From NCBI GenBank assembly GCA_003130845.1, contig QEXW01000022.1, positions 1 to 64,000 of the forward strand: a stretch of 64,000 bases of DNA, written 5' to 3'. Source of the DNA: Anaerolineae bacterium (GTDB taxonomy: Bacteria > Chloroflexota > Anaerolineae > Anaerolineales > Villigracilaceae). Shown piece after piece: positions 1 to 64,000 of the stretch. The notes under the pieces are model-generated. The model was given only the letters and a program-made list of their open reading frames with translations. It did not search any database and had not been told where the DNA came from. A program made the position numbers and the translations under genes. The first letter of the stretch is position 1. The number at the start of each line of letters is the position of its first letter.

Positions 1-400
1 AACCCCCACCCCCACCGTGCCACCACCCTATCCAGCCGTCAACCTGTTGTTACCGCCCGATGGCGCTTCATTCACCTTGGCGAATGACAGCATCACCCTG
101 CAATGGGCATCCATTGGCACTTTACGCGAAAACGAAGCCTACATTGTCATCATCGAAGATGTGACAGAAGGTGAAGGCCGACGTTTGGTAGACTACGTGC
201 GCGATACCAAGTACATCGTGCCGGTTTCCTTCCGTCCGCGTGATACACGCCCACACATCTTCCGCTGGTGGGTCAGCACCGTGCGGCAAACCGGCACCGA
301 CCCGCAAGGGCAACCCATTTGGACCAGCGCCGGAGCAAACTCGTTGCAAAGAGTCTTCTCCTGGCAAGGTATCGCTCCCGAAGGAACAGCCCAACCCTAA
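1..400 (+). CDS. C-terminal part of a secreted or lipoprotein-type protein with a Pro/Thr linker (5' truncated)
   Basis: The reading frame is open from base 2 to the stop at 398-400, and the gene begins upstream of the window. The first visible residues are a Thr-Pro linker (TPTPTV). About 125 residues follow that resemble a beta-sandwich, Fn3-like module: a hydrophobic 'PPDGASF' strand opening, then ITLQWASIGTL and FRWWVSTVRQ. In Anaerolineae such modules often sit at the C-terminus of LysM or SH3 lipoproteins, but the part that would decide this is missing. A strong hairpin terminator follows directly. The secreted location is inferred from the linker. No function can be assigned. Confidence 0.7.
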   Translation, partial: TPTPTVPPPYPAVNLLLPPDGASFTLANDSITLQWASIGTLRENEAYIVIIEDVTEGEGRRLVDYVRDTKYIVPVSFRPRDTRPHIFRWWVSTVRQTGTDPQGQPIWTSAGANSLQRVFSWQGIAPEGTAQP

Positions 401-409
401 AGCACATCC

Positions 410-441
410 CCCCTCTCCTTCGGGAGAGGGGACTTTATTTA
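410..441 (+). terminator. Intrinsic terminator with UUCG loop
   Basis: A 9-bp perfect stem (CCCCTCTCC at 410-418, GGAGAGGGG at 423-431) is closed by a TTCG tetraloop and followed by a T-rich tract (actttattt). It lies 10 bases after the first gene's stop, so it should end that transcript ahead of mgsA. Confidence 0.8.
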
Positions 442-457
442 ACAATAAGGAACCGTT

Positions 458-919
458 ATGAATACCCAAACTCACTCGATTGGCATCAAAAAACGCATTG
501 CGCTGGTAGCGCACGACAACAAAAAACAAGATTTACTCGAATGGGCGCGCTTTAACCGCGAGACCCTTGCGCGTCATCACCTATTTGGCACCGGCACAAC
601 CGGCAGCCTGTTAGAACGCGAACTCGACTTGCCCATTACCCAATTCAAGAGCGGCCCCTTGGGCGGCGACCAACAAATCGGCGCCAAAATTTGCGAAGGC
701 GAGATTGATTTCTTAATTTTCTTTTGGGACCCGCTCGAACCGCAGCCACACGACCCTGACATCAAAGCCCTTTTGCGGCTGGCGGTGCTATACAACATCC
801 CAACTGCCTCCAACCGCGCGACCGCTGATTTTATTATCTCATCCCCCTTGATGAGCAAAGAATATCAGCACACTACGCCCGATTTAGAACGGTATCTGCA
901 AAATCGTCAGCCGAAATAA
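458..919 (+). CDS. mgsA: Methylglyoxal synthase
   Basis: Converts dihydroxyacetone phosphate to methylglyoxal and phosphate, a cytosolic bypass of lower glycolysis that relieves sugar-phosphate stress. The 153-residue length fits the family. Signature stretches are in order: IALVAHDNKK (His19), GTGTTG phosphate-binding loop (45-49), SGPLGGDQQIGA with the catalytic Asp71, and the FFWDPLEPQPHDPD block with His98. All active-site residues sit at the same numbering as the E. coli enzyme. The ATG at 458 follows an AAGGA Shine-Dalgarno sequence. The gene appears monocistronic, between a terminator upstream and a repeat element downstream. Confidence 0.96.
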   Translation: MNTQTHSIGIKKRIALVAHDNKKQDLLEWARFNRETLARHHLFGTGTTGSLLERELDLPITQFKSGPLGGDQQIGAKICEGEIDFLIFFWDPLEPQPHDPDIKALLRLAVLYNIPTASNRATADFIISSPLMSKEYQHTTPDLERYLQNRQPK

Positions 920-935
920 GGTTTTCTGAAAAAAC

Positions 936-1056
936 GAACCAACTAACACTTTGTTTTTAGACACGGATGCACGCGGAAATTTCCTGGGCTTTCCCCGGAA
1001 AATACGCTTTTTGCCCGCGTTCATCCATGTCCAATCTTGAAACTGTGCGGTGGCTA
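936..1056 (+). repeat. MITE-like hairpin element, copy 1
   Basis: This 121-bp stretch fills most of the 301-bp gap between mgsA and the next gene. It matches, in inverted orientation, the element at 12396-12536. Shared landmarks in order are AACACTTTG, GACACGGAT, CTGGG, GGAAAA, GCTTTTTG, CGCGTTC and the end GGTGGCTA. It can fold into a long hairpin: GACACGGAT pairs with ATCCATGTC (8 of 9) and ACGCGG with CCGCGT. The left end is degenerate relative to copy 2. There is no coding capacity. The rest of the gap (1057-1220) shows only the ribosome binding site of the next gene. Confidence 0.7.
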
Positions 1057-1220
1057 GAAAAAACGAAACTTGATAAAGCCATACGCGCGCGGAGTCTTTT
1101 TCTGTGCGGGGGCGTTTTGAATACCAAAAGCCAATTTTAGGAAATTATGGTGATTGTGTGCTCATGATGCCAAAAGTATTATACATCTCAGCGTCATTTT
1201 TTTGTGACAAGGAGGTACAA

Positions 1221-2657
1221 ATGAACACACGATTCATCCCTATACTCGCCATGCTCAGCGCAATTGTGCTGGCCTCCCTTGCCTGTCAAGCGGGAGGAAA
1301 CCAACCGGCCCCTGCCACCCCCACACAAGCCTCTGAGCCAACCGCAACGCAAGAGACTACTAAGCCAACTTCTACCCCACGACCAACGCAGCCTGCCAAC
1401 GAACAACCCCCAACCACAGCGGCGTTCTCCAACTTGGCTTGTTTTGGCACCACAGACCAAGGAATTGTTTGTCTAACCGAACAAGGGTGGCAAATCTACA
1501 ACACGCAAAATTCCCAACTAGAAAATGACTACATCAACGCCTTAGCCACCTGTCCCAATGGAACTTTGGTGGCAGCACATTATGATGGCATCAGCCTCTT
1601 CGATGGCAAGGAGTGGGAGAGCATTCCCCGCGGCAACTATACCACCGCCAACGCCTTGGCCTGTGATCAACAAGGCAATCTTTGGGTAGCTCACTTTCGA
1701 GGGGTGAGCCGCTATGATGGGAACTGGACGCAGTTTAATGCAAGTGAGTTGGCCACAGGCACATCCGCCTCCGACTTGGTCTACGACGTTGGAATTGCCC
1801 CCGATGGAAAAGTATGGGTTGTTACTTCAAATAGCGTCGCTTCCTTTGAAGACAATGCATGGACCATTTACCAAGAGGGGCAAGGGTTCGACAAAAAAAT
1901 GTTCTTCAAATCTCTCACCTTTGATACAGAAGGACATCCCATCGTTGCCCACAATGACGGAATTTCCACTTTTAAGGATGGGAAATGGACCATCACCAAA
2001 AGTTCCGATTTTCTCTCTTCGGCGGAAGATATAGCCGTTGATGCACAAGGGAGAATCTGGATTGGCACCATTACCCAAGGGCTATACATGATAGAGAAGG
2101 GCAAATGGAAAAATCTGACCTTCCAAAATTCTGACTTGAGTAGCAACAGTATCAATAATCTCTCGGTAGATAGCCAAGGGCGGGTGTGGGTTGCGACGGA
2201 ATATGGCTTGAGCGTCTTGACAAACGACTCGTGGGTTGTATTTCGCATGGATAATAGCGACCTGCCGGTCAACGATATTCGCGGCGTAGCAATCTTGGCT
2301 GATATTCCTTCGCTTCCTGCTCTGCAAGAAAAACCCACCGGTTCAATCACCGGGCAAGTAAAAAACGAGGATGGCACACCCATCGCCAATTCTGATGTGG
2401 AAATTTGCGTGGAAATTCTGGGAAGCACGTATTTTGGAGCAACCCCTTGCTCAGACCAGCCATTCTATTTGACCAGCAAAACCGACGAGCAAGGAAAATT
2501 TAGCTTCGAAAACGTTCCACCAGGGTATTACACACTTGTCATGAAAATCGGTGACCAATGGGCGCAACTCACAGGTAACATCGGCTTTGTTTCCGAACAA
2601 GTCTTGGTTAATCCTGGGAAGACCACCGAGGTCGGTGATATTACCATCAAGAAATAA
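1221..2657 (+). CDS. Lipoprotein with two-component-type beta-propeller repeats and a C-terminal CarboxypepD-like domain
   Basis: I chose ATG 1221 because AAGGAGG precedes it by 6 bases and a signal peptide with lipobox LASLAC follows at once (Cys about residue 21). The reading frame is open further upstream but lacks a signal there. A Thr/Pro-rich linker (residues 25-60) leads to about seven 'Reg_prop' propeller repeats, seen as recurring patterns such as DQQGNLWVAHFRGVSRYDG and DSQGRVWVATEYGLSVL. A domain from about residue 375 resembles carboxypeptidase regulatory-like domains (GSITGQVKNEDGTPIANSDV). It probably sits on the outer face of the membrane as a sensor or scaffold. The ligand is unknown. 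Total 478 residues. Confidence 0.85.
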   Translation: MNTRFIPILAMLSAIVLASLACQAGGNQPAPATPTQASEPTATQETTKPTSTPRPTQPANEQPPTTAAFSNLACFGTTDQGIVCLTEQGWQIYNTQNSQLENDYINALATCPNGTLVAAHYDGISLFDGKEWESIPRGNYTTANALACDQQGNLWVAHFRGVSRYDGNWTQFNASELATGTSASDLVYDVGIAPDGKVWVVTSNSVASFEDNAWTIYQEGQGFDKKMFFKSLTFDTEGHPIVAHNDGISTFKDGKWTITKSSDFLSSAEDIAVDAQGRIWIGTITQGLYMIEKGKWKNLTFQNSDLSSNSINNLSVDSQGRVWVATEYGLSVLTNDSWVVFRMDNSDLPVNDIRGVAILADIPSLPALQEKPTGSITGQVKNEDGTPIANSDVEICVEILGSTYFGATPCSDQPFYLTSKTDEQGKFSFENVPPGYYTLVMKIGDQWAQLTGNIGFVSEQVLVNPGKTTEVGDITIKK

Positions 2658-2679
2658 ACTCGCTTTTTTGCGAAAGCCC

Positions 2680-2724
2680 GAGCAGGCGACCATCTATGGC
2701 CAGAGAGTCGCCTGCTCAGTTTTG
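2680..2724 (+). terminator. Intrinsic terminator after the propeller lipoprotein
   Basis: An 11-bp perfect stem (GAGCAGGCGAC at 2680-2690 with GTCGCCTGCTC at 2707-2717) and a 16-base loop are followed by agttttg. It lies 22 bases past the stop at 2657. Confidence 0.75.
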
Positions 2725-2807
2725 TCACCGATTCGTAACACCGCCGTCACGGACTGGAAACAGCTGCTGAGTATAAATAAGATGGTCATTCTTCGAAAGG
2801 CGGTGTT

Positions 2808-3437
2808 ATGGAGTTTGCAGAAATTATACAATCGGCTCAACATGGCAATTTGAGCGCCTTTAATGAGTTGGTACTCAAATATCAAAATCGGTTATACAGT
2901 GTTGCAGTACGCATGCTGGAAGACGAAGATGATGCCGAGGATGCCGTACAGACAGCCTTTGTATTGGCATTTCGCGGTCTCAAGCACTATCGCGGTGGCT
3001 CATTTGAGTTCTGGCTTTTGCGCATCTTGAAAAATGTTTGCTATGACGAACTGCGCCGCCAAAAGCGACACAATGCTTGTACGCTAGAACCTTGGCTCTA
3101 CGACGAGGATGAAAACGAAACCCCGGCTTGGCTGATGGACCCAACACAAAACCCACTCCAAGAGATAGAAATGGGGGAATTAGAGCGCGCTATTCAGGCT
3201 GGCTTGCACCGCTTGCCGCCAGAGTATCGCCTGGTGTTAACCTTAATAGACATTGAGGGCTTAGATTACGCCCAAGCAGCACTCGTCTTGCGCGTTCCAC
3301 TTGGCACCGTCAAAAGCCGGTTAGCACGGGCCCGACTGCAATTACGCCGGCTGCTACAAAAACAGCCTGACTTACTGCCAACACACTATACCCCACTCTC
3401 GCTGCGCCTGTCCACAGCAGCCTCAGCGATTGGATGA
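2808..3437 (+). CDS. ECF-type RNA polymerase sigma-70 family factor
   Basis: 209 residues. Region 2 spans about 10-85: FNELVLKYQNRLYSVAVRML, then DDAEDAVQTAFVLAFRGL, and a WLLRILKNVCYDELRRQKR end typical of region 2.4. Region 4 spans about 135-190 and contains LPPEYRLVLTLIDIEGLDY plus the helix-turn-helix AALVLRVPLGTVKSRLARAR. It directs RNA polymerase to an alternative promoter set. No anti-sigma factor or zinc-finger partner is adjacent. The neighbours are two propeller lipoproteins, which could feed an envelope signal to it, but that is inference. A TATAAA box at 2772-2777 is the likely -10, and aaaggcgg lies before the ATG. Confidence 0.92.
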   Translation: MEFAEIIQSAQHGNLSAFNELVLKYQNRLYSVAVRMLEDEDDAEDAVQTAFVLAFRGLKHYRGGSFEFWLLRILKNVCYDELRRQKRHNACTLEPWLYDEDENETPAWLMDPTQNPLQEIEMGELERAIQAGLHRLPPEYRLVLTLIDIEGLDYAQAALVLRVPLGTVKSRLARARLQLRRLLQKQPDLLPTHYTPLSLRLSTAASAIG

Positions 3438-3497
3438 ACAATCTGCCTGCCTTTCCATTCACTCCGAAGGCAATCGTCAAATTCACAGAAAAAGCGG

Positions 3498-3503
3498 TAG
3501 AAT
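3498..3503 (+). promoter_or_regulatory. -10 box of a predicted leaderless transcript
   Basis: TAGAAT, preceded by GCGG, ends 6 bases before ATG 3510. There is no Shine-Dalgarno sequence between them, so transcription would begin at or next to the start codon. Confidence 0.55.
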
Positions 3504-3509
3504 GCGTTT

Positions 3510-4832
3510 ATGTCACAAATGACATTCTCTGGTCCAAACAAAAGGACTGCCATCACCTGGTTGGCCTGCCTGGTGTTGACATTTTCAACGGCTTGCGGCG
3601 TCTTCCAGGTTGGCTTAGAAGACCTACCCCAACGCGAAATCATCACTCCCTCAGCCACCCCACCCCCGCCTACCATCACTGCAGCCCCCACCCGTCAGCC
3701 CGATTTTGACTCGCTGGAAGCGGGCCTAAACGTTCGCCTGACCACAATCCACATGTTGGATAAAATCACCGGCTGGGGCATTGGGCAAATCGAAGGCAAG
3801 TTGGGTGATTACCTGCTCTTCACCCGCGATGCAGGCCGAACCTGGTACAACCGCACGCCGCGCGCGGTATTTCAAGCGGCTATGCCAGAGGGAACGCGCA
3901 TCACAGCCTTTTTTGGCCCGAACGGCTCGGCCTGGGCCTTATTCACCAATCCGGCACCAGAAACATCCCTGCCAACTCAGGCAGTCATTTGGCGCACAAC
4001 CGATTTTGGCTACACTTGGCAAGCAGGGGCACCACTGCCTGTGGATGGGATGATGGCAGAACACTTTGTGCCGGCACATCTTGGCTTTCTCGATGACCAA
4101 TACGGCTGGATGATGGCCCACCTAGGCGCCGGCATGAGCCATGATTACATTGCCGTTTTCATCACCACCGATGGCGGTCAAACTTGGCAACGCATTCTGG
4201 ACCCGGAACAAACCCCCAATCTGATGGCTTGCGCCAAAACGGGTCTCTGGTTTACCGACCCCCAAACAGGCTGGTTAAGCGGAGATTGTCCCGGCCTGAT
4301 GCCTGGCCTATTTCTGTATTCCACACGCGACGGCGGCCAGACCTGGCAGGCCGTGAACTTGCCCGTACCGCCCAATCAACCTGCCGACCTGTTCAATGGG
4401 GAAAAAATGGGCTGCGGTGTGCCAGAACTCATCCACTATTCTCCACAACGGGTCTTGTTCCCGGTGCGCTGCCTAGCGTACAGTGATGGCAAACCCAGCG
4501 CCTGGCTATACATCAGCCAGCCAGACAACACATTTTCCGCCACTGCATTGCCTTTACCGTATGGAAGTTTGCACTTTATCAACGCGCAAGAAGGCTGGTT
4601 TGTGGGTAGCACCAGCAGCGACCCAACCGTCAGCGGAGAAATCTACCGTACCGTCGATGGCGGCTTGAGCTGGACACTCATTCTTGCCACCGGCTGGCAA
4701 GGCACCCCGCACTTTGTAGATGCTGACATCGGTTGGGTCATTGCCCGCGCCGGAGAGAAAGTAGCCTTCGTCTACACGATGAATGGCGGACTGCTGTGGT
4801 CAGAAATCAATCCGGTGACTGCTTCGGAATAA
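3510..4832 (+). CDS. Ycf48/BNR-like beta-propeller lipoprotein
   Basis: 440 residues. The N-terminus has a hydrophobic segment ending in the lipobox-like TFSTAC, then a Pro/Thr linker. The body repeats the 'photosystem II assembly factor / sialidase' propeller motif: TRDAGRTWYNR, TTDFGYTWQAG, TTDGGQTWQRI, TRDGGQTWQAV and TVDGGLSWTLI, each followed by a W-hydrophobic strand such as QYGWMM, QTGWLS and EGWFVG. It is probably anchored outside the membrane. In non-photosynthetic bacteria such proteins have no settled role. The start is supported by the -10 box just upstream and by the signal peptide. The gene converges on the histidine kinase gene. Confidence 0.85.
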   Translation: MSQMTFSGPNKRTAITWLACLVLTFSTACGVFQVGLEDLPQREIITPSATPPPPTITAAPTRQPDFDSLEAGLNVRLTTIHMLDKITGWGIGQIEGKLGDYLLFTRDAGRTWYNRTPRAVFQAAMPEGTRITAFFGPNGSAWALFTNPAPETSLPTQAVIWRTTDFGYTWQAGAPLPVDGMMAEHFVPAHLGFLDDQYGWMMAHLGAGMSHDYIAVFITTDGGQTWQRILDPEQTPNLMACAKTGLWFTDPQTGWLSGDCPGLMPGLFLYSTRDGGQTWQAVNLPVPPNQPADLFNGEKMGCGVPELIHYSPQRVLFPVRCLAYSDGKPSAWLYISQPDNTFSATALPLPYGSLHFINAQEGWFVGSTSSDPTVSGEIYRTVDGGLSWTLILATGWQGTPHFVDADIGWVIARAGEKVAFVYTMNGGLLWSEINPVTASE

Positions 4833-4856
4833 CCGGCATAGATTGGCTGAACAAGT

Positions 4857-5777
4857 TTATTTTCGATACACCGGTAAACGCAAGGTAAAAACAGTGCCTT
4901 GCCCCAAACGGCTGCGCAAGAACACTTCTCCGTGATGCCGCTCGGCAATCGCCCGCACCAACGAAAGGCCAATGCCACTTCCCGGCACACCGCGTGCATT
5001 CTCCCCTCGGTAAAGTTCGTTCCAAACCAATAAGGCATCTTTTTCAGGGATGCCGGCCCCGGTATCGGCGACTTCTACCACCACCCGCGCGCCATCTTCA
5101 AAAGCGCGCAGTTCAATTTTATCGCCGGGGCGGGTAAATTTTAGGGCGTTATCCAGTAAGTTGTGAACAAGAAGAAAGAGCAAGTCGTGGTCTCCTGAAA
5201 CGGGAGGTAACGGCCAGGGTGCCTGCGGCAACGTCAAGGTAATTTGCCGCCCTTCGGCTTCAGGACGTTCTTCGGTCATGGTCAGCACATCTTGCAGCAG
5301 TTCATTCACATCTACAGGCGCGCAATCCAGCGGGCGGATTTCCAGTTCCGCCAGTTTACGCAAATCGGCCAGCAAGCGGCTCAGGCGCAAGATTTGCGTT
5401 TCAACACTTTCGATAATTTCGCGTTGGGGAGCATCCAGTTCCGTTCCGGTGAGGTTGGCTAGGCCAGCACGCATGGCCATCAGTGGGTTCTTGAGCTCAT
5501 GGTCAAGACGGCGTAAAAATTCATGTCGTTCATTAACCATTTCGGCCTGCATGCGTTGCAAGAAAACACGCTGCCGGCGTTCTTCTACAACGCGGCGTAA
5601 CGCTTCCCCTAGCATTACACTACCGGTCATCAGACCGAGCAAGAGAAAAAGAGTGCCCAAATCTATACGCAAGTAAGCAATCCGGTTCGGCAGCACATCC
5701 AACCAAAAAAGCACTGCCCCCATGCCACCACAAGCAAGTGGGACCACCATAAGCGCAACCCACAGCCAGCGCTTCAT
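4857..5777 (-). CDS. Membrane sensor histidine kinase
   Basis: 306 residues. Two transmembrane helices (about 5-27 and 38-60) flank a very short external loop, so there is no real periplasmic sensor. A HisKA dimerisation helix follows with the phosphoacceptor His93 in FLRRLDHELKNPLMAM. The HATPase domain has an N box (LLVHNLLDNALKF), G1 (VADTGAGIPEKD) and G2 (GSGIGLSLVRAI). Its ATG overlaps the upstream response-regulator stop by 4 bases (ATGA), so the pair is translationally coupled. The signal is unknown; the short loop suggests membrane or cytosolic sensing. Confidence 0.93.
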   Translation of the reverse strand: MKRWLWVALMVVPLACGGMGAVLFWLDVLPNRIAYLRIDLGTLFLLLGLMTGSVMLGEALRRVVEERRQRVFLQRMQAEMVNERHEFLRRLDHELKNPLMAMRAGLANLTGTELDAPQREIIESVETQILRLSRLLADLRKLAELEIRPLDCAPVDVNELLQDVLTMTEERPEAEGRQITLTLPQAPWPLPPVSGDHDLLFLLVHNLLDNALKFTRPGDKIELRAFEDGARVVVEVADTGAGIPEKDALLVWNELYRGENARGVPGSGIGLSLVRAIAERHHGEVFLRSRLGQGTVFTLRLPVYRK

Positions 5778-6502
5778 GCTTGTCCTTCCACTTTGCCAGC
5801 AAAGCGATAGCCTTCGCCCGGAACCGTTTCAATGTACGTGGGTGTGACCGCGTCATCGCCCAGCTCGCGGCGCAGTTCCGCGATGCGCGTATCTACTGTG
5901 CGTGTGCCAACCGGATAATCCCAGCCCCAAACGGTTTCGAGCAACCGTTCACGCGTAATCAGCTCGTCGGGATGCGTCATCAGGTATTCGAGCAAGGCCA
6001 CAGCCTTGGGGGTGAGGGTCAATTCTTGTTCTCCCAAAAAAACGCGGCGAGCGCGACGGTCGAAGACCAATCTGCCGCATATCAGTTTCCAGGCTGCCGC
6101 CAGTGGGGGCTGGCCTGGCCGGGCACGCCGCAGCACAGAACGAATGCGCGCAATTAACTCGCGCGGGTCGAACGGTTTATTGATGTAGTCATCTGCACCC
6201 TCCTCTAAGGCCATCGCGCGCTCCGAAGCCTCGCCGACCTGGGTGAGCAAAATAATTGGTGTCCAATCCCCACCCTGCCGCAACTGACGCAAAACCTGAC
6301 GCCCATCCATACGCGGCATCAACACATCCAGAATCACCAAATCCGGCTGGATGCGTTTCATTTGTTCGATGGCCTGCACGCCATCCTGTGCGGTGCTGAC
6401 CTGGAAACCAGCACGTTCCAGAAAAGACGCCAGGTTGGCAGTAATCGCTACTTCGTCGTCTACAAGCAACAGACGGGGAGAGGAAGTTTCTAGTTTCGAC
6501 AT
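5774..6502 (-). CDS. OmpR/PhoB-family response regulator
   Basis: 242 residues. The receiver domain has the acidic pair in LLLVDDE, phosphoacceptor Asp59 in LVILDVLMPRMDG, and the conserved Lys in INKPFDPREL. A winged-helix effector domain fills the C-terminal 100 residues, ending VPGEGYRFAGKV. I chose the ATG at 6502 because the receiver starts right after it. An in-frame codon 23 triplets upstream would add an unlikely tail crossing a perfect inverted repeat. It is paired with the kinase gene downstream by a 4-base overlap. The inverted repeat at 6523-6546 may be an autoregulatory site. Confidence 0.93.
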   Translation of the reverse strand: MSKLETSSPRLLLVDDEVAITANLASFLERAGFQVSTAQDGVQAIEQMKRIQPDLVILDVLMPRMDGRQVLRQLRQGGDWTPIILLTQVGEASERAMALEEGADDYINKPFDPRELIARIRSVLRRARPGQPPLAAAWKLICGRLVFDRRARRVFLGEQELTLTPKAVALLEYLMTHPDELITRERLLETVWGWDYPVGTRTVDTRIAELRRELGDDAVTPTYIETVPGEGYRFAGKVEGQA

Positions 6503-6522
6503 ATCTTTACCAACAAGATTAA

Positions 6523-6546
6523 ATTCTACCGCGAAAGCGGTAGAAT
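6523..6546. promoter_or_regulatory. Perfect 10-bp inverted repeat upstream of the response regulator
   Basis: attctaccgc and gcggtagaat flank a 4-base gaaa loop, 20 bases upstream of the regulator's ATG. Each arm read outward ends in TAGAAT, a plausible -10. The same GCGGTAGAATG string recurs at 3494-3504 before another gene. It could be an operator, a 5'-UTR hairpin, or paired promoter elements. Confidence 0.5.
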
Positions 6547-6697
6547 GAATTGTACTCAAAAGATATGTCAAACCTGTGACAGCGGAATGCTAAGATTGTT
6601 ACAAAGAGAGAAAATCCGAAAACACCTGGCTTTGCTCAGTGTTTTCAAGCAAACGCACGGTATCTTTTTTTCCAAACCATAAGGCCAAACGGTTGCT

Positions 6698-7795
6698 TCA
6701 CTTGGAGTTGGCTTGCACACCTTCCTGCTCGTTCAGCAACAGCTCAGCAATGTTAGGGTTTTCAGGCAAATAACGCACCGGCCAAGAGGAACCGATTTGC
6801 AGCCGGGCATACAAATTCTCATCGCACTCTTCTGCTCGTGTGAATAGTTCCAAGCCACCATTCGGCTGATTTGCATAATAAGCATAGGCATAATAAAACT
6901 TTTGTATATCACCACTATCCGAATCCCTTTTCCATTTTGTCCATTCATCAAAGACAACTGCTACGCCGATTTGACCTTCACGGCGTAGGCGGAGCATCAT
7001 GATATACCCATAAATCGAATACACAGTATATAGAGTAATAGCAAACACGAGAAAGGTGAAAACAAAGCCCGTCAGACACTGGGTTGGAGAAAACACTAAA
7101 AAGGATAGGTCGGAAGCAGGATGAGAAATGGTTGGGTCTAGGGGATAGTACTTAATCTCGATTGAATCCGCATTTTTCACCTGGTTGAAGTAGGACGACG
7201 AGACTTGGCTGGTGGCACGGAAGTAAACGGAGGCGCCATTGACCGGAGCATCAAATTGATATGAAATGTAGTACTCCGTCCATTCTGAGGATTCTGTATA
7301 CATATTGGTGATTCTGGCCCGCGTTGCAACGCCAGACTGAGTCAATAAGACGTACGTGCGCACATCTTGAACGAATAAGGCCAGTGCCCAAACGAAAAAA
7401 AACAATACGCCAAGCGACAACAAGACTCTTATCAAGGAATTTTCGCGAAACGATGTACTGACTTGCGGGCGGCTCAAAGCTTGGTATACAGCAGGCAGAG
7501 TTCTCCTTTGCATTTGTAAGTCTTCATCGGTCCGTTCATGCGATTCTGGAGAAGCCTGTTTTTGCGAAGTTACTTCTGGAACGTCAGAAGCAGGTTGAGG
7601 ACCCATGCGTGACCGGCGTTTTGAGAAGAAAACCGGCAACACCAACACCAAGCCGCCCGAAATAAGACAATTCAGCTCCATAGGAAGTTTTGGGAAAAAA
7701 ATCGCCAACAAGACAAATAAACTCGCTCCAAGGAAGAGCATAGCGAGTACAGAAAATACTCCAGATATGATGCTCATCATGTTGAGAGTTTTCAT
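6698..7795 (-). CDS. DUF3592-type membrane protein
   Basis: 365 residues. Two hydrophobic helices lie at the N-terminus (about 8-60). A charged linker (60-110) leads to a third helix (about 123-147). The DUF3592 core follows (GVATRARITNMYTESSEWTEYYISYQF ... IEIKYYPLDPTISHP, of which I quote only the ends). Another helix lies at about 225-250, then a second DUF3592-like half (GQIGVAVVFDEWTKW ... WPVRYLPENPNIAEL). Such proteins are membrane-bound with small extracytoplasmic beta domains and no known function. A TGGAGGT site precedes the ATG. It stands alone between the two-component system and ileS. Confidence 0.75.
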   Translation of the reverse strand: MKTLNMMSIISGVFSVLAMLFLGASLFVLLAIFFPKLPMELNCLISGGLVLVLPVFFSKRRSRMGPQPASDVPEVTSQKQASPESHERTDEDLQMQRRTLPAVYQALSRPQVSTSFRENSLIRVLLSLGVLFFFVWALALFVQDVRTYVLLTQSGVATRARITNMYTESSEWTEYYISYQFDAPVNGASVYFRATSQVSSSYFNQVKNADSIEIKYYPLDPTISHPASDLSFLVFSPTQCLTGFVFTFLVFAITLYTVYSIYGYIMMLRLRREGQIGVAVVFDEWTKWKRDSDSGDIQKFYYAYAYYANQPNGGLELFTRAEECDENLYARLQIGSSWPVRYLPENPNIAELLLNEQEGVQANSK

Positions 7796-7919
7796 TCTTT
7801 TACCTCCAGTTTGAATCTTTGCTTCAAGAAACTGTACGAGGCCAGAACAATCCAGTTTTTTAAGGTTTTGTTAATTCTTCAATCGCGTGCTGACCAAGCA
7901 ATCATCGTCGCTATAAAGC

Positions 7920-7955
7920 AAAACTGCCTGAGAAATGATTTCATCAGGCAGTTTT
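7920..7955 (-). terminator. Intrinsic terminator after ileS
   Basis: AAAACTGCCTGA and its perfect complement TCAGGCAGTTTT are separated by 12 bases, 36 bases after the ileS stop. The stem itself supplies T-rich tails on both strands. Confidence 0.75.
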
Positions 7956-7990
7956 GATGGGAAAATCGGCGCAATTGGAGATAGGACAAG

Positions 7991-10900
7991 TTAAGCCTTG
8001 ACCAAGCCAAAGGTCACTGCTTCCCCATCAAACGATTCCTGGCTAAGGCGGGCTTCCGGCGGTGCCGGGGCAAAGAACAGGTCTAAGGTCAATGTCTCTC
8101 CGGTAATGTACTCGCGATGACGGTGAATGGCTTCGCGAAGCATGTCGGTCGCCTGGACATACAGGTGAATCCGGTCAGCCACATCCAAGCCACTCTCTTT
8201 ACGAAACTCTTGTACCCGCCGCACAAACTCACGCGCCAGGCCTTCGGCAATCAGTTCAGGGGTCAGTTCGGTGACCAGAGCCGCCACGTAGGAACCTTCT
8301 TCGGCGACTGCAAACCCTTCTTTGGCCAAGGCTTTGACTTCGACCTCATCAGGCAAAATTTCATAGGCTTGTCCTTCGACTTGCAAGCGCAATTTACCCT
8401 CTGCAACTAGCGCTTGGGCCACTTCTTCGGGGTTCAAGGCCAAAATCGCCTTTTGCAAAAGCGGGAATTTGTTGCCATACTTTTGGCCCAACTGTTTGGG
8501 CAGAGGCTTAACGGCATGTTGGACGGCTTCGGTGCTGGCATCAAGCAGGCGCACCCGCTTGACATTCAGTTCATCGGCCAACAAGTCATCATACGTACGC
8601 ACCACCTCGCGCTCATTCAGGTTAGCCACCGAGAAGGCGGCCTCAGACAACGGCTGACGCACCTTACGGTTGGCTCGGGCGCGTGCGGCATGACCAAGCG
8701 AGGCCAAGCGCATCACCAAGGCCATCTCGCGGTTGAGTTTTTCATCAATCAGCGCTTCGTCGGCTTGCGGCCATTCGGCCAAATGCACCGATTCGGGGGC
8801 GTTGGGGTTCCAAGAGCGCACCAGGTTTTGATACAACTCTTCGGCGAGGAAGGGCATAGCAGGCGCCAACAGTTTGCTTAGCGTCACCAGAGCCGTATAG
8901 AGCGTGGCATAGGCCGCCTGCTTGTCCGAATCCGAGTCAGACTTCCAGAAGCGGCGGCGAGAACGGCGTAGATACCAGGTAGAGAGATTTTCCACAAATT
9001 TTTCAATCGGTCGCGTAGCACCGGTCGCATCAAACTCTTCGTAAGCAGCAGTCACGTTGCGGACCAGGGTATTCAGTTCAGAAAGCAGCCATTTATCCAG
9101 ATGGCTGTAAGAGAAATCCGAGGCTGCGCCAGGTTGCCAGTGGTCTAAATTGGCATACGTTACAAAGAACGAATACACATTCCACAGCGTGAGCGTAAAA
9201 TTACGCATGACCTCGCCCACCAGGTCAACTGAAAAGCGGCGTTCGTTGCCGGGAGGGGTAGCGGTGTAGAGATACCAGCGAAAAGCATCCGCTCCGTGTG
9301 CGTTCAACACATCCCAGGGGTTTACAATGTTACCTAGCGATTTGGACATCTTGCGGCCTTCACCATCCAAGATGAGACCCAGGCAAACCACGTTCTTGAA
9401 GGTCACACTATCATTCAACAACGTACCAATGGCGTGCAGCGAGTAGAACCAGCCCCGCGTTTGGTCCACTGCCTCGCAAATATAATCGGCGGGGTATTGT
9501 TGTTTGAAGATGTGTTGATTTTCAAAAGGATAGTGCCATTGGGCATAAGGCATGGAACCGGAGTCAAACCAAACATCAATCAACTCCGGCACGCGAGTCA
9601 TCTTGCCACCGCATTTTTGACAGGGGAAATGGACATGGTCTACATAGGGACGGTGCAGGTCCAGTTCCGAAAGGTCACGACCGGCAAGTTGACTTAGCTC
9701 GGCCACTGAGCCAATGCAGTGTTGATGTTTACAGGTTTCACACTCCCAAACGGGCAAGGGGGTGCCCCAATACCGTTCACGGCTCAGCGCCCAATCTATG
9801 TTGTTTTCTAGCCAGTTGCCAAATCGCCCATCGCGGATGTGTTCTGGCACCCAGTGGATGGTCTTGTTGAGTTCTACCATGCGTTGTTTGAACTGGCTGG
9901 TGCGAATGTACCAGGCTTCGCGAGCGTAGTAGAGCAAGGGTGTTTTACAACGCCAGCAGAAGGGATAAGTGTGGACATACCGTTCAGCGCGATATAGCAA
10001 GCCGCGCCGCTCCAAGTCCTTGGTGATGTCAGGGTCAGCGTCTTTAACGAACACGCCACGCCACGGAGTGACTTCAGGCAAGAACGTGCCATCCGGAGCA
10101 ACGGTCATAATCACCGGCAGGTCATACTCCATTGCCACGCGCATATCATCGGCGCCGAAAGCCGGGGCAATGTGAACCAAGCCGGTGCCGTCTTCGGTGC
10201 TAACGAAATCGCCTAAAATCACGTAATGCGCTTTCTTTTCGGGCGGGATAAAGGTGTACAGCGGCTGGTAATGCACGCCTTTGAGTTTCTTGCCCTTGAA
10301 GGTCTCCAGTACTTTGATTTCTTCGCCTCGGAAGACTTTTTCTAGCAGAGCCTGGGCCAAAATAAGTTTTTCCGAGCCGCCTTCCGGTAAAGCATGTTCA
10401 ACCTTGACGTAGTCCACCTCTTCCCCCGCGGCGACAGCCACGTTGGCAGGCAAGGTCCAGGGGGTTGTCGTCCAGACCAGCAAAGCGGTGCTTGGGTCTT
10501 CCACCAGTGGCAGGCGAACAAAAACCGACGGGTCGGAGGCTTCGTCGTACCCCAACGCCACCTCGTGGTCGGAGAGTGGCGTCCCACAGCGCGGGCAGTA
10601 TGGCACAACCTTGAAGCCCTGGTAGAGCAAGTCTCTGTCCCAAAACTGACGCAAAATCCACCAGATAGACTCGATATAGTCATTGGTAAAGGTGACGTAT
10701 GCAGTTTCTAGGTCCACCCAGTAGGCAATGCGGTCGGTCAGGCGTTCCCAATCCTGAATATAGTTGAAGACCGACTTGCGGCATTCGGCATTGAATTTGT
10801 CAATGCCATACTCTTCAATCTGCTGTTTGTTGGTAAAGCCGTGCTTCTTTTCCACTTCGATTTCAACCGGCAGGCCATGCGTATCCCAACCGCCGCGCCG

Positions 10901-11143
10901 CGACACGTGATAACCGCGCATAATGCGATAACGCGGGAATAAATCCTTGAAGGCGCGTGCCAAGACATGGTGTACGCCCGGCTTACCATTAGCGGTCGGC
11001 GGCCCTTCGTAGAAGACGAATTCTGGCCCGCCCTCGCGCGTAGAGAGCGTTTTCTCGAAGATTTTTTCCCGTTTCCAGAACTTCAGGATTCCTTCTTCCA
11101 TTGCAACCACATCGAGTTTGGGAGAGACGGGTTTGAAAGACAC
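7991..11143 (-). CDS. ileS: Isoleucine--tRNA ligase
   Basis: Charges tRNA-Ile with isoleucine in the cytosol. 1050 residues, the length of the longer IleS type. The class-I HIGH-type site lies in GPPTANGKPGVHHVLARA (about 48-65), and the KMSKS loop in DGEGRKMSKSLGN near residue 600. Paired Cys motifs (CPRCG, CWRCK, CQKCG) suggest zinc sites. The editing domain lies between them. The C-terminal anticodon-binding region ends near residue 1040. Translation starts at GTG 11143, behind GGAGG. Expression is controlled by the T-box leader upstream, and the transcript ends at the hairpin 7920-7955. Confidence 0.97.
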   Translation of the reverse strand: MSFKPVSPKLDVVAMEEGILKFWKREKIFEKTLSTREGGPEFVFYEGPPTANGKPGVHHVLARAFKDLFPRYRIMRGYHVSRRGGWDTHGLPVEIEVEKKHGFTNKQQIEEYGIDKFNAECRKSVFNYIQDWERLTDRIAYWVDLETAYVTFTNDYIESIWWILRQFWDRDLLYQGFKVVPYCPRCGTPLSDHEVALGYDEASDPSVFVRLPLVEDPSTALLVWTTTPWTLPANVAVAAGEEVDYVKVEHALPEGGSEKLILAQALLEKVFRGEEIKVLETFKGKKLKGVHYQPLYTFIPPEKKAHYVILGDFVSTEDGTGLVHIAPAFGADDMRVAMEYDLPVIMTVAPDGTFLPEVTPWRGVFVKDADPDITKDLERRGLLYRAERYVHTYPFCWRCKTPLLYYAREAWYIRTSQFKQRMVELNKTIHWVPEHIRDGRFGNWLENNIDWALSRERYWGTPLPVWECETCKHQHCIGSVAELSQLAGRDLSELDLHRPYVDHVHFPCQKCGGKMTRVPELIDVWFDSGSMPYAQWHYPFENQHIFKQQYPADYICEAVDQTRGWFYSLHAIGTLLNDSVTFKNVVCLGLILDGEGRKMSKSLGNIVNPWDVLNAHGADAFRWYLYTATPPGNERRFSVDLVGEVMRNFTLTLWNVYSFFVTYANLDHWQPGAASDFSYSHLDKWLLSELNTLVRNVTAAYEEFDATGATRPIEKFVENLSTWYLRRSRRRFWKSDSDSDKQAAYATLYTALVTLSKLLAPAMPFLAEELYQNLVRSWNPNAPESVHLAEWPQADEALIDEKLNREMALVMRLASLGHAARARANRKVRQPLSEAAFSVANLNEREVVRTYDDLLADELNVKRVRLLDASTEAVQHAVKPLPKQLGQKYGNKFPLLQKAILALNPEEVAQALVAEGKLRLQVEGQAYEILPDEVEVKALAKEGFAVAEEGSYVAALVTELTPELIAEGLAREFVRRVQEFRKESGLDVADRIHLYVQATDMLREAIHRHREYITGETLTLDLFFAPAPPEARLSQESFDGEAVTFGLVKA

Positions 11144-11212
11144 TTTGAACCTCCGGTGACAGTAATCAGAATGAAATCAAGCAGGTTAATGACAAAAACA
11201 CACAGCACAACA

Positions 11213-11485
11213 AAAAACTCCCGTCCACTCATGGGACGAGAGCCAGAAACGCTCACGCGGTACCACCCAGATTCCTTCTGAAGAAGGCACTTAACGGGGA
11301 CGGCCTGAAGGCATATCCCCTGCCCCGATAACGCAGGGCATGCGGCTTGCTTACTCTGTTGGACAAGGTGCATTTCAGCGCGCGGCTACGGAAGGATTTT
11401 CGGCCTGCTTCACTGCTTCGGCTCGCACCCATCCCGAATTCGCTGACAGTTCCACAGACGTACTCGTTTCCATCATTGCCTTTGA
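11213..11485 (-). promoter_or_regulatory. T-box leader (tRNA-Ile sensing) with terminator
   Basis: Read on the minus strand, this is a complete T-box. It has a GATGGAAACGAGTA opening of stem I (about 11475-11460) and a stem-I distal region. The T-box core lies at 11273-11256 (AATCTGGGTGGTACCGCG). The terminator is CTCTCGTCC paired with GGACGGGAG, followed by TTTTTTG (11245-11213). Uncharged tRNA pairs with the GGTACC-type bulge and stabilises the antiterminator. The likely specifier triplet is AUC (11397-11395), matching isoleucine, but its assignment rests on reading the stem-I fold by eye. Most of the gap 11144-11526 is taken by this leader. Confidence 0.92.
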
Positions 11486-11493
11486 CGGCGGGA

Positions 11494-11522
11494 ATTATAC
11501 TCAGATTAAAGCAAGGCGACAA
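11494..11522 (-). promoter_or_regulatory. Sigma-70-type promoter of the T-box/ileS transcript
   Basis: On the minus strand, TTGTCG (11522-11517) and a perfect TATAAT (11499-11494) are 17 bases apart. The expected start is just before the T-box stem I. Confidence 0.75.
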
Positions 11523-11526
11523 GAAC

Positions 11527-12294
11527 TCACACGTCTCTCATCTTTACGTAAAACAACGTGGAGCCATCCATCTCCTGGGTTTTCATTTCAAAAGTGTCTT
11601 TTAAGCTGGCAACCAAACGGGAGAGTTGTTTGTGACCATAGGTGCGCGGGTCAAAGCCAGGGTCTAACTGGTAAAGGGCGTTCCCCATCAAATCCAGCCG
11701 CGCCCAGCCATCTTCCTGCACGGCGATGTCGTAGGCTTTTTCGAGCAGGGGCAAGGGGTCAAGTTCTTCACGCTCTTCTTTTTCGCGCTTCTTCTCCGCA
11801 ACCGGTTTGCGCACCCGCTCTTTTTGTTTTTTGGCTTCGCTGACCAAGTTTTCAGTGTAGACAAACACATCGCAAGCATTGACAAAGGGCTTGGGGGTTT
11901 TCTTTTCCCCTATGCCCATGACGAACACGCCCGTTTCGCGGATGCGCGTCGCCAGACGCGTGTAATCGCTGTCCGAAGAGACCAGACAGAAACCGTTGAC
12001 CACGCCGCTGTGCAGGATGTCCATCGCGTCAATAATCATTGCGCTATCGGTGGCATTTTTGCCAACCGTGTAGCGAAATTGCTGAATAGGCTGGACGGCA
12101 TGGTAATTGAGAATGTCTTTCCAAGAATTCATGCTGGGTGTGGTCCAATCGCCATAAATGCGCCGGACGGTCACCATGCCATATTTGCCCGCCTCCACCA
12201 GCATTTGCGGAAACAAGCTGGCTTGGGCGTTATCGCCATCAATTAGCATGGCAATCTTGTGTCGGGTGAGGGAGGAAATTTGTTCTTCAGGCAT
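11527..12294 (-). CDS. NYN-domain (LabA/DUF88-like) protein with C-terminal OST-HTH/LOTUS-like domain
   Basis: 255 residues from ATG 12294, chosen because TATAAT ends 6 bases upstream. The NYN (PIN-like nuclease) fold occupies about 10-155. The acidic residues expected to bind metal are in AMLIDGDNAQ, NATDSAMIIDAMD and LVSSDSDYTRLA. A Lys/Arg/Glu-rich linker (about 165-185) leads to a winged-helix LOTUS-like domain (PLLEKAYDIAVQEDGWARLD ... YGHKQLSRLVASL). NYN-LOTUS proteins are expected to bind and cleave RNA, though substrates are mostly unknown. It stands alone upstream of the ileS leader. Confidence 0.88.
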   Translation of the reverse strand: MPEEQISSLTRHKIAMLIDGDNAQASLFPQMLVEAGKYGMVTVRRIYGDWTTPSMNSWKDILNYHAVQPIQQFRYTVGKNATDSAMIIDAMDILHSGVVNGFCLVSSDSDYTRLATRIRETGVFVMGIGEKKTPKPFVNACDVFVYTENLVSEAKKQKERVRKPVAEKKREKEEREELDPLPLLEKAYDIAVQEDGWARLDLMGNALYQLDPGFDPRTYGHKQLSRLVASLKDTFEMKTQEMDGSTLFYVKMRDV

Positions 12295-12300
12295 AATATG

Positions 12301-12306
12301 ATTATA
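12301..12306 (-). promoter_or_regulatory. -10 box of a predicted leaderless transcript (NYN gene)
   Basis: TATAAT on the minus strand ends 6 bases before ATG 12294, with no Shine-Dalgarno sequence. Confidence 0.65.
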
Positions 12307-12395
12307 CTTGTTCCAAGACAGGTTTACCAAACCTGCTGTCTTAACAGAAAGCATACCCCACCCCAAACACGAAAAGCCGAAAACTAGAATAGAGC

Positions 12396-12536
12396 TAGCC
12401 ACCGGACAGTTTTAAAATTAGCCGCAGACAAACGTGAAAGAACGCGGACAAAAAGCCTGTTTTCCAAAGAAAACCCAGAAAATCTCCGCGTTTTCCGTGT
12501 AAATCCGTGTCCAAAAAACAAAGTGCCGGGTGGCTA
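12396..12536 (-). repeat. MITE-like hairpin element, copy 2
   Basis: A 141-bp element with imperfect terminal inverted repeats: TAGCCACC at 12396-12403 and GGTGGCTA at 12529-12536 are exactly complementary. Inside, AACGCGGA and TCCGCGTT form an 8-bp stem around GTTTTC / GAAAAC. It is homologous, in opposite orientation, to 936-1056. It lies between the NYN promoter and the SAM-riboswitch promoter without disturbing either. No open reading frame is plausible inside. Confidence 0.75.
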
Positions 12537-12582
12537 CAAAATATTCAGGCCCGAATTGTTTACACAACTTGCAATTTAACCC

Positions 12583-12611
12583 TTGACAGTCCGAATTGGT
12601 GGTGATATAAA
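12583..12611 (+). promoter_or_regulatory. Sigma-70-type promoter of the met transcript
   Basis: A perfect TTGACA (12583-12588) and TATAAA (12606-12611) are 17 bases apart. The transcript would start about 35-40 bases before the SAM riboswitch. Confidence 0.85.
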
Positions 12612-12655
12612 CGGCGAAATTCGCTGGTAGGGACAGCGAAAACAACTGAGACTCG

Positions 12656-12756
12656 CTCTTATCCAGAGAGGCGGAGGGACCGGCCCTGTGAAGCCTCGAC
12701 AACCTGACCGCAAGGTCAAGGTGCCAATTCCGGCAGAGTAATCTGGAAGATGAGAG
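12656..12756 (+). promoter_or_regulatory. SAM-I riboswitch (S-box) aptamer
   Basis: The conserved S-box blocks are all present: CTTATC, AGAGAGGCGGAGGGAC, GGCCCTGTGAAGCC, CAACC, GGTGCCAATTCC and GAAGATGAGAGG. P1 is formed by CTCTTATC (12656-12663) and GATGAGAG (12749-12756). S-adenosylmethionine binding should favour the downstream terminator and shut off metY and metA. Confidence 0.97.
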
Positions 12757-12771
12757 GATGGTAAACGCGCG

Positions 12772-12806
12772 TACCTCTTCTTGTACTTCCAGGAGAGGTA
12801 TTTTTT
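12772..12806 (+). terminator. Riboswitch-controlled intrinsic terminator
   Basis: TACCTCT (12772-12778 region) pairs with AGAGGTA (12794-12800) ahead of TTTTTT. A second hairpin is possible just downstream: CCAGGAGAG (12789-12797) with CTCTCCTGG (12809-12817). It shares the terminator's 3' arm and could compete with it. Confidence 0.85.
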
Positions 12807-12866
12807 GTCTCTCCTGGTAAGGGCGGCAAACTATAACCCAATCATCACACCCTGAGGAGGCACATT

Positions 12867-14159
<1,293 letters not shown>

Positions 14160-14177
14160 TTAAACCTACCCCATCCA

Positions 14178-14225
14178 GAATGCAGAATGATGCCTGGTTT
14201 CATCATTCTGCATTCCATTCTTTTT
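14178..14225 (+). terminator. Strong hairpin with T-run between metY and metA
   Basis: GAATGCAGAATGATG (14178-14192) and CATCATTCTGCATTC (14201-14215) form a perfect 15-bp stem with an 8-base loop, followed by cattcttttt. This has the shape of an intrinsic terminator but lies inside an apparent two-gene operon. Partial read-through, or an RNA-processing site, would lower metA relative to metY. Confidence 0.65.
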
Positions 14226-14235
14226 GCGAGGTACT

Positions 14236-15177
14236 ATGCCCGTCCGCATCCCTTCCACTCTGCCGGCCCGTGCTATCCTGGAATCGGAAAACGTCTTCGT
14301 CATGGGTGAAGAACGAGCCGAGCATCAGGATATTCGCCCATTGGAATTGGCGATTCTCAACCTCATGCCCACCAAAATCGCCACGGAAACCCAACTTTTG
14401 CGCCTATTAGGCAACACCGCCCTGCAGGTTAATATCACTTTGCTGCACACGGCAACCTACACTTCCAAAAACACCGACCCCGACCATTTGCTGAATCACT
14501 ACGAAACGTTCGAGGCTGTGCGAAACGAGAAATTTGATGGTCTCATCATCACCGGGGCACCGGTCGAGCAGATGGAGTTTGAGGAAGTAGACTACTGGAA
14601 AGAACTGACTCGCATCATGGATTGGGCTGAGACCAACGTCGAATCCACGTTTTACATCTGCTGGGGGGCGCAGGCTGGGTTATATTATCGCTATGGCATC
14701 CCAAAATACCCCCTGCCGCGCAAAATGTTCGGCGTCTTCGAGCATCGCGTCCTGGTGCCGCACGAACGCTTACTACGCGGGTTCGATGATGTCTTCTACG
14801 CTCCGCATTCCCGCCACACCGAAATCCGCCAGGAAGACATCGAAAAGGTCAGTGATATTCAACTCCTGTCCGTTTCCGACGAAGCCGGGGTGTACCTGGT
14901 TGGCTCAAAAGATGGCCGACATATCTTCGTCACCGGTCATTCCGAATATGATCCCCTCACCTTAAAAAGCGAGTATGACCGGGACATAAACAAAGGCTTG
15001 CCCATTCACGTGCCGATTAACTATTACCCCAACGATGACCCCTCTCGCATGCCGGTCGTACGTTGGCGCGGACACGCCCACCTACTGTTTGCGAACTGGC
15101 TCAACTATTATGTATATCAAGTCACACCGTACGACCGACGTGAAATCCCCAAGCCGGCCCTACCGAGTGACTTTTAG
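14236..15177 (+). CDS. metA: Homoserine O-acetyltransferase of the MetA family
   Basis: Acylates homoserine, the first committed step to methionine. From ATG 14236 (GCGAGG before it) it is 313 residues. The catalytic triad is Cys142 ([10 protein letters not shown]), His235 and Glu237 ([10 protein letters not shown]). Residue 111, which sets the acyl donor in this family, is Glu ([16 protein letters not shown]). In characterised MetA enzymes Glu111 selects acetyl-CoA and Gly selects succinyl-CoA, so the product should be O-acetylhomoserine, the substrate of the neighbouring MetY. Automated annotation often calls such genes succinyltransferases. Confidence 0.95.
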
Positions 15178-15278
15178 ATTCACACTGGCGCTTTAGGCTT
15201 CTCTGTGTCACACACAGCAGGTCTGCCTCAACCAGAGAGATTGTTGTACCATTCATAGCAACCTGCCCCTGCCCCACT

Positions 15279-15306
15279 TTGAAAAACGGCACCGGCGTTG
15301 TATACT
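15279..15306 (+). promoter_or_regulatory. Candidate sigma-70 promoter
   Basis: TTGAAA (15279-15284) and TATACT (15301-15306) are 16 bases apart, about 40 bases before the ATG at 15349. Confidence 0.6.
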
Positions 15307-15348
15307 GAAGGCACCTGTACCCTCGCAACCCGCAAGCAGAGTGTTCTC

Positions 15349-15801
15349 ATGTTTCGCATCAAACGTGCCGGTCAAAAACGACCGATTGCTGTCACACTCA
15401 TCGCCTGGGCCATTTTTATTCTCTTCCTGGTGCGCCTTTCGCAAGCCATTTTGCCCTTGCAGCAAATTGGCATTTTTGAACATGGCCTGGAAGGCCCGCT
15501 CTTTGAAGACCTAAGCCTGACCCCATTGGGCAGCGCCCTGCTCACAAGCACGGTATATGCCTTTCTTTCATTGAGCGGAATTATCGTGCTCATCGGCTTT
15601 CTGTGCATGCAGCACTGGAGTTGGATTGTGTTAATGGTGTGGACGGCCATCTCCCTCACCATCTCCTTGCTCGGATATTTTTACGGACGTCCCAATTACA
15701 TTGTCATGGCCTCCGATACGTTCATTGCCCTGGCCCTAAATCAAGCCGACGTACAGCGTATCTTCAAAATCAGGACAGACCCTGGTGAGCGCCTCGATTA
15801 A
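15349..15801 (+). CDS. Small four-helix membrane protein, unknown function
   Basis: From ATG 15349 the protein has 150 residues. A short basic N-terminus (MFRIKRAGQKRP) fits the positive-inside rule. Four hydrophobic segments follow (about 13-35, 58-82, 86-105 and 108-130). The last 20 residues are polar. It overlaps the start of the next gene by 17 bases, implying coupled translation. I do not recognise a family motif. The GTG/ATG codons upstream of 15349 would add a soluble tail and are less likely. Confidence 0.6.
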   Translation: MFRIKRAGQKRPIAVTLIAWAIFILFLVRLSQAILPLQQIGIFEHGLEGPLFEDLSLTPLGSALLTSTVYAFLSLSGIIVLIGFLCMQHWSWIVLMVWTAISLTISLLGYFYGRPNYIVMASDTFIALALNQADVQRIFKIRTDPGERLD

Positions 15802-17647
15802 TCGCCCCCACGTGCCAAGCAACACCTCGGATTTTGAACTACTTCGCCGTTTTGAACCCATCTTGCGCTTCACACGCGGCGAAAAGTTCTACCCGATGGA
15901 TATTGAGACGTACGTGCAAGAATCCAGCCTATGGGCACACACCCCAGAAAATACCCGCTCCCTAAGCGAAGGTGGCGAACGTGATATTTTGCTCATCCCG
16001 CAAGGCGAATTGGACCTAGAAAAGCTCGTCGAAACCCGCCCGGCCCCGTTTGGAACCGTGCATTACCTACGCTTCATCGAACCACTCAGTTTTTCCGAAG
16101 CCGCACTCGCACTGGCGGAACAAGCACGCCTAAACACGCAAAGCAAAAACTCTTTTCATCCAGGGTTGGGCCGCTTGGCGCGCGGCGGTCTGTTCCCCCG
16201 TGTGCTTGACGCGCTTTTCTCCATTTCCTTTCTGTTGCGCGGACGCGTGCCGGCAGCACTCGCCGCCGCTGCCGAGCTTGCCTATCATCGCATTCAACAA
16301 GAAAATCCTCGCTACCCCTACTACGGACGCGTGGTACGCCATAACGGCTGGACCATATTGCAATATTGGTTTTTCTATTGCTACAACAATTGGCGTTCCG
16401 GTTTTAATGGCGTAAATGACCACGAAGCCGATTGGGAACAAATCTCCATCTACCTTTACGAAAAAAATGGACAACTCGTTCCCGAATGGGTGGCCTACGC
16501 TTCGCACGACTTCCAAGGCGATGATTTACGCCGTCGCTGGGACGATACCAATCAGCTGGATTTGGTAGAGGGCCACCCGGTCGTCTATGTCGGTGCCGGC
16601 TCGCACGCCTCGTACTTTCGCCCAGGCGAATATATGGCCGAAGCGCACCTAGACTTGCCTGCCTGGGTACGCCGTAGTTTTGGGGTTTTCACGCAATTTT
16701 GGACAGAAGCCCTCGGACAAAAACCCTTCGACCCGTTTCGCATCCCATTTGTGGACTATGCGCGTGGCGATGGCTTCTCGATTGGTCCTGCCCAACCTGC
16801 CACCTGGTCACCCGTCCTGATAGACGAAAACACACCCTGGGTCAGTCAATATCGCGGCTTGTGGGGTCTGTTTGCCCGCGACCCCATCTCCGGCGAAAAC
16901 GCCCCCGCCGGGCCGATGTACAACCGCGATGGTTCTCCACGGGGAGCATGGTATGACCCCTTAGGCTTTGCCGGATTAGATAAAGTGCCTCCGCCACCCC
17001 AAGCACAAAGCCTGTTGGAAGAAAACTGTAGGAAACTCTCTTCCCGTCAGGTCAAATTAAATTGGCTCATCCCGCAAAAAGCAGCGGAATTACAAGCGCT
17101 GGGCATCAAACTCAAAGGCATGGAAGGAAACCCCCACCTGGCCAAACAATACCTTGCCTTAGAAAAAGCCAAAGACTCCCTGCGCGCCGAAGTCCGTGCC
17201 TTACGGCGCGAATTCTCTGAAAATGCTGCCCTACTCGATAGCCTAACCAAACGGCTGCAACAAATGCAGCAAGGAATCGAAGACGACCCACAAGCACACC
17301 TGCATCACCTGGCAGCCCCTGTGCCACCGACCCAAATTCGCTTTGAGCGCGCTGCACAAACTTGGGCAGCCATCAGCCTGAGTTTACTGCTGATTACGAT
17401 TGCAGCGCTGATGGTGTTTACCCCTGCCTACCTTGGGGCCGGGTTGATGATTGCTACCATGCTCTTCATCATCATCGAATCGGTCTTGCGAGGCGCGTTC
17501 GTCGAGACGGTCTCCGTCCTCACCACCTTGCTCGCCATCCTCAGCGCGCTTATTCTTTTCTTTCACTTTTGGTATTGGATTATTGTAGCCCTTTTACTGG
17601 CGGCAGCCATGTTTTTATTGGCCCAACGATTAAGGGAGTTAGAATAA
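15785..17647 (+). CDS. VPS62/DUF946-like protein with C-terminal membrane helices
   Basis: 620 residues from GTG 15785, which overlaps the previous gene. The central part (about 170-290) resembles the VPS62/DUF946 family known mainly from plants and fungi: LQYWFFYCYNNWRSGFNGV, NDHEADWEQISIYLYE, HPVVYVGAGSHASYF. The conserved His, Asp, Glu and Trp are in order. A charged, predicted coiled-coil stretch (about 415-500) precedes a hydrophobic C-terminus with four membrane helices (about 525-615). The function of this family in bacteria is unknown. Together with the preceding membrane protein it may form a membrane complex. Confidence 0.65.
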   Translation: MSASINRPHVPSNTSDFELLRRFEPILRFTRGEKFYPMDIETYVQESSLWAHTPENTRSLSEGGERDILLIPQGELDLEKLVETRPAPFGTVHYLRFIEPLSFSEAALALAEQARLNTQSKNSFHPGLGRLARGGLFPRVLDALFSISFLLRGRVPAALAAAAELAYHRIQQENPRYPYYGRVVRHNGWTILQYWFFYCYNNWRSGFNGVNDHEADWEQISIYLYEKNGQLVPEWVAYASHDFQGDDLRRRWDDTNQLDLVEGHPVVYVGAGSHASYFRPGEYMAEAHLDLPAWVRRSFGVFTQFWTEALGQKPFDPFRIPFVDYARGDGFSIGPAQPATWSPVLIDENTPWVSQYRGLWGLFARDPISGENAPAGPMYNRDGSPRGAWYDPLGFAGLDKVPPPPQAQSLLEENCRKLSSRQVKLNWLIPQKAAELQALGIKLKGMEGNPHLAKQYLALEKAKDSLRAEVRALRREFSENAALLDSLTKRLQQMQQGIEDDPQAHLHHLAAPVPPTQIRFERAAQTWAAISLSLLLITIAALMVFTPAYLGAGLMIATMLFIIIESVLRGAFVETVSVLTTLLAILSALILFFHFWYWIIVALLLAAAMFLLAQRLRELE

Positions 17648-17673
17648 GCCAACGCATCCGCTGCTATCTGCCT

Positions 17674-18474
17674 TTATGCATCGGGCTTCACCAAATCCCA
17701 CAAACTCTCCCCAATCAAATCCACAGAGGGTTGCCAATCTTCCGCCTGGGCACGTGTAGAAACGCCTGTCAGCACCAAAGCCGTGCGGCAGCCAAGCGCT
17801 TGTCCTCCCGCAATATCCGTATCGAGCCGGTCACCAATCACCCAGGTTTGTTCTTTCGAAGTGCCAAGCCGTTCCAAGGCCATCTCCAACAAGGGAGTTT
17901 GCGGCTTGCCGGCAATGATAGGCTGTACTCCACTGGCAGTAGTAATAACAGAAAGCCAGGCCCCTGCACCAGGAATTTGCCCGCGCGGTGTGGGAAAGGT
18001 TTTATCAGGATTGGTGGCATAAAAAGGCCGACCTGCCCGCACCAACAAGGTCGCTTCCACCATTTTTTGAAACGTGATGGCACGGTCTATGCCAAAGACA
18101 ACCGCCTCGGCTTCCGGCGCATTCTCAACCGAAAGCAGCGTAAATCCTTTAGAACGTAAGGCTTGCATCACGCCCTCGCCGCCAATGGCAAAGATTGGCG
18201 TACCGGGAGAAAAGCGCCGCGCCAACAGTTCAGCCACAGCCAGAGCCGAGGTGACTACTTGCCAGGGTTCGACGGTGACACCAAACCCGGCCAGTTTTTC
18301 CAGATATTGCTCTACCGTGCGCGTACCGTTATTGGTGGCAAGTGTCACCGCCAAGTTCAGCTCTTGAAAACGGGAGAACGTAGCGGGCAAGTCAATTAAA
18401 GCATGAGAATCTGCCCACAGGACTCCATCCATATCCAAGATGAGTCCTTTGGTATCTTCAGGAAGTCGAGTCAT
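17674..18474 (-). CDS. HAD-IIA family phosphatase (NagD/PNPase-like)
   Basis: 266 residues. HAD motif I is GLILDMDGVLW (Asp nucleophile and acid), motif II is LATNNGTRT, the Lys of motif III lies in IIAGKPQTPLLE, and motif IV is WVIGDRLDTDIAGGQALG. The C2-type cap between motifs II and III places it in subfamily IIA, with NagD, AraL and p-nitrophenylphosphatases. It should dephosphorylate small sugar or nucleotide phosphates. The exact substrate cannot be read. Its ATG overlaps the stop of the upstream DUF1028 gene by 4 bases (ATGA), so the two are co-translated. Confidence 0.92.
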   Translation of the reverse strand: MTRLPEDTKGLILDMDGVLWADSHALIDLPATFSRFQELNLAVTLATNNGTRTVEQYLEKLAGFGVTVEPWQVVTSALAVAELLARRFSPGTPIFAIGGEGVMQALRSKGFTLLSVENAPEAEAVVFGIDRAITFQKMVEATLLVRAGRPFYATNPDKTFPTPRGQIPGAGAWLSVITTASGVQPIIAGKPQTPLLEMALERLGTSKEQTWVIGDRLDTDIAGGQALGCRTALVLTGVSTRAQAEDWQPSVDLIGESLWDLVKPDA

Positions 18475-19331
18475 TTTCCAAATTTCCGCAGCAGATAGTC
18501 GTAAACGGGTGCGTCAATCCAACCTGCTTCTGGCTCGCAACGCTCCTCAAAATTTTCATTGCCAATAAAAGCGCGAAAGGCTTCGCGCGTGGCTTTATCA
18601 TACAATCCACTCGGCGCAGTTTGCAAGTAGCCCAAACGCGCCATAATTTTTTGCAACTCAAACAAGGGCGCACCTGCCAGGGGAATGCGCTCATTTTCGG
18701 GGCTTTTACCGAAATAGAGCCGATGCAGGTAAATCAGTTCCCCCAATTTTACCACCGGGTCAGGGTCATCATCTACGCGATAATCGAGCATGCGGTCGGT
18801 GTAGCCGCCGTAACCACCCTTGGCCTTAACGATGAGAATGGCAGCACTCTGCCGACCACGCTTATCGCCCCCTGCGCGGTCGCCCGCCATCAGGGCCGCA
18901 TACAGACGGGTTGGCAAATCCCCATCGGTGCGCAAAAAAGCGCTTTCCATGCTGTACACAACATCCGGGCCGGTCAGAATATTGCCCTGAATCGCATAGC
19001 CTGCGCCGGTTAATCCACCCGCCCAAGGCATACACTCTTTGCCCGTAAAAGAGACCGAGCGCCCGGTTTTATCCACAATCCCCACTTGTCGGGTTTCGCG
19101 GCCCGTATCCGCACTAATCAGCCGGGCCAGCACACTCTCAGCGCTCATACCTTGGCGCAGTAACTCTATGCCCTGCATACCATACGACACATTTGCAAAA
19201 GACTGTGTCGCAATCGCGCCTGCGCCGGCCTGCGCCCAGGGAACAATGGCACCAACCGCCGGAAACTTGGAGGCCACCGCAACCCCCCACGTTTCATCCT
19301 TTATGTCATAAGCAACAATTGAGAAAGTCAT
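18471..19331 (-). CDS. DUF1028 protein with C-terminal peptidoglycan-binding-like domain
   Basis: 286 residues. The first 215 match DUF1028: an MTFSIVAYD start, TWGVAVASKFPAVGA, WAQAGAGAIATQSFAN, GRSVSFTGKECMPWAGG and YAIQGNILTG. The family has an Ntn-hydrolase-like fold but no proven reaction. The last 60 residues (FELQKIMARLGYLQTAPSGLYDKATREAFRAF) look like a peptidoglycan-binding-type three-helix repeat, a known DUF1028 fusion. There is no signal peptide. It is upstream of and overlaps the HAD phosphatase gene. GTATAAT (about 19366-19360, minus strand) lies a short way upstream and probably serves as its -10. Confidence 0.88.
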   Translation of the reverse strand: MTFSIVAYDIKDETWGVAVASKFPAVGAIVPWAQAGAGAIATQSFANVSYGMQGIELLRQGMSAESVLARLISADTGRETRQVGIVDKTGRSVSFTGKECMPWAGGLTGAGYAIQGNILTGPDVVYSMESAFLRTDGDLPTRLYAALMAGDRAGGDKRGRQSAAILIVKAKGGYGGYTDRMLDYRVDDDPDPVVKLGELIYLHRLYFGKSPENERIPLAGAPLFELQKIMARLGYLQTAPSGLYDKATREAFRAFIGNENFEERCEPEAGWIDAPVYDYLLRKFGK

Positions 19332-19420
19332 GTTCGTCTCCCTTTGTGGCGTCTGACGGTATTATACCCATCCTGGCGCAGCCAACCGTTGTGAAAGCAT
19401 TATGCTCTTGGGGGCAATTA

Positions 19421-19485
19421 AAAAAATTGCCACGAATCACATCGCTTGTCCAACAGAATGCCAAGCAGCATGTTCTTCGTGGCAA
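19421..19485 (-). terminator. Terminator of the acyl-CoA dehydrogenase/ETF operon
   Basis: On the minus strand, TTGCCACGAA (19485-19476) pairs perfectly with TTCGTGGCAA (19436-19427) around a 39-base loop and runs straight into seven Ts. It starts 20 bases after the etfA stop. The palindrome core GCCACGAA/TTCGTGGC resembles a dispersed palindrome and may be repeat-derived. Confidence 0.75.
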
Positions 19486-19505
19486 ACTTGAAGCGTTGCC
19501 AATCT

Positions 19506-20495
19506 TCACTTACCAAGTTTTTTCTTAAACGCAGTCGTCAGCGCTGGCAAAACAGTAAACAAATCACCTACCACACCGTAACGCGCTGCCTGGAAAATCG
19601 GCGCTTCGGAATCTTTGTTAATCGCCACCACCAATTTCGCGCTGCGAATCCCTACGATGTGCTGAATAGCGCCGGAAATACCCGCTGCGATGTACAAATC
19701 CGGTGCAACCACCTTGCCTGTTTGACCTACCTGGTGCGCATAGGGGATGTAACCTGCATCTACTACCGCACGCGACGCTCCCACCGCTCCGCCCAACACA
19801 CTCGCCAACTCGCCAATTAATTCAAAACCCTTTTTGGCCGTTTCGGCCTCATCCAATCCCAAGGCCGGGTTATTTGTCACCCCTCGTCCGCCGGCGACGA
19901 TGACGCCAGCATCGGCCAGGCTTACCCCACTCTCGCCGGGCGCATAGCCTTCGACAACCGTCAGTGCCTCGCCAACAGCCGGGTAACGCTTGAGCGAACC
20001 TTGGCGTCCGCTCTCGCGCACGGGGCGCGGAAAGGCACGGGCCCGCAGCGTGACGAACTGCGGTTGAACGGCGCAAACGGCTTTTTCAAACAACTTGCCC
20101 TCATAAATCGGCCGGGTGACAATCAACCGCTCGCCTTCGACTTCCAAGACAGTCACATCGGTCAAAACGCCACTGTTTAAGTCTATCGCACTCATGGCAG
20201 CCACTTCGCGGGTTCGGCTGGTGCTAGGCAGCAAGACAACGTCTGGAGCAGAATCTTTAACAATCGCGCTGAGCGTAGAAGCATACCTTTCTGGGAGAAA
20301 ATCGGTCAGCGCAGGGTCATCTGCCACCAGTACTTCATCGGCGCCAAACTCGAAGGCAGCCTGAATCAGAGCATCCAAACCGGAGCCTAGCACAATCGCC
20401 GCTACCTGTCCAAGCAACTTGGCTGCACCGAGCGCCTCCCACGAGGCCTGGACAACTTCGCCTTGAAAATGGTCAATGTATACACAGGTTTTCAT
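19506..20495 (-). CDS. etfA: Electron transfer flavoprotein subunit alpha
   Basis: 329 residues. It accepts electrons from acyl-CoA dehydrogenases together with EtfB. The N-terminal domain (1-190) is followed by the FAD domain with VAGGRGVTN, a QVGQTGKVVAPDLYIAAGIS stretch that contacts FAD, SGAIQHIVGIRSAKLVVAIN, and the C-terminal VGDLFTVLPAL. Its ATG overlaps the etfB stop by 4 bases. It is last in an operon with an acyl-CoA dehydrogenase, consistent with fatty or branched acyl-CoA oxidation. Nothing points to the bifurcating type, but sequence reading alone cannot exclude it. Confidence 0.96.
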   Translation of the reverse strand: MKTCVYIDHFQGEVVQASWEALGAAKLLGQVAAIVLGSGLDALIQAAFEFGADEVLVADDPALTDFLPERYASTLSAIVKDSAPDVVLLPSTSRTREVAAMSAIDLNSGVLTDVTVLEVEGERLIVTRPIYEGKLFEKAVCAVQPQFVTLRARAFPRPVRESGRQGSLKRYPAVGEALTVVEGYAPGESGVSLADAGVIVAGGRGVTNNPALGLDEAETAKKGFELIGELASVLGGAVGASRAVVDAGYIPYAHQVGQTGKVVAPDLYIAAGISGAIQHIVGIRSAKLVVAINKDSEAPIFQAARYGVVGDLFTVLPALTTAFKKKLGK

Positions 20496-21262
20496 AATAC
20501 TTTCTCCGCCAGAATCTTCTCCACCAGCGTTTCGGCGATGGTTTCGGGGCTATCCCCGCTGATGATTTCACATTTGGCTTCACGCACTGGGGGGTTCATC
20601 AGGGCTTGCCGATGAACGACGGTGGCTGGGGGCGCAATTCCTAAATCGGCTAGGCTCCACACCGGAATATTAGCGCGTGATGCTTTGCGAATGCCCATGA
20701 AGGAGGGATAACGCGGTTCGCCAATGCTCTGCACAACGCTCATCACAACCGGCAGCGGAGCGCTCACGGTTTGCTTGCCTTCTTCCAGCACCCGCTCCAC
20801 GCGCACCCTTGACCCGTCCAGTTCGATTTTTCCGGCAAAACTGAGCAGCGGCCAGCCCAACACGCGTGCTGTTTGCGCAGCAGTCACTCCCGAACCATTA
20901 TCCAGGGTTTGACGACCAAAAATCACCAACGCAGCATCACCGATTTTTTGGATGGCTGCCGCCAAAACCCGCGCCGCCCCCTGGCTATCGAGATTATCCA
21001 GCGCCGGGTCACAAACCAAAATGGCTTCATCCGCCCCCATTGCCAAAGCGTGCTTAAGCGCCTCGCGCGCGCTTTCTGGCCCAATGCACAGTGCAGTGAC
21101 GGTCGCATCGCCATGCTCTTTCTGCTGAAGCGCCGCTTCAACAGCGTATTCATCAAAGGGATTAATCACCAAAGGCGATTCTCCCCACGAGACCTGTCCA
21201 TCCTGCGCCGTCACTTTGGCTTCGGAATCAGGCACTTGCTTAATGCAGGTGATGATTTTCAC
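20492..21262 (-). CDS. etfB: Electron transfer flavoprotein subunit beta
   Basis: 256 residues from GTG 21262, chosen because AAAGGAGG lies 5 bases before it and the family's VKIITCIKQVPDSEAKV opening follows. Further features are NPFDEYAVEAALQ, a CIGPESAREALKHALAMGADEAILV nucleotide-binding region, and the ETF-beta signature region VERVLEEGKQTVSAPLPVVMSV with YPSFMGIRKA (the last quoted in parts). It pairs with EtfA to carry FAD and AMP. It lies 37 bases after the unknown small gene and is coupled to etfA by a 4-base overlap. Confidence 0.96.
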   Translation of the reverse strand: MKIITCIKQVPDSEAKVTAQDGQVSWGESPLVINPFDEYAVEAALQQKEHGDATVTALCIGPESAREALKHALAMGADEAILVCDPALDNLDSQGAARVLAAAIQKIGDAALVIFGRQTLDNGSGVTAAQTARVLGWPLLSFAGKIELDGSRVRVERVLEEGKQTVSAPLPVVMSVVQSIGEPRYPSFMGIRKASRANIPVWSLADLGIAPPATVVHRQALMNPPVREAKCEIISGDSPETIAETLVEKILAEKVL

Positions 21263-21299
21263 GGTTCCTCCTTTGGGTGATGCAAAACGTTTGCACCCG

Positions 21300-21587
21300 T
21301 TATGCAATTTGGGTAAAACCAAGCAACTTTCCGGTGCGCAAATCTAATTCACAAGCATGGCCGCCTGTCGTATAAGCGGAGATGGTTTCATCGTCATTCA
21401 GTCTGACCCGTGAGTACAGGCTATTCGGGTCAGGTTTTTCGGCTTTCCAAAGAATTTTTCCACTCGCCGTGACGATATATAAGTTGGATTCGTAGCGTGG
21501 AAAGCCATTCGGTTGTTCTAGCACCAACAACCCCAACATGGTCTGAATCGTCTTTTCGATAGAGGTGCGTAAAGGTTGAATCTCCAT
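21300..21587 (-). CDS. Conserved small protein of unknown function in the ACAD/ETF operon
   Basis: 95 residues from ATG 21587 (AGGATAGG upstream). It lies 7 bases after the acyl-CoA dehydrogenase stop and 37 before etfB, so it is surely co-transcribed. It is soluble, with no Cys motif or helix-turn-helix. The sequence reads as beta-rich: PRYESNLYIVTASGKILWKA, then SRVRLNDDETISAYTTGG, ACELDLRTGKLLGF. This resembles a single PQQ/WD-type propeller blade or a small beta-barrel. Its place between a dehydrogenase and its electron acceptor suggests a link to the pair, which is inference only. Confidence 0.7.
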   Translation of the reverse strand: MEIQPLRTSIEKTIQTMLGLLVLEQPNGFPRYESNLYIVTASGKILWKAEKPDPNSLYSRVRLNDDETISAYTTGGHACELDLRTGKLLGFTQIA

Positions 21588-21594
21588 CGGACAC

Positions 21595-22803
21595 CTATCC
21601 TTGCCAGAGCTTTTCATCATAGGCCGGCAATTCACAACGTAACGGCTTGTCAGCCCGCTTGCCCAAGGCATATTCGGCCTGAATCAGGGTCTGAATTTCG
21701 GAGCTACCCTCGTAAATGATAGCGCCGCGCGCATTGCGCAGATGGCGCTCAACATCGTACTCATCACTAAAGCCATAAGCACCATGAATCTGAATCGCCT
21801 CATGAGCAGCCTGAAACGAGGCTTCTGTTGCAAACTTTTTGGCATAGGAGGTCTGCAACGTCGTCCGCCGCCCCATATTCTTCAGCCAGCCAACCTGCAA
21901 ATAGAGCAGACGGGCAATTTCGTAATCCTGGGCCATCTTGGCAATTTTTTGCTGAATCAATTGATGTTCCCCAATCGGCTTGCCAAAGCTTTTGCGTGTT
22001 TGAGCGTAAGTCACACTGGCTTCCAGACAAGCCCGGATGATACCGGTTGCTCCAGCCGCCACGGTATATCGGCCATGGTCAAAAGCCGTCATGGTAATTT
22101 TGAAGCCCTCACCTTCCTCACCAATGCGGTTTTCAACCGGCACACGCACATCGCTGAACGAAATCCAACCGGTTGAACCGGCGCGCACACCCAATTTACC
22201 GTGCAAATCGCCGCGTTTGATGCCAGGTAGTCCCAAATCTACCAAAAACGTAGAAAGCGCCTGCGAAGCCTTGTGAGCATTCGGGTTGGTCCGGGCGGTC
22301 ACCAGGGCATAATCTGCCTTGGAGGCCAGCGAAATCCACATCTTTTCTCCATTCAGAACATAGAAATCGCCCTCGCGGCGGGCCGAAGTCTGCATGGCAG
22401 CCACATCAGACCCCATGCCCGGCTCGGTAAATGCCCCGCAACCAAGTTTTTCTCCGGCGGCCAATGGCTTGAGCCAGCGCTGTTTTTGCTCTTCGGTCCC
22501 CCATTGAAACAGCGTCATACCGCATAAGCCCGTATGCACCGACATCGCCACGCGCAAATGGGTATCTACCGCTTCGAGTTCCTCGCAAGCCAAGCCAAGC
22601 GAGAGATAATCCATGCCCTGTCCGCCATAGCGCACCGGAAAACATAAGCCAAGAATGCCTAATTCAGCCATGCGCTGCAACGAATGCGGCAAAGGTTCGG
22701 CTTTGCGATCATACTCCTTGATGACAGGCGCAATTTCGCGTCGTGCAAAATCACGCACCATCTTCTGAACCATCTCGTGTTCTTGAGAAAGGGAAAAATC
22801 CAT
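21595..22803 (-). CDS. Acyl-CoA dehydrogenase
   Basis: 402 residues. Oxidises an acyl-CoA to the 2-enoyl-CoA with FAD and passes electrons to ETF. The N-terminal helical domain begins MDFSLSQEHEMVQKMVRDF. The middle beta-domain holds the first family signature GCGAFTEPGMGSDVAAMQT. The C-terminal domain holds QIHGAYGFSDEYDVERHLRNAR and the catalytic Glu in YEGSSEIQ (about residue 370). Placement of the Glu in this loop fits short- or branched-chain types; chain length cannot be fixed. First gene of the operon ACAD, unknown, etfB, etfA, with AAGGAG before the ATG and a palindrome over its promoter. Confidence 0.95.
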   Translation of the reverse strand: MDFSLSQEHEMVQKMVRDFARREIAPVIKEYDRKAEPLPHSLQRMAELGILGLCFPVRYGGQGMDYLSLGLACEELEAVDTHLRVAMSVHTGLCGMTLFQWGTEEQKQRWLKPLAAGEKLGCGAFTEPGMGSDVAAMQTSARREGDFYVLNGEKMWISLASKADYALVTARTNPNAHKASQALSTFLVDLGLPGIKRGDLHGKLGVRAGSTGWISFSDVRVPVENRIGEEGEGFKITMTAFDHGRYTVAAGATGIIRACLEASVTYAQTRKSFGKPIGEHQLIQQKIAKMAQDYEIARLLYLQVGWLKNMGRRTTLQTSYAKKFATEASFQAAHEAIQIHGAYGFSDEYDVERHLRNARGAIIYEGSSEIQTLIQAEYALGKRADKPLRCELPAYDEKLWQG

Positions 22804-22819
22804 GCAGTCTCCTTGTTAT

Positions 22820-22850
22820 ATTATACCAAACCTACCGAACGGTTGGTAGG
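22820..22850 (-). promoter_or_regulatory. Promoter with overlapping dyad operator (TetR-like spacing)
   Basis: On the minus strand TATAAT (22825-22820) is preceded by a dyad with outer arms CCTACC (22831-22836) and GGTAGG (22845-22850) around ACCGAACGGT. It occupies the spacer and -35 side of the promoter, where a repressor would block RNA polymerase. TetR-family regulators of acyl-CoA metabolism use sites of this kind. No such regulator gene is in the window. Confidence 0.5.
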
Positions 22851-23024
22851 CTCAGAATCGCATTCGACTTCAATTTTAACCAGCAAATTATATACACAGG
22901 AATTTAGTACCAGATAAGCGCGATTTGTTAAGATTCGAGTATAATTTTAAAGCACTCTGGCAGCGTTAGCCCCAGCACCATTTGCTGCCTGGTTGAAGTC
23001 AACACGCGGCAGGTAGTGAGGAGA

Positions 23025-23684
23025 ATGACCAACGCCATAATTTTGATGGTAGAAGGAAAGAAATCGGACCGACCTTCTTTTGCGCAACAACTGCAAAAGA
23101 AGGGTTTTGAGGTTGTGGTCGCATCCAGCGGGGCAGAAGCGGTTGCCCGCCTGCCAGAAATCGGCCCCGACCTTGCCATTGTCAATGCCGCTTCGCTTGG
23201 CTCGACAGGTGTCCGCATCTGTCAATCCTTACGCAACCAACAAGAAGAGCCGCTACCGGTGGTGCTGATTTTAGATAGCGAAAAAACTGTCGAAAAAACA
23301 ACAGCAGATGCCATTATCCACCTGCCGTTCACAATCCAAAAGTTACTCAACCGCATCAAACCGTTCTTACCCGGAGATGGCAACCAGATTATTCACGCAG
23401 GGCCAATCCGCTTGGACCTAGAGCATCGCCGCGTGAAATGCCTCGCCCGCCATGCACGCTTAACGCCCCGCCTGACCACCCTGCTACAAATTTTGCTTCA
23501 ACATCGTGGCGAAGTCGTCGAACGCGAAGAATTATTCAAAAAAGTGTGGGACACCAACTATACCGGAGACACACGCACGCTGGATGTTCACATCTCCTGG
23601 CTGCGTCGCGCGATCGAGATGGACCCCGACCATCCACGCTTTTTGCACACCGTGCGGGGGGTGGGTTACCGGCTAGATGTTTGA
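23025..23684 (+). CDS. Winged-helix regulator with degenerate receiver domain
   Basis: 219 residues from ATG 23025 (GAGGAG before it). The C-terminal half is a clear OmpR-type DNA-binding domain (LTPRLTTLLQILLQHRGEVV, DTRTLDVHISWLRRAIE, VRGVGYRLDV). The N-terminal 110 residues align with receiver domains. However, the phosphoacceptor is Asn54 (DLAIVNAASLG), the acidic pair is reduced (LMVEGKK), and the conserved Lys is Leu (HLPFT). It cannot be phosphorylated in the usual way, so it belongs to the atypical regulators that work without a kinase. A TATAAT at 22940-22945 may be its -10. No kinase is adjacent. Confidence 0.88.
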   Translation: MTNAIILMVEGKKSDRPSFAQQLQKKGFEVVVASSGAEAVARLPEIGPDLAIVNAASLGSTGVRICQSLRNQQEEPLPVVLILDSEKTVEKTTADAIIHLPFTIQKLLNRIKPFLPGDGNQIIHAGPIRLDLEHRRVKCLARHARLTPRLTTLLQILLQHRGEVVEREELFKKVWDTNYTGDTRTLDVHISWLRRAIEMDPDHPRFLHTVRGVGYRLDV

Positions 23685-23695
23685 GCGCATTCGGG

Positions 23696-23701
23696 TATAA
23701 T
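23696..23701 (+). promoter_or_regulatory. -10 box of a predicted leaderless transcript (ricT)
   Basis: GGGTATAAT ends 8 bases before ATG 23710. The spacer is only C and T, so there is no Shine-Dalgarno sequence. Confidence 0.65.
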
Positions 23702-23709
23702 CCCCCTCT

Positions 23710-24651
23710 ATGCAACCGAATATCGTTGGAATTCGCTTTAGCAAAGTAGGAAAAATCTATCATTTTGATGCTTCTTCCATGCCAGATTTGCAGGTGGGAG
23801 AGCATGTCATCGTAGATACCTCGCGCGGACGGCAAATCGGCGAGGTCATTCAACGCATTGAAAACCCGCCCCCGCCCCCCGATGGCGCCTGGAAGCCCGT
23901 CGAACGACGTGCGACCGCAGCCGATTTAGTGTTGCGCCAACAGTGGCAGCAAAAACAAGTCGCAGCCATGGTGGAATGCCGTGCGCGCGCCGCAGAGCTG
24001 CAACTGGAAGGGGTCAAAATCATTGCTGCGGAGTATTCTTTTGATGGCTCGCGCCTGGCGTTCATGTTCAGCACCGAAAGCGAAGACAAAGTGGACTTAA
24101 AGACCCTGCGCAAAGACATGCAGCGTCTTTACCCCGATACACAAGTTGAAATGCGCCAGATTGGACCGCGCGATGTCGCCAAATTGCTGGGTGGCATGGG
24201 CGCGTGCGGCCTGGAAACGCGATGCTGTTCCAAATTCCTGACCGAATTCAGCCCAATTTCCATCAAAATGGCCAAAGAGCAGGGCATTTCGCTTACCCCA
24301 AGCGAAATTACCGGCATGTGTGGGCGCCTGCGGTGTTGTCTCATCTACGAATATGAACAATATGTGGCGGCGCGCAAAGAATTGCCCAAACGCAACAAGC
24401 GCGTGGTTACCCCTGATGGTGAGGGCAAAGTCGTGGATGTCTTTCCACTGCGCAATGTTGTCCTGGTCGAACTCGACCCCAAACCTGGAGATCGCCCGCT
24501 GCAAGACAGACCCATCGCACGTGAGTATCATCGCGATTTGCTCGAACCTTGGGACGAGCTCGAAGCCCTGCGCCGCAAATCACAAGCCCCTTGCGACCGA
24601 CACGAAAATGGCGGCTGTGAGTGCGGAAACAGCACAAAACGTCCATCTTAG
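23710..24651 (+). CDS. ricT: PSP1-domain protein, RicT (YaaT) type
   Basis: 313 residues. The PSP1 domain shows VGIRFSKVGKIYHFDA, GEHVIVDTSRGRQIGEV and YSFDGSRLAFMFSTES. The Cys motifs expected to hold an iron-sulfur cluster are CGLETRCCSKFL and MCGRLRCCLIYE. In Bacillus, RicT joins RicA and RicF to act with RNase Y in mRNA maturation. RicA and RicF are not visible here. The C-terminus adds a short Cys-rich tail (CDRHENGGCECG), seen in some homologues. It is followed 27 bases later by the PIG-L gene. Confidence 0.93.
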   Translation: MQPNIVGIRFSKVGKIYHFDASSMPDLQVGEHVIVDTSRGRQIGEVIQRIENPPPPPDGAWKPVERRATAADLVLRQQWQQKQVAAMVECRARAAELQLEGVKIIAAEYSFDGSRLAFMFSTESEDKVDLKTLRKDMQRLYPDTQVEMRQIGPRDVAKLLGGMGACGLETRCCSKFLTEFSPISIKMAKEQGISLTPSEITGMCGRLRCCLIYEYEQYVAARKELPKRNKRVVTPDGEGKVVDVFPLRNVVLVELDPKPGDRPLQDRPIAREYHRDLLEPWDELEALRRKSQAPCDRHENGGCECGNSTKRPS

Positions 24652-24678
24652 TTCCCCTGGCTTTTATGCAAAAATCTT

Positions 24679-25401
24679 ATGGAAAACCCTGGCACTTGGG
24701 ACTCGCCACAACGCATCTTGGCCATTCTGGCACATCCCGATGACCCGGAATTCTTCTGCGGCGCAACTCTGGCACAATGGGCGCAGGCTGGGCATGAAAT
24801 CATCTACTATCTGCTCACTTGTGGCGATAAAGGTCGTAACGAGCACAACCGCCATATCCCTGGAGATGAACTATGCGCACTGCGACATGCAGAACAACGC
24901 GCCGCAGCACAAGTGATTGGCGTCAAAGAAGTTCACTTCCTAGATAAAGAAGATGGGTACCTTGTCCCGGATTTAACCTTACGCCGTGAAATGGTGCGCG
25001 TGATTCGCCGTTTCCGCCCTGATGTATTGGTGACATGCGACCCGCAGTATCTCTTTTCCCCTTTCGGAATCAACCACCCCGACCATCGTGCTGCCGGTCA
25101 GGCTGTGCTGGATGCGGTTTTCCCCGCTGCCGGCAATGAACTCTACTTTCCTGAGCTGCTCGCCGAGGGCCTAGCACCACACACGCCGCGCGAAGTATGG
25201 GTTTCACTCACCGGACAGCCCAACGTGACCCTCGACGTGACCGATTTTTGGGAGACCAAAATTCGCGCCCTCAAAGAACATCAAACCCAAATTGGCGACC
25301 CCGCCAAACTCGAAGAGCGCATGCGCAGCCGCCGGACCGAAGATTCCACACCAGAACAGCCTCGTTACGAGGAAAAATTCCGCGTGATTCGCTACGCGTA
25401 A
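24679..25401 (+). CDS. PIG-L family deacetylase (LmbE-like)
   Basis: 240 residues. The zinc site is AHPDDPEFFCGATLA near the N-terminus plus the distal His in INHPDHRAAGQAV. TCGDKGRNEH lies between them. The family removes acetyl groups from N-acetylglucosamine derivatives (bacillithiol and mycothiol precursors, lincosamides, GPI-like lipids). The substrate here cannot be told. There is no signal peptide, so it is cytosolic. It probably shares the ricT transcript, and the M20 hydrolase gene follows after 34 bases. Confidence 0.92.
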   Translation: MENPGTWDSPQRILAILAHPDDPEFFCGATLAQWAQAGHEIIYYLLTCGDKGRNEHNRHIPGDELCALRHAEQRAAAQVIGVKEVHFLDKEDGYLVPDLTLRREMVRVIRRFRPDVLVTCDPQYLFSPFGINHPDHRAAGQAVLDAVFPAAGNELYFPELLAEGLAPHTPREVWVSLTGQPNVTLDVTDFWETKIRALKEHQTQIGDPAKLEERMRSRRTEDSTPEQPRYEEKFRVIRYA

Positions 25402-25435
25402 AACCGAACGCAAACCTGCCAGGAGCAACCCGACC

Positions 25436-26623
25436 ATGATTGATTTTCTGCACGAGGCCCAGCAACTCTTCCCTTACACCCAAGCGTTGCGCCGCGACTT
25501 TCACATGCACCCTGAATTGGGACATCAGGAAGTACGCACCGCAGGTATTGTAGCCAAGGAATTGCAATCGCTAGGGTTAGAAGTAACGACCGGCGTCGGC
25601 AAGACCGGCGTTGTGGCCATGATTGAAGGCAGCCAGCCCGGCCCGGTCATCTTGTTGCGCGCCGATATGGATGCGCTGCCCATTCACGAAGAAACCGGTG
25701 CCGAATACGCCTCGCGCACCCCGGGGGTGATGCACGCTTGCGGGCATGATGCGCACACCGCCATTTTGCTCACCGCGGCCCGGCTGTTGCATACAATCCG
25801 ACATGAACTGCCCGGCTCTGTCAAACTCGTCTTTCAACCCGCCGAGGAGGGCATGGGCGGGGCCGAGGGCATGATTGCTGATGGCGTGCTGGACAACCCA
25901 AAAGTAGATGTAACCCTGGGCTTGCATATCTGGAATGAACAACCGCTTGGCTGGTTGGGGCTAGCCGCTGGGCCAACCATGGCCGGGACAGAAATTTTCA
26001 AACTTCGTATCAAAGGCAAAGGGGGCCATGGGGCGATTCCGAACCTGGCAGTGGACCCCATCCTAGCCGGAGCGCACGTCGTTAACGCACTGCAAAGCAT
26101 CGTTGCCCGCAACACCCCTCCACTCAAAGCGGCTGTGGTCAGCGTCACCACCTTTCACGGTGGCGAGGCGTTCAACGTCATCCCCCCGCAGGTCGAACTG
26201 ACCGGCACCATTCGGACCTTTGACCTGGAAATACGAGAGATGGTCTTACGCCGCTTTGATGAGATTGTGCAAGGCGTAGCACACGCTATGGGGTGCCAGG
26301 TAGAAAGCCAGCATACCCGCATGACCCCCGCCCTCATCAACGACGCACAAGCCGCACAGGTGGCGCAAGAAACCGCCCGGCATCTGCTGCCTGATAGCCA
26401 GATTGAGACGAACGGGCCATTTACGATGGGTGGCGAAGACTTTGCCTACATGATGGAAAAAGTGCCTGGCTTGTTCATGTTTGTCGGCTCAGCCAACCCG
26501 CAAAAAGGGTTAGATTACGGTCACCATCACCCTAAATTTGATTTTGACGAAGCAGCCATGCCTCGCGCTGCAGCGCTGATGGCAGCAACTGCCATTGAGC
26601 TACTTCGCAAGCATAGCTTGTAA
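25436..26623 (+). CDS. M20D family amidohydrolase (N-acyl amino acid / hippurate hydrolase type)
   Basis: 395 residues. The metal-binding motifs are RRDFHMHPELGHQE, GPVILLRADMDALPI, MHACGHDAHTAILL and FQPAEEG. The dimerisation insert spans about 185-300 (GKGGHGAIPNLAVDPI). A final His lies in GHHHPKFDFDEAAM. The enzyme removes an acyl group from an amino acid, as in hippurate hydrolase, IAA-amino acid hydrolase or N-acetyl-diaminopimelate deacetylase. GGAGCA lies ahead of the ATG. It converges with the lipoprotein gene after 19 bases. Confidence 0.94.
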   Translation: MIDFLHEAQQLFPYTQALRRDFHMHPELGHQEVRTAGIVAKELQSLGLEVTTGVGKTGVVAMIEGSQPGPVILLRADMDALPIHEETGAEYASRTPGVMHACGHDAHTAILLTAARLLHTIRHELPGSVKLVFQPAEEGMGGAEGMIADGVLDNPKVDVTLGLHIWNEQPLGWLGLAAGPTMAGTEIFKLRIKGKGGHGAIPNLAVDPILAGAHVVNALQSIVARNTPPLKAAVVSVTTFHGGEAFNVIPPQVELTGTIRTFDLEIREMVLRRFDEIVQGVAHAMGCQVESQHTRMTPALINDAQAAQVAQETARHLLPDSQIETNGPFTMGGEDFAYMMEKVPGLFMFVGSANPQKGLDYGHHHPKFDFDEAAMPRAAALMAATAIELLRKHSL

Positions 26624-26642
26624 TCCGAACAAGTATCCCGCG

Positions 26643-27422
26643 CTATCGGCACCCCTGTATCGTTTGCCCATAACGCACCGACACCCCAACATCGTTGAAT
26701 GATTCAATTTCATACAGGTAACTCGCAGAACGAGGGGGGTAGTCTTTGTATTCCGTCAAATCGGCTTTGAGTTCCACCAACCGAATACCGTTACGATAGA
26801 TACGATAGCCGGTTTCGCCAATTACATCTGGCCAGCGCAGTGTGACAGAAATACGACCCGTACATACTATTTCAGCCACAGTCAAACGAGAGGGGGCTTC
26901 TGGTAACGATTGAAAAGGAATAACCGGCAAAAAGGAAAAATCAATCGGGTCTTTTAAGGTAGCGGCATTCACCCAACAGTTTGTACCGGAGGTGCGCACC
27001 CACAGCCAAGAACTATCTGGATTGCGGCCTTCGGCCACTGTGGAACGGTCTTTGAGAAAGTTGGTCACCTGGTTATAGTTGATAGAGGGCCCTAAACGAC
27101 AATTGGCATTGGTATTAAAAATAACTGTGGGAAACGTAATCGGGGTGGGTGAGAGTGTGGGGGTGGGAGAAGGGACTTCGGTCGGTGTACTGGTTGCCAC
27201 AGGCGGCAGCGGTGTGCTAGTGAAGGTCGGAAAAGAGGGCGTATCAGCCAGCCTGACAGGGGTTGTTGCTAAAGGCGTCAGCGAGGCAGTCGGTGAAACC
27301 GACAACAGCGTTGCCGTAGGCGGCCAGCCGGGCGTCGGGGGAAGTAAGTCTTGTGGAAGGTTACAAGCATTCAGCAGCAATAAAACGATCAAACCCGCCA
27401 AGATGGATATCTTGATGTTCAT
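26643..27422 (-). CDS. Lipoprotein with Pro/Thr linker, SH3-type domain and Fn3-like C-terminus
   Basis: 259 residues. The signal peptide ends in the lipobox LLLNAC (Cys about residue 20). A 75-residue Pro/Thr/Ser-rich linker (many 'TPT' and 'PSPTP' runs) follows. A bacterial SH3-like module lies at about 100-160 (NANCRLGPSINYNQVTNFL, WLWVRTSGTNCWVNAATL), then an Fn3-like module (RISVTLRWPDVIGETGYRIY). SH3b modules often bind cell-wall peptides. A CGGAG site precedes the ATG. It is the same architecture style as the truncated gene at the window start. Confidence 0.85.
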   Translation of the reverse strand: MNIKISILAGLIVLLLLNACNLPQDLLPPTPGWPPTATLLSVSPTASLTPLATTPVRLADTPSFPTFTSTPLPPVATSTPTEVPSPTPTLSPTPITFPTVIFNTNANCRLGPSINYNQVTNFLKDRSTVAEGRNPDSSWLWVRTSGTNCWVNAATLKDPIDFSFLPVIPFQSLPEAPSRLTVAEIVCTGRISVTLRWPDVIGETGYRIYRNGIRLVELKADLTEYKDYPPRSASYLYEIESFNDVGVSVRYGQTIQGCR

Positions 27423-27490
27423 AACACGACTCCGGGATTTCTCAGAACGAACGACAAGCCTTTATTGAAAGTTTACCAGAAATTCGCGTA

Positions 27491-27518
27491 TAAAAACCGC
27501 CGGGGTGATGCCCGGCGG
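27491..27518 (-). terminator. Intrinsic terminator after the HHH membrane protein
   Basis: On the minus strand CCGCCGGGC pairs with the complementary CCCGGCGG arm around a 4-6 base loop and is followed by TTTTTA. It lies 22 bases after the stop at 27541. Confidence 0.85.
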
Positions 27519-27540
27519 CTGTGATAGAGCAACCCAATCT

Positions 27541-28089
27541 CTAGTTTGGCTTGCGCCCGCCTTTCAGGGTTTCTTGCAATTTTTTCAGGCCTTCCATATC
27601 CCCTTTCGCAGCCAGTGCGGCTTGTTCCACCCAGCCCGCCGGTTCCATGTACTTGTATCCGGCGGTATCTAGGGCCTGACGCAATGTGGCCAGGTCGGCC
27701 TCGGCCAGTTGCTGGAAGGTGGTAATGCCAATCCCTGCGAGAAGTTTAGCCACTTTTGGCCCAATGCCTTCGAGCGTGGTCAAATCATCCGGCTGTGTAG
27801 CACCTGTTGGCGCGGGAGCGGCAGGCGGTTCGGCTGCCGCAGGGGCGGTGGTTTCGGTGGATGAAGCAGCCAAGGGCGGTTCGGAAGATGGTTCGGCTGG
27901 GTGGTGACCGCTTTCATCCGCCCCGTGGGCCTCATGGGCGGGTTCTTCTGCTGATTTCAACCAACCCTTCTGACTCACCCACCATCCCAAGAAAACCATG
28001 ATGAAGAAGATAACAAGCGCAACCCAAACCAGCCAACCCAAGCCGCCTTCGTTGCCTCCCTCAGCAAATAATCCAATTGAATAATACAT
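27541..28089 (-). CDS. Membrane-anchored helix-hairpin-helix (DUF4332-like) protein
   Basis: 182 residues from ATG 28089 (AAGGAGG before it). One transmembrane helix (about 18-38) is followed by a His/Ala/Glu/Pro-rich linker (45-100). The C-terminal domain has the helix-hairpin-helix pattern LTTLEGIGPKVAKLLAGIGI ... TTFQQLAEADLATLRQAL. Such domains bind nucleic acid non-specifically, or occur as the 'E3 binding-like' tail of ribosomal and NADH-dehydrogenase-linked proteins. What it does at the membrane is unknown. It has its own terminator. It is divergent from the YbaK-type gene, whose promoter lies in the 74-base gap. Confidence 0.75.
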   Translation of the reverse strand: MYYSIGLFAEGGNEGGLGWLVWVALVIFFIMVFLGWWVSQKGWLKSAEEPAHEAHGADESGHHPAEPSSEPPLAASSTETTAPAAAEPPAAPAPTGATQPDDLTTLEGIGPKVAKLLAGIGITTFQQLAEADLATLRQALDTAGYKYMEPAGWVEQAALAAKGDMEGLKKLQETLKGGRKPN

Positions 28090-28150
28090 GCCTGCCTCCT
28101 TATTGGTTTTGGTTTAAGGTATTTTATCGCAAGATGAGCGCACAATGTGA

Positions 28151-28156
28151 TATAGT
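28151..28156 (+). promoter_or_regulatory. -10 box of a predicted leaderless transcript (YbaK-type gene)
   Basis: TATAGT ends 7 bases before ATG 28164, and the spacer (tttccgc) has no Shine-Dalgarno sequence. It decides the start against longer upstream possibilities. Confidence 0.6.
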
Positions 28157-28163
28157 TTTCCGC

Positions 28164-28676
28164 ATGTCGAAATTGCCGCCCGTTGCAAACGTTCTGACCG
28201 CCCTGGGCATTCCACACCGCATTTTTCGCCATGCCGGCCCCGTCACTTCGCTGGAGCAAGCTGCCCAAGAACGGGGGCAAACACCGGAGCAGGTGATACG
28301 CAGTATCGTGTTCCGGCTGGGAGAAGGTCGCTTCGTGATGGTGCTGGCCGCCGGGCGGGCGCAAATCTCTTGGCCGGCACTGCGGGCCTATCTGGGGCAA
28401 TCTCGCCTGACGCTGGCAAGTGAAGCCGAAGTGCTACAAGTGACCGGCTACCGTATCGGCACGGTCACGCCAATTGGCTTGCCGGCCCCGCTGCGAATTC
28501 TGGCGGATGAAGCCGTCTTCCAACGCGAGGAAATCTCGCTCGGTTCAGGAGAGCCAAACGTGGGGGTGATTATGAAAGCCGCTGACCTGCGGCGGGTACT
28601 GGGTACGGTGGAAGTGGGGCAGTTCGTTCAAACCACCGGAGACGAAGCCGCCAAGAACGCTTCCACCTCGGCATAG
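28164..28676 (+). CDS. YbaK/EbsC-family aminoacyl-tRNA deacylase
   Basis: 170 residues. Hydrolyses wrongly charged aminoacyl-tRNA (YbaK acts on Cys-tRNA-Pro, ProXp on Ala-tRNA-Pro). The fold markers are VANVLTALGIPHRIFRHAGP at the start, AAQERGQTPEQVIRSIVFRL with the conserved region around Arg and Lys, a GRFVMVLAAGRAQISWPALR strand-helix, and GTVTPIGLPAPLRILADEAV. Which tRNA is edited cannot be told. Its last 49 bases overlap the 3' end of ptsI on the other strand, an unusually long convergent overlap. Confidence 0.9.
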   Translation: MSKLPPVANVLTALGIPHRIFRHAGPVTSLEQAAQERGQTPEQVIRSIVFRLGEGRFVMVLAAGRAQISWPALRAYLGQSRLTLASEAEVLQVTGYRIGTVTPIGLPAPLRILADEAVFQREEISLGSGEPNVGVIMKAADLRRVLGTVEVGQFVQTTGDEAAKNASTSA

Positions 28677-30343
28677 CCGGGCAGTGTCAGCGCGGTTTGG
28701 GCCAGTTGGCGGCAGGTTTCCAGGTCACAGGTGCGGATGAGCGCTTTGGCATGAGGGATAAGCGCCGGGGCCATACTGAACTCATCCAGCCCCAACCCCA
28801 GTAGGAGCGGAATAGCACGGGAATCTCCCGCCATTTCTCCACACATCCCCACCCAAATGCCAGCCCGGTGACCTTCCTCGATGACGCGCGCAATCAGCCG
28901 CAGGACGGCCGGGTCGAGCGCGTTGGAAAGATGCGCCACCCGCTTATTGGTACGCTCCACTGCCAGGGTATACTGGGTCAGATCGTTCGTGCCAATGCTG
29001 AAGAAATCCACCACCTTGGCCAGCGCATCGGCCATCAGCGCGGCGGAGGGGATTTCGACCATGATGCCGACCTGAATCCGCTCGCCAAACGCCAGCCCCT
29101 TTTGCCGAAGTTCCTCGCGGGCTTCTTCCAGCAAGGCACGCGCCTGCTGCACTTCTTTCACCGTTGCAATCATCGGGAACATGATGCGGATGTCGTGTCC
29201 AAGGGCGGCACGCAGGATGGCACGCAACTGGGTCTTGAAAAATTCGGGGGTATCCAGGCACATGCGTATCGCCCGCCAGCCGAGGAAGGGGTTTTCTTCT
29301 TTTCCCAAATCAATGTATGGCAATTCTTTGTCGCCACCCACATCCAGGGTGCGAATGACAACCGGACGTTGACCCATCACATCGAAAATGGCCTTGTAAG
29401 CGTGGTATTGCTCTTCTTCGTCCGGCGCGGTCTGGCGGTCGAGGTAAAGAAATTCGGTGCGGAGCAGGCCAATGCCTTCGGCGCCCCATTCGACGGCGTG
29501 ACGGGCATCGTCCAGGCTGCCCACATTGGCCACCACTTCGACCTGACGGCCATCGCGGGTAACGGCGGGTTCGGCAGCGTGGGCGCGTTCCTGCGCAGCG
29601 CGGTCGCGTTCCGCATGTTGGGCGCGCTCGAAGCGTTGCAGCGTCTCTTCATCCGGCGCAATCACCACCACGCCGTGATGCGCATCCAGAATCAGGAGGT
29701 CATTGGTTGCGATGGAGAGAACGGCCTCGCCCGCTCCTACTACCGCCGGAATGCCCAACGCCTTGGCCAGGATGGCCGTGTGGGAGGTCGGGCCGCCTTC
29801 TGCCGTGCAAAAACCGAGCAGACGGCTCTTATCGAGTAGGACGGTATCGGAGGGGGTCAAGTCGCGGGCAACCAGAATGGACGGCTGATGCAACGAGACA
29901 TCCGGCTGGGGTTTGCCGAGCAAAATCCGCAAGCAGCGGCGCGCTACATCGCGAATATCGGCGGCGCGGGCGCGGAAATAGGCATCATCCAGGGCTTCCA
30001 GTTGTGCGGCGTAGCGCTCGGCGGTATCCATCAGGGCGCTTTCGGCGTTCCGGCTTTCCTGCAAAATGGCGGTTTGCATGGCCGCCTGCCACTCCGGGTC
30101 TTCCAGCATTTGTACATGCGCCTCGAAGATAGCGGCCTCTTCCGGGTGCAATTGGGCGGCGGCTTGCTGACCGATTTCCTGCAATTGGGTTCGCGCGGTT
30201 TGTAGCGCTGCCGTCATGCGCTGCCATTCGGCTGGCAAGTCGGCGGGCGTAGAAACCGAAAAGGACAGGTCTTCAGGCGCGAACACGCGCGCCGGGCCAA
30301 TAGCAATGCCGGGCGAGGCTGCAATGCCCTGAATGGTTCTCAT
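28628..30343 (-). CDS. ptsI: Phosphoenolpyruvate-protein phosphotransferase (PTS enzyme I)
   Basis: 571 residues. Transfers phosphate from PEP to HPr, releasing pyruvate. The N-terminal domain carries the phosphorylated His188 in GGPTSHTAILAKALGIPAVVG. The C-terminal PEP-binding barrel has GIGLLRTEFLYLDR, FPMIATVKEVQQAR, VGIMVEIPSAALMAD, FFSIGTNDLTQYTLAVER and the catalytic Cys in VGMCGEMAGD. Its start lies 6 bases after the HPr stop. It is last in a ten-gene minus-strand cluster with IIA, IIB, IIC and a 2-oxoacid dehydrogenase. PTS genes are uncommon in this phylum, so acquisition by transfer is possible. Confidence 0.97.
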   Translation of the reverse strand: MRTIQGIAASPGIAIGPARVFAPEDLSFSVSTPADLPAEWQRMTAALQTARTQLQEIGQQAAAQLHPEEAAIFEAHVQMLEDPEWQAAMQTAILQESRNAESALMDTAERYAAQLEALDDAYFRARAADIRDVARRCLRILLGKPQPDVSLHQPSILVARDLTPSDTVLLDKSRLLGFCTAEGGPTSHTAILAKALGIPAVVGAGEAVLSIATNDLLILDAHHGVVVIAPDEETLQRFERAQHAERDRAAQERAHAAEPAVTRDGRQVEVVANVGSLDDARHAVEWGAEGIGLLRTEFLYLDRQTAPDEEEQYHAYKAIFDVMGQRPVVIRTLDVGGDKELPYIDLGKEENPFLGWRAIRMCLDTPEFFKTQLRAILRAALGHDIRIMFPMIATVKEVQQARALLEEAREELRQKGLAFGERIQVGIMVEIPSAALMADALAKVVDFFSIGTNDLTQYTLAVERTNKRVAHLSNALDPAVLRLIARVIEEGHRAGIWVGMCGEMAGDSRAIPLLLGLGLDEFSMAPALIPHAKALIRTCDLETCRQLAQTALTLPGYAEVEAFLAASSPVV

Positions 30344-30349
30344 AGGCAG

Positions 30350-30619
30350 CTACTCCGCTTCTCCAAAATTGCTCTCAATGAGCGTTTGCAAAGCGTGCAG
30401 GGCGGCATCGGCATCGGGACCTTCGGCGCGCAGAGTGATTTGCGCGCCCTGGTTGACGCCTAACGCCAGCACGTTCAAAATGCTCTTGGCGTTGGCCTGC
30501 TTTTCACCATGCAAAACGGTGATGTTCGATTGAAATTTGGCCGCCTCGCGCACGAATAGGCTCGCCGGGCGGGCATGCAGACCGACTTTGTTTTGGATGG
30601 TCAGGGTGAGTTCTGGCAT
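30350..30619 (-). CDS. ptsH: Phosphocarrier protein HPr
   Basis: 89 residues. His15 in VGLHARPAS receives phosphate from enzyme I. Ser46 in AKSILNVLALG is the residue phosphorylated by HPr kinase in Gram-positive bacteria. The surrounding sequence keeps the Ser46 motif, so catabolite control through HPr(Ser-P) is possible, but no hprK is in the window. It sits between the small membrane protein and ptsI. Confidence 0.96.
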   Translation of the reverse strand: MPELTLTIQNKVGLHARPASLFVREAAKFQSNITVLHGEKQANAKSILNVLALGVNQGAQITLRAEGPDADAALHALQTLIESNFGEAE

Positions 30620-30638
30620 GGCAAAACCTGTTTGCTGG

Positions 30639-31112
30639 TCACTTCTGACTGTTGACGGAGGAATGTTTACTGTTCACTGCTGACTTCTTCTTGCGCGCTG
30701 ATAACTGCTCACTCTTCATGAATGACTGCCCAGTGATAACTGCCTCCGCCAATATCTCAGGTGAAACGGCGCGCTTGAGCGCAGCTTCAGTTTTAAGATA
30801 CAGGCGAATGCTGTTGGACGGCGAGAAGAACGGAAACGGCGCATGCGCCAGCGCCTGCTGCCAGGGCAGAGAAACGCGGGTCAGGAAACGGGAAATCTGC
30901 TCACGGTCTCTGTTTTTCAGTTGCGGGGCATATTTTTCTCGCAAATGGACAACAAAAAATTGCAAAATCATTTTGAAGTTACGCCGCGCCAGCACCACCA
31001 GGAAGGCGTATCCCAACAGCAGGCCGTTAACCCACAGGGCATGGGCAAGGTACTGGTCAAGCAGCCAGTTGCCCCAGCTGCCAATCATCGAACGGATAAT
31101 GGCGTCAATCAT
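30639..31112 (-). CDS. Membrane-associated protein of unknown function in the PTS cluster
   Basis: 157 residues from ATG 31112 (MIDAIIRSMIGSWGNWLL); a longer frame exists but adds an unlikely Cys/Arg-rich leader. One or two hydrophobic segments lie at about 10-55 (ALWVNGLLLGYAFLVVLARR), followed by a basic, helical cytosolic part. The last 20 residues (KKKSAVNSKHSSVNSQK) are encoded by a repetitive 'actgttcactgctgac' tract. The natural C-terminus may therefore have been replaced or extended by repeat DNA. I do not recognise the family. Position between IIC and HPr suggests an accessory role in uptake. Confidence 0.6.
   Translation of the reverse strand: MIDAIIRSMIGSWGNWLLDQYLAHALWVNGLLLGYAFLVVLARRNFKMILQFFVVHLREKYAPQLKNRDREQISRFLTRVSLPWQQALAHAPFPFFSPSNSIRLYLKTEAALKRAVSPEILAEAVITGQSFMKSEQLSARKKKSAVNSKHSSVNSQK
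30640..30747. repeat. Degenerate short-repeat tract
   Basis: Imperfect repeats of 'ctgttcactgctgac' and 'ctgataactgc' occur: ttctgactgttgac, tttactgttcactgctgac, gctgataactgctcac, cagtgataactgcc. They run through the 3' end of the small membrane protein gene. The tract resembles dispersed tandem-like repeats, but copies elsewhere cannot be checked here. Confidence 0.4.
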
Positions 31113-31199
31113 CGGTTTTCGAGAACAAAGCCGGGGCAGACCAGCATCTTGAGCAGTCCGCCCCGGCACATATCAGGAGAGAAACGAGAACTTGCTGGG

Positions 31200-32591
31200 C
31201 TATTTCGAGGCAGGAGCACCAGCGGCCACTTCCCAGGCTTCCTGGTTCTTCAGGTAGAAGAACATGGCCACGCCCAGCAGAACCACAAGCACTACCAGGC
31301 CACCCACGTTCAGCCACTCAGCCAGTTTGGTGAACAGGAAGCCCGGCCACAAGAAGCCATCGGCAATGCTGGTGATGCGCACGGCATTTTCAGGAATAGC
31401 AAAGTTGGCGCTGCGAGCGGTCGCCGTGAAGAAATCGGCCAGGCCGGTGGCGATGTAGAAGCCCACCGCCAGTTCCAGCGTGCCGGCAATCACCATGCGA
31501 ACGATGTTGCCGCGCATGAGCGGCGCAAACAGCGCGACTACGAAGGGAATCACCGCCAGGTCGGCGAACAGGATGACGCGGTTGCCCGGCAGAATGATGG
31601 AGAGCAGGATGGCAATCGGAACCAGGAGGAGCGAGGACGAGATGGCAGCCGGATGTCCGACCAGGATGGCCGAATCCAGACCGATGTAGATTTCGCGTCC
31701 GGCGGCGCGTTTCTGCATGAACTCGCGCGCGGCTTCCGAAACCGGAATCAGGCCTTCCATCAGGATTTGCACCATGCGCGGCAGAAGCAGCATAACAGCC
31801 GCCAGGTTCATACCGGTCTTCAGAACTTTGGTGATGACGGTCGTTGCATCACCCGCATTGTAGAAGGCCAGAATACCCAGCACGATGCCGATGATGAGGC
31901 CGAGGATGACCGGTTCGCCCATCACACCCCAGTTCTTGCGGATGGTTTCGGGGTCGGCTTCCACGTCTTTGAGGCCGGGGATGCGGTCTACAATCCAGTT
32001 CGTGACAATCGCAAATGGAACACCAGGCGCGGAGGTGAGATGCGGAATAGAAATCCCTGGCGTACCATAGAACGACTGCACCGCTTTTGCTGTCCAGTCA
32101 CCCAGGAAGAGTGCCAGCGCAGCCGCAATGGCGGCGGCAATCAGCCCATACGCCAGGTTATTGGTGGCAGCAAGCACCAACGAACCGAGAAAAGCGAAAT
32201 GCCAGTAGTTCCAGACGTCAATGTTGACCGTTTTCGTTAGTCGCAGGGCCAGGAACACGATGTTGACCAAGATGGCAATCGGGATAACCCACAACCCAAC
32301 CGGGCTGCCAAAAGCGATGGCAGCCGCCGAAGGCCAACCCATATCCATCACATCGCGCTGAATGCCCAGATTGCTAACGATGGCCTGACCGACTTCGGTC
32401 AGACTCCCCCACATCAGGCCAATGACTAGGTTGATACCGATGAAGGCAATGCCAATCGTCACTGCGGCGCGGAACGCCCGCCCGGGTTTAGCACCCATTA
32501 CAGCCGCAATGATGAAGATGATAATGGGCAATAGAACTGTTGCGCCGAGGGCATCAATGATTGCCTTCAGTCCCGAAAGAAAACCTTCCAT
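31200..32591 (-). CDS. PTS system EIIC component, galactitol family
   Basis: 463 residues, with 10 or more transmembrane helices. It resembles GatC: LPIIIFIIAAVMGAKPGRAFR near the start, an IGINLVIGLMWGSL helix, NYWHFAFLGSLVLAATNN, PHLTSAPGVPFAIVTNW, and the substrate-region MLLLPRMVQILMEGLIPVSEAAREF. It carries a polyol or sugar across the membrane while IIB phosphorylates it. Galactitol is the family name, not a proven substrate. AGGAGTAAGG precedes the ATG. It follows IIB after 67 bases. Confidence 0.93.
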   Translation of the reverse strand: MEGFLSGLKAIIDALGATVLLPIIIFIIAAVMGAKPGRAFRAAVTIGIAFIGINLVIGLMWGSLTEVGQAIVSNLGIQRDVMDMGWPSAAAIAFGSPVGLWVIPIAILVNIVFLALRLTKTVNIDVWNYWHFAFLGSLVLAATNNLAYGLIAAAIAAALALFLGDWTAKAVQSFYGTPGISIPHLTSAPGVPFAIVTNWIVDRIPGLKDVEADPETIRKNWGVMGEPVILGLIIGIVLGILAFYNAGDATTVITKVLKTGMNLAAVMLLLPRMVQILMEGLIPVSEAAREFMQKRAAGREIYIGLDSAILVGHPAAISSSLLLVPIAILLSIILPGNRVILFADLAVIPFVVALFAPLMRGNIVRMVIAGTLELAVGFYIATGLADFFTATARSANFAIPENAVRITSIADGFLWPGFLFTKLAEWLNVGGLVVLVVLLGVAMFFYLKNQEAWEVAAGAPASK

Positions 32592-32658
32592 CTTGCCTTA
32601 CTCCTTTCTTAGGATGAAAAATGGGATGAAAGTCGAGCCAATTGGAAGAACAAAGGAA

Positions 32659-32949
32659 TTATTTTGTACCCAATGCCTTGACGATTTGCTCAATCACTGC
32701 CTCCTTTCCAATTCCGGTCAAAAAGGCAAGCGTTTGAATGACCGGTACGCCTAAATTGGTCGGAACGGGGGTAGTGGTAACCACCAAATCCATCCCTTCG
32801 ACCATACTAGCCACCTCACTTGCCTTACACTGACGGGTGATGACTTCGATACCGCGTTCACGCAGTGCATCTTCGATGGCTTTAGCAACGACAGTCGAAG
32901 TAGCAATGGCCGTGCCGCAGGCGACTAAAATTCGTTTGGCTTGTGGCAT
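32659..32949 (-). CDS. PTS system EIIB component, galactitol family
   Basis: 96 residues. The P-loop-like active site RILVACGTAIATSTVVAKAI contains the phosphocysteine Cys11. The rest is a small Rossmann-like fold (GIEVITRQCKASEV, MDLVVTTTPVPTNLGVPVI). It takes phosphate from IIA and passes it to the sugar bound to IIC. GGAGAG lies before the ATG. Confidence 0.95.
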   Translation of the reverse strand: MPQAKRILVACGTAIATSTVVAKAIEDALRERGIEVITRQCKASEVASMVEGMDLVVTTTPVPTNLGVPVIQTLAFLTGIGKEAVIEQIVKALGTK

Positions 32950-33002
32950 GTCGTTCTCTCCTGTATCGAAAGTTTGACCAAAACAAAACGCAGCCCACCC
33001 TC

Positions 33003-33485
33003 TCAGGGCGAGACTGCGTTGGCTTTTCGTAAGGCTTCACGTACCTGGAACAGGTTGCGGGCATTCATCAAATGCTCCACCAGCTCCGGGTTTTGCAGAA
33101 CATGAGAAACTTGTTGGAGCATCTCGATTTGCGATTTGGGCTGGTCGAGCGCCAGTAAGAAGACCAGTTGCACCGGCACCTGCTCTTCCGGGTTCACCAT
33201 GTTGCGGAACATCACCGGGCGCGCGAGAGTTGCCATCGCAATGCCGGGCTTGATGACGTGGTCAACGTCCGTGTGCGGAATGGCGGCATTGTATTTGCCG
33301 TCCAGTGGCAGCCCGGTCGGCTGGGCGCGCTCGCGCGTCAATACGCCTTCTGCAAAGGAGCCGCGCACATAGCCGGCATACATCAGTTTGCCTGCCAAGT
33401 TGCGGATGACTTCTTCCGAAGTTTCGGCGTCCATGCCAAAGATGAGTGCTTCTGGAACGAGGTAAGCCTGCAACGTTATTGCCAT
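33003..33485 (-). CDS. PTS system EIIA component (fructose/mannitol-type fold)
   Basis: 160 residues. The phospho-His is His71 in AAIPHTDVDHV. The fold opens with TSEEVIRNLAGKLMYAGYV and EGVLTRERAQPTGLPLDG and ends VSHVLQNPELVEHLMNA. It takes phosphate from HPr. Its first 10 bases overlap the E2 gene's end, tying the dehydrogenase and the PTS into one transcript. Confidence 0.95.
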   Translation of the reverse strand: MAITLQAYLVPEALIFGMDAETSEEVIRNLAGKLMYAGYVRGSFAEGVLTRERAQPTGLPLDGKYNAAIPHTDVDHVIKPGIAMATLARPVMFRNMVNPEEQVPVQLVFLLALDQPKSQIEMLQQVSHVLQNPELVEHLMNARNLFQVREALRKANAVSP

Positions 33486-34786
33486 AAAAGCATCTCCGAG
33501 GGGGTTTCCAGGGCTTTCCGCAGGTCAGCCAGAAAACGCGCGGCGACAGCGCCATCTACAGCACGGTGGTCGGCAGAGAGACGAAGGTTCATCACCGAAT
33601 GTAACACCGGCTGACCAATTTCGTTAGCAACGAACACTTTCTTAAGCGCGCTTACCGCTAAAATTGCAACTTGAGGCGGGTTAATTATAGCCGTAAAACG
33701 GTCAATTCCAAACATTCCTAAATTGGAAATTGTGAAAGTTGCGGGTTGCAAATCGGTTTGGCGCAGCTGATTGACACGCGCGCGGGCGACCAAATCGTTG
33801 AGTTCTTCGGCAATTTGCAAAATGCCTTTGCGGTCGGGGTGATGCAGCACCGGGACAATCAATCCCTCTTCAAGGGCAACCGCCATACCCAAATGCACTT
33901 CGTCCCATTCGCGCAGGGTTTCGCCCTCCAGGTGGGCATTCAGGCGCGGGTGACGGCGCAGCGCCCAGGCAACAGCGCGGGCAACTACCGCCGTCAGCGA
34001 GACTTTGCGCTCTCCAGCGCGGGTTTGGGCGGCCTGCAATAGCGCCAGGCTGGCTTCCATGTCCACGTCAATTTCCAGGTGAATGGTGGGGATGGATTGC
34101 CAAGAACGAAGCATGTTGGCGGCGATGGTCTTTCGCATGCCCTGAAGCGCAATTTCGCGGAACGGCGCCGAGGCCGAGGTGGTTTCTATCACCACAGCCG
34201 GGGACGCAGCAGAGACACGATCTGCAGCGGCACGACGCACATCCTCGCTCTGGATACGTCCGCGCGGACCGCTGCCGGAAAGTTCAGCCAGGTTTACGCC
34301 CAATTCATGCGCTAGGCGGCGGGCTGCGGGCGTTGCACGAATTTTCTCGCCCTGCTGTGCAGCCGCATAACGTTCCACGTCGGCACGCGTGATGCGTCCG
34401 CCAGGGCCACTACCGGGAATTTGCGAAAGGTCTAGCCCTAAATCAGTCGCCATGCGGGCAGCGACCGGGGTAGGCTGGGCCGAGGGTGCAGGAACAGGTG
34501 AAGGTTCGGTTGGTGTTGTGGCTGGCATGAGCGCTTCAGGTAGCGCTTCTCCTGGCTGCAAGATGTATGCAATCACTTCCGTTACCCGTACAATGGCTCC
34601 TTCGGGATGCCAAATGCCCGCCACGATGCCCGCTTCGGGAGCTTCGACTTCCATGCTCACCTTATCGGTCGAGACGACGGCCAGAGGGTCGCCCTGTTCG
34701 ACCCGGTCGCCATTCTTCACCTTCCATTCCAGGATTTCGCTCTCTTCTTGCGTAAACCCGAACTTAGGCATGATGACGGCTTTCAT
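33476..34786 (-). CDS. Dihydrolipoamide acyltransferase (E2) with two E3-binding domains
   Basis: 436 residues. The lipoyl domain (1-78) has Lys42 in [13 protein letters not shown] Pro/Ala linker leads to two successive peripheral-subunit-binding domains: residues 110-143 ([20 protein letters not shown]) and 150-188 ([20 protein letters not shown]). The usual number is one. The catalytic domain (about 205-436) ends with His407 and Asp411 in [10 protein letters not shown]. It is the core of a pyruvate, acetoin or branched-chain 2-oxoacid dehydrogenase. No E3 gene is adjacent. It follows E1 beta by 2 bases and overlaps the PTS IIA gene. Confidence 0.95.
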
Positions 34787-34788
34787 GG

Positions 34789-35775
34789 TCAGTACTCGCC
34801 TTTCGCCAGTTTGCGGGCTTCGGCCACGATGTCTTCGACTTGTGGCACGGTGTGGTATTCCAATGTGCGGTTATAGGGGATGGGGATTTCACGCCCGGCC
34901 AGGCGACGGATGGGGGCTTCGAGATAGTCAAAGGCTTCGTGTTCAGCAACGCGGGCGGCCACTTCGGCCCCGAATCCGCCGGTTTTGACGGCTTCATGCA
35001 CAATCAGCAATTTGCCGGTCTTTTTGACCGATTCCGCAATCGTCTCGATATCCAACGGGCGCAGCGTGCGCGGGTCTATGATTTCGATTTCTATGCCCTC
35101 ACTCGCCAGCGTTTGCGCCGCCTGCTGCGCGCGCAGAACTTCGATGGAGGTGGCAACCAGCGTGAGATGACGCCCTTCACGCACTACGCGCGCCTGTCCT
35201 AACGGCACGGTGTACCAACCTTCGGGAACTTCACCTTTGGTCTTGTAGAGCAGTTTGTGTTCGACGAAGATGACCGGGTTGCCGTCGTAGAGCGAGGACA
35301 GCAACAGACCTTTGGCATCGTGCGGGGTAGCGGGCATAACAACCTTCAAGCCGGGGATGTGCGTGAACCAGGCTTCCAGGCTTTGGGAGTGCTGGGCTGC
35401 CGCACCCGTGCCAGAACCACCCGGCAGACGCATGACCATCGGCACGCTGGCCTTGCCCCCGAACATGAAGCGCACTTTGGCGGCCTGCAAAACCAGTTGC
35501 TCCATTGCTAGCGTGACAAAATCAGAAAACTGCATTTCGCCGATTGGGCGCATGCCGGTGAGCGCGGCGCCAATGCAGGTCCCGGCAATGCCGGCTTCAG
35601 AGATGGGCGTGTCTATGATGCGTTCCGGGCCGAACTCATCTATCAGCCCAGCGGTCACGCCAAACGCGCCGCCATACACGCCGATATCCTCGCCGATGAC
35701 GAAGACTGCCGGGTCTTTTTGCATGGCAAGACGCATGGCCTCGCGCAGGGCTTCTGCATAGGTCAATTCACGCAT
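34789..35775 (-). CDS. 2-oxoacid dehydrogenase E1 subunit beta
   Basis: 328 residues from ATG 35775; the start overlaps the E1 alpha end by 8 bases and follows GGAGG. Markers are [71 protein letters not shown] and the C-terminal transketolase domain ([20 protein letters not shown]). With E1 alpha it decarboxylates a 2-oxoacid (or cleaves acetoin) on thiamine diphosphate. Pyruvate and acetoin types cannot be separated by eye. Confidence 0.95.
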
Positions 35776-36742
35776 ACACACCCTCCTCGATAGTTTCGAG
35801 TAAGGGTTCAGGGCTGGCTTCAGCAAAGGCCACCGCTGCCTGAATTTTTTCGCGCGCCTGTTTGCGGTGTTCTTCCAGCGCGGTCTCGTCCAGCCCAATC
35901 TGGGCAGCAAACCGGCGGACGGGGTCTTTGGCCATCCATTCTTTCACTTCATCGCGCGTGCGGTAGGCTTGTTTATCGCTCTTGGAGTGGCCTTTCCAGC
36001 GATAGGTAATCAGTTCCAACAGGTAAGGCCCCTTACCCGAACGGATGTGTTCAGCGGCTTCGTAGACGGCATGGTAAACAGCCACCAAGTCGTTGCCGTC
36101 AACGGTCTTGCCGGGCATGCCATAGGCGCAGGCACGCTGACTGATTTGGGCAATGTTGATGGCCTTACGAATCGGCATGGACATGGCATACGCATTGTTC
36201 TCACACAGGTAGAGAACGGGTAGTTTCCAGATGGAAGCCATGTTGAGCGATTCGTGGAACGCGCCCTCATTGGCCGCGCCATCGCCAAACAGACACAAAA
36301 CCAGCTGGTCGGTTTTGCGGGCTTTGATGCTCAACCCCACGCCTACCGCAATCGGCATGTTGCCGGCCACGATGCCATTGGCGCCCAGGTTATTGGCTTC
36401 CACATCGGCAATGTGCATCGAGCCGCCACGTCCACGACAGTAACCGGTTTCCTTACCCATGAACTCAGCCATCATCCGGTTCACGTCCCCGCCCCAAGCC
36501 AGGAAGTGACCATGTCCACGATGGACGTTGAGCAGATAGTCGTGTCCCGGACGCAAGGCACTGGCTGCGCCAACCGCGCAGGCTTCCTGTCCAATCGAAA
36601 GGTGCATGGTGCCATGCACTTTCCCGAGCGCATACATTTCTTCCGCATTTTCCTCGAAAGCTCGAATCAAGAGCATGGTATCAAGCAAACCCAGGGCTTG
36701 CTCCTGAGAAAATGGCATTGGAAGGGGAGCAGAATCAGACAT
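35768..36742 (-). CDS. 2-oxoacid dehydrogenase E1 subunit alpha
   Basis: 324 residues from ATG 36742. The thiamine-diphosphate motif is [19 protein letters not shown] followed by [12 protein letters not shown]. Other markers are [40 protein letters not shown] and a phosphorylation-loop-like [15 protein letters not shown]. The sequence style ([22 protein letters not shown]) is shared by acetoin dehydrogenase and pyruvate dehydrogenase alpha chains. First structural gene after the SorC-type regulator; a 235-base gap upstream holds an inverted repeat. Confidence 0.95.
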
Positions 36743-36889
36743 ACGCAGAAATGGAAACACACTCGCACAAAGAAAAGATTGTTTGATTTTAAGTAGCCAC
36801 CGCGCCAGCCTCAGATATCTCCCTAATGGAGACGGAGAGGGAGGATGGTAGGTAGTTCTATTTTACTGAAAATGCCGCAATTTTTCTAG

Positions 36890-36914
36890 CATTCGTGAAT
36901 AGTTTGCACGAATG
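36890..36914 (-). promoter_or_regulatory. Inverted repeat, candidate operator for the dehydrogenase/PTS operon
   Basis: CATTCGTG (36890-36897) and CACGAATG (36907-36914) are exact complements, 9 bases apart. They lie about 150 bases upstream of E1 alpha and about 25 upstream of a possible -10 (TAAAAT, minus strand near 36866). The neighbouring SorC-family gene product is the obvious candidate binder. Confidence 0.5.
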
Positions 36915-36977
36915 TGAAAAGAGAAGCGGATGAGGGAAACGGATAGCGGAAAAGCGGATGAAGCAGATGCCCGGCGC

Positions 36978-37952
36978 TCATTTGCTGCGTTCCAAATCCT
37001 CACGAAAGGCTGCCAGCACGCCGAGCGCAGCGGTTTCATCCGTCACCAAGCAGTTCACCAGCCCGGCACGGCAGGCGCCTAGGATGGGCAGGGTCTTCAT
37101 CTCGCCGGCGGAGATGCCCATCTTAAGCGGGATGCTCTGCAAGTGTTGGGGAGAAATTCCCACCACGCGGCTTTGCAGTTCGGGTTCGCGCAACCGACCG
37201 GCCCGATCAAACAGGATGCCACAGACATCGCCCACTACGCCAGACATGCTCAACCGAGAGGCTTGTTCGGCATCGAAATAACCGGCGCGCACCCAGCTGG
37301 AAGAAGCCGGCTCCATCGAACCAATGCCCACCAGCGCCAGGTCGAGGGTGGACGTTTCCTTCAAAACACGCGCAATGCTTGGCTCGAGTAGCAGGGCTTC
37401 GCGCAAAGCGGGGTTAGCGACGATAAGCGGGGCCGGGATGGTGTAATACTGCCCGCCCAGTGCTTCGGCCAAATGACGCGCCAGACTCGGGCCATCTGTT
37501 TCAGGTGTGAGCGTGCCAGCCGAACCGATAATTTGATAGACCTGTGTATCGGCATAATTGCGGCGGCGCATGGCTGAGACGGTTTCGTACAACGCTGTTC
37601 CCCAAGAAATGCCAATGCGCTTGCAGCCCTGCTCCACCAGTTCATCCACCAGGCGAGCGGCCATCGCGCCCAGTTTTCGCAGCATTTCAGCGTAGCCCAG
37701 CGTGCCGCGCTGCAAGACACGCACCATCCGCAAGCCGAGCGCGGTTTGCAGGGCTTCTTCCAGGTCCAGGCAACGTTCCAACGGGTAGTTGATGTGAATT
37801 TCGACCACACCTTTTTCGCGCGCTTCGGTCAACAAGCGCGAAATCATCGAACGAGAATAGCCCGTGCGCGCAGCGATTTCTTCCTGTTTTAAGTTATGCT
37901 CGTAATACAGGCTGGCCACTTGCGCGAGTAATTCCAAATGACTGTCGGACAT
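36978..37952 (-). CDS. SorC-family sugar-binding transcriptional regulator
   Basis: 324 residues. The N-terminal helix-turn-helix is LKQEEIAARTGYSRSMISRL (residues 21-40), followed by LLTEAREKGVVEIHINYP. The sugar-phosphate-binding domain (about 60-320) has the family patterns CKRIGISWGTALYETVSAM, LDLALVGIGSMEPASSWV-type and VGISPQHLQSIPLKMGISAG. SorC proteins respond to phosphorylated sugars such as sorbitol-P or deoxyribose-P. That fits control of the downstream operon by a product of the PTS. The gene precedes the operon on the same strand and is divergent from rel. Confidence 0.92.
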   Translation of the reverse strand: MSDSHLELLAQVASLYYEHNLKQEEIAARTGYSRSMISRLLTEAREKGVVEIHINYPLERCLDLEEALQTALGLRMVRVLQRGTLGYAEMLRKLGAMAARLVDELVEQGCKRIGISWGTALYETVSAMRRRNYADTQVYQIIGSAGTLTPETDGPSLARHLAEALGGQYYTIPAPLIVANPALREALLLEPSIARVLKETSTLDLALVGIGSMEPASSSWVRAGYFDAEQASRLSMSGVVGDVCGILFDRAGRLREPELQSRVVGISPQHLQSIPLKMGISAGEMKTLPILGACRAGLVNCLVTDETAALGVLAAFREDLERSK

Positions 37953-38068
37953 GAAATTTGCCTCACAAAGTCAGAACTGCGAGTAAAATTTGTGAAATTA
38001 TATAACAAATGTTCAAAAGCTGGATGATATTCTTTCGGAATTGTGATGAATTTTTGATTTATTTGGGC

Positions 38069-38074
38069 TACAAT
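38069..38074 (+). promoter_or_regulatory. -10 box of a predicted leaderless transcript (rel)
   Basis: TACAAT, preceded by GGGC, ends 7 bases before ATG 38082. No Shine-Dalgarno sequence is present. The same 129-base gap also serves the divergent SorC-type gene; ATTTGT (37988-37993) and ACAAAT (38005-38010) form a small dyad there. Confidence 0.6.
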
Positions 38075-38081
38075 TCTGAAT

Positions 38082-40319
38082 ATGAAAGTTGAACAAGCCA
38101 TCAATTTCGAACAGTTAATCCAAAATCTCCCGGAGTATTACACCGAATTTGACCGGGATATGGTGCGGCGCGCTTATGAACTGGCAGCCCAAGCCCATCT
38201 CGGACAAAAACGGCATTCTGGTGAGCCGTATATCAATCACTGCGTAGCGGTTGCCAGCATTCTGGCCGAAATGCGGATGCCTTCTGATGTGGTGGCTGCC
38301 GCTCTGCTTCACGATACGGTGGAAGATACCGAAGTGACGCTGGAACAGTTGCGGCTGCAATTTGGGCAGACCATTGCGAACCTGGTGGATGGTGTAACCA
38401 AGTTGGACAGTCTGCCGCGCGTTTCGCGCAGCGACCACTTTGGGGAAGATGAGGAACAACCGGAGGTCGCGCTCACGCCAGAGCAGCTCTCCCGCCGCAA
38501 GAAGCAACTGACCACCGAAACCATGCGCAAGACCTTTCTGGCGATGAACGACGATGTGCGTGTGGTGCTTATCAAACTAGCAGACCGGTTACACAACATG
38601 CGCACCTTGGGCTATGCCCGCCCGGAAAAACAAAAACGGATTGCCCAAGAGACGCTCGATATTTACGCTCCGCTTGCCAACCGACTGGGCATCTGGCAAA
38701 TTAAGTGGGAACTGGAGGACCTCTCCTTCCGCTACGTAAACCCAGAAAAGTACAAGGAAATTGCCGAACAATTGGCCGACCGGCGCAGCACGCGCGAGGA
38801 GCAAATTGAAGAAATCATCAAGAATCTTTCGCGTGTGTTGAAACAGGCGGGTATCCAGGCTGAAATTAGCGGGCGGCCCAAGCACATTTATTCGATTTAC
38901 CGCAAAATGATTCAGAAGGGTAAGTCCTTTGAGATGGTGCGTGATATTCGTGGGGTGCGCTTATTGGTGGCAGATATTCCGGCCTGCTATTCGACGCTCG
39001 GCATCATTCACAATCACTGGCGCCCCATCCCCGGCGAGTTCGATGACTACATCGCCGCCCCCAAAGACAACTTTTACCAGTCGCTACACACAGCGGTCAT
39101 TTACGATGACGGTAAACCGCTTGAAGTGCAGATTCGCACACATGAAATGCATCAGAATGCCGAATATGGCATTGCTGCGCACTGGCGCTATAAAGAGGGT
39201 GGCACGCGGCGCGACCCGAAATACGAACAGCACATCCGCTGGCTGCGCTCCATGATGGAATGGCGGCAGGACGTGAGCGACGCACAGGAATTCGTTGATT
39301 CGATGAAGACGGATGTGTTCGAGGACCGCGTGTACGTCTTCACCCCCAAAGGCGATATTATTGATTTGCCCGCAGGCTCAACGCCGATTGATTTTGCTTA
39401 TCATGTTCACACCGATGTTGGACATCACTGTCGGGGCGCCAAGGTAGATGGCAAGCTGGTGACACTCGATTACGTCCTAAAGACCGGTCAGCGGGTGGAA
39501 ATTCTAACTTCTAAACAAGGTGGGCCAAGCCGCGATTGGCTCAATCCGTCGCTGGGTTTGGTCAAAACGCAACGAGCGCGCACCAAAATCCGTCTGTGGT
39601 TCAAAAAACAAGACCGAGAGCAAAATCTGGCACAGGGGCGCGCCATGCTCGAACGAGAATTTCGCCGCTTGGGCTTGAGCGATATTAACTTAGAAACCCT
39701 GGCTCGCAAGCTGGAATATAAAACCCCCGACGAGATGTTCGTTGACTTGGGATGCGGTGACCTTTCGATGAGCCGCATTGTCAATCTGATTTCAGAGCAA
39801 GAAACCAGTGATGAACTTGTCGCCTCGGCCCCCAAAGCCGAAACGACATCTTCCGATGCTGTTTCCGTGGTTGGTTTGCGCGGCTTGCTGACTACCACCG
39901 CCCGTTGCTGCAATCCCACGCCCGGTGACCCGATTGTAGGCTACATCACGCGCGGACGCGGCGCAACCATCCATCGGCAAGATTGCCCAAATGTGTTGCG
40001 GGCGACGCTTAAAGAGAGAGAACGCTTCGTCAAAGTCAGCTGGGGCAAGCCAACACGCACCTATCCGGTTCCCATTCGCGTCACAGCCTTCGACCGGCAG
40101 GGTTTGATGGGTGATATTTCCAACCTGCTGAACGGAGAGGGTGTTAATATTGCGGATGTTAAGGTAAAGGTCAATCACGGTCACGAAAAAGCCGATACCG
40201 CCGATATTCGCTTGGTGGTAGAAGTACGCGACATTGCCCACCTAAGCCGTGTGCTAACCCGGATTGAAAACCTGCCGAATGTGTTAGATGCGCAACGGAT
40301 GCGAGGAAATTTGTCGTAA
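38082..40319 (+). CDS. rel: Bifunctional (p)ppGpp synthetase/hydrolase, RelA/SpoT family
   Basis: 745 residues, full length for Rel. The HD hydrolase (about 30-190) keeps His53, HSGEPYINHCVAV and ALLHDTVEDTEVT (His77, Asp78), so degradation of ppGpp should work. The synthetase (about 230-350) has GRPKHIYSIYRKM, DIRGVRLLV and FYQSLHTAVI. Then TGS (about 400-460, VFTPKGDIIDLPAGSTPIDF), a Cys-containing zinc-finger-like segment (ARCCNPTPGD) and a C-terminal ACT domain (IRVTAFDRQGLMGDISNLL). It sets the stringent response. Monocistronic, converging with the GDPD gene. Confidence 0.96.
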   Translation: MKVEQAINFEQLIQNLPEYYTEFDRDMVRRAYELAAQAHLGQKRHSGEPYINHCVAVASILAEMRMPSDVVAAALLHDTVEDTEVTLEQLRLQFGQTIANLVDGVTKLDSLPRVSRSDHFGEDEEQPEVALTPEQLSRRKKQLTTETMRKTFLAMNDDVRVVLIKLADRLHNMRTLGYARPEKQKRIAQETLDIYAPLANRLGIWQIKWELEDLSFRYVNPEKYKEIAEQLADRRSTREEQIEEIIKNLSRVLKQAGIQAEISGRPKHIYSIYRKMIQKGKSFEMVRDIRGVRLLVADIPACYSTLGIIHNHWRPIPGEFDDYIAAPKDNFYQSLHTAVIYDDGKPLEVQIRTHEMHQNAEYGIAAHWRYKEGGTRRDPKYEQHIRWLRSMMEWRQDVSDAQEFVDSMKTDVFEDRVYVFTPKGDIIDLPAGSTPIDFAYHVHTDVGHHCRGAKVDGKLVTLDYVLKTGQRVEILTSKQGGPSRDWLNPSLGLVKTQRARTKIRLWFKKQDREQNLAQGRAMLEREFRRLGLSDINLETLARKLEYKTPDEMFVDLGCGDLSMSRIVNLISEQETSDELVASAPKAETTSSDAVSVVGLRGLLTTTARCCNPTPGDPIVGYITRGRGATIHRQDCPNVLRATLKERERFVKVSWGKPTRTYPVPIRVTAFDRQGLMGDISNLLNGEGVNIADVKVKVNHGHEKADTADIRLVVEVRDIAHLSRVLTRIENLPNVLDAQRMRGNLS

Positions 40320-40326
40320 GCGGCGA

Positions 40327-41214
40327 TTATTTGCGTCCTAACACTTCTAAGAGCAAATCAGGCCGATCGGTGATGATGCCATCTACTCCCCATTCAATCA
40401 GCTGACGCATTTGTTGTGGGTCATCGATCGTCCAGGGTTCTACTTTCAGGTTGCGAGCATGGGCTGCACGGATAAACTGGGCGGTCAGAACACGTATGCC
40501 GCTTGAGGCTTCAGGCACTTGCAAGCTTTGATAGCTTGGGAAAACCAGCCCGCCCAAAAATACTTTGCTCAACAAGACAAAGGTCGTTGTTTCTTGGCGG
40601 GCTGAAGAAGTGGCAACTTCAGGGCAAATACGGCGAAATTCAGCCATGCGCTGGTCGTAAAAAGATGCAATCAGGACCCGCTTTTGCATGTTGTAGCGAC
40701 GGATCAAAGCACATAGCGGCTGAGCCATTGAGCGTTCGGTCTTTTTGAGTTCCATCACCATGCGATAGCCCGGAAACGCCTGGAAAACTTCTTCGAGGGT
40801 AGGCACGGTCAGGCCTTGTCCACGAAATGGGAAGGTCTGACCGCCATCCGAAGACCAGCGGTAGCCAGCATCAAGGCGTTTGAGTTCGGCCAGGGTCATT
40901 TCTTCCACCCAGCCACTGCCGTCGGTGGTACGGTCAACCGTTTCATCATGGATAAGCACCAAAACATCATCGCTGGTGATGTGCAAATCCATTTCCAACA
41001 CATCTACTCCCAGAGTGGCGGCCTTTTGAAAAGCAAAAAGTGTATTGCCAGGCCATAAACCATCGCCGCCCTGATGGGCAATCACCATTACAGCAGGACG
41101 GTCCGCATAGTAAGGATGCTCCGGAACAGGCCGGGCGAATAGGTTAGAACTCGCCACCAAATAAAGCAGGGAAACCAGTAAAGCGCTCAGGGTGCGGAGC
41201 AAGTTATCGCGCAT
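40327..41214 (-). CDS. Glycerophosphodiester phosphodiesterase (GDPD family)
   Basis: 295 residues from ATG 41214 (GGAGG before it). A hydrophobic N-terminus (about 6-28, SALLVSLLYLVASSNLFA) acts as signal or anchor. The catalytic core has AHQGGDGLWPGNTLFAF (His and Glu-region Asn), LEMDLHITSDDVLVLIHDETVDRTT (quoted in full length here only as LHITSDDVLVLIHDE), and the C-terminal WTIDDPQQMRQLIEWGVDGI. It hydrolyses glycerophosphodiesters outside the cytoplasm to release glycerol-3-phosphate. It overlaps the end of the HDAC-like gene by 11 bases. Confidence 0.93.
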   Translation of the reverse strand: MRDNLLRTLSALLVSLLYLVASSNLFARPVPEHPYYADRPAVMVIAHQGGDGLWPGNTLFAFQKAATLGVDVLEMDLHITSDDVLVLIHDETVDRTTDGSGWVEEMTLAELKRLDAGYRWSSDGGQTFPFRGQGLTVPTLEEVFQAFPGYRMVMELKKTERSMAQPLCALIRRYNMQKRVLIASFYDQRMAEFRRICPEVATSSARQETTTFVLLSKVFLGGLVFPSYQSLQVPEASSGIRVLTAQFIRAAHARNLKVEPWTIDDPQQMRQLIEWGVDGIITDRPDLLLEVLGRK

Positions 41215-42253
41215 GAAAAGCCTCCAGAAATGAGACGATATTCTGGCCAAGCGCAGCGGTGTTGTATCCGCCTTCCATCACTATCAAGGTGGGCAAAGAC
41301 AGCGCAGCAATATACTCTCCCAGGCGGGCAATGCCACCGGTGCTGAGACGGATTTTCCCTAACGGGTCCTCTCCATACACATCCATACCGGCAGAGATGA
41401 CCAAAAACTGAGGGGCATAGGCGCGAATCATTTGCAGCGCTTCCTGGAGGACAGCAAGGTAGGATTCATCGTCTGTGCCAATGCTGAGCGGGAAATTGCG
41501 GTGATACCCCCATCCTGTGCCTGTGCCGATTTCATCGGCATAGCCGCTGTAGTAGGGATATTCGTAATCCGGGTCGGCGTGAAGGGAAAGGGTCAACACG
41601 TCGGCACGTTGGTAAAAAATATCCTGCGTCCCATTGCCGGCATGATAGTCCACATCTAACAAGGCGACTTTGCCGAATTGGGTAAGCCAGTGCGCCGCCA
41701 CAGCGGCGTTGTTGATGTAACAATATCCGCCACAATAGGCGCGCCCGGCATGATGACCAGGGGGACGGCATAGCGCAAAGGCCGCAGGAGACAAGATGTT
41801 GGCCTGAGCAAGGAATTTCGCGCCGCTCAAGGCACAATACGCCGAAGCAAGAGCCGCCTGCCAAGTGCCGGCGCCAATCGGCGCCGAAAGGTCCATCATA
41901 TAGTAGCCAGCACGGCCCAAAATGCTCTTTGGAATGTGTCCACGCCAGCCAGCCGGGGGAAACGTAGCAGGGAGCAAAGCGTTGCGTTCGTAGTCAGCAT
42001 CGAGGGGGGTAGCAAGCCATTCTTGGTAGGCATTTTGCAGGAAATGGAGATAACTTTCATCGTGAACAGCACGAATAGGCTGTAAGCCAAATTCTTCAGG
42101 CGGCAAAATCTCAAAACGGCCATCTTGCCGAAGAGCAACAAGAATCCGCTCCATGCGCTGTGGCACTTCAAAGCTGGCTATCCTTTCCCCGCCATCAAAA
42201 ATTTCGAAGGCTGGGTTGTGCAAGGCATGTGCTTCGGAGTAATACACGTTCAT
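41204..42253 (-). CDS. Histone-deacetylase-family hydrolase (acetylpolyamine amidohydrolase-like)
   Basis: 349 residues. The zinc and catalytic motifs are present: ALCRPPGHHAGRAYCGGYCY (tandem His), ALLDVDYHAGNGTQDIFY (Asp and His ligands), TLSLHADPDYEYPYYSG and LVISAGMDVYGEDPLG (second Asp). The bacterial members act on acetylated polyamines, or perhaps proteins. The MNVYYSEAHALHNP opening is typical of the polyamine type. It sits between an S10 peptidase (12-base gap) and a GDPD phosphodiesterase (overlap) in one minus-strand operon. Confidence 0.93.
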   Translation of the reverse strand: MNVYYSEAHALHNPAFEIFDGGERIASFEVPQRMERILVALRQDGRFEILPPEEFGLQPIRAVHDESYLHFLQNAYQEWLATPLDADYERNALLPATFPPAGWRGHIPKSILGRAGYYMMDLSAPIGAGTWQAALASAYCALSGAKFLAQANILSPAAFALCRPPGHHAGRAYCGGYCYINNAAVAAHWLTQFGKVALLDVDYHAGNGTQDIFYQRADVLTLSLHADPDYEYPYYSGYADEIGTGTGWGYHRNFPLSIGTDDESYLAVLQEALQMIRAYAPQFLVISAGMDVYGEDPLGKIRLSTGGIARLGEYIAALSLPTLIVMEGGYNTAALGQNIVSFLEAFHAR

Positions 42254-42265
42254 AGGAGTTTGATA

Positions 42266-43744
42266 TTACTTGGCCTGCTGTATAAACTCGGCCAAATCGT
42301 TCTTCATCTGCTCGAGGGCAGGCAAATGAATGTACATCATGTGACCGGCTTCGTAGTAAGCCATCCGAACGTTATCGCGCAGCGTAGGATCGAGGCCAAG
42401 ATGGTTAAAAACGTACTCGGTAGCAAAATAGGGCGTGGCCAGGTCGTAATACCCATTGGCAACAAATATTTTCAGGTGGGGGTTGATGGTCATCGCCTTG
42501 CGCAGGGTTTCCGCCACGTAAACGTATTGGTTTTCGTGTTCTGCGTACGACCAGGGCCAAACCTGAAAGTTCAGGATTTCATACGGCAGGTCGGTTTCGT
42601 AGTTCAGTTCGCGCCGGACGTAATCGTAGAATGCGGCGGTATAGGGGCCAAGGATGTTGGTGTAAGAGGGGTCATAGTCCGCTGTTTCGCCGAGCGTATC
42701 GCGGTCAATCCCCAAAAAGCGGCTATCCAAACGGCCAACGGTGCGTCCGCGGGGGCGCAACAGTTCTTTGAAGAAGCGAAAATCTGGCACGCGCAGGTTA
42801 GAACGGTCAAGATATTCCGGAGAAAGACCAGTGTAACGAGCCAATTTTTCTAAAACGGCAACACGCTCTCGTTTCGAGAGGGAATCGCCTTTGAGCAAGG
42901 CAGGAGCGTATTCTTCTAAAGCAAAGCGCTCCACTTCGGTCAGCAACGCTTCGAGGGGACGGCGAATTTTGAGAGCGCGATGATACCAGGCCGTGGCAGC
43001 GTAGGAGGGCAAGAAGAGGACGTAAGGTAGTTCGTTGCCGGGGGTGAAATCAATCGTGCCAAAGTTTAACACCGTCGAAACCAGCATGACGCCGTTCAGA
43101 TAGAATCCATGCCGCTCTTGCAAGTATCCTGCCAGGGCGCTGGCACGAGTGGTGCCGTAACTTTCGCCAATCAGAAACTTGGGCGAAAGCCAGCGATTGT
43201 AGCGCGTGGTATAGAGACGAATGAAATCGCCCACGCTTTCGACATCTTTTTTGAACCCGTGAAACTGTTTCGCCTTTTCGCCTTGCGCCGGGCGGCTGTA
43301 GCCGGTGCTGACCGGGTCAATGAAGACCAGGTCTGTCTGGTCGAGCAGCGAGAATTCGTTATCGGTTAATTGAAAAGGCGGTTTAGGTAAATCGCCTTCA
43401 TACGTCATTGCTACGCGGCGCGGACCAAGCAGCCCCAAATGCAGCCAAACAGAAGATGAACCCGGGCCGCCGTTGAATGAAAAAGTCAACGGGCGGTTGG
43501 CAGGGTTTTCTATGTCGTCTTTGGTATAGGCGACAAAAAAGAACTGGGCTTTGGGTTTTTCGCCTTCGTATTCCTTTTCGCGGTCGGGTTCTTCCTTGAG
43601 AACCATCGTTCCAGCCGTGACAGTGTAGGGAATCTCCTGTCCGTTCAGCGTGATTTTGTGCCGGGTGACGACCAGGTTATCTTTCACTTCCGGTTTTTCT
43701 TTCTTTTCTTCCTTGGGTTCAAGAGATTTGGTTTCTTCGGACAT
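42266..43744 (-). CDS. Serine carboxypeptidase-like protein (S10 family)
   Basis: 492 residues. The S10 markers are FSFNGGPGSSSVWLHLGLLG (oxyanion region), the nucleophile Ser in KFLIGESYGTTRASALAGYL, the Asp in VANGYYDLATPYFATEYV, and the His in AYYEAGHMMYIHLPAL. There is no signal peptide. The N-terminus is instead a Lys/Glu-rich stretch (residues 2-25), unusual for an enzyme family often exported. GGAGGT precedes the ATG. It is first in the operon with the HDAC-like and GDPD genes. Confidence 0.93.
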   Translation of the reverse strand: MSEETKSLEPKEEKKEKPEVKDNLVVTRHKITLNGQEIPYTVTAGTMVLKEEPDREKEYEGEKPKAQFFFVAYTKDDIENPANRPLTFSFNGGPGSSSVWLHLGLLGPRRVAMTYEGDLPKPPFQLTDNEFSLLDQTDLVFIDPVSTGYSRPAQGEKAKQFHGFKKDVESVGDFIRLYTTRYNRWLSPKFLIGESYGTTRASALAGYLQERHGFYLNGVMLVSTVLNFGTIDFTPGNELPYVLFLPSYAATAWYHRALKIRRPLEALLTEVERFALEEYAPALLKGDSLSKRERVAVLEKLARYTGLSPEYLDRSNLRVPDFRFFKELLRPRGRTVGRLDSRFLGIDRDTLGETADYDPSYTNILGPYTAAFYDYVRRELNYETDLPYEILNFQVWPWSYAEHENQYVYVAETLRKAMTINPHLKIFVANGYYDLATPYFATEYVFNHLGLDPTLRDNVRMAYYEAGHMMYIHLPALEQMKNDLAEFIQQAK

Positions 43745-43990
43745 AGAAAGACCTCCGTTTGAAGGAATGCGTTTTGCCGTGAGGCTGGAAAAGGTGCTGA
43801 AAGCGAAGTTCGGACGGAGTGTTGTAAAATTATTCTGGATTTATTCAACAGATGGGCTTATGTGCCAATCGAGATTGTTTCGGATTACTCATGTCCCGTT
43901 TATTTGGGATGAAACGAACCGTCTTGAAACATTTTAATGAGAGTTCCTTCGGTCGAAAGATAAAACTCACAACCAAGGAGAGCAATCCCT

Positions 43991-44464
43991 ATGCAACAGC
44001 GTGAAAAACTCAAGTACTTAGAGGGAGAAATTGCCAAGGGCATCAACAAGATGAAATTAAAAGGCGATCAAAACAAATCGAGAACATTTATTGTTCGCAT
44101 CTCCTCAGCATTGCTTGGCGCATTTGTGACGATTGCCTTAGGACTGCAAACCACATCCCTAACGACCGAATTGAAAAATTTTGCTCTCATCTGTGGCGCT
44201 CTGATTTCTGTTGTAAATACACTGGATAGCATTGCAGGGTATCGAGCGCTTTGGGTTAAGCAGAAATTAACACTTTCTCAACTTTACACCTTGCGCAATG
44301 AAATTGAATTTTATAAAGCCGGGTTAGAAGAAAATGATACGGTTGATGAAGCAAAAGTTCAAGAATTTTTTGCGAAGTATCAATCTATTTGGGAAACTGC
44401 CTCAAACGAATGGTTGCGCCTAAGAAAAGAACAAGAGCAAGAGGAAGGGGAAGGGAATAGATGA
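43991..44464 (+). CDS. SLATT-like two-helix membrane protein
   Basis: 157 residues from ATG 43991 (AAGGAGAG before it). A basic helical N-terminus (to about 33) leads to two transmembrane helices (about 35-55, SALLGAFVTIALGLQ; and 63-85, FALICGALISVVNTLDSIAG). A long helical, charged C-terminal part follows. This is the layout of SLATT/DUF4231 proteins, proposed to act as membrane effectors in conflict systems with SLOG or nucleotidyltransferase partners; no partner is visible here. Its codon use is AT-richer than its neighbours, which hints at transfer. Family call is moderate. Confidence 0.6.
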   Translation: MQQREKLKYLEGEIAKGINKMKLKGDQNKSRTFIVRISSALLGAFVTIALGLQTTSLTTELKNFALICGALISVVNTLDSIAGYRALWVKQKLTLSQLYTLRNEIEFYKAGLEENDTVDEAKVQEFFAKYQSIWETASNEWLRLRKEQEQEEGEGNR

Positions 44465-44587
44465 TGTAGGCCGCATGATGGGGAAGATAGCGCAGGCGCT
44501 CACCATGCGGGTGGGCAACCCGCAGTGTGCGCATTGTGTTGAGCAAGCGCTGCCTGATTCGACAAAGCACGTTGTGAACATCCTTGC

Positions 44588-45646
44588 TCATACGCTTTCC
44601 TTTTTCGCCTTTGGCACGCGCCGGGTGGTTGGTTCTTTGACGGCCATCGGCAAGGTGAAGTAGAACAAACTGCCGTGACCAGGTTGGCTTTCCACGCCAT
44701 ATTCGCCCCCGAGCTTTTCCAAGATGCGTGCTACAATCGAAAGACCCAAGCCGTGCCCTTCAGCGCGTATCTGGTCAAGCCGGGTGAATTGCGTGAACAG
44801 ATGCACCTGGTCTTCGGGGGCAATCCCTTTGCCGTTATCGCGCACCCAAAAACGTGCCATGCGATGCCCGGCAGAGGAAATTTTATAATCCGCATCGAAG
44901 CCGAGTTCCACACGTGGCGGCGTTCCACCGTACTTGATGGCGTTGCTGATGTAATTAATCCAGATTTCTTCTACCCATGCAGCATAGCCGATGACGCGCG
45001 GCCAAGCGGAGGCCTCTGGGATGACCAGCTGTGCGTTACTTTCCGAAAGCACCCCCCATAAGCGCTGGCGTGCCTGGTTGACCACATGCGACATCTGAAT
45101 CGGTCCAATGCGCACATTGGCCTGCCGCACAGCCGAAAGCAACATCAATTCTTGCAAAATGTTGTTCATCTTCAGACTGGTTTTAACAATCATTTGCAAG
45201 GCTTCGCGCTGTTGTTCTACGGGCAGTTGCACCTTTTGGTCTGCCAGCATGGTGGCAAAACCGGTGATGGTGGTGAGGGGGGTCTTGAGGTCGTGCGCTA
45301 CGGTTTGGGCAAACGAGTTCAAATCACGAATGAGCTGTTCTTTTTCTGAGCCGTTCGCTGCAGCATGGATTTGTTTTTCTAAAGACTGAATTTGGGTATC
45401 TTTCCGCACCAATTCGGTTTCCAAGGCTTCGTTGCGGAAATACAGTTCAATCAGCAAATATGCCAAAGGTGTCACCGTCAGGAGCGGTAATAAAACTGCA
45501 GCGAGATATAGCAATGGTTGTGGCGAATAGCCCCCCAAAAATTGCATCGAGACAATCAAAAACATGGACAAGCCAATCGTGGCTATCGTGAGCAGCGCAG
45601 TACTGCCCTCCAAGCCAAATGTATGCAACCATTTGCTCCAGTTCAT
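44588..45646 (-). CDS. Membrane sensor histidine kinase
   Basis: 352 residues from ATG 45646 (AAGGA upstream); an alternative ATG at 45679 would overlap the lectin gene's stop. Two transmembrane helices (about 14-36 and 44-70) with a short loop are followed by a coiled coil (75-108). HisKA has His118 in SFAQTVAHDLKTPLTTI. The HATPase shows WINYISNAIKYGG, WVRDNGKGIAPEDQ and GHGLGLSIVARIL. No response regulator is adjacent. The preceding, co-transcribed lectin lipoprotein may supply its extracellular sensing, which is inference. Confidence 0.92.
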   Translation of the reverse strand: MNWSKWLHTFGLEGSTALLTIATIGLSMFLIVSMQFLGGYSPQPLLYLAAVLLPLLTVTPLAYLLIELYFRNEALETELVRKDTQIQSLEKQIHAAANGSEKEQLIRDLNSFAQTVAHDLKTPLTTITGFATMLADQKVQLPVEQQREALQMIVKTSLKMNNILQELMLLSAVRQANVRIGPIQMSHVVNQARQRLWGVLSESNAQLVIPEASAWPRVIGYAAWVEEIWINYISNAIKYGGTPPRVELGFDADYKISSAGHRMARFWVRDNGKGIAPEDQVHLFTQFTRLDQIRAEGHGLGLSIVARILEKLGGEYGVESQPGHGSLFYFTLPMAVKEPTTRRVPKAKKESV

Positions 45647-45671
45647 CGAAAAAATCCTTAATGTTCCTAAT

Positions 45672-46238
45672 CTACTCATCCCATTCGCAGATGAAGGGTA
45701 ATTCTTGGGCCGCAACATCGCTCCATTTCAAAGGCGTTTCGTGAAACGTCAGGTAAGATTCTGAAGCACAATCAGGCAGGCCGCAGTTATTGGGTTCGCC
45801 TTCCGCCCAAGGGGTGTAATTGAATGGTTCACCGGTCACCCACACCCATTGGCCTTCTGCGCTCTCATCGGTGGCGCCCAACCAGGTGACAGGGGAGAGT
45901 TCATAGACAAAACGATTTTCGGCCTCATCGGCAATCGTCACCAAGTATGCGCCCATGCCTCGGCAATATTCTTGCGCGGTGCGAAAACTGCGCTCCTGAC
46001 GAATAAGTAAATACCAGTGTTTATTTTGCGGGTTCTGTATTCCTCGGTCGAGCGTGGCGGTGGGAAACAAGGTAGGGGTGAGGGTAGGAGCAGGAGTTTC
46101 AGACGGCAAAACAGACGCAAGGGTTGGGGTCGTACCAATAGGTGCCAGAGATTCCATGACCTGCATGAATTTGCAAGACGAAAACAAAAAGAGTGCAAAG
46201 ACACTCCAGACAGAAAACAAAATTTTCCGAAAAGGCAT
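45672..46238 (-). CDS. C-type-lectin-domain lipoprotein
   Basis: 188 residues from ATG 46238. The signal peptide ends in a lipobox (ALFLFSSC, Cys about 22), followed by a Pro/Thr linker (about 35-62). The C-type lectin fold occupies about 70-188: KHWYLLIRQERSFRTAQEYC, GAYLVTIADEAENRFV, TWLGATDESAEGQWVWVTGE, and the loop FNYTPWAEGEPNN with the EPN motif that usually specifies mannose-type sugars through calcium. It ends ELPFICEWDE. Four Cys are placed for the two classic disulfides. It is rare in bacteria and lies 25 bases upstream of a kinase gene. Confidence 0.9.
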   Translation of the reverse strand: MPFRKILFSVWSVFALFLFSSCKFMQVMESLAPIGTTPTLASVLPSETPAPTLTPTLFPTATLDRGIQNPQNKHWYLLIRQERSFRTAQEYCRGMGAYLVTIADEAENRFVYELSPVTWLGATDESAEGQWVWVTGEPFNYTPWAEGEPNNCGLPDCASESYLTFHETPLKWSDVAAQELPFICEWDE

Positions 46239-46307
46239 AGCACGCTGCAAAACCTCGACCACCGACTCAGCACCCGCAGCGCTGGTCAGTGGTCGAGAAA
46301 AGGTTGG

Positions 46308-48098
46308 CTATAGTTGCTCGTATCGCTCGATCTTCTTCTCGATAACTCTTAAACTATCTTCCCAAAAGCGGCGGGAGCGGATATCTATGCCAAAGCGGCT
46401 GGCTAGGTCGGCAGCCGTGGCCTCACCGGTAGAGGCCAGTAAGTTCTTGTAATCTGCAACGAAGGCCTCGCTGCGCTGCTGGTAGATGGCATACAGCCCG
46501 GTGCCAAAAAGCAGACCAAAGGCGTAGGGGAAGTTGTAGAACGATAAGCCGGCAGAGTAGTAATGCGGTTTCCAGGTCCACATGTAGGGCTGGTAAGCTT
46601 CCAGTTCGCCGTAGGTTTCTTTTTGCGCACGTTCCATAATTTCACACAATTCCTGCGGGCTGAGTTCACTCTTCTCGCGGCGCTCAAAGACTTCTTTCTC
46701 GAATAGGTAACGGGAGTAAATATCCACAATCACCTGTGAATCGCCGTTGAGCATGGTTTCCAAGATGGCGAGTTCTTCTTGTGGGTCGCTTACTTGTTTC
46801 AAAACAGCCTGCATGACGATTGTTTCGCACATAATCGAGGCGGTCTCGGCCAGGGTCATGGGGGTATCTTGCTGCATCATGGTTTTGCCAGCCTGATAAG
46901 CGCAGTAATTGTGAAAGGCATGCCCAAGTTCATGCGCCAGCGTGCTGACTTGGTCCAACGAGCCATCGAAGTTAGAGAGGATGCGGCTTTCTTTAACGGC
47001 TGGCACACCCATGCAGAACGCGCCGCCGCGTTTGCCTTCGCGCTGTTCGGCATCAATCCAGTGGTTATCAAAAGCATGGCGGGCGAAATCGGCCAACTCG
47101 GGGGAAAATTTCGCAAAATTTTCGAGGATAAAGGCACGGGCTTGGTCCCAAGTGTATTTTGTATCGGTCTTGCCAAGAGGCGCAAACAGGTCCCACCAGG
47201 CCAGTTTGTCTTTGCCCAAGTGACGTGCTTTGGCCGCAAAGTAACGCCGGAACATCGGGAACGAGTCGTGCATCGCGCCAAGCATGGCTTCTAACGTGGG
47301 TCGGTCAATGCGGGCGGCTTCAATGGCGCTGTGCAGGGCGTCCTCGCGCCCGCGCCGTTTGTTGAGGGTGATGACCGTGCCTTTGACGCCGTTCAGGCAA
47401 GCCGCCAAAGTCTCACGCACGGTATCCCAGGCTTTGTTTTCGGCTTCGTATGCGCGGCGGCGCACATCTGGGTCAGGATGCGAACGCAGGTTGATGAGCG
47501 CCGGCATGGGCAGTTTTTGAGCTTGTCCATCCAGTTCAAATTCGACTGTCATCTGCGAGGTCACTGTGCCTTGCAATTTGCTCCAGGCACTGGCTCCGCT
47601 CAGGCTCAATTCGGCAGCCAGGCTTTCTTCGGCTTCGCTCATCAGGTATTTCGATTGTTCGGCGGCTTCCTTCAGGTTGAAGGCATGCGCTTTGGCTGTG
47701 GGATTGGTCTCAAGGGCTGCATCCAACACCGGGGCCAATTTGCCCAGCCGTGCTTGAAATTGTGTCGCCAGCACCTGAAAGCGCACCATCACCTGCTGGA
47801 ACTCGGAGAATTTTTTCATGGCCAGCACGTTGTGCGAATCGGTGGTGACAAAGGATTGGATATATGCATACACCGTATAGCCTAGTTCTTGCAACGCATT
47901 AAAGCGCTCGACAGATTGACCCAACAAGGCGCCCAATTCGGCAGGTGGCGTAGCGGCATTTGCCTGTTGGATAGGCCCGGCCAAAAATTGCTCCAATTCT
48001 TCAATTTGTCGAACAACGCTTGCAACAGCGCTCTGAAACTCTGGGGATTCAAGCGAGGGATACACGTTAGAAAGGTCCCAGCGTGGAATGTTGGTCAT
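46308..48098 (-). CDS. pepF: Oligoendopeptidase F (M3 metallopeptidase)
   Basis: 596 residues. The zinc motif HELGH lies in STLAHELGHAFHNYCAYQAG (about residues 385-400) and the distal Glu in PMTLAETASIMCE. The substrate-channel region near the end has QPYMWTWKPHYYSAGLSFYN. It degrades short peptides in the cytosol. AGGAGAA precedes the ATG. It lies in a minus-strand run after hflX and a small membrane protein. The 69-base gap to the lectin gene could hold a promoter, but I see no strong one. Confidence 0.96.
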   Translation of the reverse strand: MTNIPRWDLSNVYPSLESPEFQSAVASVVRQIEELEQFLAGPIQQANAATPPAELGALLGQSVERFNALQELGYTVYAYIQSFVTTDSHNVLAMKKFSEFQQVMVRFQVLATQFQARLGKLAPVLDAALETNPTAKAHAFNLKEAAEQSKYLMSEAEESLAAELSLSGASAWSKLQGTVTSQMTVEFELDGQAQKLPMPALINLRSHPDPDVRRRAYEAENKAWDTVRETLAACLNGVKGTVITLNKRRGREDALHSAIEAARIDRPTLEAMLGAMHDSFPMFRRYFAAKARHLGKDKLAWWDLFAPLGKTDTKYTWDQARAFILENFAKFSPELADFARHAFDNHWIDAEQREGKRGGAFCMGVPAVKESRILSNFDGSLDQVSTLAHELGHAFHNYCAYQAGKTMMQQDTPMTLAETASIMCETIVMQAVLKQVSDPQEELAILETMLNGDSQVIVDIYSRYLFEKEVFERREKSELSPQELCEIMERAQKETYGELEAYQPYMWTWKPHYYSAGLSFYNFPYAFGLLFGTGLYAIYQQRSEAFVADYKNLLASTGEATAADLASRFGIDIRSRRFWEDSLRVIEKKIERYEQL

Positions 48099-48143
48099 AC
48101 GTTCTCCTTATAGTGAAACGGATGCAGCAAAACGAATAGCAGG

Positions 48144-48389
48144 TTACAGCGCCCTAGCCAGCAACATGCCAAAAATAGCAACCAGCAAACCCAGATGTAG
48201 CACCAAGTGCGTGCGGACAATGAACGTTTCTGCCGGCAGCAGACTAACGAGCAAAAAATTGAGCAAGATTAACAACATCCCCAACATAGGTAACAGGCCT
48301 TTGCGGTGGGCAAAATACTCCGAAGCGTTATCCACCAGCTTAGAAATGCGCTCTAGAAACGTTTGGGGTTCTTTGCGTTTGAATTCCAT
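48144..48389 (-). CDS. Small two-helix membrane protein
   Basis: 81 residues from ATG 48389, which follows AGGAGGT; the hflX stop is 3 bases upstream. A soluble amphipathic N-terminus (EFKRKEPQTFLERISKLVDN) is followed by two hydrophobic helices (about 32-52 and 58-80, LVLHLGLLVAIFGMLLARAL). No family recognised. Tight packing between hflX and pepF suggests a role tied to one of them. Confidence 0.75.
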   Translation of the reverse strand: MEFKRKEPQTFLERISKLVDNASEYFAHRKGLLPMLGMLLILLNFLLVSLLPAETFIVRTHLVLHLGLLVAIFGMLLARAL

Positions 48390-48392
48390 CGT

Positions 48393-49736
48393 TCATACCT
48401 CCTGCTCTTTTGGGGGATGGGCGGCCAAGTATTCTTTGAATTGTGCTACCAGCCGCCCCGGAATGCGACCGGCAATCCAAACGCCACCCCGTCCATGTTC
48501 AATCCGTTCGACTTGACCCGCCTCGTGAAACAGCGAGAGCAACTGTCCTTCCTGGTAAGGCAACCAAAGTTGAAGGGGTGTATAAGTCTCATAGAGTTCT
48601 TGCGCAATCCGAGACATTAATTCGGCAATCCCTAGGCCCTTCAGGGCGGAAATGGCAACAGCCTGCGGATAATTTTGCAAGATAGCCTGTGCCGCTTGAG
48701 GGTCTTTCAGTCTATCTACTTTGTTAAGCGCTGCGAGCACCGGGATGTGACCGGCGCCGATTTCTTCTAAGGTTTGTTGCACGGCCTGATATTGCGCCAG
48801 CGCGTTCGGGTGTGAAATATCCACAATGTGCAGGAGCAAATCGGCTTCGGCAATTTCTTCGAGTGTGGCCCGAAAGGCAGCCACCAAGGTAGTCGGCAAT
48901 TTTTGGATAAATCCAACTGTATCGGTAAAGAGGGCTGCATGGCCACCGCGCATTTCGACTCGGCGCGTGGTAGGATCAAGCGTAGCGAACAACTGGTCGG
49001 CCGCATACACTTCTGCGCCGGCAATGCGGTTGAGCAGGGTAGATTTGCCGGCATTGGTGTAACCAACCAGGGCAACCGTTGGAATGCGGCTGCGTTTGCG
49101 TTGGGCACGATAACGTTCGCGATGCGCGCGCACCTTTTCTAATTCGCGCTTGAGGCGCGCAATGCGGGCACGTATTTGACGCCGGTCTACTTCCAATTGT
49201 GTTTCACCTGGGCCGCGTAAGCCAACCCCACCCACCGAACCGGTACGTCCCCCACCGCCACCGGCCTGCCTTGCCAGGTGAGTCCACTGCCGGGTCAGAC
49301 GCGGTAGGTAATATTCGTATTGGGCTAGTTCGACCTGCAACATTCCCTCGCTGGTATGCGCATGTTGGGCAAAAATGTCTAAAATCAATGCGGTGCGGTC
49401 GAGAACGCGCACTTTTTCTCCAAAAACACGTTCCAATTCGCGTTGATGGCGCGGGCTGAGTTCGTTATCGAACACAATCACCTGTGCGAGGGTTTCTTCG
49501 ACCAGCGCTTTGAGCTCCTCCACTTTGCCCGAACCAATGTAGGTTTCTGGGTTCGGGTGGTCGAGTTTTTGGGTCATCTCGCCGATTACGTCCAGGCCGG
49601 CGGTGTCGGCGAGCAAAGCCAGCTCGGCCAGGGAGTCTTCGAGCGGCAGCAAATTCTTTTCCTGATAAATTTCTACGCCAACAAGAAAAGCGCGTTCACG
49701 GGGTAAGGTTGTAGGTTCTGGAGTTCGTTTGGACAT
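48393..49736 (-). CDS. hflX: GTPase HflX
   Basis: 447 residues from ATG 49736. The N-terminal ribosome-binding domain spans about 20-190, with a HPNPETYIGSGKVEELK nucleotide-binding patch and the Gly-rich GGGGGRTGSVGGVGLRGPGE linker, then helical ETQLEVDRRQIRARIARLKRE. The G domain has G1 VGYTNAGKSTLLNRI, G3 DTVGFIQKLP and G4 LNKVD. It rescues stalled ribosomes after heat stress by splitting subunits. CCGGTT/AACCGG (49751-49770) forms a small hairpin in the leader, and TATGAT (minus strand 49780-49775) is a likely -10. Confidence 0.96.
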   Translation of the reverse strand: MSKRTPEPTTLPRERAFLVGVEIYQEKNLLPLEDSLAELALLADTAGLDVIGEMTQKLDHPNPETYIGSGKVEELKALVEETLAQVIVFDNELSPRHQRELERVFGEKVRVLDRTALILDIFAQHAHTSEGMLQVELAQYEYYLPRLTRQWTHLARQAGGGGGRTGSVGGVGLRGPGETQLEVDRRQIRARIARLKRELEKVRAHRERYRAQRKRSRIPTVALVGYTNAGKSTLLNRIAGAEVYAADQLFATLDPTTRRVEMRGGHAALFTDTVGFIQKLPTTLVAAFRATLEEIAEADLLLHIVDISHPNALAQYQAVQQTLEEIGAGHIPVLAALNKVDRLKDPQAAQAILQNYPQAVAISALKGLGIAELMSRIAQELYETYTPLQLWLPYQEGQLLSLFHEAGQVERIEHGRGGVWIAGRIPGRLVAQFKEYLAAHPPKEQEV

Positions 49737-49832
49737 ATAAACATGAGAAACCGGTTCTGAGGCTAACCGGCTCAATCATACCACAGGCAAATGCCAGAAG
49801 TAGTCGTCTGAAAGCAAATCGGCTCGCAGTGG

Positions 49833-51083
49833 CTAGGATTGGATTTCGCTCGAAGAAAACGAAGAATCGGTTTGGGTCGTGAGCGTATCGAATAACTTTG
49901 CCAGGTTGGGGTCTTCGGGCTGTGTGCGAAATGGAAGCAGGATGTGAAACGTAGAACCCGGACAGGTTTTTTCGTCATATCCTGGTGATTCAGCCCACAG
50001 TGAACCATCATGTGCTTCGATGATGCCGCGCGCAATCGGCAGCCCCATACCGGCGCCACCACCCTTAAACTTGGTCTTGCCGGTCGAATGCAGGGAGACA
50101 TCCACCAGTTGACTGAACTTTTCAAAAATGGTTTCTTGATGTTCGGGTGGGATGCCAATCCCCGTATCGGTGATGGTGACTTCAACGAAGCCGGTGAGCA
50201 GGCGGCCATCTATGGTGATTTTTCCTCCATCCGGCGTAAATTTGATGGCGTTGTTCAAAATGTTGCGGAACGCTTGATATAAACGCGTAGGGTCTGCAAA
50301 CAGCAATTCCTGCGCACCAGGGAAAGAGCGAACTTCCAAAATTTGACGGCGTTGTTCTAAAACGGGTTGCAACTCGGCTTGCAACAAGCGGAATATGCGA
50401 TGCAGCCAAACCGGTTGTTTATTGAGAACCAGCAGGTTGTTGTCTATCAGAGAAACATCCAACATATCGTTCACCAAGTCATGCAGGCGTTTCAAGCCAT
50501 TGCGCATCCCCATCAGCAGGCTGTGAAATTGTTCCATCTCTGGCGGCAGTAGCTCATCGAGCATGGCTGCATATCCTTCAATGAGCGCCAGGGGCGTTTT
50601 GAATTCGTGCGCGGCGACTGCGACGAAGTCCGATTTGCTCTTATCCACCCGCGCTACGATTCGATTGAGCCGAGCCAGCTCTTGGGTGAGATAGGCCGTG
50701 CGACTTTCGGTTTCGTAGGCTGCTGCCTGTGCGAGACAATCGAGATAAATCGGCCACACAGCAGATAAGAATTCCAACGCCTGATGTGCTTCAAGCGCCT
50801 GATGCGCCGTTTCCTGCGTTAGCACAGCAATTTGACGCAGCAAGGAGGAAACAGTGCGTTCATCTCGTTCTAGGTCAGTTTCGGTGCGGGTAGCAGACCA
50901 TTCGCGCAAGAGAGATACAAGCGGTGTTGCGTGTCCGCTTTGCAAGGCTTGCTCTAGCAGGTCAAAAAAACGCTGCAACTGTTCTTGAAAATTCTCACGC
51001 ACTCCCCCACCTTGCGCTAGGGTCAAAACCATGCGCTCTTCCAGCAATGGACGCAATTGCACGAAATATGCTAGAGCTGTCAT
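49833..51083 (-). CDS. Soluble sensor histidine kinase with RsbRD-like N-terminal domain
   Basis: 416 residues from ATG 51083, decided by the TAAACT box 6 bases upstream; a second ATG lies two codons earlier. There are no transmembrane helices. Residues 1-130 form an all-helical domain resembling RsbRD_N stressosome/kinase input domains (FFDLLEQALQSGHATPLVSL, EWSATRTETDLERDE). HisKA has His159 in SDFVAVAAHEFKTPLALIE. The HATPase shows FRNILNNAIKFTPDGG, ITDTGIGIPPEHQE and GGGAGMGLPIARGI. The response regulator is elsewhere. Confidence 0.92.
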   Translation of the reverse strand: MTALAYFVQLRPLLEERMVLTLAQGGGVRENFQEQLQRFFDLLEQALQSGHATPLVSLLREWSATRTETDLERDERTVSSLLRQIAVLTQETAHQALEAHQALEFLSAVWPIYLDCLAQAAAYETESRTAYLTQELARLNRIVARVDKSKSDFVAVAAHEFKTPLALIEGYAAMLDELLPPEMEQFHSLLMGMRNGLKRLHDLVNDMLDVSLIDNNLLVLNKQPVWLHRIFRLLQAELQPVLEQRRQILEVRSFPGAQELLFADPTRLYQAFRNILNNAIKFTPDGGKITIDGRLLTGFVEVTITDTGIGIPPEHQETIFEKFSQLVDVSLHSTGKTKFKGGGAGMGLPIARGIIEAHDGSLWAESPGYDEKTCPGSTFHILLPFRTQPEDPNLAKLFDTLTTQTDSSFSSSEIQS

Positions 51084-51089
51084 GTGCAT

Positions 51090-51095
51090 AGTTTA
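51090..51095 (-). promoter_or_regulatory. -10-like box close to the soluble kinase start
   Basis: TAAACT on the minus strand ends 6 bases before ATG 51083. No Shine-Dalgarno sequence. It is a weaker match than the other leaderless cases. Confidence 0.4.
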
Positions 51096-51119
51096 GCGCA
51101 TAGGTAGCGTTTACGCAAT

Positions 51120-52031
51120 TTACTCTTCGTTGCAATTCGCTTGTTGTAGGCACTCACCGTATTCCAATATCCAAGCCAAAACGGTCTTCCCAACGATTTC
51201 CAGGCTGCGAGCAGAGACTTTATCAGGAGTATCGGCCACTGTATGCCAGTAAGGGTAATCCAGGTCTATTATATCTACCGCGCGTATGCCTTTTGCCAGG
51301 AAGGGGATATGGTCATCGAGAACACGATATTTGTACTGGGGGATAAAAAATTGTGCGTAACCCAAGCGGTGAGCGACATCCCAAATCTGGCGCACTAGTT
51401 GAGGGTCGGAGTTGCGTTCCATGTAAATATTCAGGTCAGCATCACCAATCATATCCACAATCAACACCGCCTGGGGGTGATGCACCAACGCTTCCGCATA
51501 AGCGCTAGAGCCGAGAATCCAATCCCAGTCGGCAATGCGTCCATTGTCTTCGGCATCGAAGAAAACCAGTTCCACCGGCACGGCCTCCGGCGGCAAGACC
51601 CGCGCCAGTTCAAGCAAAACAGCCACACCCGAAGCGCCATCGTTGCCGCCCGGTACAGGTTGAGAATGATTTTCGGGATTGGGGTCGTTATCGGCATACA
51701 TGCGCGTATCATAATGCGCCCCTAGCAAGATAACCGGAGCCGATTGGGTTCGCCAGGCACGGATGTTTTGAACACGCTGGCCCCTGAATTCGCTACTCAA
51801 AACTTCGCTTTGCCAGCCAGCACGTTGCAATTCAGCCTGAATGTAGTCTATCGTGCGCGCATGCCCTTCGCTCCCCGGAAGGCGTGGCCCAAATGCTACC
51901 TGTCGTATCACATCCTGATAAGCGCGTTCACCGTCGAATGTTTGTTCCAAGGATTGGGGCCGAGTGAGCCATACAAACATCAGCCCCAGTCCCAACACGA
52001 GCAAGGCCAATCCAAGCGTTCGTTTCGACAT
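51120..52031 (-). CDS. M28 family zinc peptidase / glutaminyl cyclase-like protein
   Basis: 303 residues from ATG 52031, decided by the TACAAT box 7 bases upstream. One N-terminal membrane anchor (about 6-24) places the enzyme outside. The metal-binding His and Asp are in VILLGAHYDTRMYAD and PGGNDGASGVAVLLELAR. The catalytic Glu lies in LVFFDAEDNG, with a further ligand Asp in VLIVDMIGDADL and the last His in DYPYWHTVADTPDKVS. The DMIGD and WHT features are closer to glutaminyl-peptide cyclotransferases than to aminopeptidase Y. The actual activity cannot be fixed. Confidence 0.88.
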   Translation of the reverse strand: MSKRTLGLALLVLGLGLMFVWLTRPQSLEQTFDGERAYQDVIRQVAFGPRLPGSEGHARTIDYIQAELQRAGWQSEVLSSEFRGQRVQNIRAWRTQSAPVILLGAHYDTRMYADNDPNPENHSQPVPGGNDGASGVAVLLELARVLPPEAVPVELVFFDAEDNGRIADWDWILGSSAYAEALVHHPQAVLIVDMIGDADLNIYMERNSDPQLVRQIWDVAHRLGYAQFFIPQYKYRVLDDHIPFLAKGIRAVDIIDLDYPYWHTVADTPDKVSARSLEIVGKTVLAWILEYGECLQQANCNEE

Positions 52032-52038
52032 AGCGAGG

Positions 52039-52044
52039 ATTGTA
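52039..52044 (-). promoter_or_regulatory. -10 box of a predicted leaderless transcript (M28 gene)
   Basis: GCTACAAT on the minus strand ends 7 bases before ATG 52031. No Shine-Dalgarno sequence. Confidence 0.6.
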
Positions 52045-52125
52045 GCACAGACAACGTGCCTTAAATTGCCTCTTGGAGCGCGAAGAGACAATCTGGTAAG
52101 ATAATCTTAATCTCTACAACGCAGG

Positions 52126-53283
52126 ATGGCCTGGATGAAAATTCTCACTGTAGATGTCGGCACCGGCACACAGGATGTGTTGCTGTACGACTCCCGGTTA
52201 GACCTAGAAAACGGCTTCAAGCTTGTCCTTCCTTCTCCGACCATGATGATTCACCACCGCATCCGAGAAGCCACGCGCCGGGGCGAAGCACTCCTTCTCA
52301 CCGGCAAGACAATGGGAGGTGGTCCTTCGGCCTGGGCTGCGCGCGACCATGCCCGAGCAGGTTTGCCCATCTTTGCTACGCCAGCCGCCGCCAAAACAAT
52401 TGATGATGAATTGGAGAAGGTCGAAAAGATGGGCATTCGTGTCCTGTCGGAGGAGGAAGCACAACGCTTGCCCGCCAGTGTCCAGCGGCTGGAACTTAAG
52501 GATTTCGATTTTGCTCTGCTGAGCGAAACCTTTGCCCGCTTTGGCATTTCATTGAAGGATGTCTCTCTCGTCTGTGTCGCTGTTTTCGACCATGGCGATT
52601 CACCACCGGGTGTTTCAGACCGACAATTTCGTTTCGATTACCTCGATGAACGCATCCGCGAGGAAAATTCGCTCACTGCCTTCGCTTATCTAGCCGGGGA
52701 CATTCCACCGATTATGACGCGCTTGCAAGCCGTGGCCGATTCTGCGCAGGATATAGATGCACCTATCTTGGTGATGGATACCGCCCCGGCGGCTGTGTTA
52801 GGGGCATCCTTTGACCCTCAGGTGGCAACAAGGCGGGATAAATTGGTCGCTAACATTGGTAATTTTCATTGCTTGGCCTTTCGATTGAGCGAACGCGGCA
52901 TTGCCGGTGTCTTTGAGCATCACACCGGCGAAATCAACTCGGAGAAACTAGAAAGCCTGCTGCTACGGCTCGCCGATGGCACGCTCACCCATCAAGACGT
53001 ATTCGACGACATGGGACATGGCGCGCTGGTATACGATAACACACCCCTCAAACTGGGCGAACAGGGATGGGATGTCGCGGTGACCGGACCACGTCGCACA
53101 CTTTTCCAATCCCCCACGCACCTACGCCCTTATTTTGCTGTTCCTTTTGGCGATATGATGCTGGCCGGCAACATTGGGTTACTCGCCGCCGCTGCCGATT
53201 TGCTCCCGGATTTGGCTGGGCCTGTGCGCCAAGCGCTCTCTGGAGCAACACAGGGAACCGCACCTTGGGATATGGAGGCTTAA
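52126..53283 (+). CDS. DUF1786 protein (ASKHA-like fold)
   Basis: 385 residues, or 382 if ATG 52135 is used. The N-terminus (ILTVDVGTGTQDVLLYDSR) has the phosphate-1 loop of the actin/sugar-kinase/Hsp70 ATPase superfamily, and VANIGNFHCLAFRLSERGI may be the second phosphate loop. DUF1786 proteins are often labelled 'pyruvate formate-lyase activating protein', but there is no radical-SAM CxxxCxxC motif here, so that label is unsupported. The stop abuts the ATG of the CrtC-like gene with no gap (taaatg), so the two are co-translated. Confidence 0.8.
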   Translation: MAWMKILTVDVGTGTQDVLLYDSRLDLENGFKLVLPSPTMMIHHRIREATRRGEALLLTGKTMGGGPSAWAARDHARAGLPIFATPAAAKTIDDELEKVEKMGIRVLSEEEAQRLPASVQRLELKDFDFALLSETFARFGISLKDVSLVCVAVFDHGDSPPGVSDRQFRFDYLDERIREENSLTAFAYLAGDIPPIMTRLQAVADSAQDIDAPILVMDTAPAAVLGASFDPQVATRRDKLVANIGNFHCLAFRLSERGIAGVFEHHTGEINSEKLESLLLRLADGTLTHQDVFDDMGHGALVYDNTPLKLGEQGWDVAVTGPRRTLFQSPTHLRPYFAVPFGDMMLAGNIGLLAAAADLLPDLAGPVRQALSGATQGTAPWDMEA

Positions 53284-54372
53284 ATGACAAAACCGCTTGT
53301 GTTGGGCATGACGCCCCAAGACCTGGCGCGTGAAGGATTAAGCACCGATGTTCAAGCGTGGGAGGATGGTCTACGCGCTGAGACGGGAGCAGGCTCGTTT
53401 GAATGGTGGTATTTCGATGCCCATCTCGATAATGGCGCCATCGTGGTAATTGTTTTCGCTACGAAACCCATCCTGGAACGGAATGGCCCGCTCAAGCCGG
53501 TTGTCTTACTCACCTTGACCTGCCCCACTGGCGAGCGTCTCTCCCGTGCAGCGTTCTTTCCCGCCGACCAATTCCATGCCTCGCGCGAATCTTGCCAGGT
53601 TGCCATTGGGCCTCATTCTGTACAAGGAGATTTGCACACCTATCACTTGCATGTAGAAATGCCCGCCGAAGCCGAGAGCGATTCTAGCCCCATCACAATA
53701 GACCTAACCTTTCAGGGGCTGCTTCGCCCGTGGAGACCAGGCACAGGCAAGGTGTATTTTGGGAATACAAAACAGTATTTTGCCTGGTTGCCCGCCATGC
53801 CACACGGGCAAGTTCAAGGAACCATTCAATGTAACGGCAAAACACAGCCGGTGAGCGGAAGAGGGTATCATGACCATAATTGGGGCAACATCGGCTTGGA
53901 TGAAGTGATGGACCACTGGTACTGGGGGCGCGCTCAAGTTGGCGAATATACGTTGATTTACGCCGAACAAGTGACTGCGCGCGCTTACGGCTACGCGCGC
54001 ATTCCAGTTTTTCTACTGGCAAAGGGCAACCAGGTCTTAACCGAAGATGCCTCCAATCTAACCATGAAAGCGTGCCATTTTGTTTCCCATCCTAGCGGAC
54101 GTTCCTGGCCACGCGAAATAGATTTTTACTGGCAGGCTGCCAAGGACAGAATTCACATCAGCCTGCGGCAACCTAAAATTATCGAGGTCATCAATCTATT
54201 GAGGAGCTTTCCCACTTGGAAACGTTTCTTATTACGGCTGTTGGCCAACCCTTACTATTTTCGTTTTCAGGCGGAATTGGTTTTATCCGTTCATTGGGGT
54301 GGGGTACATGCCACAGAACGCGGCTCTGCGCTCTATGAATTGATGATTTTACAAGGGCGAAAACACCCCTAA
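53284..54372 (+). CDS. CrtC-type lipocalin-like hydratase domain protein
   Basis: 362 residues. The CrtC/AttH double-lipocalin pattern is clear: GAGSFEWWYFDAHLDNGAIV at the start of the first barrel, and SGRGYHDHNWGNIGLDEVMD with the conserved Tyr-His-Asp-His in the second. Family members include carotenoid 1,2-hydratase and AttH. Here no carotenoid genes are nearby, so a hydrophobic-ligand hydratase or binding protein is as far as one can go. There is no signal peptide. Its ATG starts immediately after the DUF1786 stop. It converges with the PAS kinase gene. Confidence 0.85.
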   Translation: MTKPLVLGMTPQDLAREGLSTDVQAWEDGLRAETGAGSFEWWYFDAHLDNGAIVVIVFATKPILERNGPLKPVVLLTLTCPTGERLSRAAFFPADQFHASRESCQVAIGPHSVQGDLHTYHLHVEMPAEAESDSSPITIDLTFQGLLRPWRPGTGKVYFGNTKQYFAWLPAMPHGQVQGTIQCNGKTQPVSGRGYHDHNWGNIGLDEVMDHWYWGRAQVGEYTLIYAEQVTARAYGYARIPVFLLAKGNQVLTEDASNLTMKACHFVSHPSGRSWPREIDFYWQAAKDRIHISLRQPKIIEVINLLRSFPTWKRFLLRLLANPYYFRFQAELVLSVHWGGVHATERGSALYELMILQGRKHP

Positions 54373-54409
54373 CGCTTTTGAACAGCGCTTGGCAGGGGTT
54401 TATTTTGAT

Positions 54410-56374
54410 TCATCCTAGCGTGAAGTAAAATGTAGCCCCTTGGCCCAATTGGCTTTCGGCCCAAATACGTCCGCCGTGCCGCCGAATGATGCGCTGGACA
54501 GTGGCTAGGCCAATCCCGGTCCCTTCGAACTCATCCGCACGATGTAGGCGCTGAAAAGGACCAAAGAGCTTATCGGCATAATGCGGGTTAAACCCTGCGC
54601 CATTGTCACGCACAAAATAGACGGTTTCGTTCGCAATCGTTTGCGCACCGAATTCGATATATGCTTGGTCTTTGCGGGAGGTGAATTTCCAAGCATTGCC
54701 CAGTAAATTTTCCATCACCACCCGCAACAAGCGCGGGTCGCCTTCGACAATGGCTTGCTCTATCACCTGAAATTGCACTTTGCGCTCCGGGGCCGATTCT
54801 TGCAAGGCAGAGAAAATAGAACGCGCCAAATCAGCCAGATTCACTTTCTCACGGTACATCGCTGCGCGGCTCATGCGCGAAAGCCCCAGCAGAGCATCTA
54901 CCAGCTGGCTCATGGTTTGATTGGCAACACGCACCCGCTCTATTAATTCACGCGCATTCGGGCTAAGGTCTGCACCATGTTCATTCAGAAGGATGCGTGA
55001 GAAGCCATCTATCGCGCGCAAGGGAGCGCGCAGGTCATGCGAAACGGAATAGGCGAATGCTTCTAATTCGTTATTGGCCAGTTGTAACTGAGCAGTCCGC
55101 TCAGCAACCCGGCGCTCCAACTCGGCGTTTAAGCGGCGCAATTGTGCTTCACTGTAGCGCAGAGCATACTCAGCCCGTTTTTGTTCCGTAATATCATGGA
55201 CGACAGTGATATGTGTGGAAGGCGGTTCTCCTGGCCCCCAAAGAGGTGAAACTGTCAGCAAAACCCAGACCAGGCTACCATCTTTGCGAATATAGCGTTT
55301 TTCCATCGTAAATTCACGAATCTCGCCTCGTTTCAACTGCTCCAACAAGTCCAGATTTCTCTGCAAATCTTCGGGATAGGTAATCTTGGCAAAATCCATG
55401 TTTTCAAGTTCTGCGGGTGTATAACCGAGAATATCACAATACTTCTGGTTAATTTTCAGAAAGCGCCGCGTGTTGGTATCCCCCTGTGCTACACCCACGC
55501 CTGCATTTTCAAACAAAACGCGAAATCGTTTTTCGCTCTCCCGCAAGGCCTGTTCGGTGTTGCGGGCATCGGTCACATCACGAACCAAGACCAAGACGGA
55601 ATCGGTATTGAGCGGCGTCATGCGACTCTCGAAGAACATCGTCCTATTCTGAAAGTAGAGAGAGTAGTCATAGATTTGCATCTGCCCGGTTTGCAGAGTT
55701 TGCTGCACTTTTTCTCTGGTCAGCTCAGCCAAAAAGGGAGGTAAGATTTGCTCCACCGGCCTGCCAATCACTTTATCCGGTGGCTGAAGCAGGCGCGCAG
55801 GGTCGCTGGCAATGCAATCGAGAAAGACCAAATTCGAATCAATCACAAACAATAAATCCGGTTGAGCGCTCAGAATGGCGCGGTTACGCTCTAGGCTACG
55901 CCGCAATTCGTCAGCGATACGTTTACGGTCGGTCACGTCAATGAACGAAGTAATCATCAAGTTGCCCACCGGGCGGGTGGAAATTTCTACATCGCGCTGC
56001 GTGCCATCTTTACAGGTAACGCGATATTCACGTGGCGGGGTAGCGGTTTCCTGCTGGAGTGCTTGCTCTACATCTCTTTCCCACTCGCTCATCACTTGCT
56101 GACGGTATTGCGGATCGGGGTAGGCTCGTGCAGGCCAATCCTGAATATGCGGCACATCTTGCAAAGTGTAGCCATACACCTCAGTGAACTTCAGGTTATA
56201 GGTCAACACCCGCCCCTGTCGGTCGGCAATGCCAATGGGAATAGGAAGATAATAAATGGCCTCTTGGCAAACGCGTTCCTGCTCAAGGGCTTCACTCAAT
56301 ATTTGGCGCTTGCGTAGGCGCTTTTGTCGGATTTGTTGCTGAAGAGCAACAGACGGGGAAAAATATTTTTGCAT
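54410..56374 (-). CDS. Multi-PAS sensor histidine kinase
   Basis: 654 residues from ATG 56374. There are no membrane helices. Three PAS domains lie in sequence: about 32-150 (IYYLPIPIGIADRQGRVLTY), 160-270 (ILSAQPDLLFVIDSNLVFLD) and 280-400 (FRVLFENAGVGVAQGDTNTR), the first and third with PAC-type tails. A coiled coil (410-435) leads to HisKA with His446 in AYSVSHDLRAPLRAIDGFSR, then a HATPase with NLLGNAWKFTSR, VRDNGAGFNPHYADKLFGPF and GTGIGLATVQRII. This tail resembles phytochrome-like and cyanobacterial kinases. It is an orphan with no regulator adjacent. Confidence 0.93.
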   Translation of the reverse strand: MQKYFSPSVALQQQIRQKRLRKRQILSEALEQERVCQEAIYYLPIPIGIADRQGRVLTYNLKFTEVYGYTLQDVPHIQDWPARAYPDPQYRQQVMSEWERDVEQALQQETATPPREYRVTCKDGTQRDVEISTRPVGNLMITSFIDVTDRKRIADELRRSLERNRAILSAQPDLLFVIDSNLVFLDCIASDPARLLQPPDKVIGRPVEQILPPFLAELTREKVQQTLQTGQMQIYDYSLYFQNRTMFFESRMTPLNTDSVLVLVRDVTDARNTEQALRESEKRFRVLFENAGVGVAQGDTNTRRFLKINQKYCDILGYTPAELENMDFAKITYPEDLQRNLDLLEQLKRGEIREFTMEKRYIRKDGSLVWVLLTVSPLWGPGEPPSTHITVVHDITEQKRAEYALRYSEAQLRRLNAELERRVAERTAQLQLANNELEAFAYSVSHDLRAPLRAIDGFSRILLNEHGADLSPNARELIERVRVANQTMSQLVDALLGLSRMSRAAMYREKVNLADLARSIFSALQESAPERKVQFQVIEQAIVEGDPRLLRVVMENLLGNAWKFTSRKDQAYIEFGAQTIANETVYFVRDNGAGFNPHYADKLFGPFQRLHRADEFEGTGIGLATVQRIIRRHGGRIWAESQLGQGATFYFTLG

Positions 56375-56439
56375 AATAGCCTCATCGGTTTGATTGTAAT
56401 CACGATTCGGCCATACTGCGAAAGAATTTTTGCCCAAGA

Positions 56440-57108
56440 CTAGATTGCCAGGTATTCCCCCAACCGAAGAGGCATGTCTAGAGGCAGAGGGACGGGAATG
56501 ACCATCCACCAGCCCGCCCCGCCCGGGTCACCGTTGCGATACCAGGCATTCCACAGACCCGCCTCGCCATAATACGGCGCCCTTTTTTCTTCTCCGATGA
56601 GTGGGTCGAGGTAAGTGAGTGTGACGGCAAAGCGGTTATCTGGCGCTACAGATAGGCCAGTGACCAGAACAAAATGCGCGCCCGAAGCGCGGTCTTCCAG
56701 GCGCACAAGGGCATCTATGATGATGGGATTTCCACGGCGCAATTCGCGCGCAAGCAACTCTAGACCCTGCTGAGAGGAATGGACTTGTCCGCTGAGGAAA
56801 TTCTCCGTATAGTGCCGCACAATATTCAACATGTTGGCCGGGCTGGTATATGGATATTTGGTTTCGGTATACCACCCTTGCCGTTCGGCATAAGCAAGAA
56901 TTTCGTGTTCGCTAATGCCTGCCGATGGATAAGCATATTGATAAGCCATTGCCAGAACAGCCGGCCCGCAGGAGGTGATTTTGGATTGTCGCAACGGTTG
57001 CACTGACAGTTGAATGCTCTCCCCTGGCTCTGGGGCGCGCACCGACGCAGGAATTGGTGCTATGCCCACTTGTAACGCCATCCATACAAGCAACAACAAG
57101 TGCTTCAT
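56440..57108 (-). CDS. Secreted C39-like papain-fold peptidase or peptidase-like protein
   Basis: 222 residues from ATG 57108. An N-terminal signal peptide (LLLLVWMALQVGIAPIPASV) is followed by a C39-like core. The Cys47 nucleophile lies in QSKITSCGPAVLAMAYQYAY, the His in GAHFVLVTGLS, and the Asp in LDPLIGEEKRAPYYG. The order Cys, His, Asp matches the peptidase_C39_2 family seen in many secreted Gram-positive proteins. It lies 16 bases downstream of the XRE-cupin regulator and is presumably co-transcribed with it. The substrate is unknown. Confidence 0.8.
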   Translation of the reverse strand: MKHLLLLVWMALQVGIAPIPASVRAPEPGESIQLSVQPLRQSKITSCGPAVLAMAYQYAYPSAGISEHEILAYAERQGWYTETKYPYTSPANMLNIVRHYTENFLSGQVHSSQQGLELLARELRRGNPIIIDALVRLEDRASGAHFVLVTGLSVAPDNRFAVTLTYLDPLIGEEKRAPYYGEAGLWNAWYRNGDPGGAGWWMVIPVPLPLDMPLRLGEYLAI

Positions 57109-57124
57109 GGTGTGCTTTAGACGC

Positions 57125-57742
57125 TTAGGGCTGGGTATCGGCTTCCATGTGAAGTGGCATGGGTTGGTCACCCTCCGCGTAATCCGAGATAATAATCAGC
57201 ACATTGGCTACGGTGCTGCCCGGATTACGCCAGCGGTGCCTAAGTTGGGCAGCAAATAACAGGCTATCGCCGGCCTCGAGCGAGTAGATTTCGTTCTCGA
57301 CTTGATATTCCACCTGACCACGCAGACAGTAGACAAACTCATGGCCGGTATGAACCACCGCGTTTGGCCCACTGTTTGCGCCATTTTCCAATGTCAACAT
57401 AAAGGGCATCATCCGCCCGGTAAACTGCTCGCCTCCCATGCCTTCCCACAATCCGCGCAGAAAAGGCAGACGAGCGCGCTCATCTGCCTTAAGGAAAACC
57501 ACCTTTTTGCGTGTTGATTCGGGGCTAAAAAAATCGGTGATAGGCACACCAAGTGCATCAGCCAAGCGATACAGAGTAGAAACCGAGGGAGATGTTTTGC
57601 CGCGTTCAATCATGCTGAGCGCATTGGCCGAAAGACCACTCATGTGTGCCAAAGTGCGCATGGAAACTTTGCGCGCATCCCGCAATTGACGCAAACGAAT
57701 GCCAACATCTATCGAAACCGCTTCTCTGGAAAGGCTTGGCAT
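57125..57742 (-). CDS. XRE-family regulator with C-terminal cupin domain
   Basis: 205 residues from ATG 57742 (CGGAG before it). The helix-turn-helix spans about 12-66 (RLRQLRDARKVSMRTLAHMS, ANALSMIERGKTSPSVSTLY). The cupin barrel spans about 100-185 (NAVVHTGHEFVYCLRGQVEY, LEAGDSLLFAAQLRHRWRNP) with His and Glu positions that could bind metal. XRE-cupin regulators often control polyamine, amino-acid or lipid metabolism in response to a small ligand. It heads a two-gene unit with the C39-like gene. Confidence 0.92.
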   Translation of the reverse strand: MPSLSREAVSIDVGIRLRQLRDARKVSMRTLAHMSGLSANALSMIERGKTSPSVSTLYRLADALGVPITDFFSPESTRKKVVFLKADERARLPFLRGLWEGMGGEQFTGRMMPFMLTLENGANSGPNAVVHTGHEFVYCLRGQVEYQVENEIYSLEAGDSLLFAAQLRHRWRNPGSTVANVLIIISDYAEGDQPMPLHMEADTQP

Positions 57743-57851
57743 ACGCAACTCCGAATCATGATTTTTCTTCAGTGTATCATAAAATTAGACAATTTTTATC
57801 CTAAATTAAAGCATAACCGTCACACACGTGATTGTTATGCGTGCCAAAGAT

Positions 57852-58886
57852 TCAGGGTGTTGGGGTTGGGGTTAGCGGTTCTGGTGTCAGGGTAGGTGTA
57901 ATCAGCAGGCCTGGGTCTATGGTGGGTGTGGGTGGATAACACTCATTGAAGAGTTGGCTGTATTTGGCCATGTACGTATTATCGAGCGGGCTAATTGCGG
58001 CGGCTTCGTTCCACAGGTCAATGGCAATACAGCGGTCGCTAAATTTTTGCTCTTTCAGTTTCAGGTCGCCATAATTGAGCAAGGCCTCGCGGTAATGCTG
58101 AGCAGCGGTCAAGCCGGTCGCATCGCGCAAGCCGGGGTACAGGCGATAGACCTCACCAAAGTAAGCAACGGCTTGTGGCCAATCTACGCCCATAAAGGAG
58201 GAAGCCTGAATAAACATACGCGCGCCCGTGCGCAGGCTGAGGGCTTCGTTATCCAGCGGACCAAAGCGTTCGGCCAGCGTAAGATCGTAAATGCCGCCCT
58301 CCAGGTTGGTCGTTGCAAACGCACCGCGGCCTACAATCTGGTCCACACCGCGATTGCGCAGGGCAAGGTAATACATTCCATCTACCTCGATGGTGTGATA
58401 GGATGGGTCGGCTTTGCGCAATGCATCGAGCGAGGCCAGTGCGCCGTCCCAATCCCGGTTCAGGATTTGCTGGCGCGCATTGGCAAGGATTGTCTCCTGC
58501 GTGCGCATATCAGGAGTTGGGGTGAGCGTTGGCGTAGGGGAAGGGGGGATGGTGGGTGTGATGGACAGCTTGACCTGTGCTTCCACCAACAATTCGCTCA
58601 CACCGGGGTAGGAGGCATCTTTGCTCAGGATATATTCCAGGCGTTGGCGCGCCAGGTCATAGCGGCCGGCCTGCATATCTTGTTGAGCATAGGCAAACTG
58701 CTCATCGAGTTGGCCTTTGATTTGTGCCTTAGCAGCCGCAACGCGTTCGGAAATGCCCAGGCTGTATCCGCCCAAACTGCCAGCCACAATAACAGCCAGC
58801 AAAATGAGCAGACTCATCCAGAAGGAAGCGCCTGCGCGACGCTTAATTTTTGTAGGTTGGGTACTAGAGAGGTTGTTTTCAGACAT
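57852..58886 (-). CDS. Membrane-anchored TPR-like protein with Pro/Thr linkers
   Basis: 344 residues from ATG 58886, decided by the TATAAT box 7 bases upstream. The cytosolic N-terminus is basic (TKIKRRAGA), followed by one transmembrane helix (about 22-46). The outer region has helical repeats (QLDEQFAYAQQDMQAGRYDL, ARQRLEYILSKDASYPGVSE), a Thr/Pro linker (about 125-140), and further helical repeats (QQILNRDWDGALASLDALRK). The C-terminal tail is again Pro/Thr-rich. This is the TPR-like design of scaffold proteins, but no partner can be named. Confidence 0.75.
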   Translation of the reverse strand: MSENNLSSTQPTKIKRRAGASFWMSLLILLAVIVAGSLGGYSLGISERVAAAKAQIKGQLDEQFAYAQQDMQAGRYDLARQRLEYILSKDASYPGVSELLVEAQVKLSITPTIPPSPTPTLTPTPDMRTQETILANARQQILNRDWDGALASLDALRKADPSYHTIEVDGMYYLALRNRGVDQIVGRGAFATTNLEGGIYDLTLAERFGPLDNEALSLRTGARMFIQASSFMGVDWPQAVAYFGEVYRLYPGLRDATGLTAAQHYREALLNYGDLKLKEQKFSDRCIAIDLWNEAAAISPLDNTYMAKYSQLFNECYPPTPTIDPGLLITPTLTPEPLTPTPTP

Positions 58887-58893
58887 AGGCGCG

Positions 58894-58899
58894 ATTATA
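58894..58899 (-). promoter_or_regulatory. -10 box of a predicted leaderless transcript (TPR-like gene)
   Basis: GTATAAT on the minus strand ends 7 bases before ATG 58886, inside the 37-base gap after murJ. No Shine-Dalgarno sequence. Confidence 0.65.
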
Positions 58900-58923
58900 C
58901 ACTTGATTGAGAGGATACAAACT

Positions 58924-60465
58924 TCATAAACGGAATAACAAACGAAATTCCGACCATACCAAAACCAGGGCCAGCCCACCACCGACCAACATACCAAATA
59001 AGGCAGTCGGGATAGCCCCACCGGGCAGGGTCAGCGCGAGTATATAAGCCACCGCACCACCCAACAAGGCGGCCAAGCAGCCTTTGATTAGCGCCGACCA
59101 GAGACTGATGGGATGTTCTAAGCGCCGATTGAGCAAAGAGAGCAGGAAGAGCGCCTCAGCCGCCAAAGAAAGTTCGGCAGCGGCAATGACGGTCGGTCCT
59201 ATCTCTCGCAACAGGGTAACACCAAGAATTCCGATAGAAAGGTAAATGACCAGACGAAGCACAATGCCGTAGAGTGGCACCAAAGGCTCTTTACGGGCAT
59301 AGAAAGCGCGCGCCAGGGTTTCTTGCAGCGCATAACCGACCAACGTTAGCATATATACGCGAGACGTTGCCGTGAGTAAACTGGTTCCCCCCTCATCTAA
59401 GCCAAAGGCGGCTGCAACCAGTGGCCTCAGGCCAGCGATGGCCACTGCCGCCACAGGCAAAGTAAGCGCCAGCAACACACGCAGGGCCTTTTGGAGCGTT
59501 TCTGAGAAGGTTTTCCACTCATTTTTGGCCGCAAACTCGGCCAAGGAGGGTAGCAGCGCAGTAGCAATAGCGGTGCCGAGCAAGGTTTCAGGCACCTGCA
59601 TAATCATCCAGCCATAGGTCAGCGCCGAGACGGCTCCTTCTTGGTCTAGGCGCGAGGCCAGGTTATCCCGTGCCAAGAACATCAATTGAATGCCAAGCAT
59701 CGTCACCAGACGCGGGGCCATCAACTGAAGGGCTTCGAGCAAACCAGAGTTGCGCACATCCAGCGAAGCCGTCCAGCGAAATTGGTATTTAATGAGACCG
59801 GGGACTTGGATTAACAAATGCAGGGCTGCTCCCAGAATCGCCCCATAAACCAAGCCATGAATGCCCCACCCCAAGGTGGGCAGCGTGATTGGACCAAGTG
59901 AAACCGGTTGCAAAGGTGCAAAAAACAGCGCGCCGATGATTTGTCCAACGTTGTAGAAAAAAGGGGCCAGCGCCGGTAAAAGAAAATGCTGATTGGCCTG
60001 CAAACCACCCATGACCAGACCACTGAGCGAAAAAATCATCAAGGAAATGAGATTAAGCCGCATCAGGTCAGCCACCAACTCTTGTTGGGCTGGGCCAAAA
60101 CCAGGGACAATACCCAATTCGGCACTGACAATTTGCTTGGCAAAGACGGCCACCACCAAGGCCACCACACCGGTCACCACGAACATCAGGTTAGCCACCC
60201 GCGAGAAAAGGTCCCACGCGGCTTCCCGGCCACGCAAGGTGATAGACTGGCGCAAAAGCGGAATAAACGCCATAGAAAATGCGCCACCGGAAATCAACGC
60301 AAAGAGCAAATCGGGCAAATTATTTGCCGAATTAAATGCATCCTGTAAGGGTAGGCTGAAAGTGCGCGAGACGATGAATAACCGCCCAAAGGCCAGGGCT
60401 TTATCCAAGCCAAACAGGAAAAAGAGTAGCAAAGAAGTGCGCGCGAGATGAGAGAGTTTGTTCAT
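58924..60465 (-). CDS. murJ: MurJ-family lipid II flippase
   Basis: 513 residues from ATG 60465. Fourteen hydrophobic helices fit the MviN/MurJ layout. The diagnostic first part is FGRLFIVSRTFSLPLQDAFN then SANNLPDLLFALISGGAFSM and AFIPLLRQ. Later landmarks are LMIFSLSGLVMGGLQANQHF, LMAPRLVTMLGIQLMFLARD, and YGWMIMQVPETLLGTAIATA. It moves lipid-linked peptidoglycan precursor across the cytoplasmic membrane, so it supports a cell-wall-building lifestyle (some Chloroflexota lack peptidoglycan). Other MATE-like lipid flippases cannot be fully excluded. Confidence 0.92.
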   Translation of the reverse strand: MNKLSHLARTSLLLFFLFGLDKALAFGRLFIVSRTFSLPLQDAFNSANNLPDLLFALISGGAFSMAFIPLLRQSITLRGREAAWDLFSRVANLMFVVTGVVALVVAVFAKQIVSAELGIVPGFGPAQQELVADLMRLNLISLMIFSLSGLVMGGLQANQHFLLPALAPFFYNVGQIIGALFFAPLQPVSLGPITLPTLGWGIHGLVYGAILGAALHLLIQVPGLIKYQFRWTASLDVRNSGLLEALQLMAPRLVTMLGIQLMFLARDNLASRLDQEGAVSALTYGWMIMQVPETLLGTAIATALLPSLAEFAAKNEWKTFSETLQKALRVLLALTLPVAAVAIAGLRPLVAAAFGLDEGGTSLLTATSRVYMLTLVGYALQETLARAFYARKEPLVPLYGIVLRLVIYLSIGILGVTLLREIGPTVIAAAELSLAAEALFLLSLLNRRLEHPISLWSALIKGCLAALLGGAVAYILALTLPGGAIPTALFGMLVGGGLALVLVWSEFRLLFRL

Positions 60466-60541
60466 AAGCAAACCGCCCCGCAATGATACCAGATTGCGCG
60501 GCGGTTCGCTGTTTACCGGGCAGATTTGCTAAGCCGGTGGC

Positions 60542-60730
60542 TTAATGTTCATGATTGACCGCATCAAAATATTCGGCGCCCGGCAATTTTTGGGCCAGGA
60601 TATGCGGCTTGTGGATGAGAACAGGCAGACACTGCGGGCAAATAGCGTACGTTTCGCCACGATAGGAAAGCGAGAGCAGGGGAATGTCCTGCGAAGTACG
60701 TCCACAATTCAGACAGGTCATTTCGGACAT
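60542..60730 (-). CDS. Small zinc-ribbon-like protein
   Basis: 62 residues from ATG 60730 (GGAG before it). Two Cys pairs, CLNCG (residues 6-10) and CPQC (31-34), could hold one zinc ion. GETYAICPQCLPVLIHKP and a short acidic tail (AVNHEH) complete it. Small proteins of this kind are common in Chloroflexota, without a known role. It lies between murJ and the SDR gene on the same strand. Confidence 0.75.
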   Translation of the reverse strand: MSEMTCLNCGRTSQDIPLLSLSYRGETYAICPQCLPVLIHKPHILAQKLPGAEYFDAVNHEH

Positions 60731-60804
60731 CGGCTAGTCTCCTGTGCAATAAAGTTTCGCCAAGGATACCGCCTTTTTGCTTCACCCGCTGTGACAAAAG
60801 TCGC

Positions 60805-61596
60805 TTACAGGGTGCCTTTGTACATCCCGCCATCTACTGAAAGCATTACGCCAGTCACATACGAAGCCACCGGTGAGAGCAAGAAAACCGCCACAGCAGC
60901 AAACTCTTCGGGAGAAGCCATGCGCCCCAATGGGCTTTCTTTGGCCTGTTTGGCAATTTCTTCTTCCACGGTTGTTCCATTTGCCCGGGCGCGGGCTGTC
61001 ATCAGTTCGGTCACGCGCTCGGTTTCGGTCCAAGCAGGCAAGATGGAGTTAAAGCGAATGCCGTCTTTACCCAGTTCTAGGGCAAGCGATTTGGTGAGGC
61101 CGACCGTTGCAGAACGAATAGAGTTAGATAGAACCAGGTTAACGATCGGCTGCTTGACAGAGTAGGATGTCACCGTTAACACGCTGGCAGATTGTGATTG
61201 GCGCAGATAGGGCAGAGCGGCTTTAATCAGGCGCACATTGCTCATGAAGGTCAAGTTGATAGCGCGCTGCCAGGCTTCTTCATCAAACGATTCAAACGCA
61301 CCTGGCGGAGGTCCGCCGGCATTACACACCAACAAATCTAACCCACCGAGCGTCTCCGCGGCCTGGCGAACAACCTGCTCGGCTTCGTGCGGCTGGCTTA
61401 CATCCCCCACCAATCCATAGACCGGGCCGCGCGTTTCGTTGGAAATTTTCAGCACTGCTGTTTGCAAACGGGTTTCATCCCGTCCATTAATCGCAATCTG
61501 ACAGCCTTCACGCGAGAGCAGGCGAGCAGTGGCAAAACCCAAACCGCGCGAGGCGCCGGTCACCAACGCGCGTTTTCCCTGTAATTTCAAATCCAT
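60805..61596 (-). CDS. Short-chain dehydrogenase/reductase with an altered active site
   Basis: 263 residues from ATG 61596 (AGGAGG before it). The Rossmann motif VTGASRGLGFATARLLSREG binds NAD(P), and LDLLVCNAGGPPPGAFESF holds the NAG motif. Where the usual YxxxK is expected the sequence reads KQPIVNLVLSNSIRSATVGL, so Tyr and Lys are missing. The C-terminus (YVTGVMLSVDGGMYKGTL) is normal. A subgroup of FabG-like SDRs shares this. It may act with a different mechanism or only bind cofactor. The DUF503 gene lies upstream. Confidence 0.88.
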   Translation of the reverse strand: MDLKLQGKRALVTGASRGLGFATARLLSREGCQIAINGRDETRLQTAVLKISNETRGPVYGLVGDVSQPHEAEQVVRQAAETLGGLDLLVCNAGGPPPGAFESFDEEAWQRAINLTFMSNVRLIKAALPYLRQSQSASVLTVTSYSVKQPIVNLVLSNSIRSATVGLTKSLALELGKDGIRFNSILPAWTETERVTELMTARARANGTTVEEEIAKQAKESPLGRMASPEEFAAVAVFLLSPVASYVTGVMLSVDGGMYKGTL

Positions 61597-61649
61597 AGCA
61601 ACCTCCTGTGATGGATAATCAGAAGAGAAAAAGCTTCCCTTAAGGTGAG

Positions 61650-61934
61650 TCAATTCACCAGCTCAATGCGCTGGTCAAGAATTTCGCCCACAGGCCAATG
61701 GGCTTCAATCCAGCGGCGAACCGTTTCCAATGCCGATTGGAGATAGGCGGCATCGTTACCGAGCATAGCACAGCCAACCATAGCCTGTTGGTGCGCATCT
61801 TGGAAATCTAACTCAGCCACAGAAACGTTAAATTCGCGATGCAAGCGGGCGAGCAACGGTTTCAAGCGGCTGCGCTTCTCTTTAAGGGAATGACAGCCCG
61901 GTAAGTACAGATGCACAATGAGGGTGGCAAGCAT
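61650..61934 (-). CDS. DUF503 protein (YlxP-like)
   Basis: 94 residues. The family pattern VHLYLPGCHSLKEKRSRLKP is followed by LHREFNVSVAELDFQDAHQQ and AMVGCAMLGNDAAYLQSAL. YlxP-like proteins are often near translation genes (infB, rbfA) and are thought to assist ribosome work, but the activity is unknown. No Shine-Dalgarno sequence is seen before the ATG. It is the most upstream gene of the minus-strand run and is divergent from folC. Confidence 0.93.
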   Translation of the reverse strand: MLATLIVHLYLPGCHSLKEKRSRLKPLLARLHREFNVSVAELDFQDAHQQAMVGCAMLGNDAAYLQSALETVRRWIEAHWPVGEILDQRIELVN

Positions 61935-62060
61935 AATCTTTTAGAGTTCAGGAGTTGAACGCTGTACGGTCAACAGGAATCAAGCGCAGCCAAACAGCCT
62001 GTTGCTCAAACCTGCTTCCAGTACTGGTGATAACCTCTTGCGCACACCATTTCAGCCGAT

Positions 62061-62066
62061 TACAAT
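62061..62066 (+). promoter_or_regulatory. -10 box of a predicted leaderless transcript (folC)
   Basis: TACAAT ends 7 bases before ATG 62074. The Met codon at 62065 overlaps the box and is unlikely to be used. Confidence 0.55.
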
Positions 62067-62073
62067 GCCACGT

Positions 62074-63456
62074 ATGGACACCGAAACCCGCTACAATCTC
62101 GCGCTCGATTATCTCTACTCGTTTGTAGATTATAGCCTGAAAAAAGCCGACCAGCTGGCAGCGGCCAATTTCGATTTAGAGCGCATGCGCCAGTTGATGA
62201 AGGCGCTAGGGAACCCGCAGCAGGCCTATTCCACCATACACATTGCCGGCACGAAAGGCAAAGGCTCGGTTTCGGCCTTGTGCGCCAGTGCGCTCAAGGC
62301 AGCCGGGCGCAAAACCGGTTTATACACCTCCCCGCATCTGCTCGATTTCTGTGAGCGGATTCAGGTAGATGGTGAGCCAATCACGCACGCAGAACTCGCC
62401 GACTTGGTAGAGGAAATTAAACCCACAGTGGCAGCAATCCCCTCGCTGACCACCTTTGAAATCACAACAGCGCTGGGGTTTCTGTATTTTGCTCGCCGCA
62501 AGGTAGATGTAGCGGTAATTGAAGTCGGTCTCGGAGGCCGCCTGGATGCGACCAACGTGATTACCCCCAAAGTCTCGGTCATCACCTCTCTTTCCTATGA
62601 CCATACGGCCGTCTTAGGCAACACCTTAGCGCAAATCGCCAGAGAGAAGGCCGGCATTATCAAGCCGGGTGTGCCGGTCGCTTCTTCGCCCCAAAAGCAA
62701 GAAGCCTTGCAAGTACTGGAACGGATTGCAGCCGAGCGCCAAGCAGAACTGCACTTGGTGGGGATAGACTGGCTGTATTCTATCGAAGCCAAATCGCTCG
62801 ATGGGCAGACGTTTGAAGTTTGGCAACCGGGTTTAGCGCATCGCCGCTTTAGCATCCCATTACTGGGAGATTATCAAGTGACGAACGCGGTCACCGCCTA
62901 TGTGGCACTCCACCAAAGCGGTTTAGGACTTTCTGATGCAGAAATTGCACGAGGTTTCGAGACCGTTCGCTGGCCATGCCGTTTCGAAATTGCCAACCGT
63001 GAACACCCTACCCTGATTTTCGATTCGGCGCACAATCAAGATTCGTTTGAAAAATTGACCGCTGCATTGATGGAATACTTCCCCAACCGCAAGGTGATTC
63101 TCATCTTTGGCGCTTCAGAAGACAAGCACGTTTTCGACATGCTCAATGCAATGAAGGGTATAATCAGCCGCCTGATTATCACACGCGCCGACCATCCGCG
63201 CGCGCTAGAGCCGGCCAACATCATCCACGCCGCTCGCCGAGCCAGCCTTCTCTATGAAACTGTTTTACCCGTTCATTCCGCATTAAACCGTGCCTTCGAG
63301 CTGGCTGCTCAAACAGATGAGATTATCCTTGCCGCAGGCAGCATGTTTGTAACGGCCGAAGTAGCTCAGGCATGGCTACGCAATACCCAAAACACAACCT
63401 CACACGGGAATTCGCTCCCGCCAAACTCTGTCCTGCCCGGAACGGCAGGACGCTAG
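62074..63456 (+). CDS. folC: Bifunctional folylpolyglutamate synthase / dihydrofolate synthase
   Basis: 460 residues from ATG 62074. It adds glutamate to dihydropteroate and folates. The family start (ETRYNLALDYLYSFVDYSLK, FDLERMRQLMKALGNPQQAY) is followed by the P-loop HIAGTKGKGSVSALCASAL. Other Mur-ligase-fold markers are KTGLYTSPHLLDFCERIQVD, IEVGLGGRLDATNVITP, SYDHTAVLGNTLAQIAREKA and LIFDSAHNQDSFEKL. Length is normal. The 3' end carries a perfect GTCCTGCC/GGCAGGAC hairpin (63430-63451) that lacks a T-run. It lies 13 bases before lon. Confidence 0.96.
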   Translation: MDTETRYNLALDYLYSFVDYSLKKADQLAAANFDLERMRQLMKALGNPQQAYSTIHIAGTKGKGSVSALCASALKAAGRKTGLYTSPHLLDFCERIQVDGEPITHAELADLVEEIKPTVAAIPSLTTFEITTALGFLYFARRKVDVAVIEVGLGGRLDATNVITPKVSVITSLSYDHTAVLGNTLAQIAREKAGIIKPGVPVASSPQKQEALQVLERIAAERQAELHLVGIDWLYSIEAKSLDGQTFEVWQPGLAHRRFSIPLLGDYQVTNAVTAYVALHQSGLGLSDAEIARGFETVRWPCRFEIANREHPTLIFDSAHNQDSFEKLTAALMEYFPNRKVILIFGASEDKHVFDMLNAMKGIISRLIITRADHPRALEPANIIHAARRASLLYETVLPVHSALNRAFELAAQTDEIILAAGSMFVTAEVAQAWLRNTQNTTSHGNSLPPNSVLPGTAGR

Positions 63457-63469
63457 AACGGATAACTGT

Positions 63470-64000
63470 ATGCACAACATTCAAGACGATTGGGACGAAG
63501 ACGAAGAAGATTTTGCCATGGCCATCAGCCAGCGGACAGAAGAACTGTACCGCATACCCAACCACGAAACGGACCAGGACGGCGTATTTGAAGCCTTGGC
63601 TCTCCCCTTGCGTGACTTGGTCGTTTTTCCACGCATGGTTTCACCGGTATTCGTAGATAACGATGTGGCCTTACTTACTCTGCGAACGGCCCAGGAACGC
63701 AACCAAACCGTAGTGGCACTGACTCAGAAAGACCCTGAACAAGAGGAACCGCAAGCAAGCGATTTTCTCCAGGTGGGTGTGGAAATTGCGGTTGGCCGGC
63801 TGCTCACCATGCCAGATGGCAACTCCTCCGCCCTGGTGCAAGGGCGCCGGCGGGTGCAAGTGCTGGAGTTCAAACGCCTAAAGCCCTATCTCAAAGTGCG
63901 CGTACGCGTTATCAACGAGCCGACCAAGCCCGATAAGCAAACCCAAGCCCTGATGCGTTCCGCGCTCAACATGTTTGCGCGCGTCGTAGAACTCAATCGC
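63470..64000 (+). CDS. lon: ATP-dependent protease La (Lon), N-terminal part, cut by the window end
   Basis: 177 residues are visible from ATG 63470 to the window edge, in frame. An acidic leader (DDWDEDEEDF) precedes the LON substrate-binding domain: LPLRDLVVFPRMVSPVFVDN, LLTLRTAQERNQTVVALTQK, VGVEIAVGRLLTMPDGNSSA and LVQGRRRVQVLEFKRLKPYL. The AAA+ and Ser-Lys protease parts lie beyond the window. The hexameric enzyme degrades misfolded cytosolic proteins. The two next-nearest start options lie inside the domain and are unlikely. Close spacing suggests shared transcription with folC. Confidence 0.93.
   Translation, partial: MHNIQDDWDEDEEDFAMAISQRTEELYRIPNHETDQDGVFEALALPLRDLVVFPRMVSPVFVDNDVALLTLRTAQERNQTVVALTQKDPEQEEPQASDFLQVGVEIAVGRLLTMPDGNSSALVQGRRRVQVLEFKRLKPYLKVRVRVINEPTKPDKQTQALMRSALNMFARVVELNR

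Follow-up and report, generated by a model that had tools for sequence, protein, structure and literature searches.

The two hairpin repeats found in the window (the whole stretch of 64,000 nucleotides analysed here) belong to a family that is a MITE, a small element moved as DNA. Each element is probably chimeric (probability about 0.7), comprised of a transposon outer layer and a hairpin core resembling the flanks of genes for GxxExxY proteins, a family of small PD-(D/E)XK nucleases. The MITE itself falls into a known class; what appears new is its chimeric build and the link to a nuclease. The core is made of facing arms of ~7-bp units, CRCNRAD, here termed stutter units, which are spaced about one helical turn (~10 bp) apart.

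Copies in the window

Two diverged copies of one repeat, inverted relative to each other, had been proposed for the window by the original prediction. This was borne out, and both copies proved to be members of one dispersed family. The direct alignment of the two (A and B) scores 120, against a maximum of 37 among 1000 shuffles. Both are recovered by a profile built without them from 14 further copies in the genome; run against 10 shuffled windows, the same profile gives one match in total at E<=10. The features are as follows, the extents of A and B including the terminal repeats.

927-934, no strand: left flank of A, target-duplication site, decayed; 4 of 8 positions identical to 1058-1065
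935-1057, plus strand: MITE copy A, 123 bp; left end decayed to CGAACCAAC, right end GGTGGCTAG intact; profile E 3.3e-23
962-978, plus strand: stutter units of the left arm of A, CACGGAT (962-968) and CGCGGAA (972-978)
1015-1034, plus strand: right arm of A, CCGCGTTCATCCATGTCCAA, shorter than that of B
1058-1065, no strand: right flank of A, target-duplication site
12395-12537, minus strand: MITE copy B, 143 bp, full length; ends GTAGCCACC ... GGTGGCTAG both kept; profile E 5.2e-41
12423-12449, plus strand: other arm of B, CGCAGAC, degenerate CGTGAAA and CGCGGAC, starts ~10 bp apart
12484-12509, minus strand: left arm of B, three stutter units CACGGAT, CACGGAA and CGCGGAG, starts 10 and 9 bp apart

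The left arm carries two stutter units in A and three in B, where it reads CACGGAT TTA CACGGAA AA CGCGGAG. The opposite arm of B is a weaker array, seen when any base is allowed at position 7; none of its three units is a strict CRCNRAD. Shared ends had been ascribed to both copies, and this held in part: only B has TAGCCACC / GGTGGCTA at its two ends, the left end of A having decayed. The intergenic siting of both elements was confirmed by the list of open reading frames and an Rfam search, A lying between mgsA and a lipoprotein gene (gene names by eye) and B between the NYN gene and a SAM riboswitch. Two riboswitches were identified in the window by Rfam, a T-box leader before ileS (11229-11485, minus strand) and the SAM riboswitch before the met genes (12656-12756, plus strand). 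The copies' own target duplications are decayed, with 4/8 (A) and 2/8 (B) positions in agreement, so that both look like old insertions; the 8-bp duplication described below was established from the family, not from A or B.

Ends, copies and target duplications of the family

Within its own genome (3.77 Mb) a BLAST search with B gave 33 matches at E<=1, of which 28, in 27 places, were at E<=1e-5. A is not among these matches and was recovered by profiles only; adding it to the 27 BLAST places puts the family in at least 28. Thirty copies were inspected, and the 14 without an end recognised by the set thresholds were left out of the duplication test, as was L027, which is the same element as L025. 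The 16 copies with both ends have terminal inverted repeats CTAGCCACC...GGTGGCTAG or near variants (the family ends are also given as CTAGCCACCTGACASTTT), measure 103-144 bp and contain no coding sequence.

Comparison of left with right flanks in these 16 copies revealed a target-site duplication of exactly 8 bp. Each of the eight positions has a flank identity of 0.69-0.81, compared with 0.38 and 0.31 for the positions bordering them; in all, 96 of the 128 duplication positions agree, a figure that none of 20,000 permutations reached. The duplicated target is AT-rich (74% vs 57% in the flanks), and the duplication is perfect in three own-genome copies. A TA or CTAG target duplication, which had been guessed from the ends, was ruled out by this position-by-position test. 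Since CTAGCCACC terminal inverted repeats are combined with an exact, AT-rich 8-bp duplication, the element was mobilised at the DNA level by a transposase that acted on these ends, and from the same repeats and duplication we infer that this enzyme is of the DDE cut-and-paste kind.

Relatives and empty sites

A family model built solely from sequence, with up to 21 candidates scored per genome, has matches at E<=0.01 in at least 69 of the 150 related genomes, some of the matches being partial, and full-length subfamilies sharing the ends occur in several genera. There is a recent burst in one relative, G069, which has 74 left ends as compared with 0 for a reversed-pattern control; the copies viewed hardly differ from one another, and in 13 of 20 the 8-bp target duplication is perfect. 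In G069, other hairpin elements of several kinds are nested in the MITE core at L142, L160, L175, L178-L180 and L187-L191.

Empty sites were found in relatives. The G069 copy L105 is absent from the sister genome G026, in which the alignment is continuous across the junction and a single target copy is present; G166 is likewise without the element at this site, in a less clean alignment. At L112 the MITE has inserted into another hairpin in G069, and G026 has neither. For A itself absence is seen only at a site whose downstream gene differs: at mgsA of the congener G002 the upstream gene is as in the window, the downstream gene is aminotransferase-like (names by eye) and no element was seen. 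The absence indicates that A is not fixed there, and syntenic fixation of A, the case that was to have counted against a mobile element, was not found at this one congener site examined. Taken together, the further copies, the 8-bp duplications and the empty site in the sister genome of a relative uphold the original prediction of a non-autonomous transposon.

Search for a transposase

No transposase with matching ends was found in these genomes, most of which are fragmented drafts. Left ends number 74 in G069 and 22 in G085, and part of these 96 were inspected in overlapping sets (30 ends, 15 per genome, plus 20 stretches and 31 copies); the inspected stretches are MITEs, nested MITEs and truncated copies. 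The end pattern led to no autonomous element in four genomes of one or two contigs, nor in all loci collected, and its occurrences in two viral contigs were judged by eye to be chance. Loci of PF01609, the sole transposase family searched, likewise gave no element with these ends in six genomes. A second type of MITE with the same ends is present in G069 (L172:270-445), its interior being a GAGTAGGCGGTGTTCTTCCGCC hairpin instead of stutter units. A search with this copy gave many partial matches: the L172-type query has matches in 75 of the 120 family genomes, in many cases over just a part of its interior.

The family shares with bacterial MITEs, as non-autonomous derivatives of insertion sequences, its short length, lack of an open reading frame, terminal inverted repeats and many copies, as well as a fixed-length AT-rich target duplication and a recent burst in a relative. 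It differs in that a parent insertion sequence was not found and in that the same kind of core also occurs within other ends and in the flanks of GxxExxY genes.

Stutter arrays of the core

With the strict unit, the left arm has a chain of at least two units in 11 of the 16 own-genome copies and of at least three in 7 of them; the right arm is degenerate in this genome, no copy (0/16) having a strict-unit chain of two or more. In MITE copies of relatives both arms have at least two units in 34 of 40 cases (19/20, 9/11, 5/6 and 1/3). Control pieces of the window, 71 bp each, contain at least two units in 12 of 1802 cases and at least three in none of the 1802.

Cores of this kind are not confined to the MITE ends. 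Related cores without those ends are present in relatives, and gene-less hairpins of the same class lie inside other ends in G091, G016, G012 and others. These other ends are CTACCG(T/G)ACA, GATTACCTTACAC and TAGACGTTATCGG, making at least three further sets. For CTACCG(T/G)ACA, exact duplications of 8-10 bp occur in 10 of the 11 copies with both ends (from 15 stretches). The three sets resemble each other by eye and may be served by related transposases. A fifth kind of ends, GACTTACGCAAAA, encloses another unit class in G069. No ends were seen by eye around the hairpins L088-L090 and L094.

GxxExxY genes and their flanks

GxxExxY genes (PF13366/TIGR04256) are present in 120 of the 150 relatives, and inverted ~10-bp repeats, which fall into many classes, occur in almost all of the flanks inspected by eye. 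The unit CRCNRAD was derived from Anaerolineae loci and then tested on a wider set, the best 80 of 576 confirmed stretches from named genomes, which leans to the protein clade of the query. Six of the 80 loci had less than 200 bp on one side and were removed. Taking a chain as inward units 8-14 bp apart, 59 of the remaining 74 loci have one of at least three units on at least one side of the gene, and 36 have one on each side. As controls, the remaining open reading frames of these loci (100 codons or longer) give 12 and 1 of 263, and shifted windows of the loci give 55 and 0 of 2722. A class-free measure concurs (p 4e-28 and 7e-36), with 30 of the 74 loci exceeding both 95% limits. Outward chains of at least three units also occur at GxxExxY genes (20/74 vs 69/2722). 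The 74 loci are named to 15 phyla, 13 of which have chain-bearing loci; most come from metagenome assemblies, and some of the names may be wrong. In a second set, drawn from genome searches and stretches, 67 loci had enough flank; chains of at least three units are on either side in 44 and on both sides in 31, so that chains are weaker in this set (44/67) than in the wider one (59/74).

The two flanks of a gene change together. Among 151 GxxExxY loci, 140 had at least one unit pair, 128 at least three paired units and 102 at least two on both sides; in 74 of these 102 the unit class is identical on the left and the right, where shuffling gives 25 at most. Unit letters also track the protein tree, which holds 127 loci with repeats of one locus left out, requiring 9-26 changes as compared with shuffled means of 24-48. 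In four genera a GxxExxY gene is placed between a glpK-like and a glpD-like gene (L297, L304, L311 and L312); there the units differ and both flanks shift together (by eye). From the linkage, the co-changing arms and the agreement with the tree we infer that GxxExxY proteins bind the units; linkage alone could be enough for part of the tree agreement.

The core of the window copies was compared with the flanks of 36 loci from 12 genomes, a subset of their GxxExxY genes. The best match to the core of B is L317, a GxxExxY gene of the congener G002 with TTTTCTGGACACGGAACACACGGAAAACGCGGAG upstream, where 31 of 35 columns are identical. This resemblance of core to flank suggests that MITE and nuclease are connected. 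In G069, G085, G012 and G110, genes whose class is that of the resident MITE core rank 3, 1, 2 and 3 of 36. The gene in G012 is flanked by complete gene-less hairpins (by eye). The two GxxExxY genes of the own genome have other unit classes, with a best rank of 26 of 36 against the window core, and in G000 and several others the MITE is present and no gene of matching class was seen among the genes collected. A general agreement between the class of the resident nuclease and that of the hairpin, over 12 genomes, was not significant, the observed sum being reached by 1595 of 20,000 permutations.

The own-genome genes (both PF13366) are L031 (C18:265-612), which lies near a contig end within long inverted arrays of CACGAATG-type repeats, and L032 (C37:53708-54052), which lies between PurD and PurM domains in one open frame of 1081 codons and is preceded by an in-frame array of ACGGAT repeats. 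A pattern of fixed 10-bp spacing for the genome's own CACGAAT class gave no match; in L031 the unit spacing is 8, 10 and 12 bp (by eye).

The nuclease protein

The D...ExK set of the GxxExxY family is intact, the catalytic D, E and K being invariant in 19 and in 34 aligned proteins. The predicted model has a pLDDT of 93. By VIA-align its nearest solved fold is SSO0001 (4ic1; Z 9.6, 97 residues, 3.6 A), a Cas4 protein. Ranked next are a CinB chain from Wolbachia (Z 7.6) and Hjc, an archaeal Holliday-junction resolvase (1gef, 2wiw; Z 7.2, 83 residues, 3.3 A), both at Z values that may reflect no more than a common arrangement. No solved structure reached E<=0.001 in Foldseek, where Hjc ranked first at E 7.5e-3, and a sequence search against solved structures gave none at E<=1. 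The likeness to SSO0001 and Hjc is one of fold, with no sequence match, and shows no function for GxxExxY.

Proposed origin and meaning of a probably chimeric element

A role as RNA, which the original prediction had allowed for beside transposition, found no support. A and B do fold as hairpins, both are intergenic and B lies upstream of a SAM riboswitch, all of which would suit a fixed regulatory RNA, terminator or attenuator. Against this, RNAalifold on the 16 copies pairs the terminal repeats only (13 pairs, 2 with two-sided change), with an unfavourable covariation term (+0.51); neither A nor B has an Rfam match at gathering score, and neither interval has a terminator-like site, the one promoter-like site in each interval lying outside the elements. 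A structured RNA was rejected on these fold and covariation, Rfam, terminator and promoter scans, and with the target duplications and an element not seen at mgsA of G002 such a reading is highly improbable. A more plausible alternative is a plain MITE with a core that serves as filler, derived from a hairpin which once entered a transposon and kept no lasting link to the nuclease. The ends and target duplications fully account for the movement, the same ends also enclose the non-stutter interior of the L172 type, and in the own genome the nuclease genes mismatch the core and the right arm is degenerate. Yet the same kind of core is found in at least three other sets of ends, which a single accident does not explain, and we regard filler as possible and somewhat doubtful.

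Gene-bearing and gene-less hairpins with common arms occur together in several genomes, and the nuclease has an intact catalytic set and predicted fold, as would be expected if GxxExxY itself spread the stutter hairpins and recognised the CTAGCCACC ends too. RAYTs, the model for such an arrangement, are HUH tyrosine enzymes. Distinct terminal repeats with duplications of 8 or 8-10 bp around the same kind of core point instead to transposases acting on the ends, no CTAGCCACC ends were seen by eye in the GxxExxY flanks viewed, and G000 has the MITE without a matching gene; spreading by GxxExxY itself is therefore unlikely. With REPIN/RAYT systems (PMC3116915, PMC8266576) the element has in common that hairpins without a gene are dispersed and resemble sequences next to the gene of a small enzyme; here the enzyme is a PD-(D/E)XK nuclease, the units are tandem at ~10 bp, and there are 8-bp duplications with terminal inverted repeats. 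Direct repeats inside a MITE are also described for Porphyromonas gingivalis in the accessible part of PMC4596501, where they form a minisatellite in contrast to the facing, phased arrays seen here, which resemble those of a nuclease family.

The favoured chimeric build could have arisen when transposon ends took up gene-less copies of GxxExxY hairpins. Counting slightly against this build, strict units fit just one of the arms in the own genome. The stutter units would be putative GxxExxY binding sites, and the nuclease may act on a hairpin or cruciform, its predicted fold being near SSO0001 and archaeal Holliday-junction resolvases. Nuclease-driven recombination between hairpins, for example, could exchange cores among transposon ends. 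Since cores of one kind recur in several sets of ends, they are probably of some dispersal or selective value in themselves. More broadly, and with odds that lean slightly against it, GxxExxY nucleases and phased, facing CRCNRAD arrays might form one unrecognised selfish or housekeeping system of bacteria and archaea. In such a system the nuclease would read the units, the arms would be kept alike and gene-less hairpins would be satellites, which several transposon families of Anaerolineae would have taken independently as cores; the window MITE would be, or have been, a satellite of two enzymes.

The GxxExxY name, which carries no function, covers proteins of many phyla, and the shared unit, the co-changing arms and the gene-less hairpins offer a concrete candidate substrate. 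The MITE, in turn, serves as a natural experiment, with one kind of hairpin core placed in several sets of transposon ends. The family names (TIGR04256, PF13366) describe the protein only, while the gene flanks carry units of the MITE-core kind. In the literature searched, which includes few subscription papers, the accessible text mentions GxxExxY, PF13366, PDDEXK_3 and TIGR04256 in passing only, and six typical stutter strings are absent from it. Among the top matches listed from this literature for MITEs in Anaerolineae or Chloroflexi and for repeats with nucleases, none links stutter arrays to GxxExxY.

Occurrence of GxxExxY genes on mobile replicons and in operons

With one GxxExxY query, 50,697 phage records yielded nothing at E<=1e-6, no viral-contig match was confirmed, and 8 of 72,556 plasmid records matched. 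The family is not absent from all viruses, since a GxxExxY protein is listed for an algal virus in the accessible part of PMC12085832. In four genomes (L051, L053, L054 and L063) a GxxExxY gene occupies the same place in a pyruvate-dehydrogenase-like operon, directly after the upstream stop codon (by eye).
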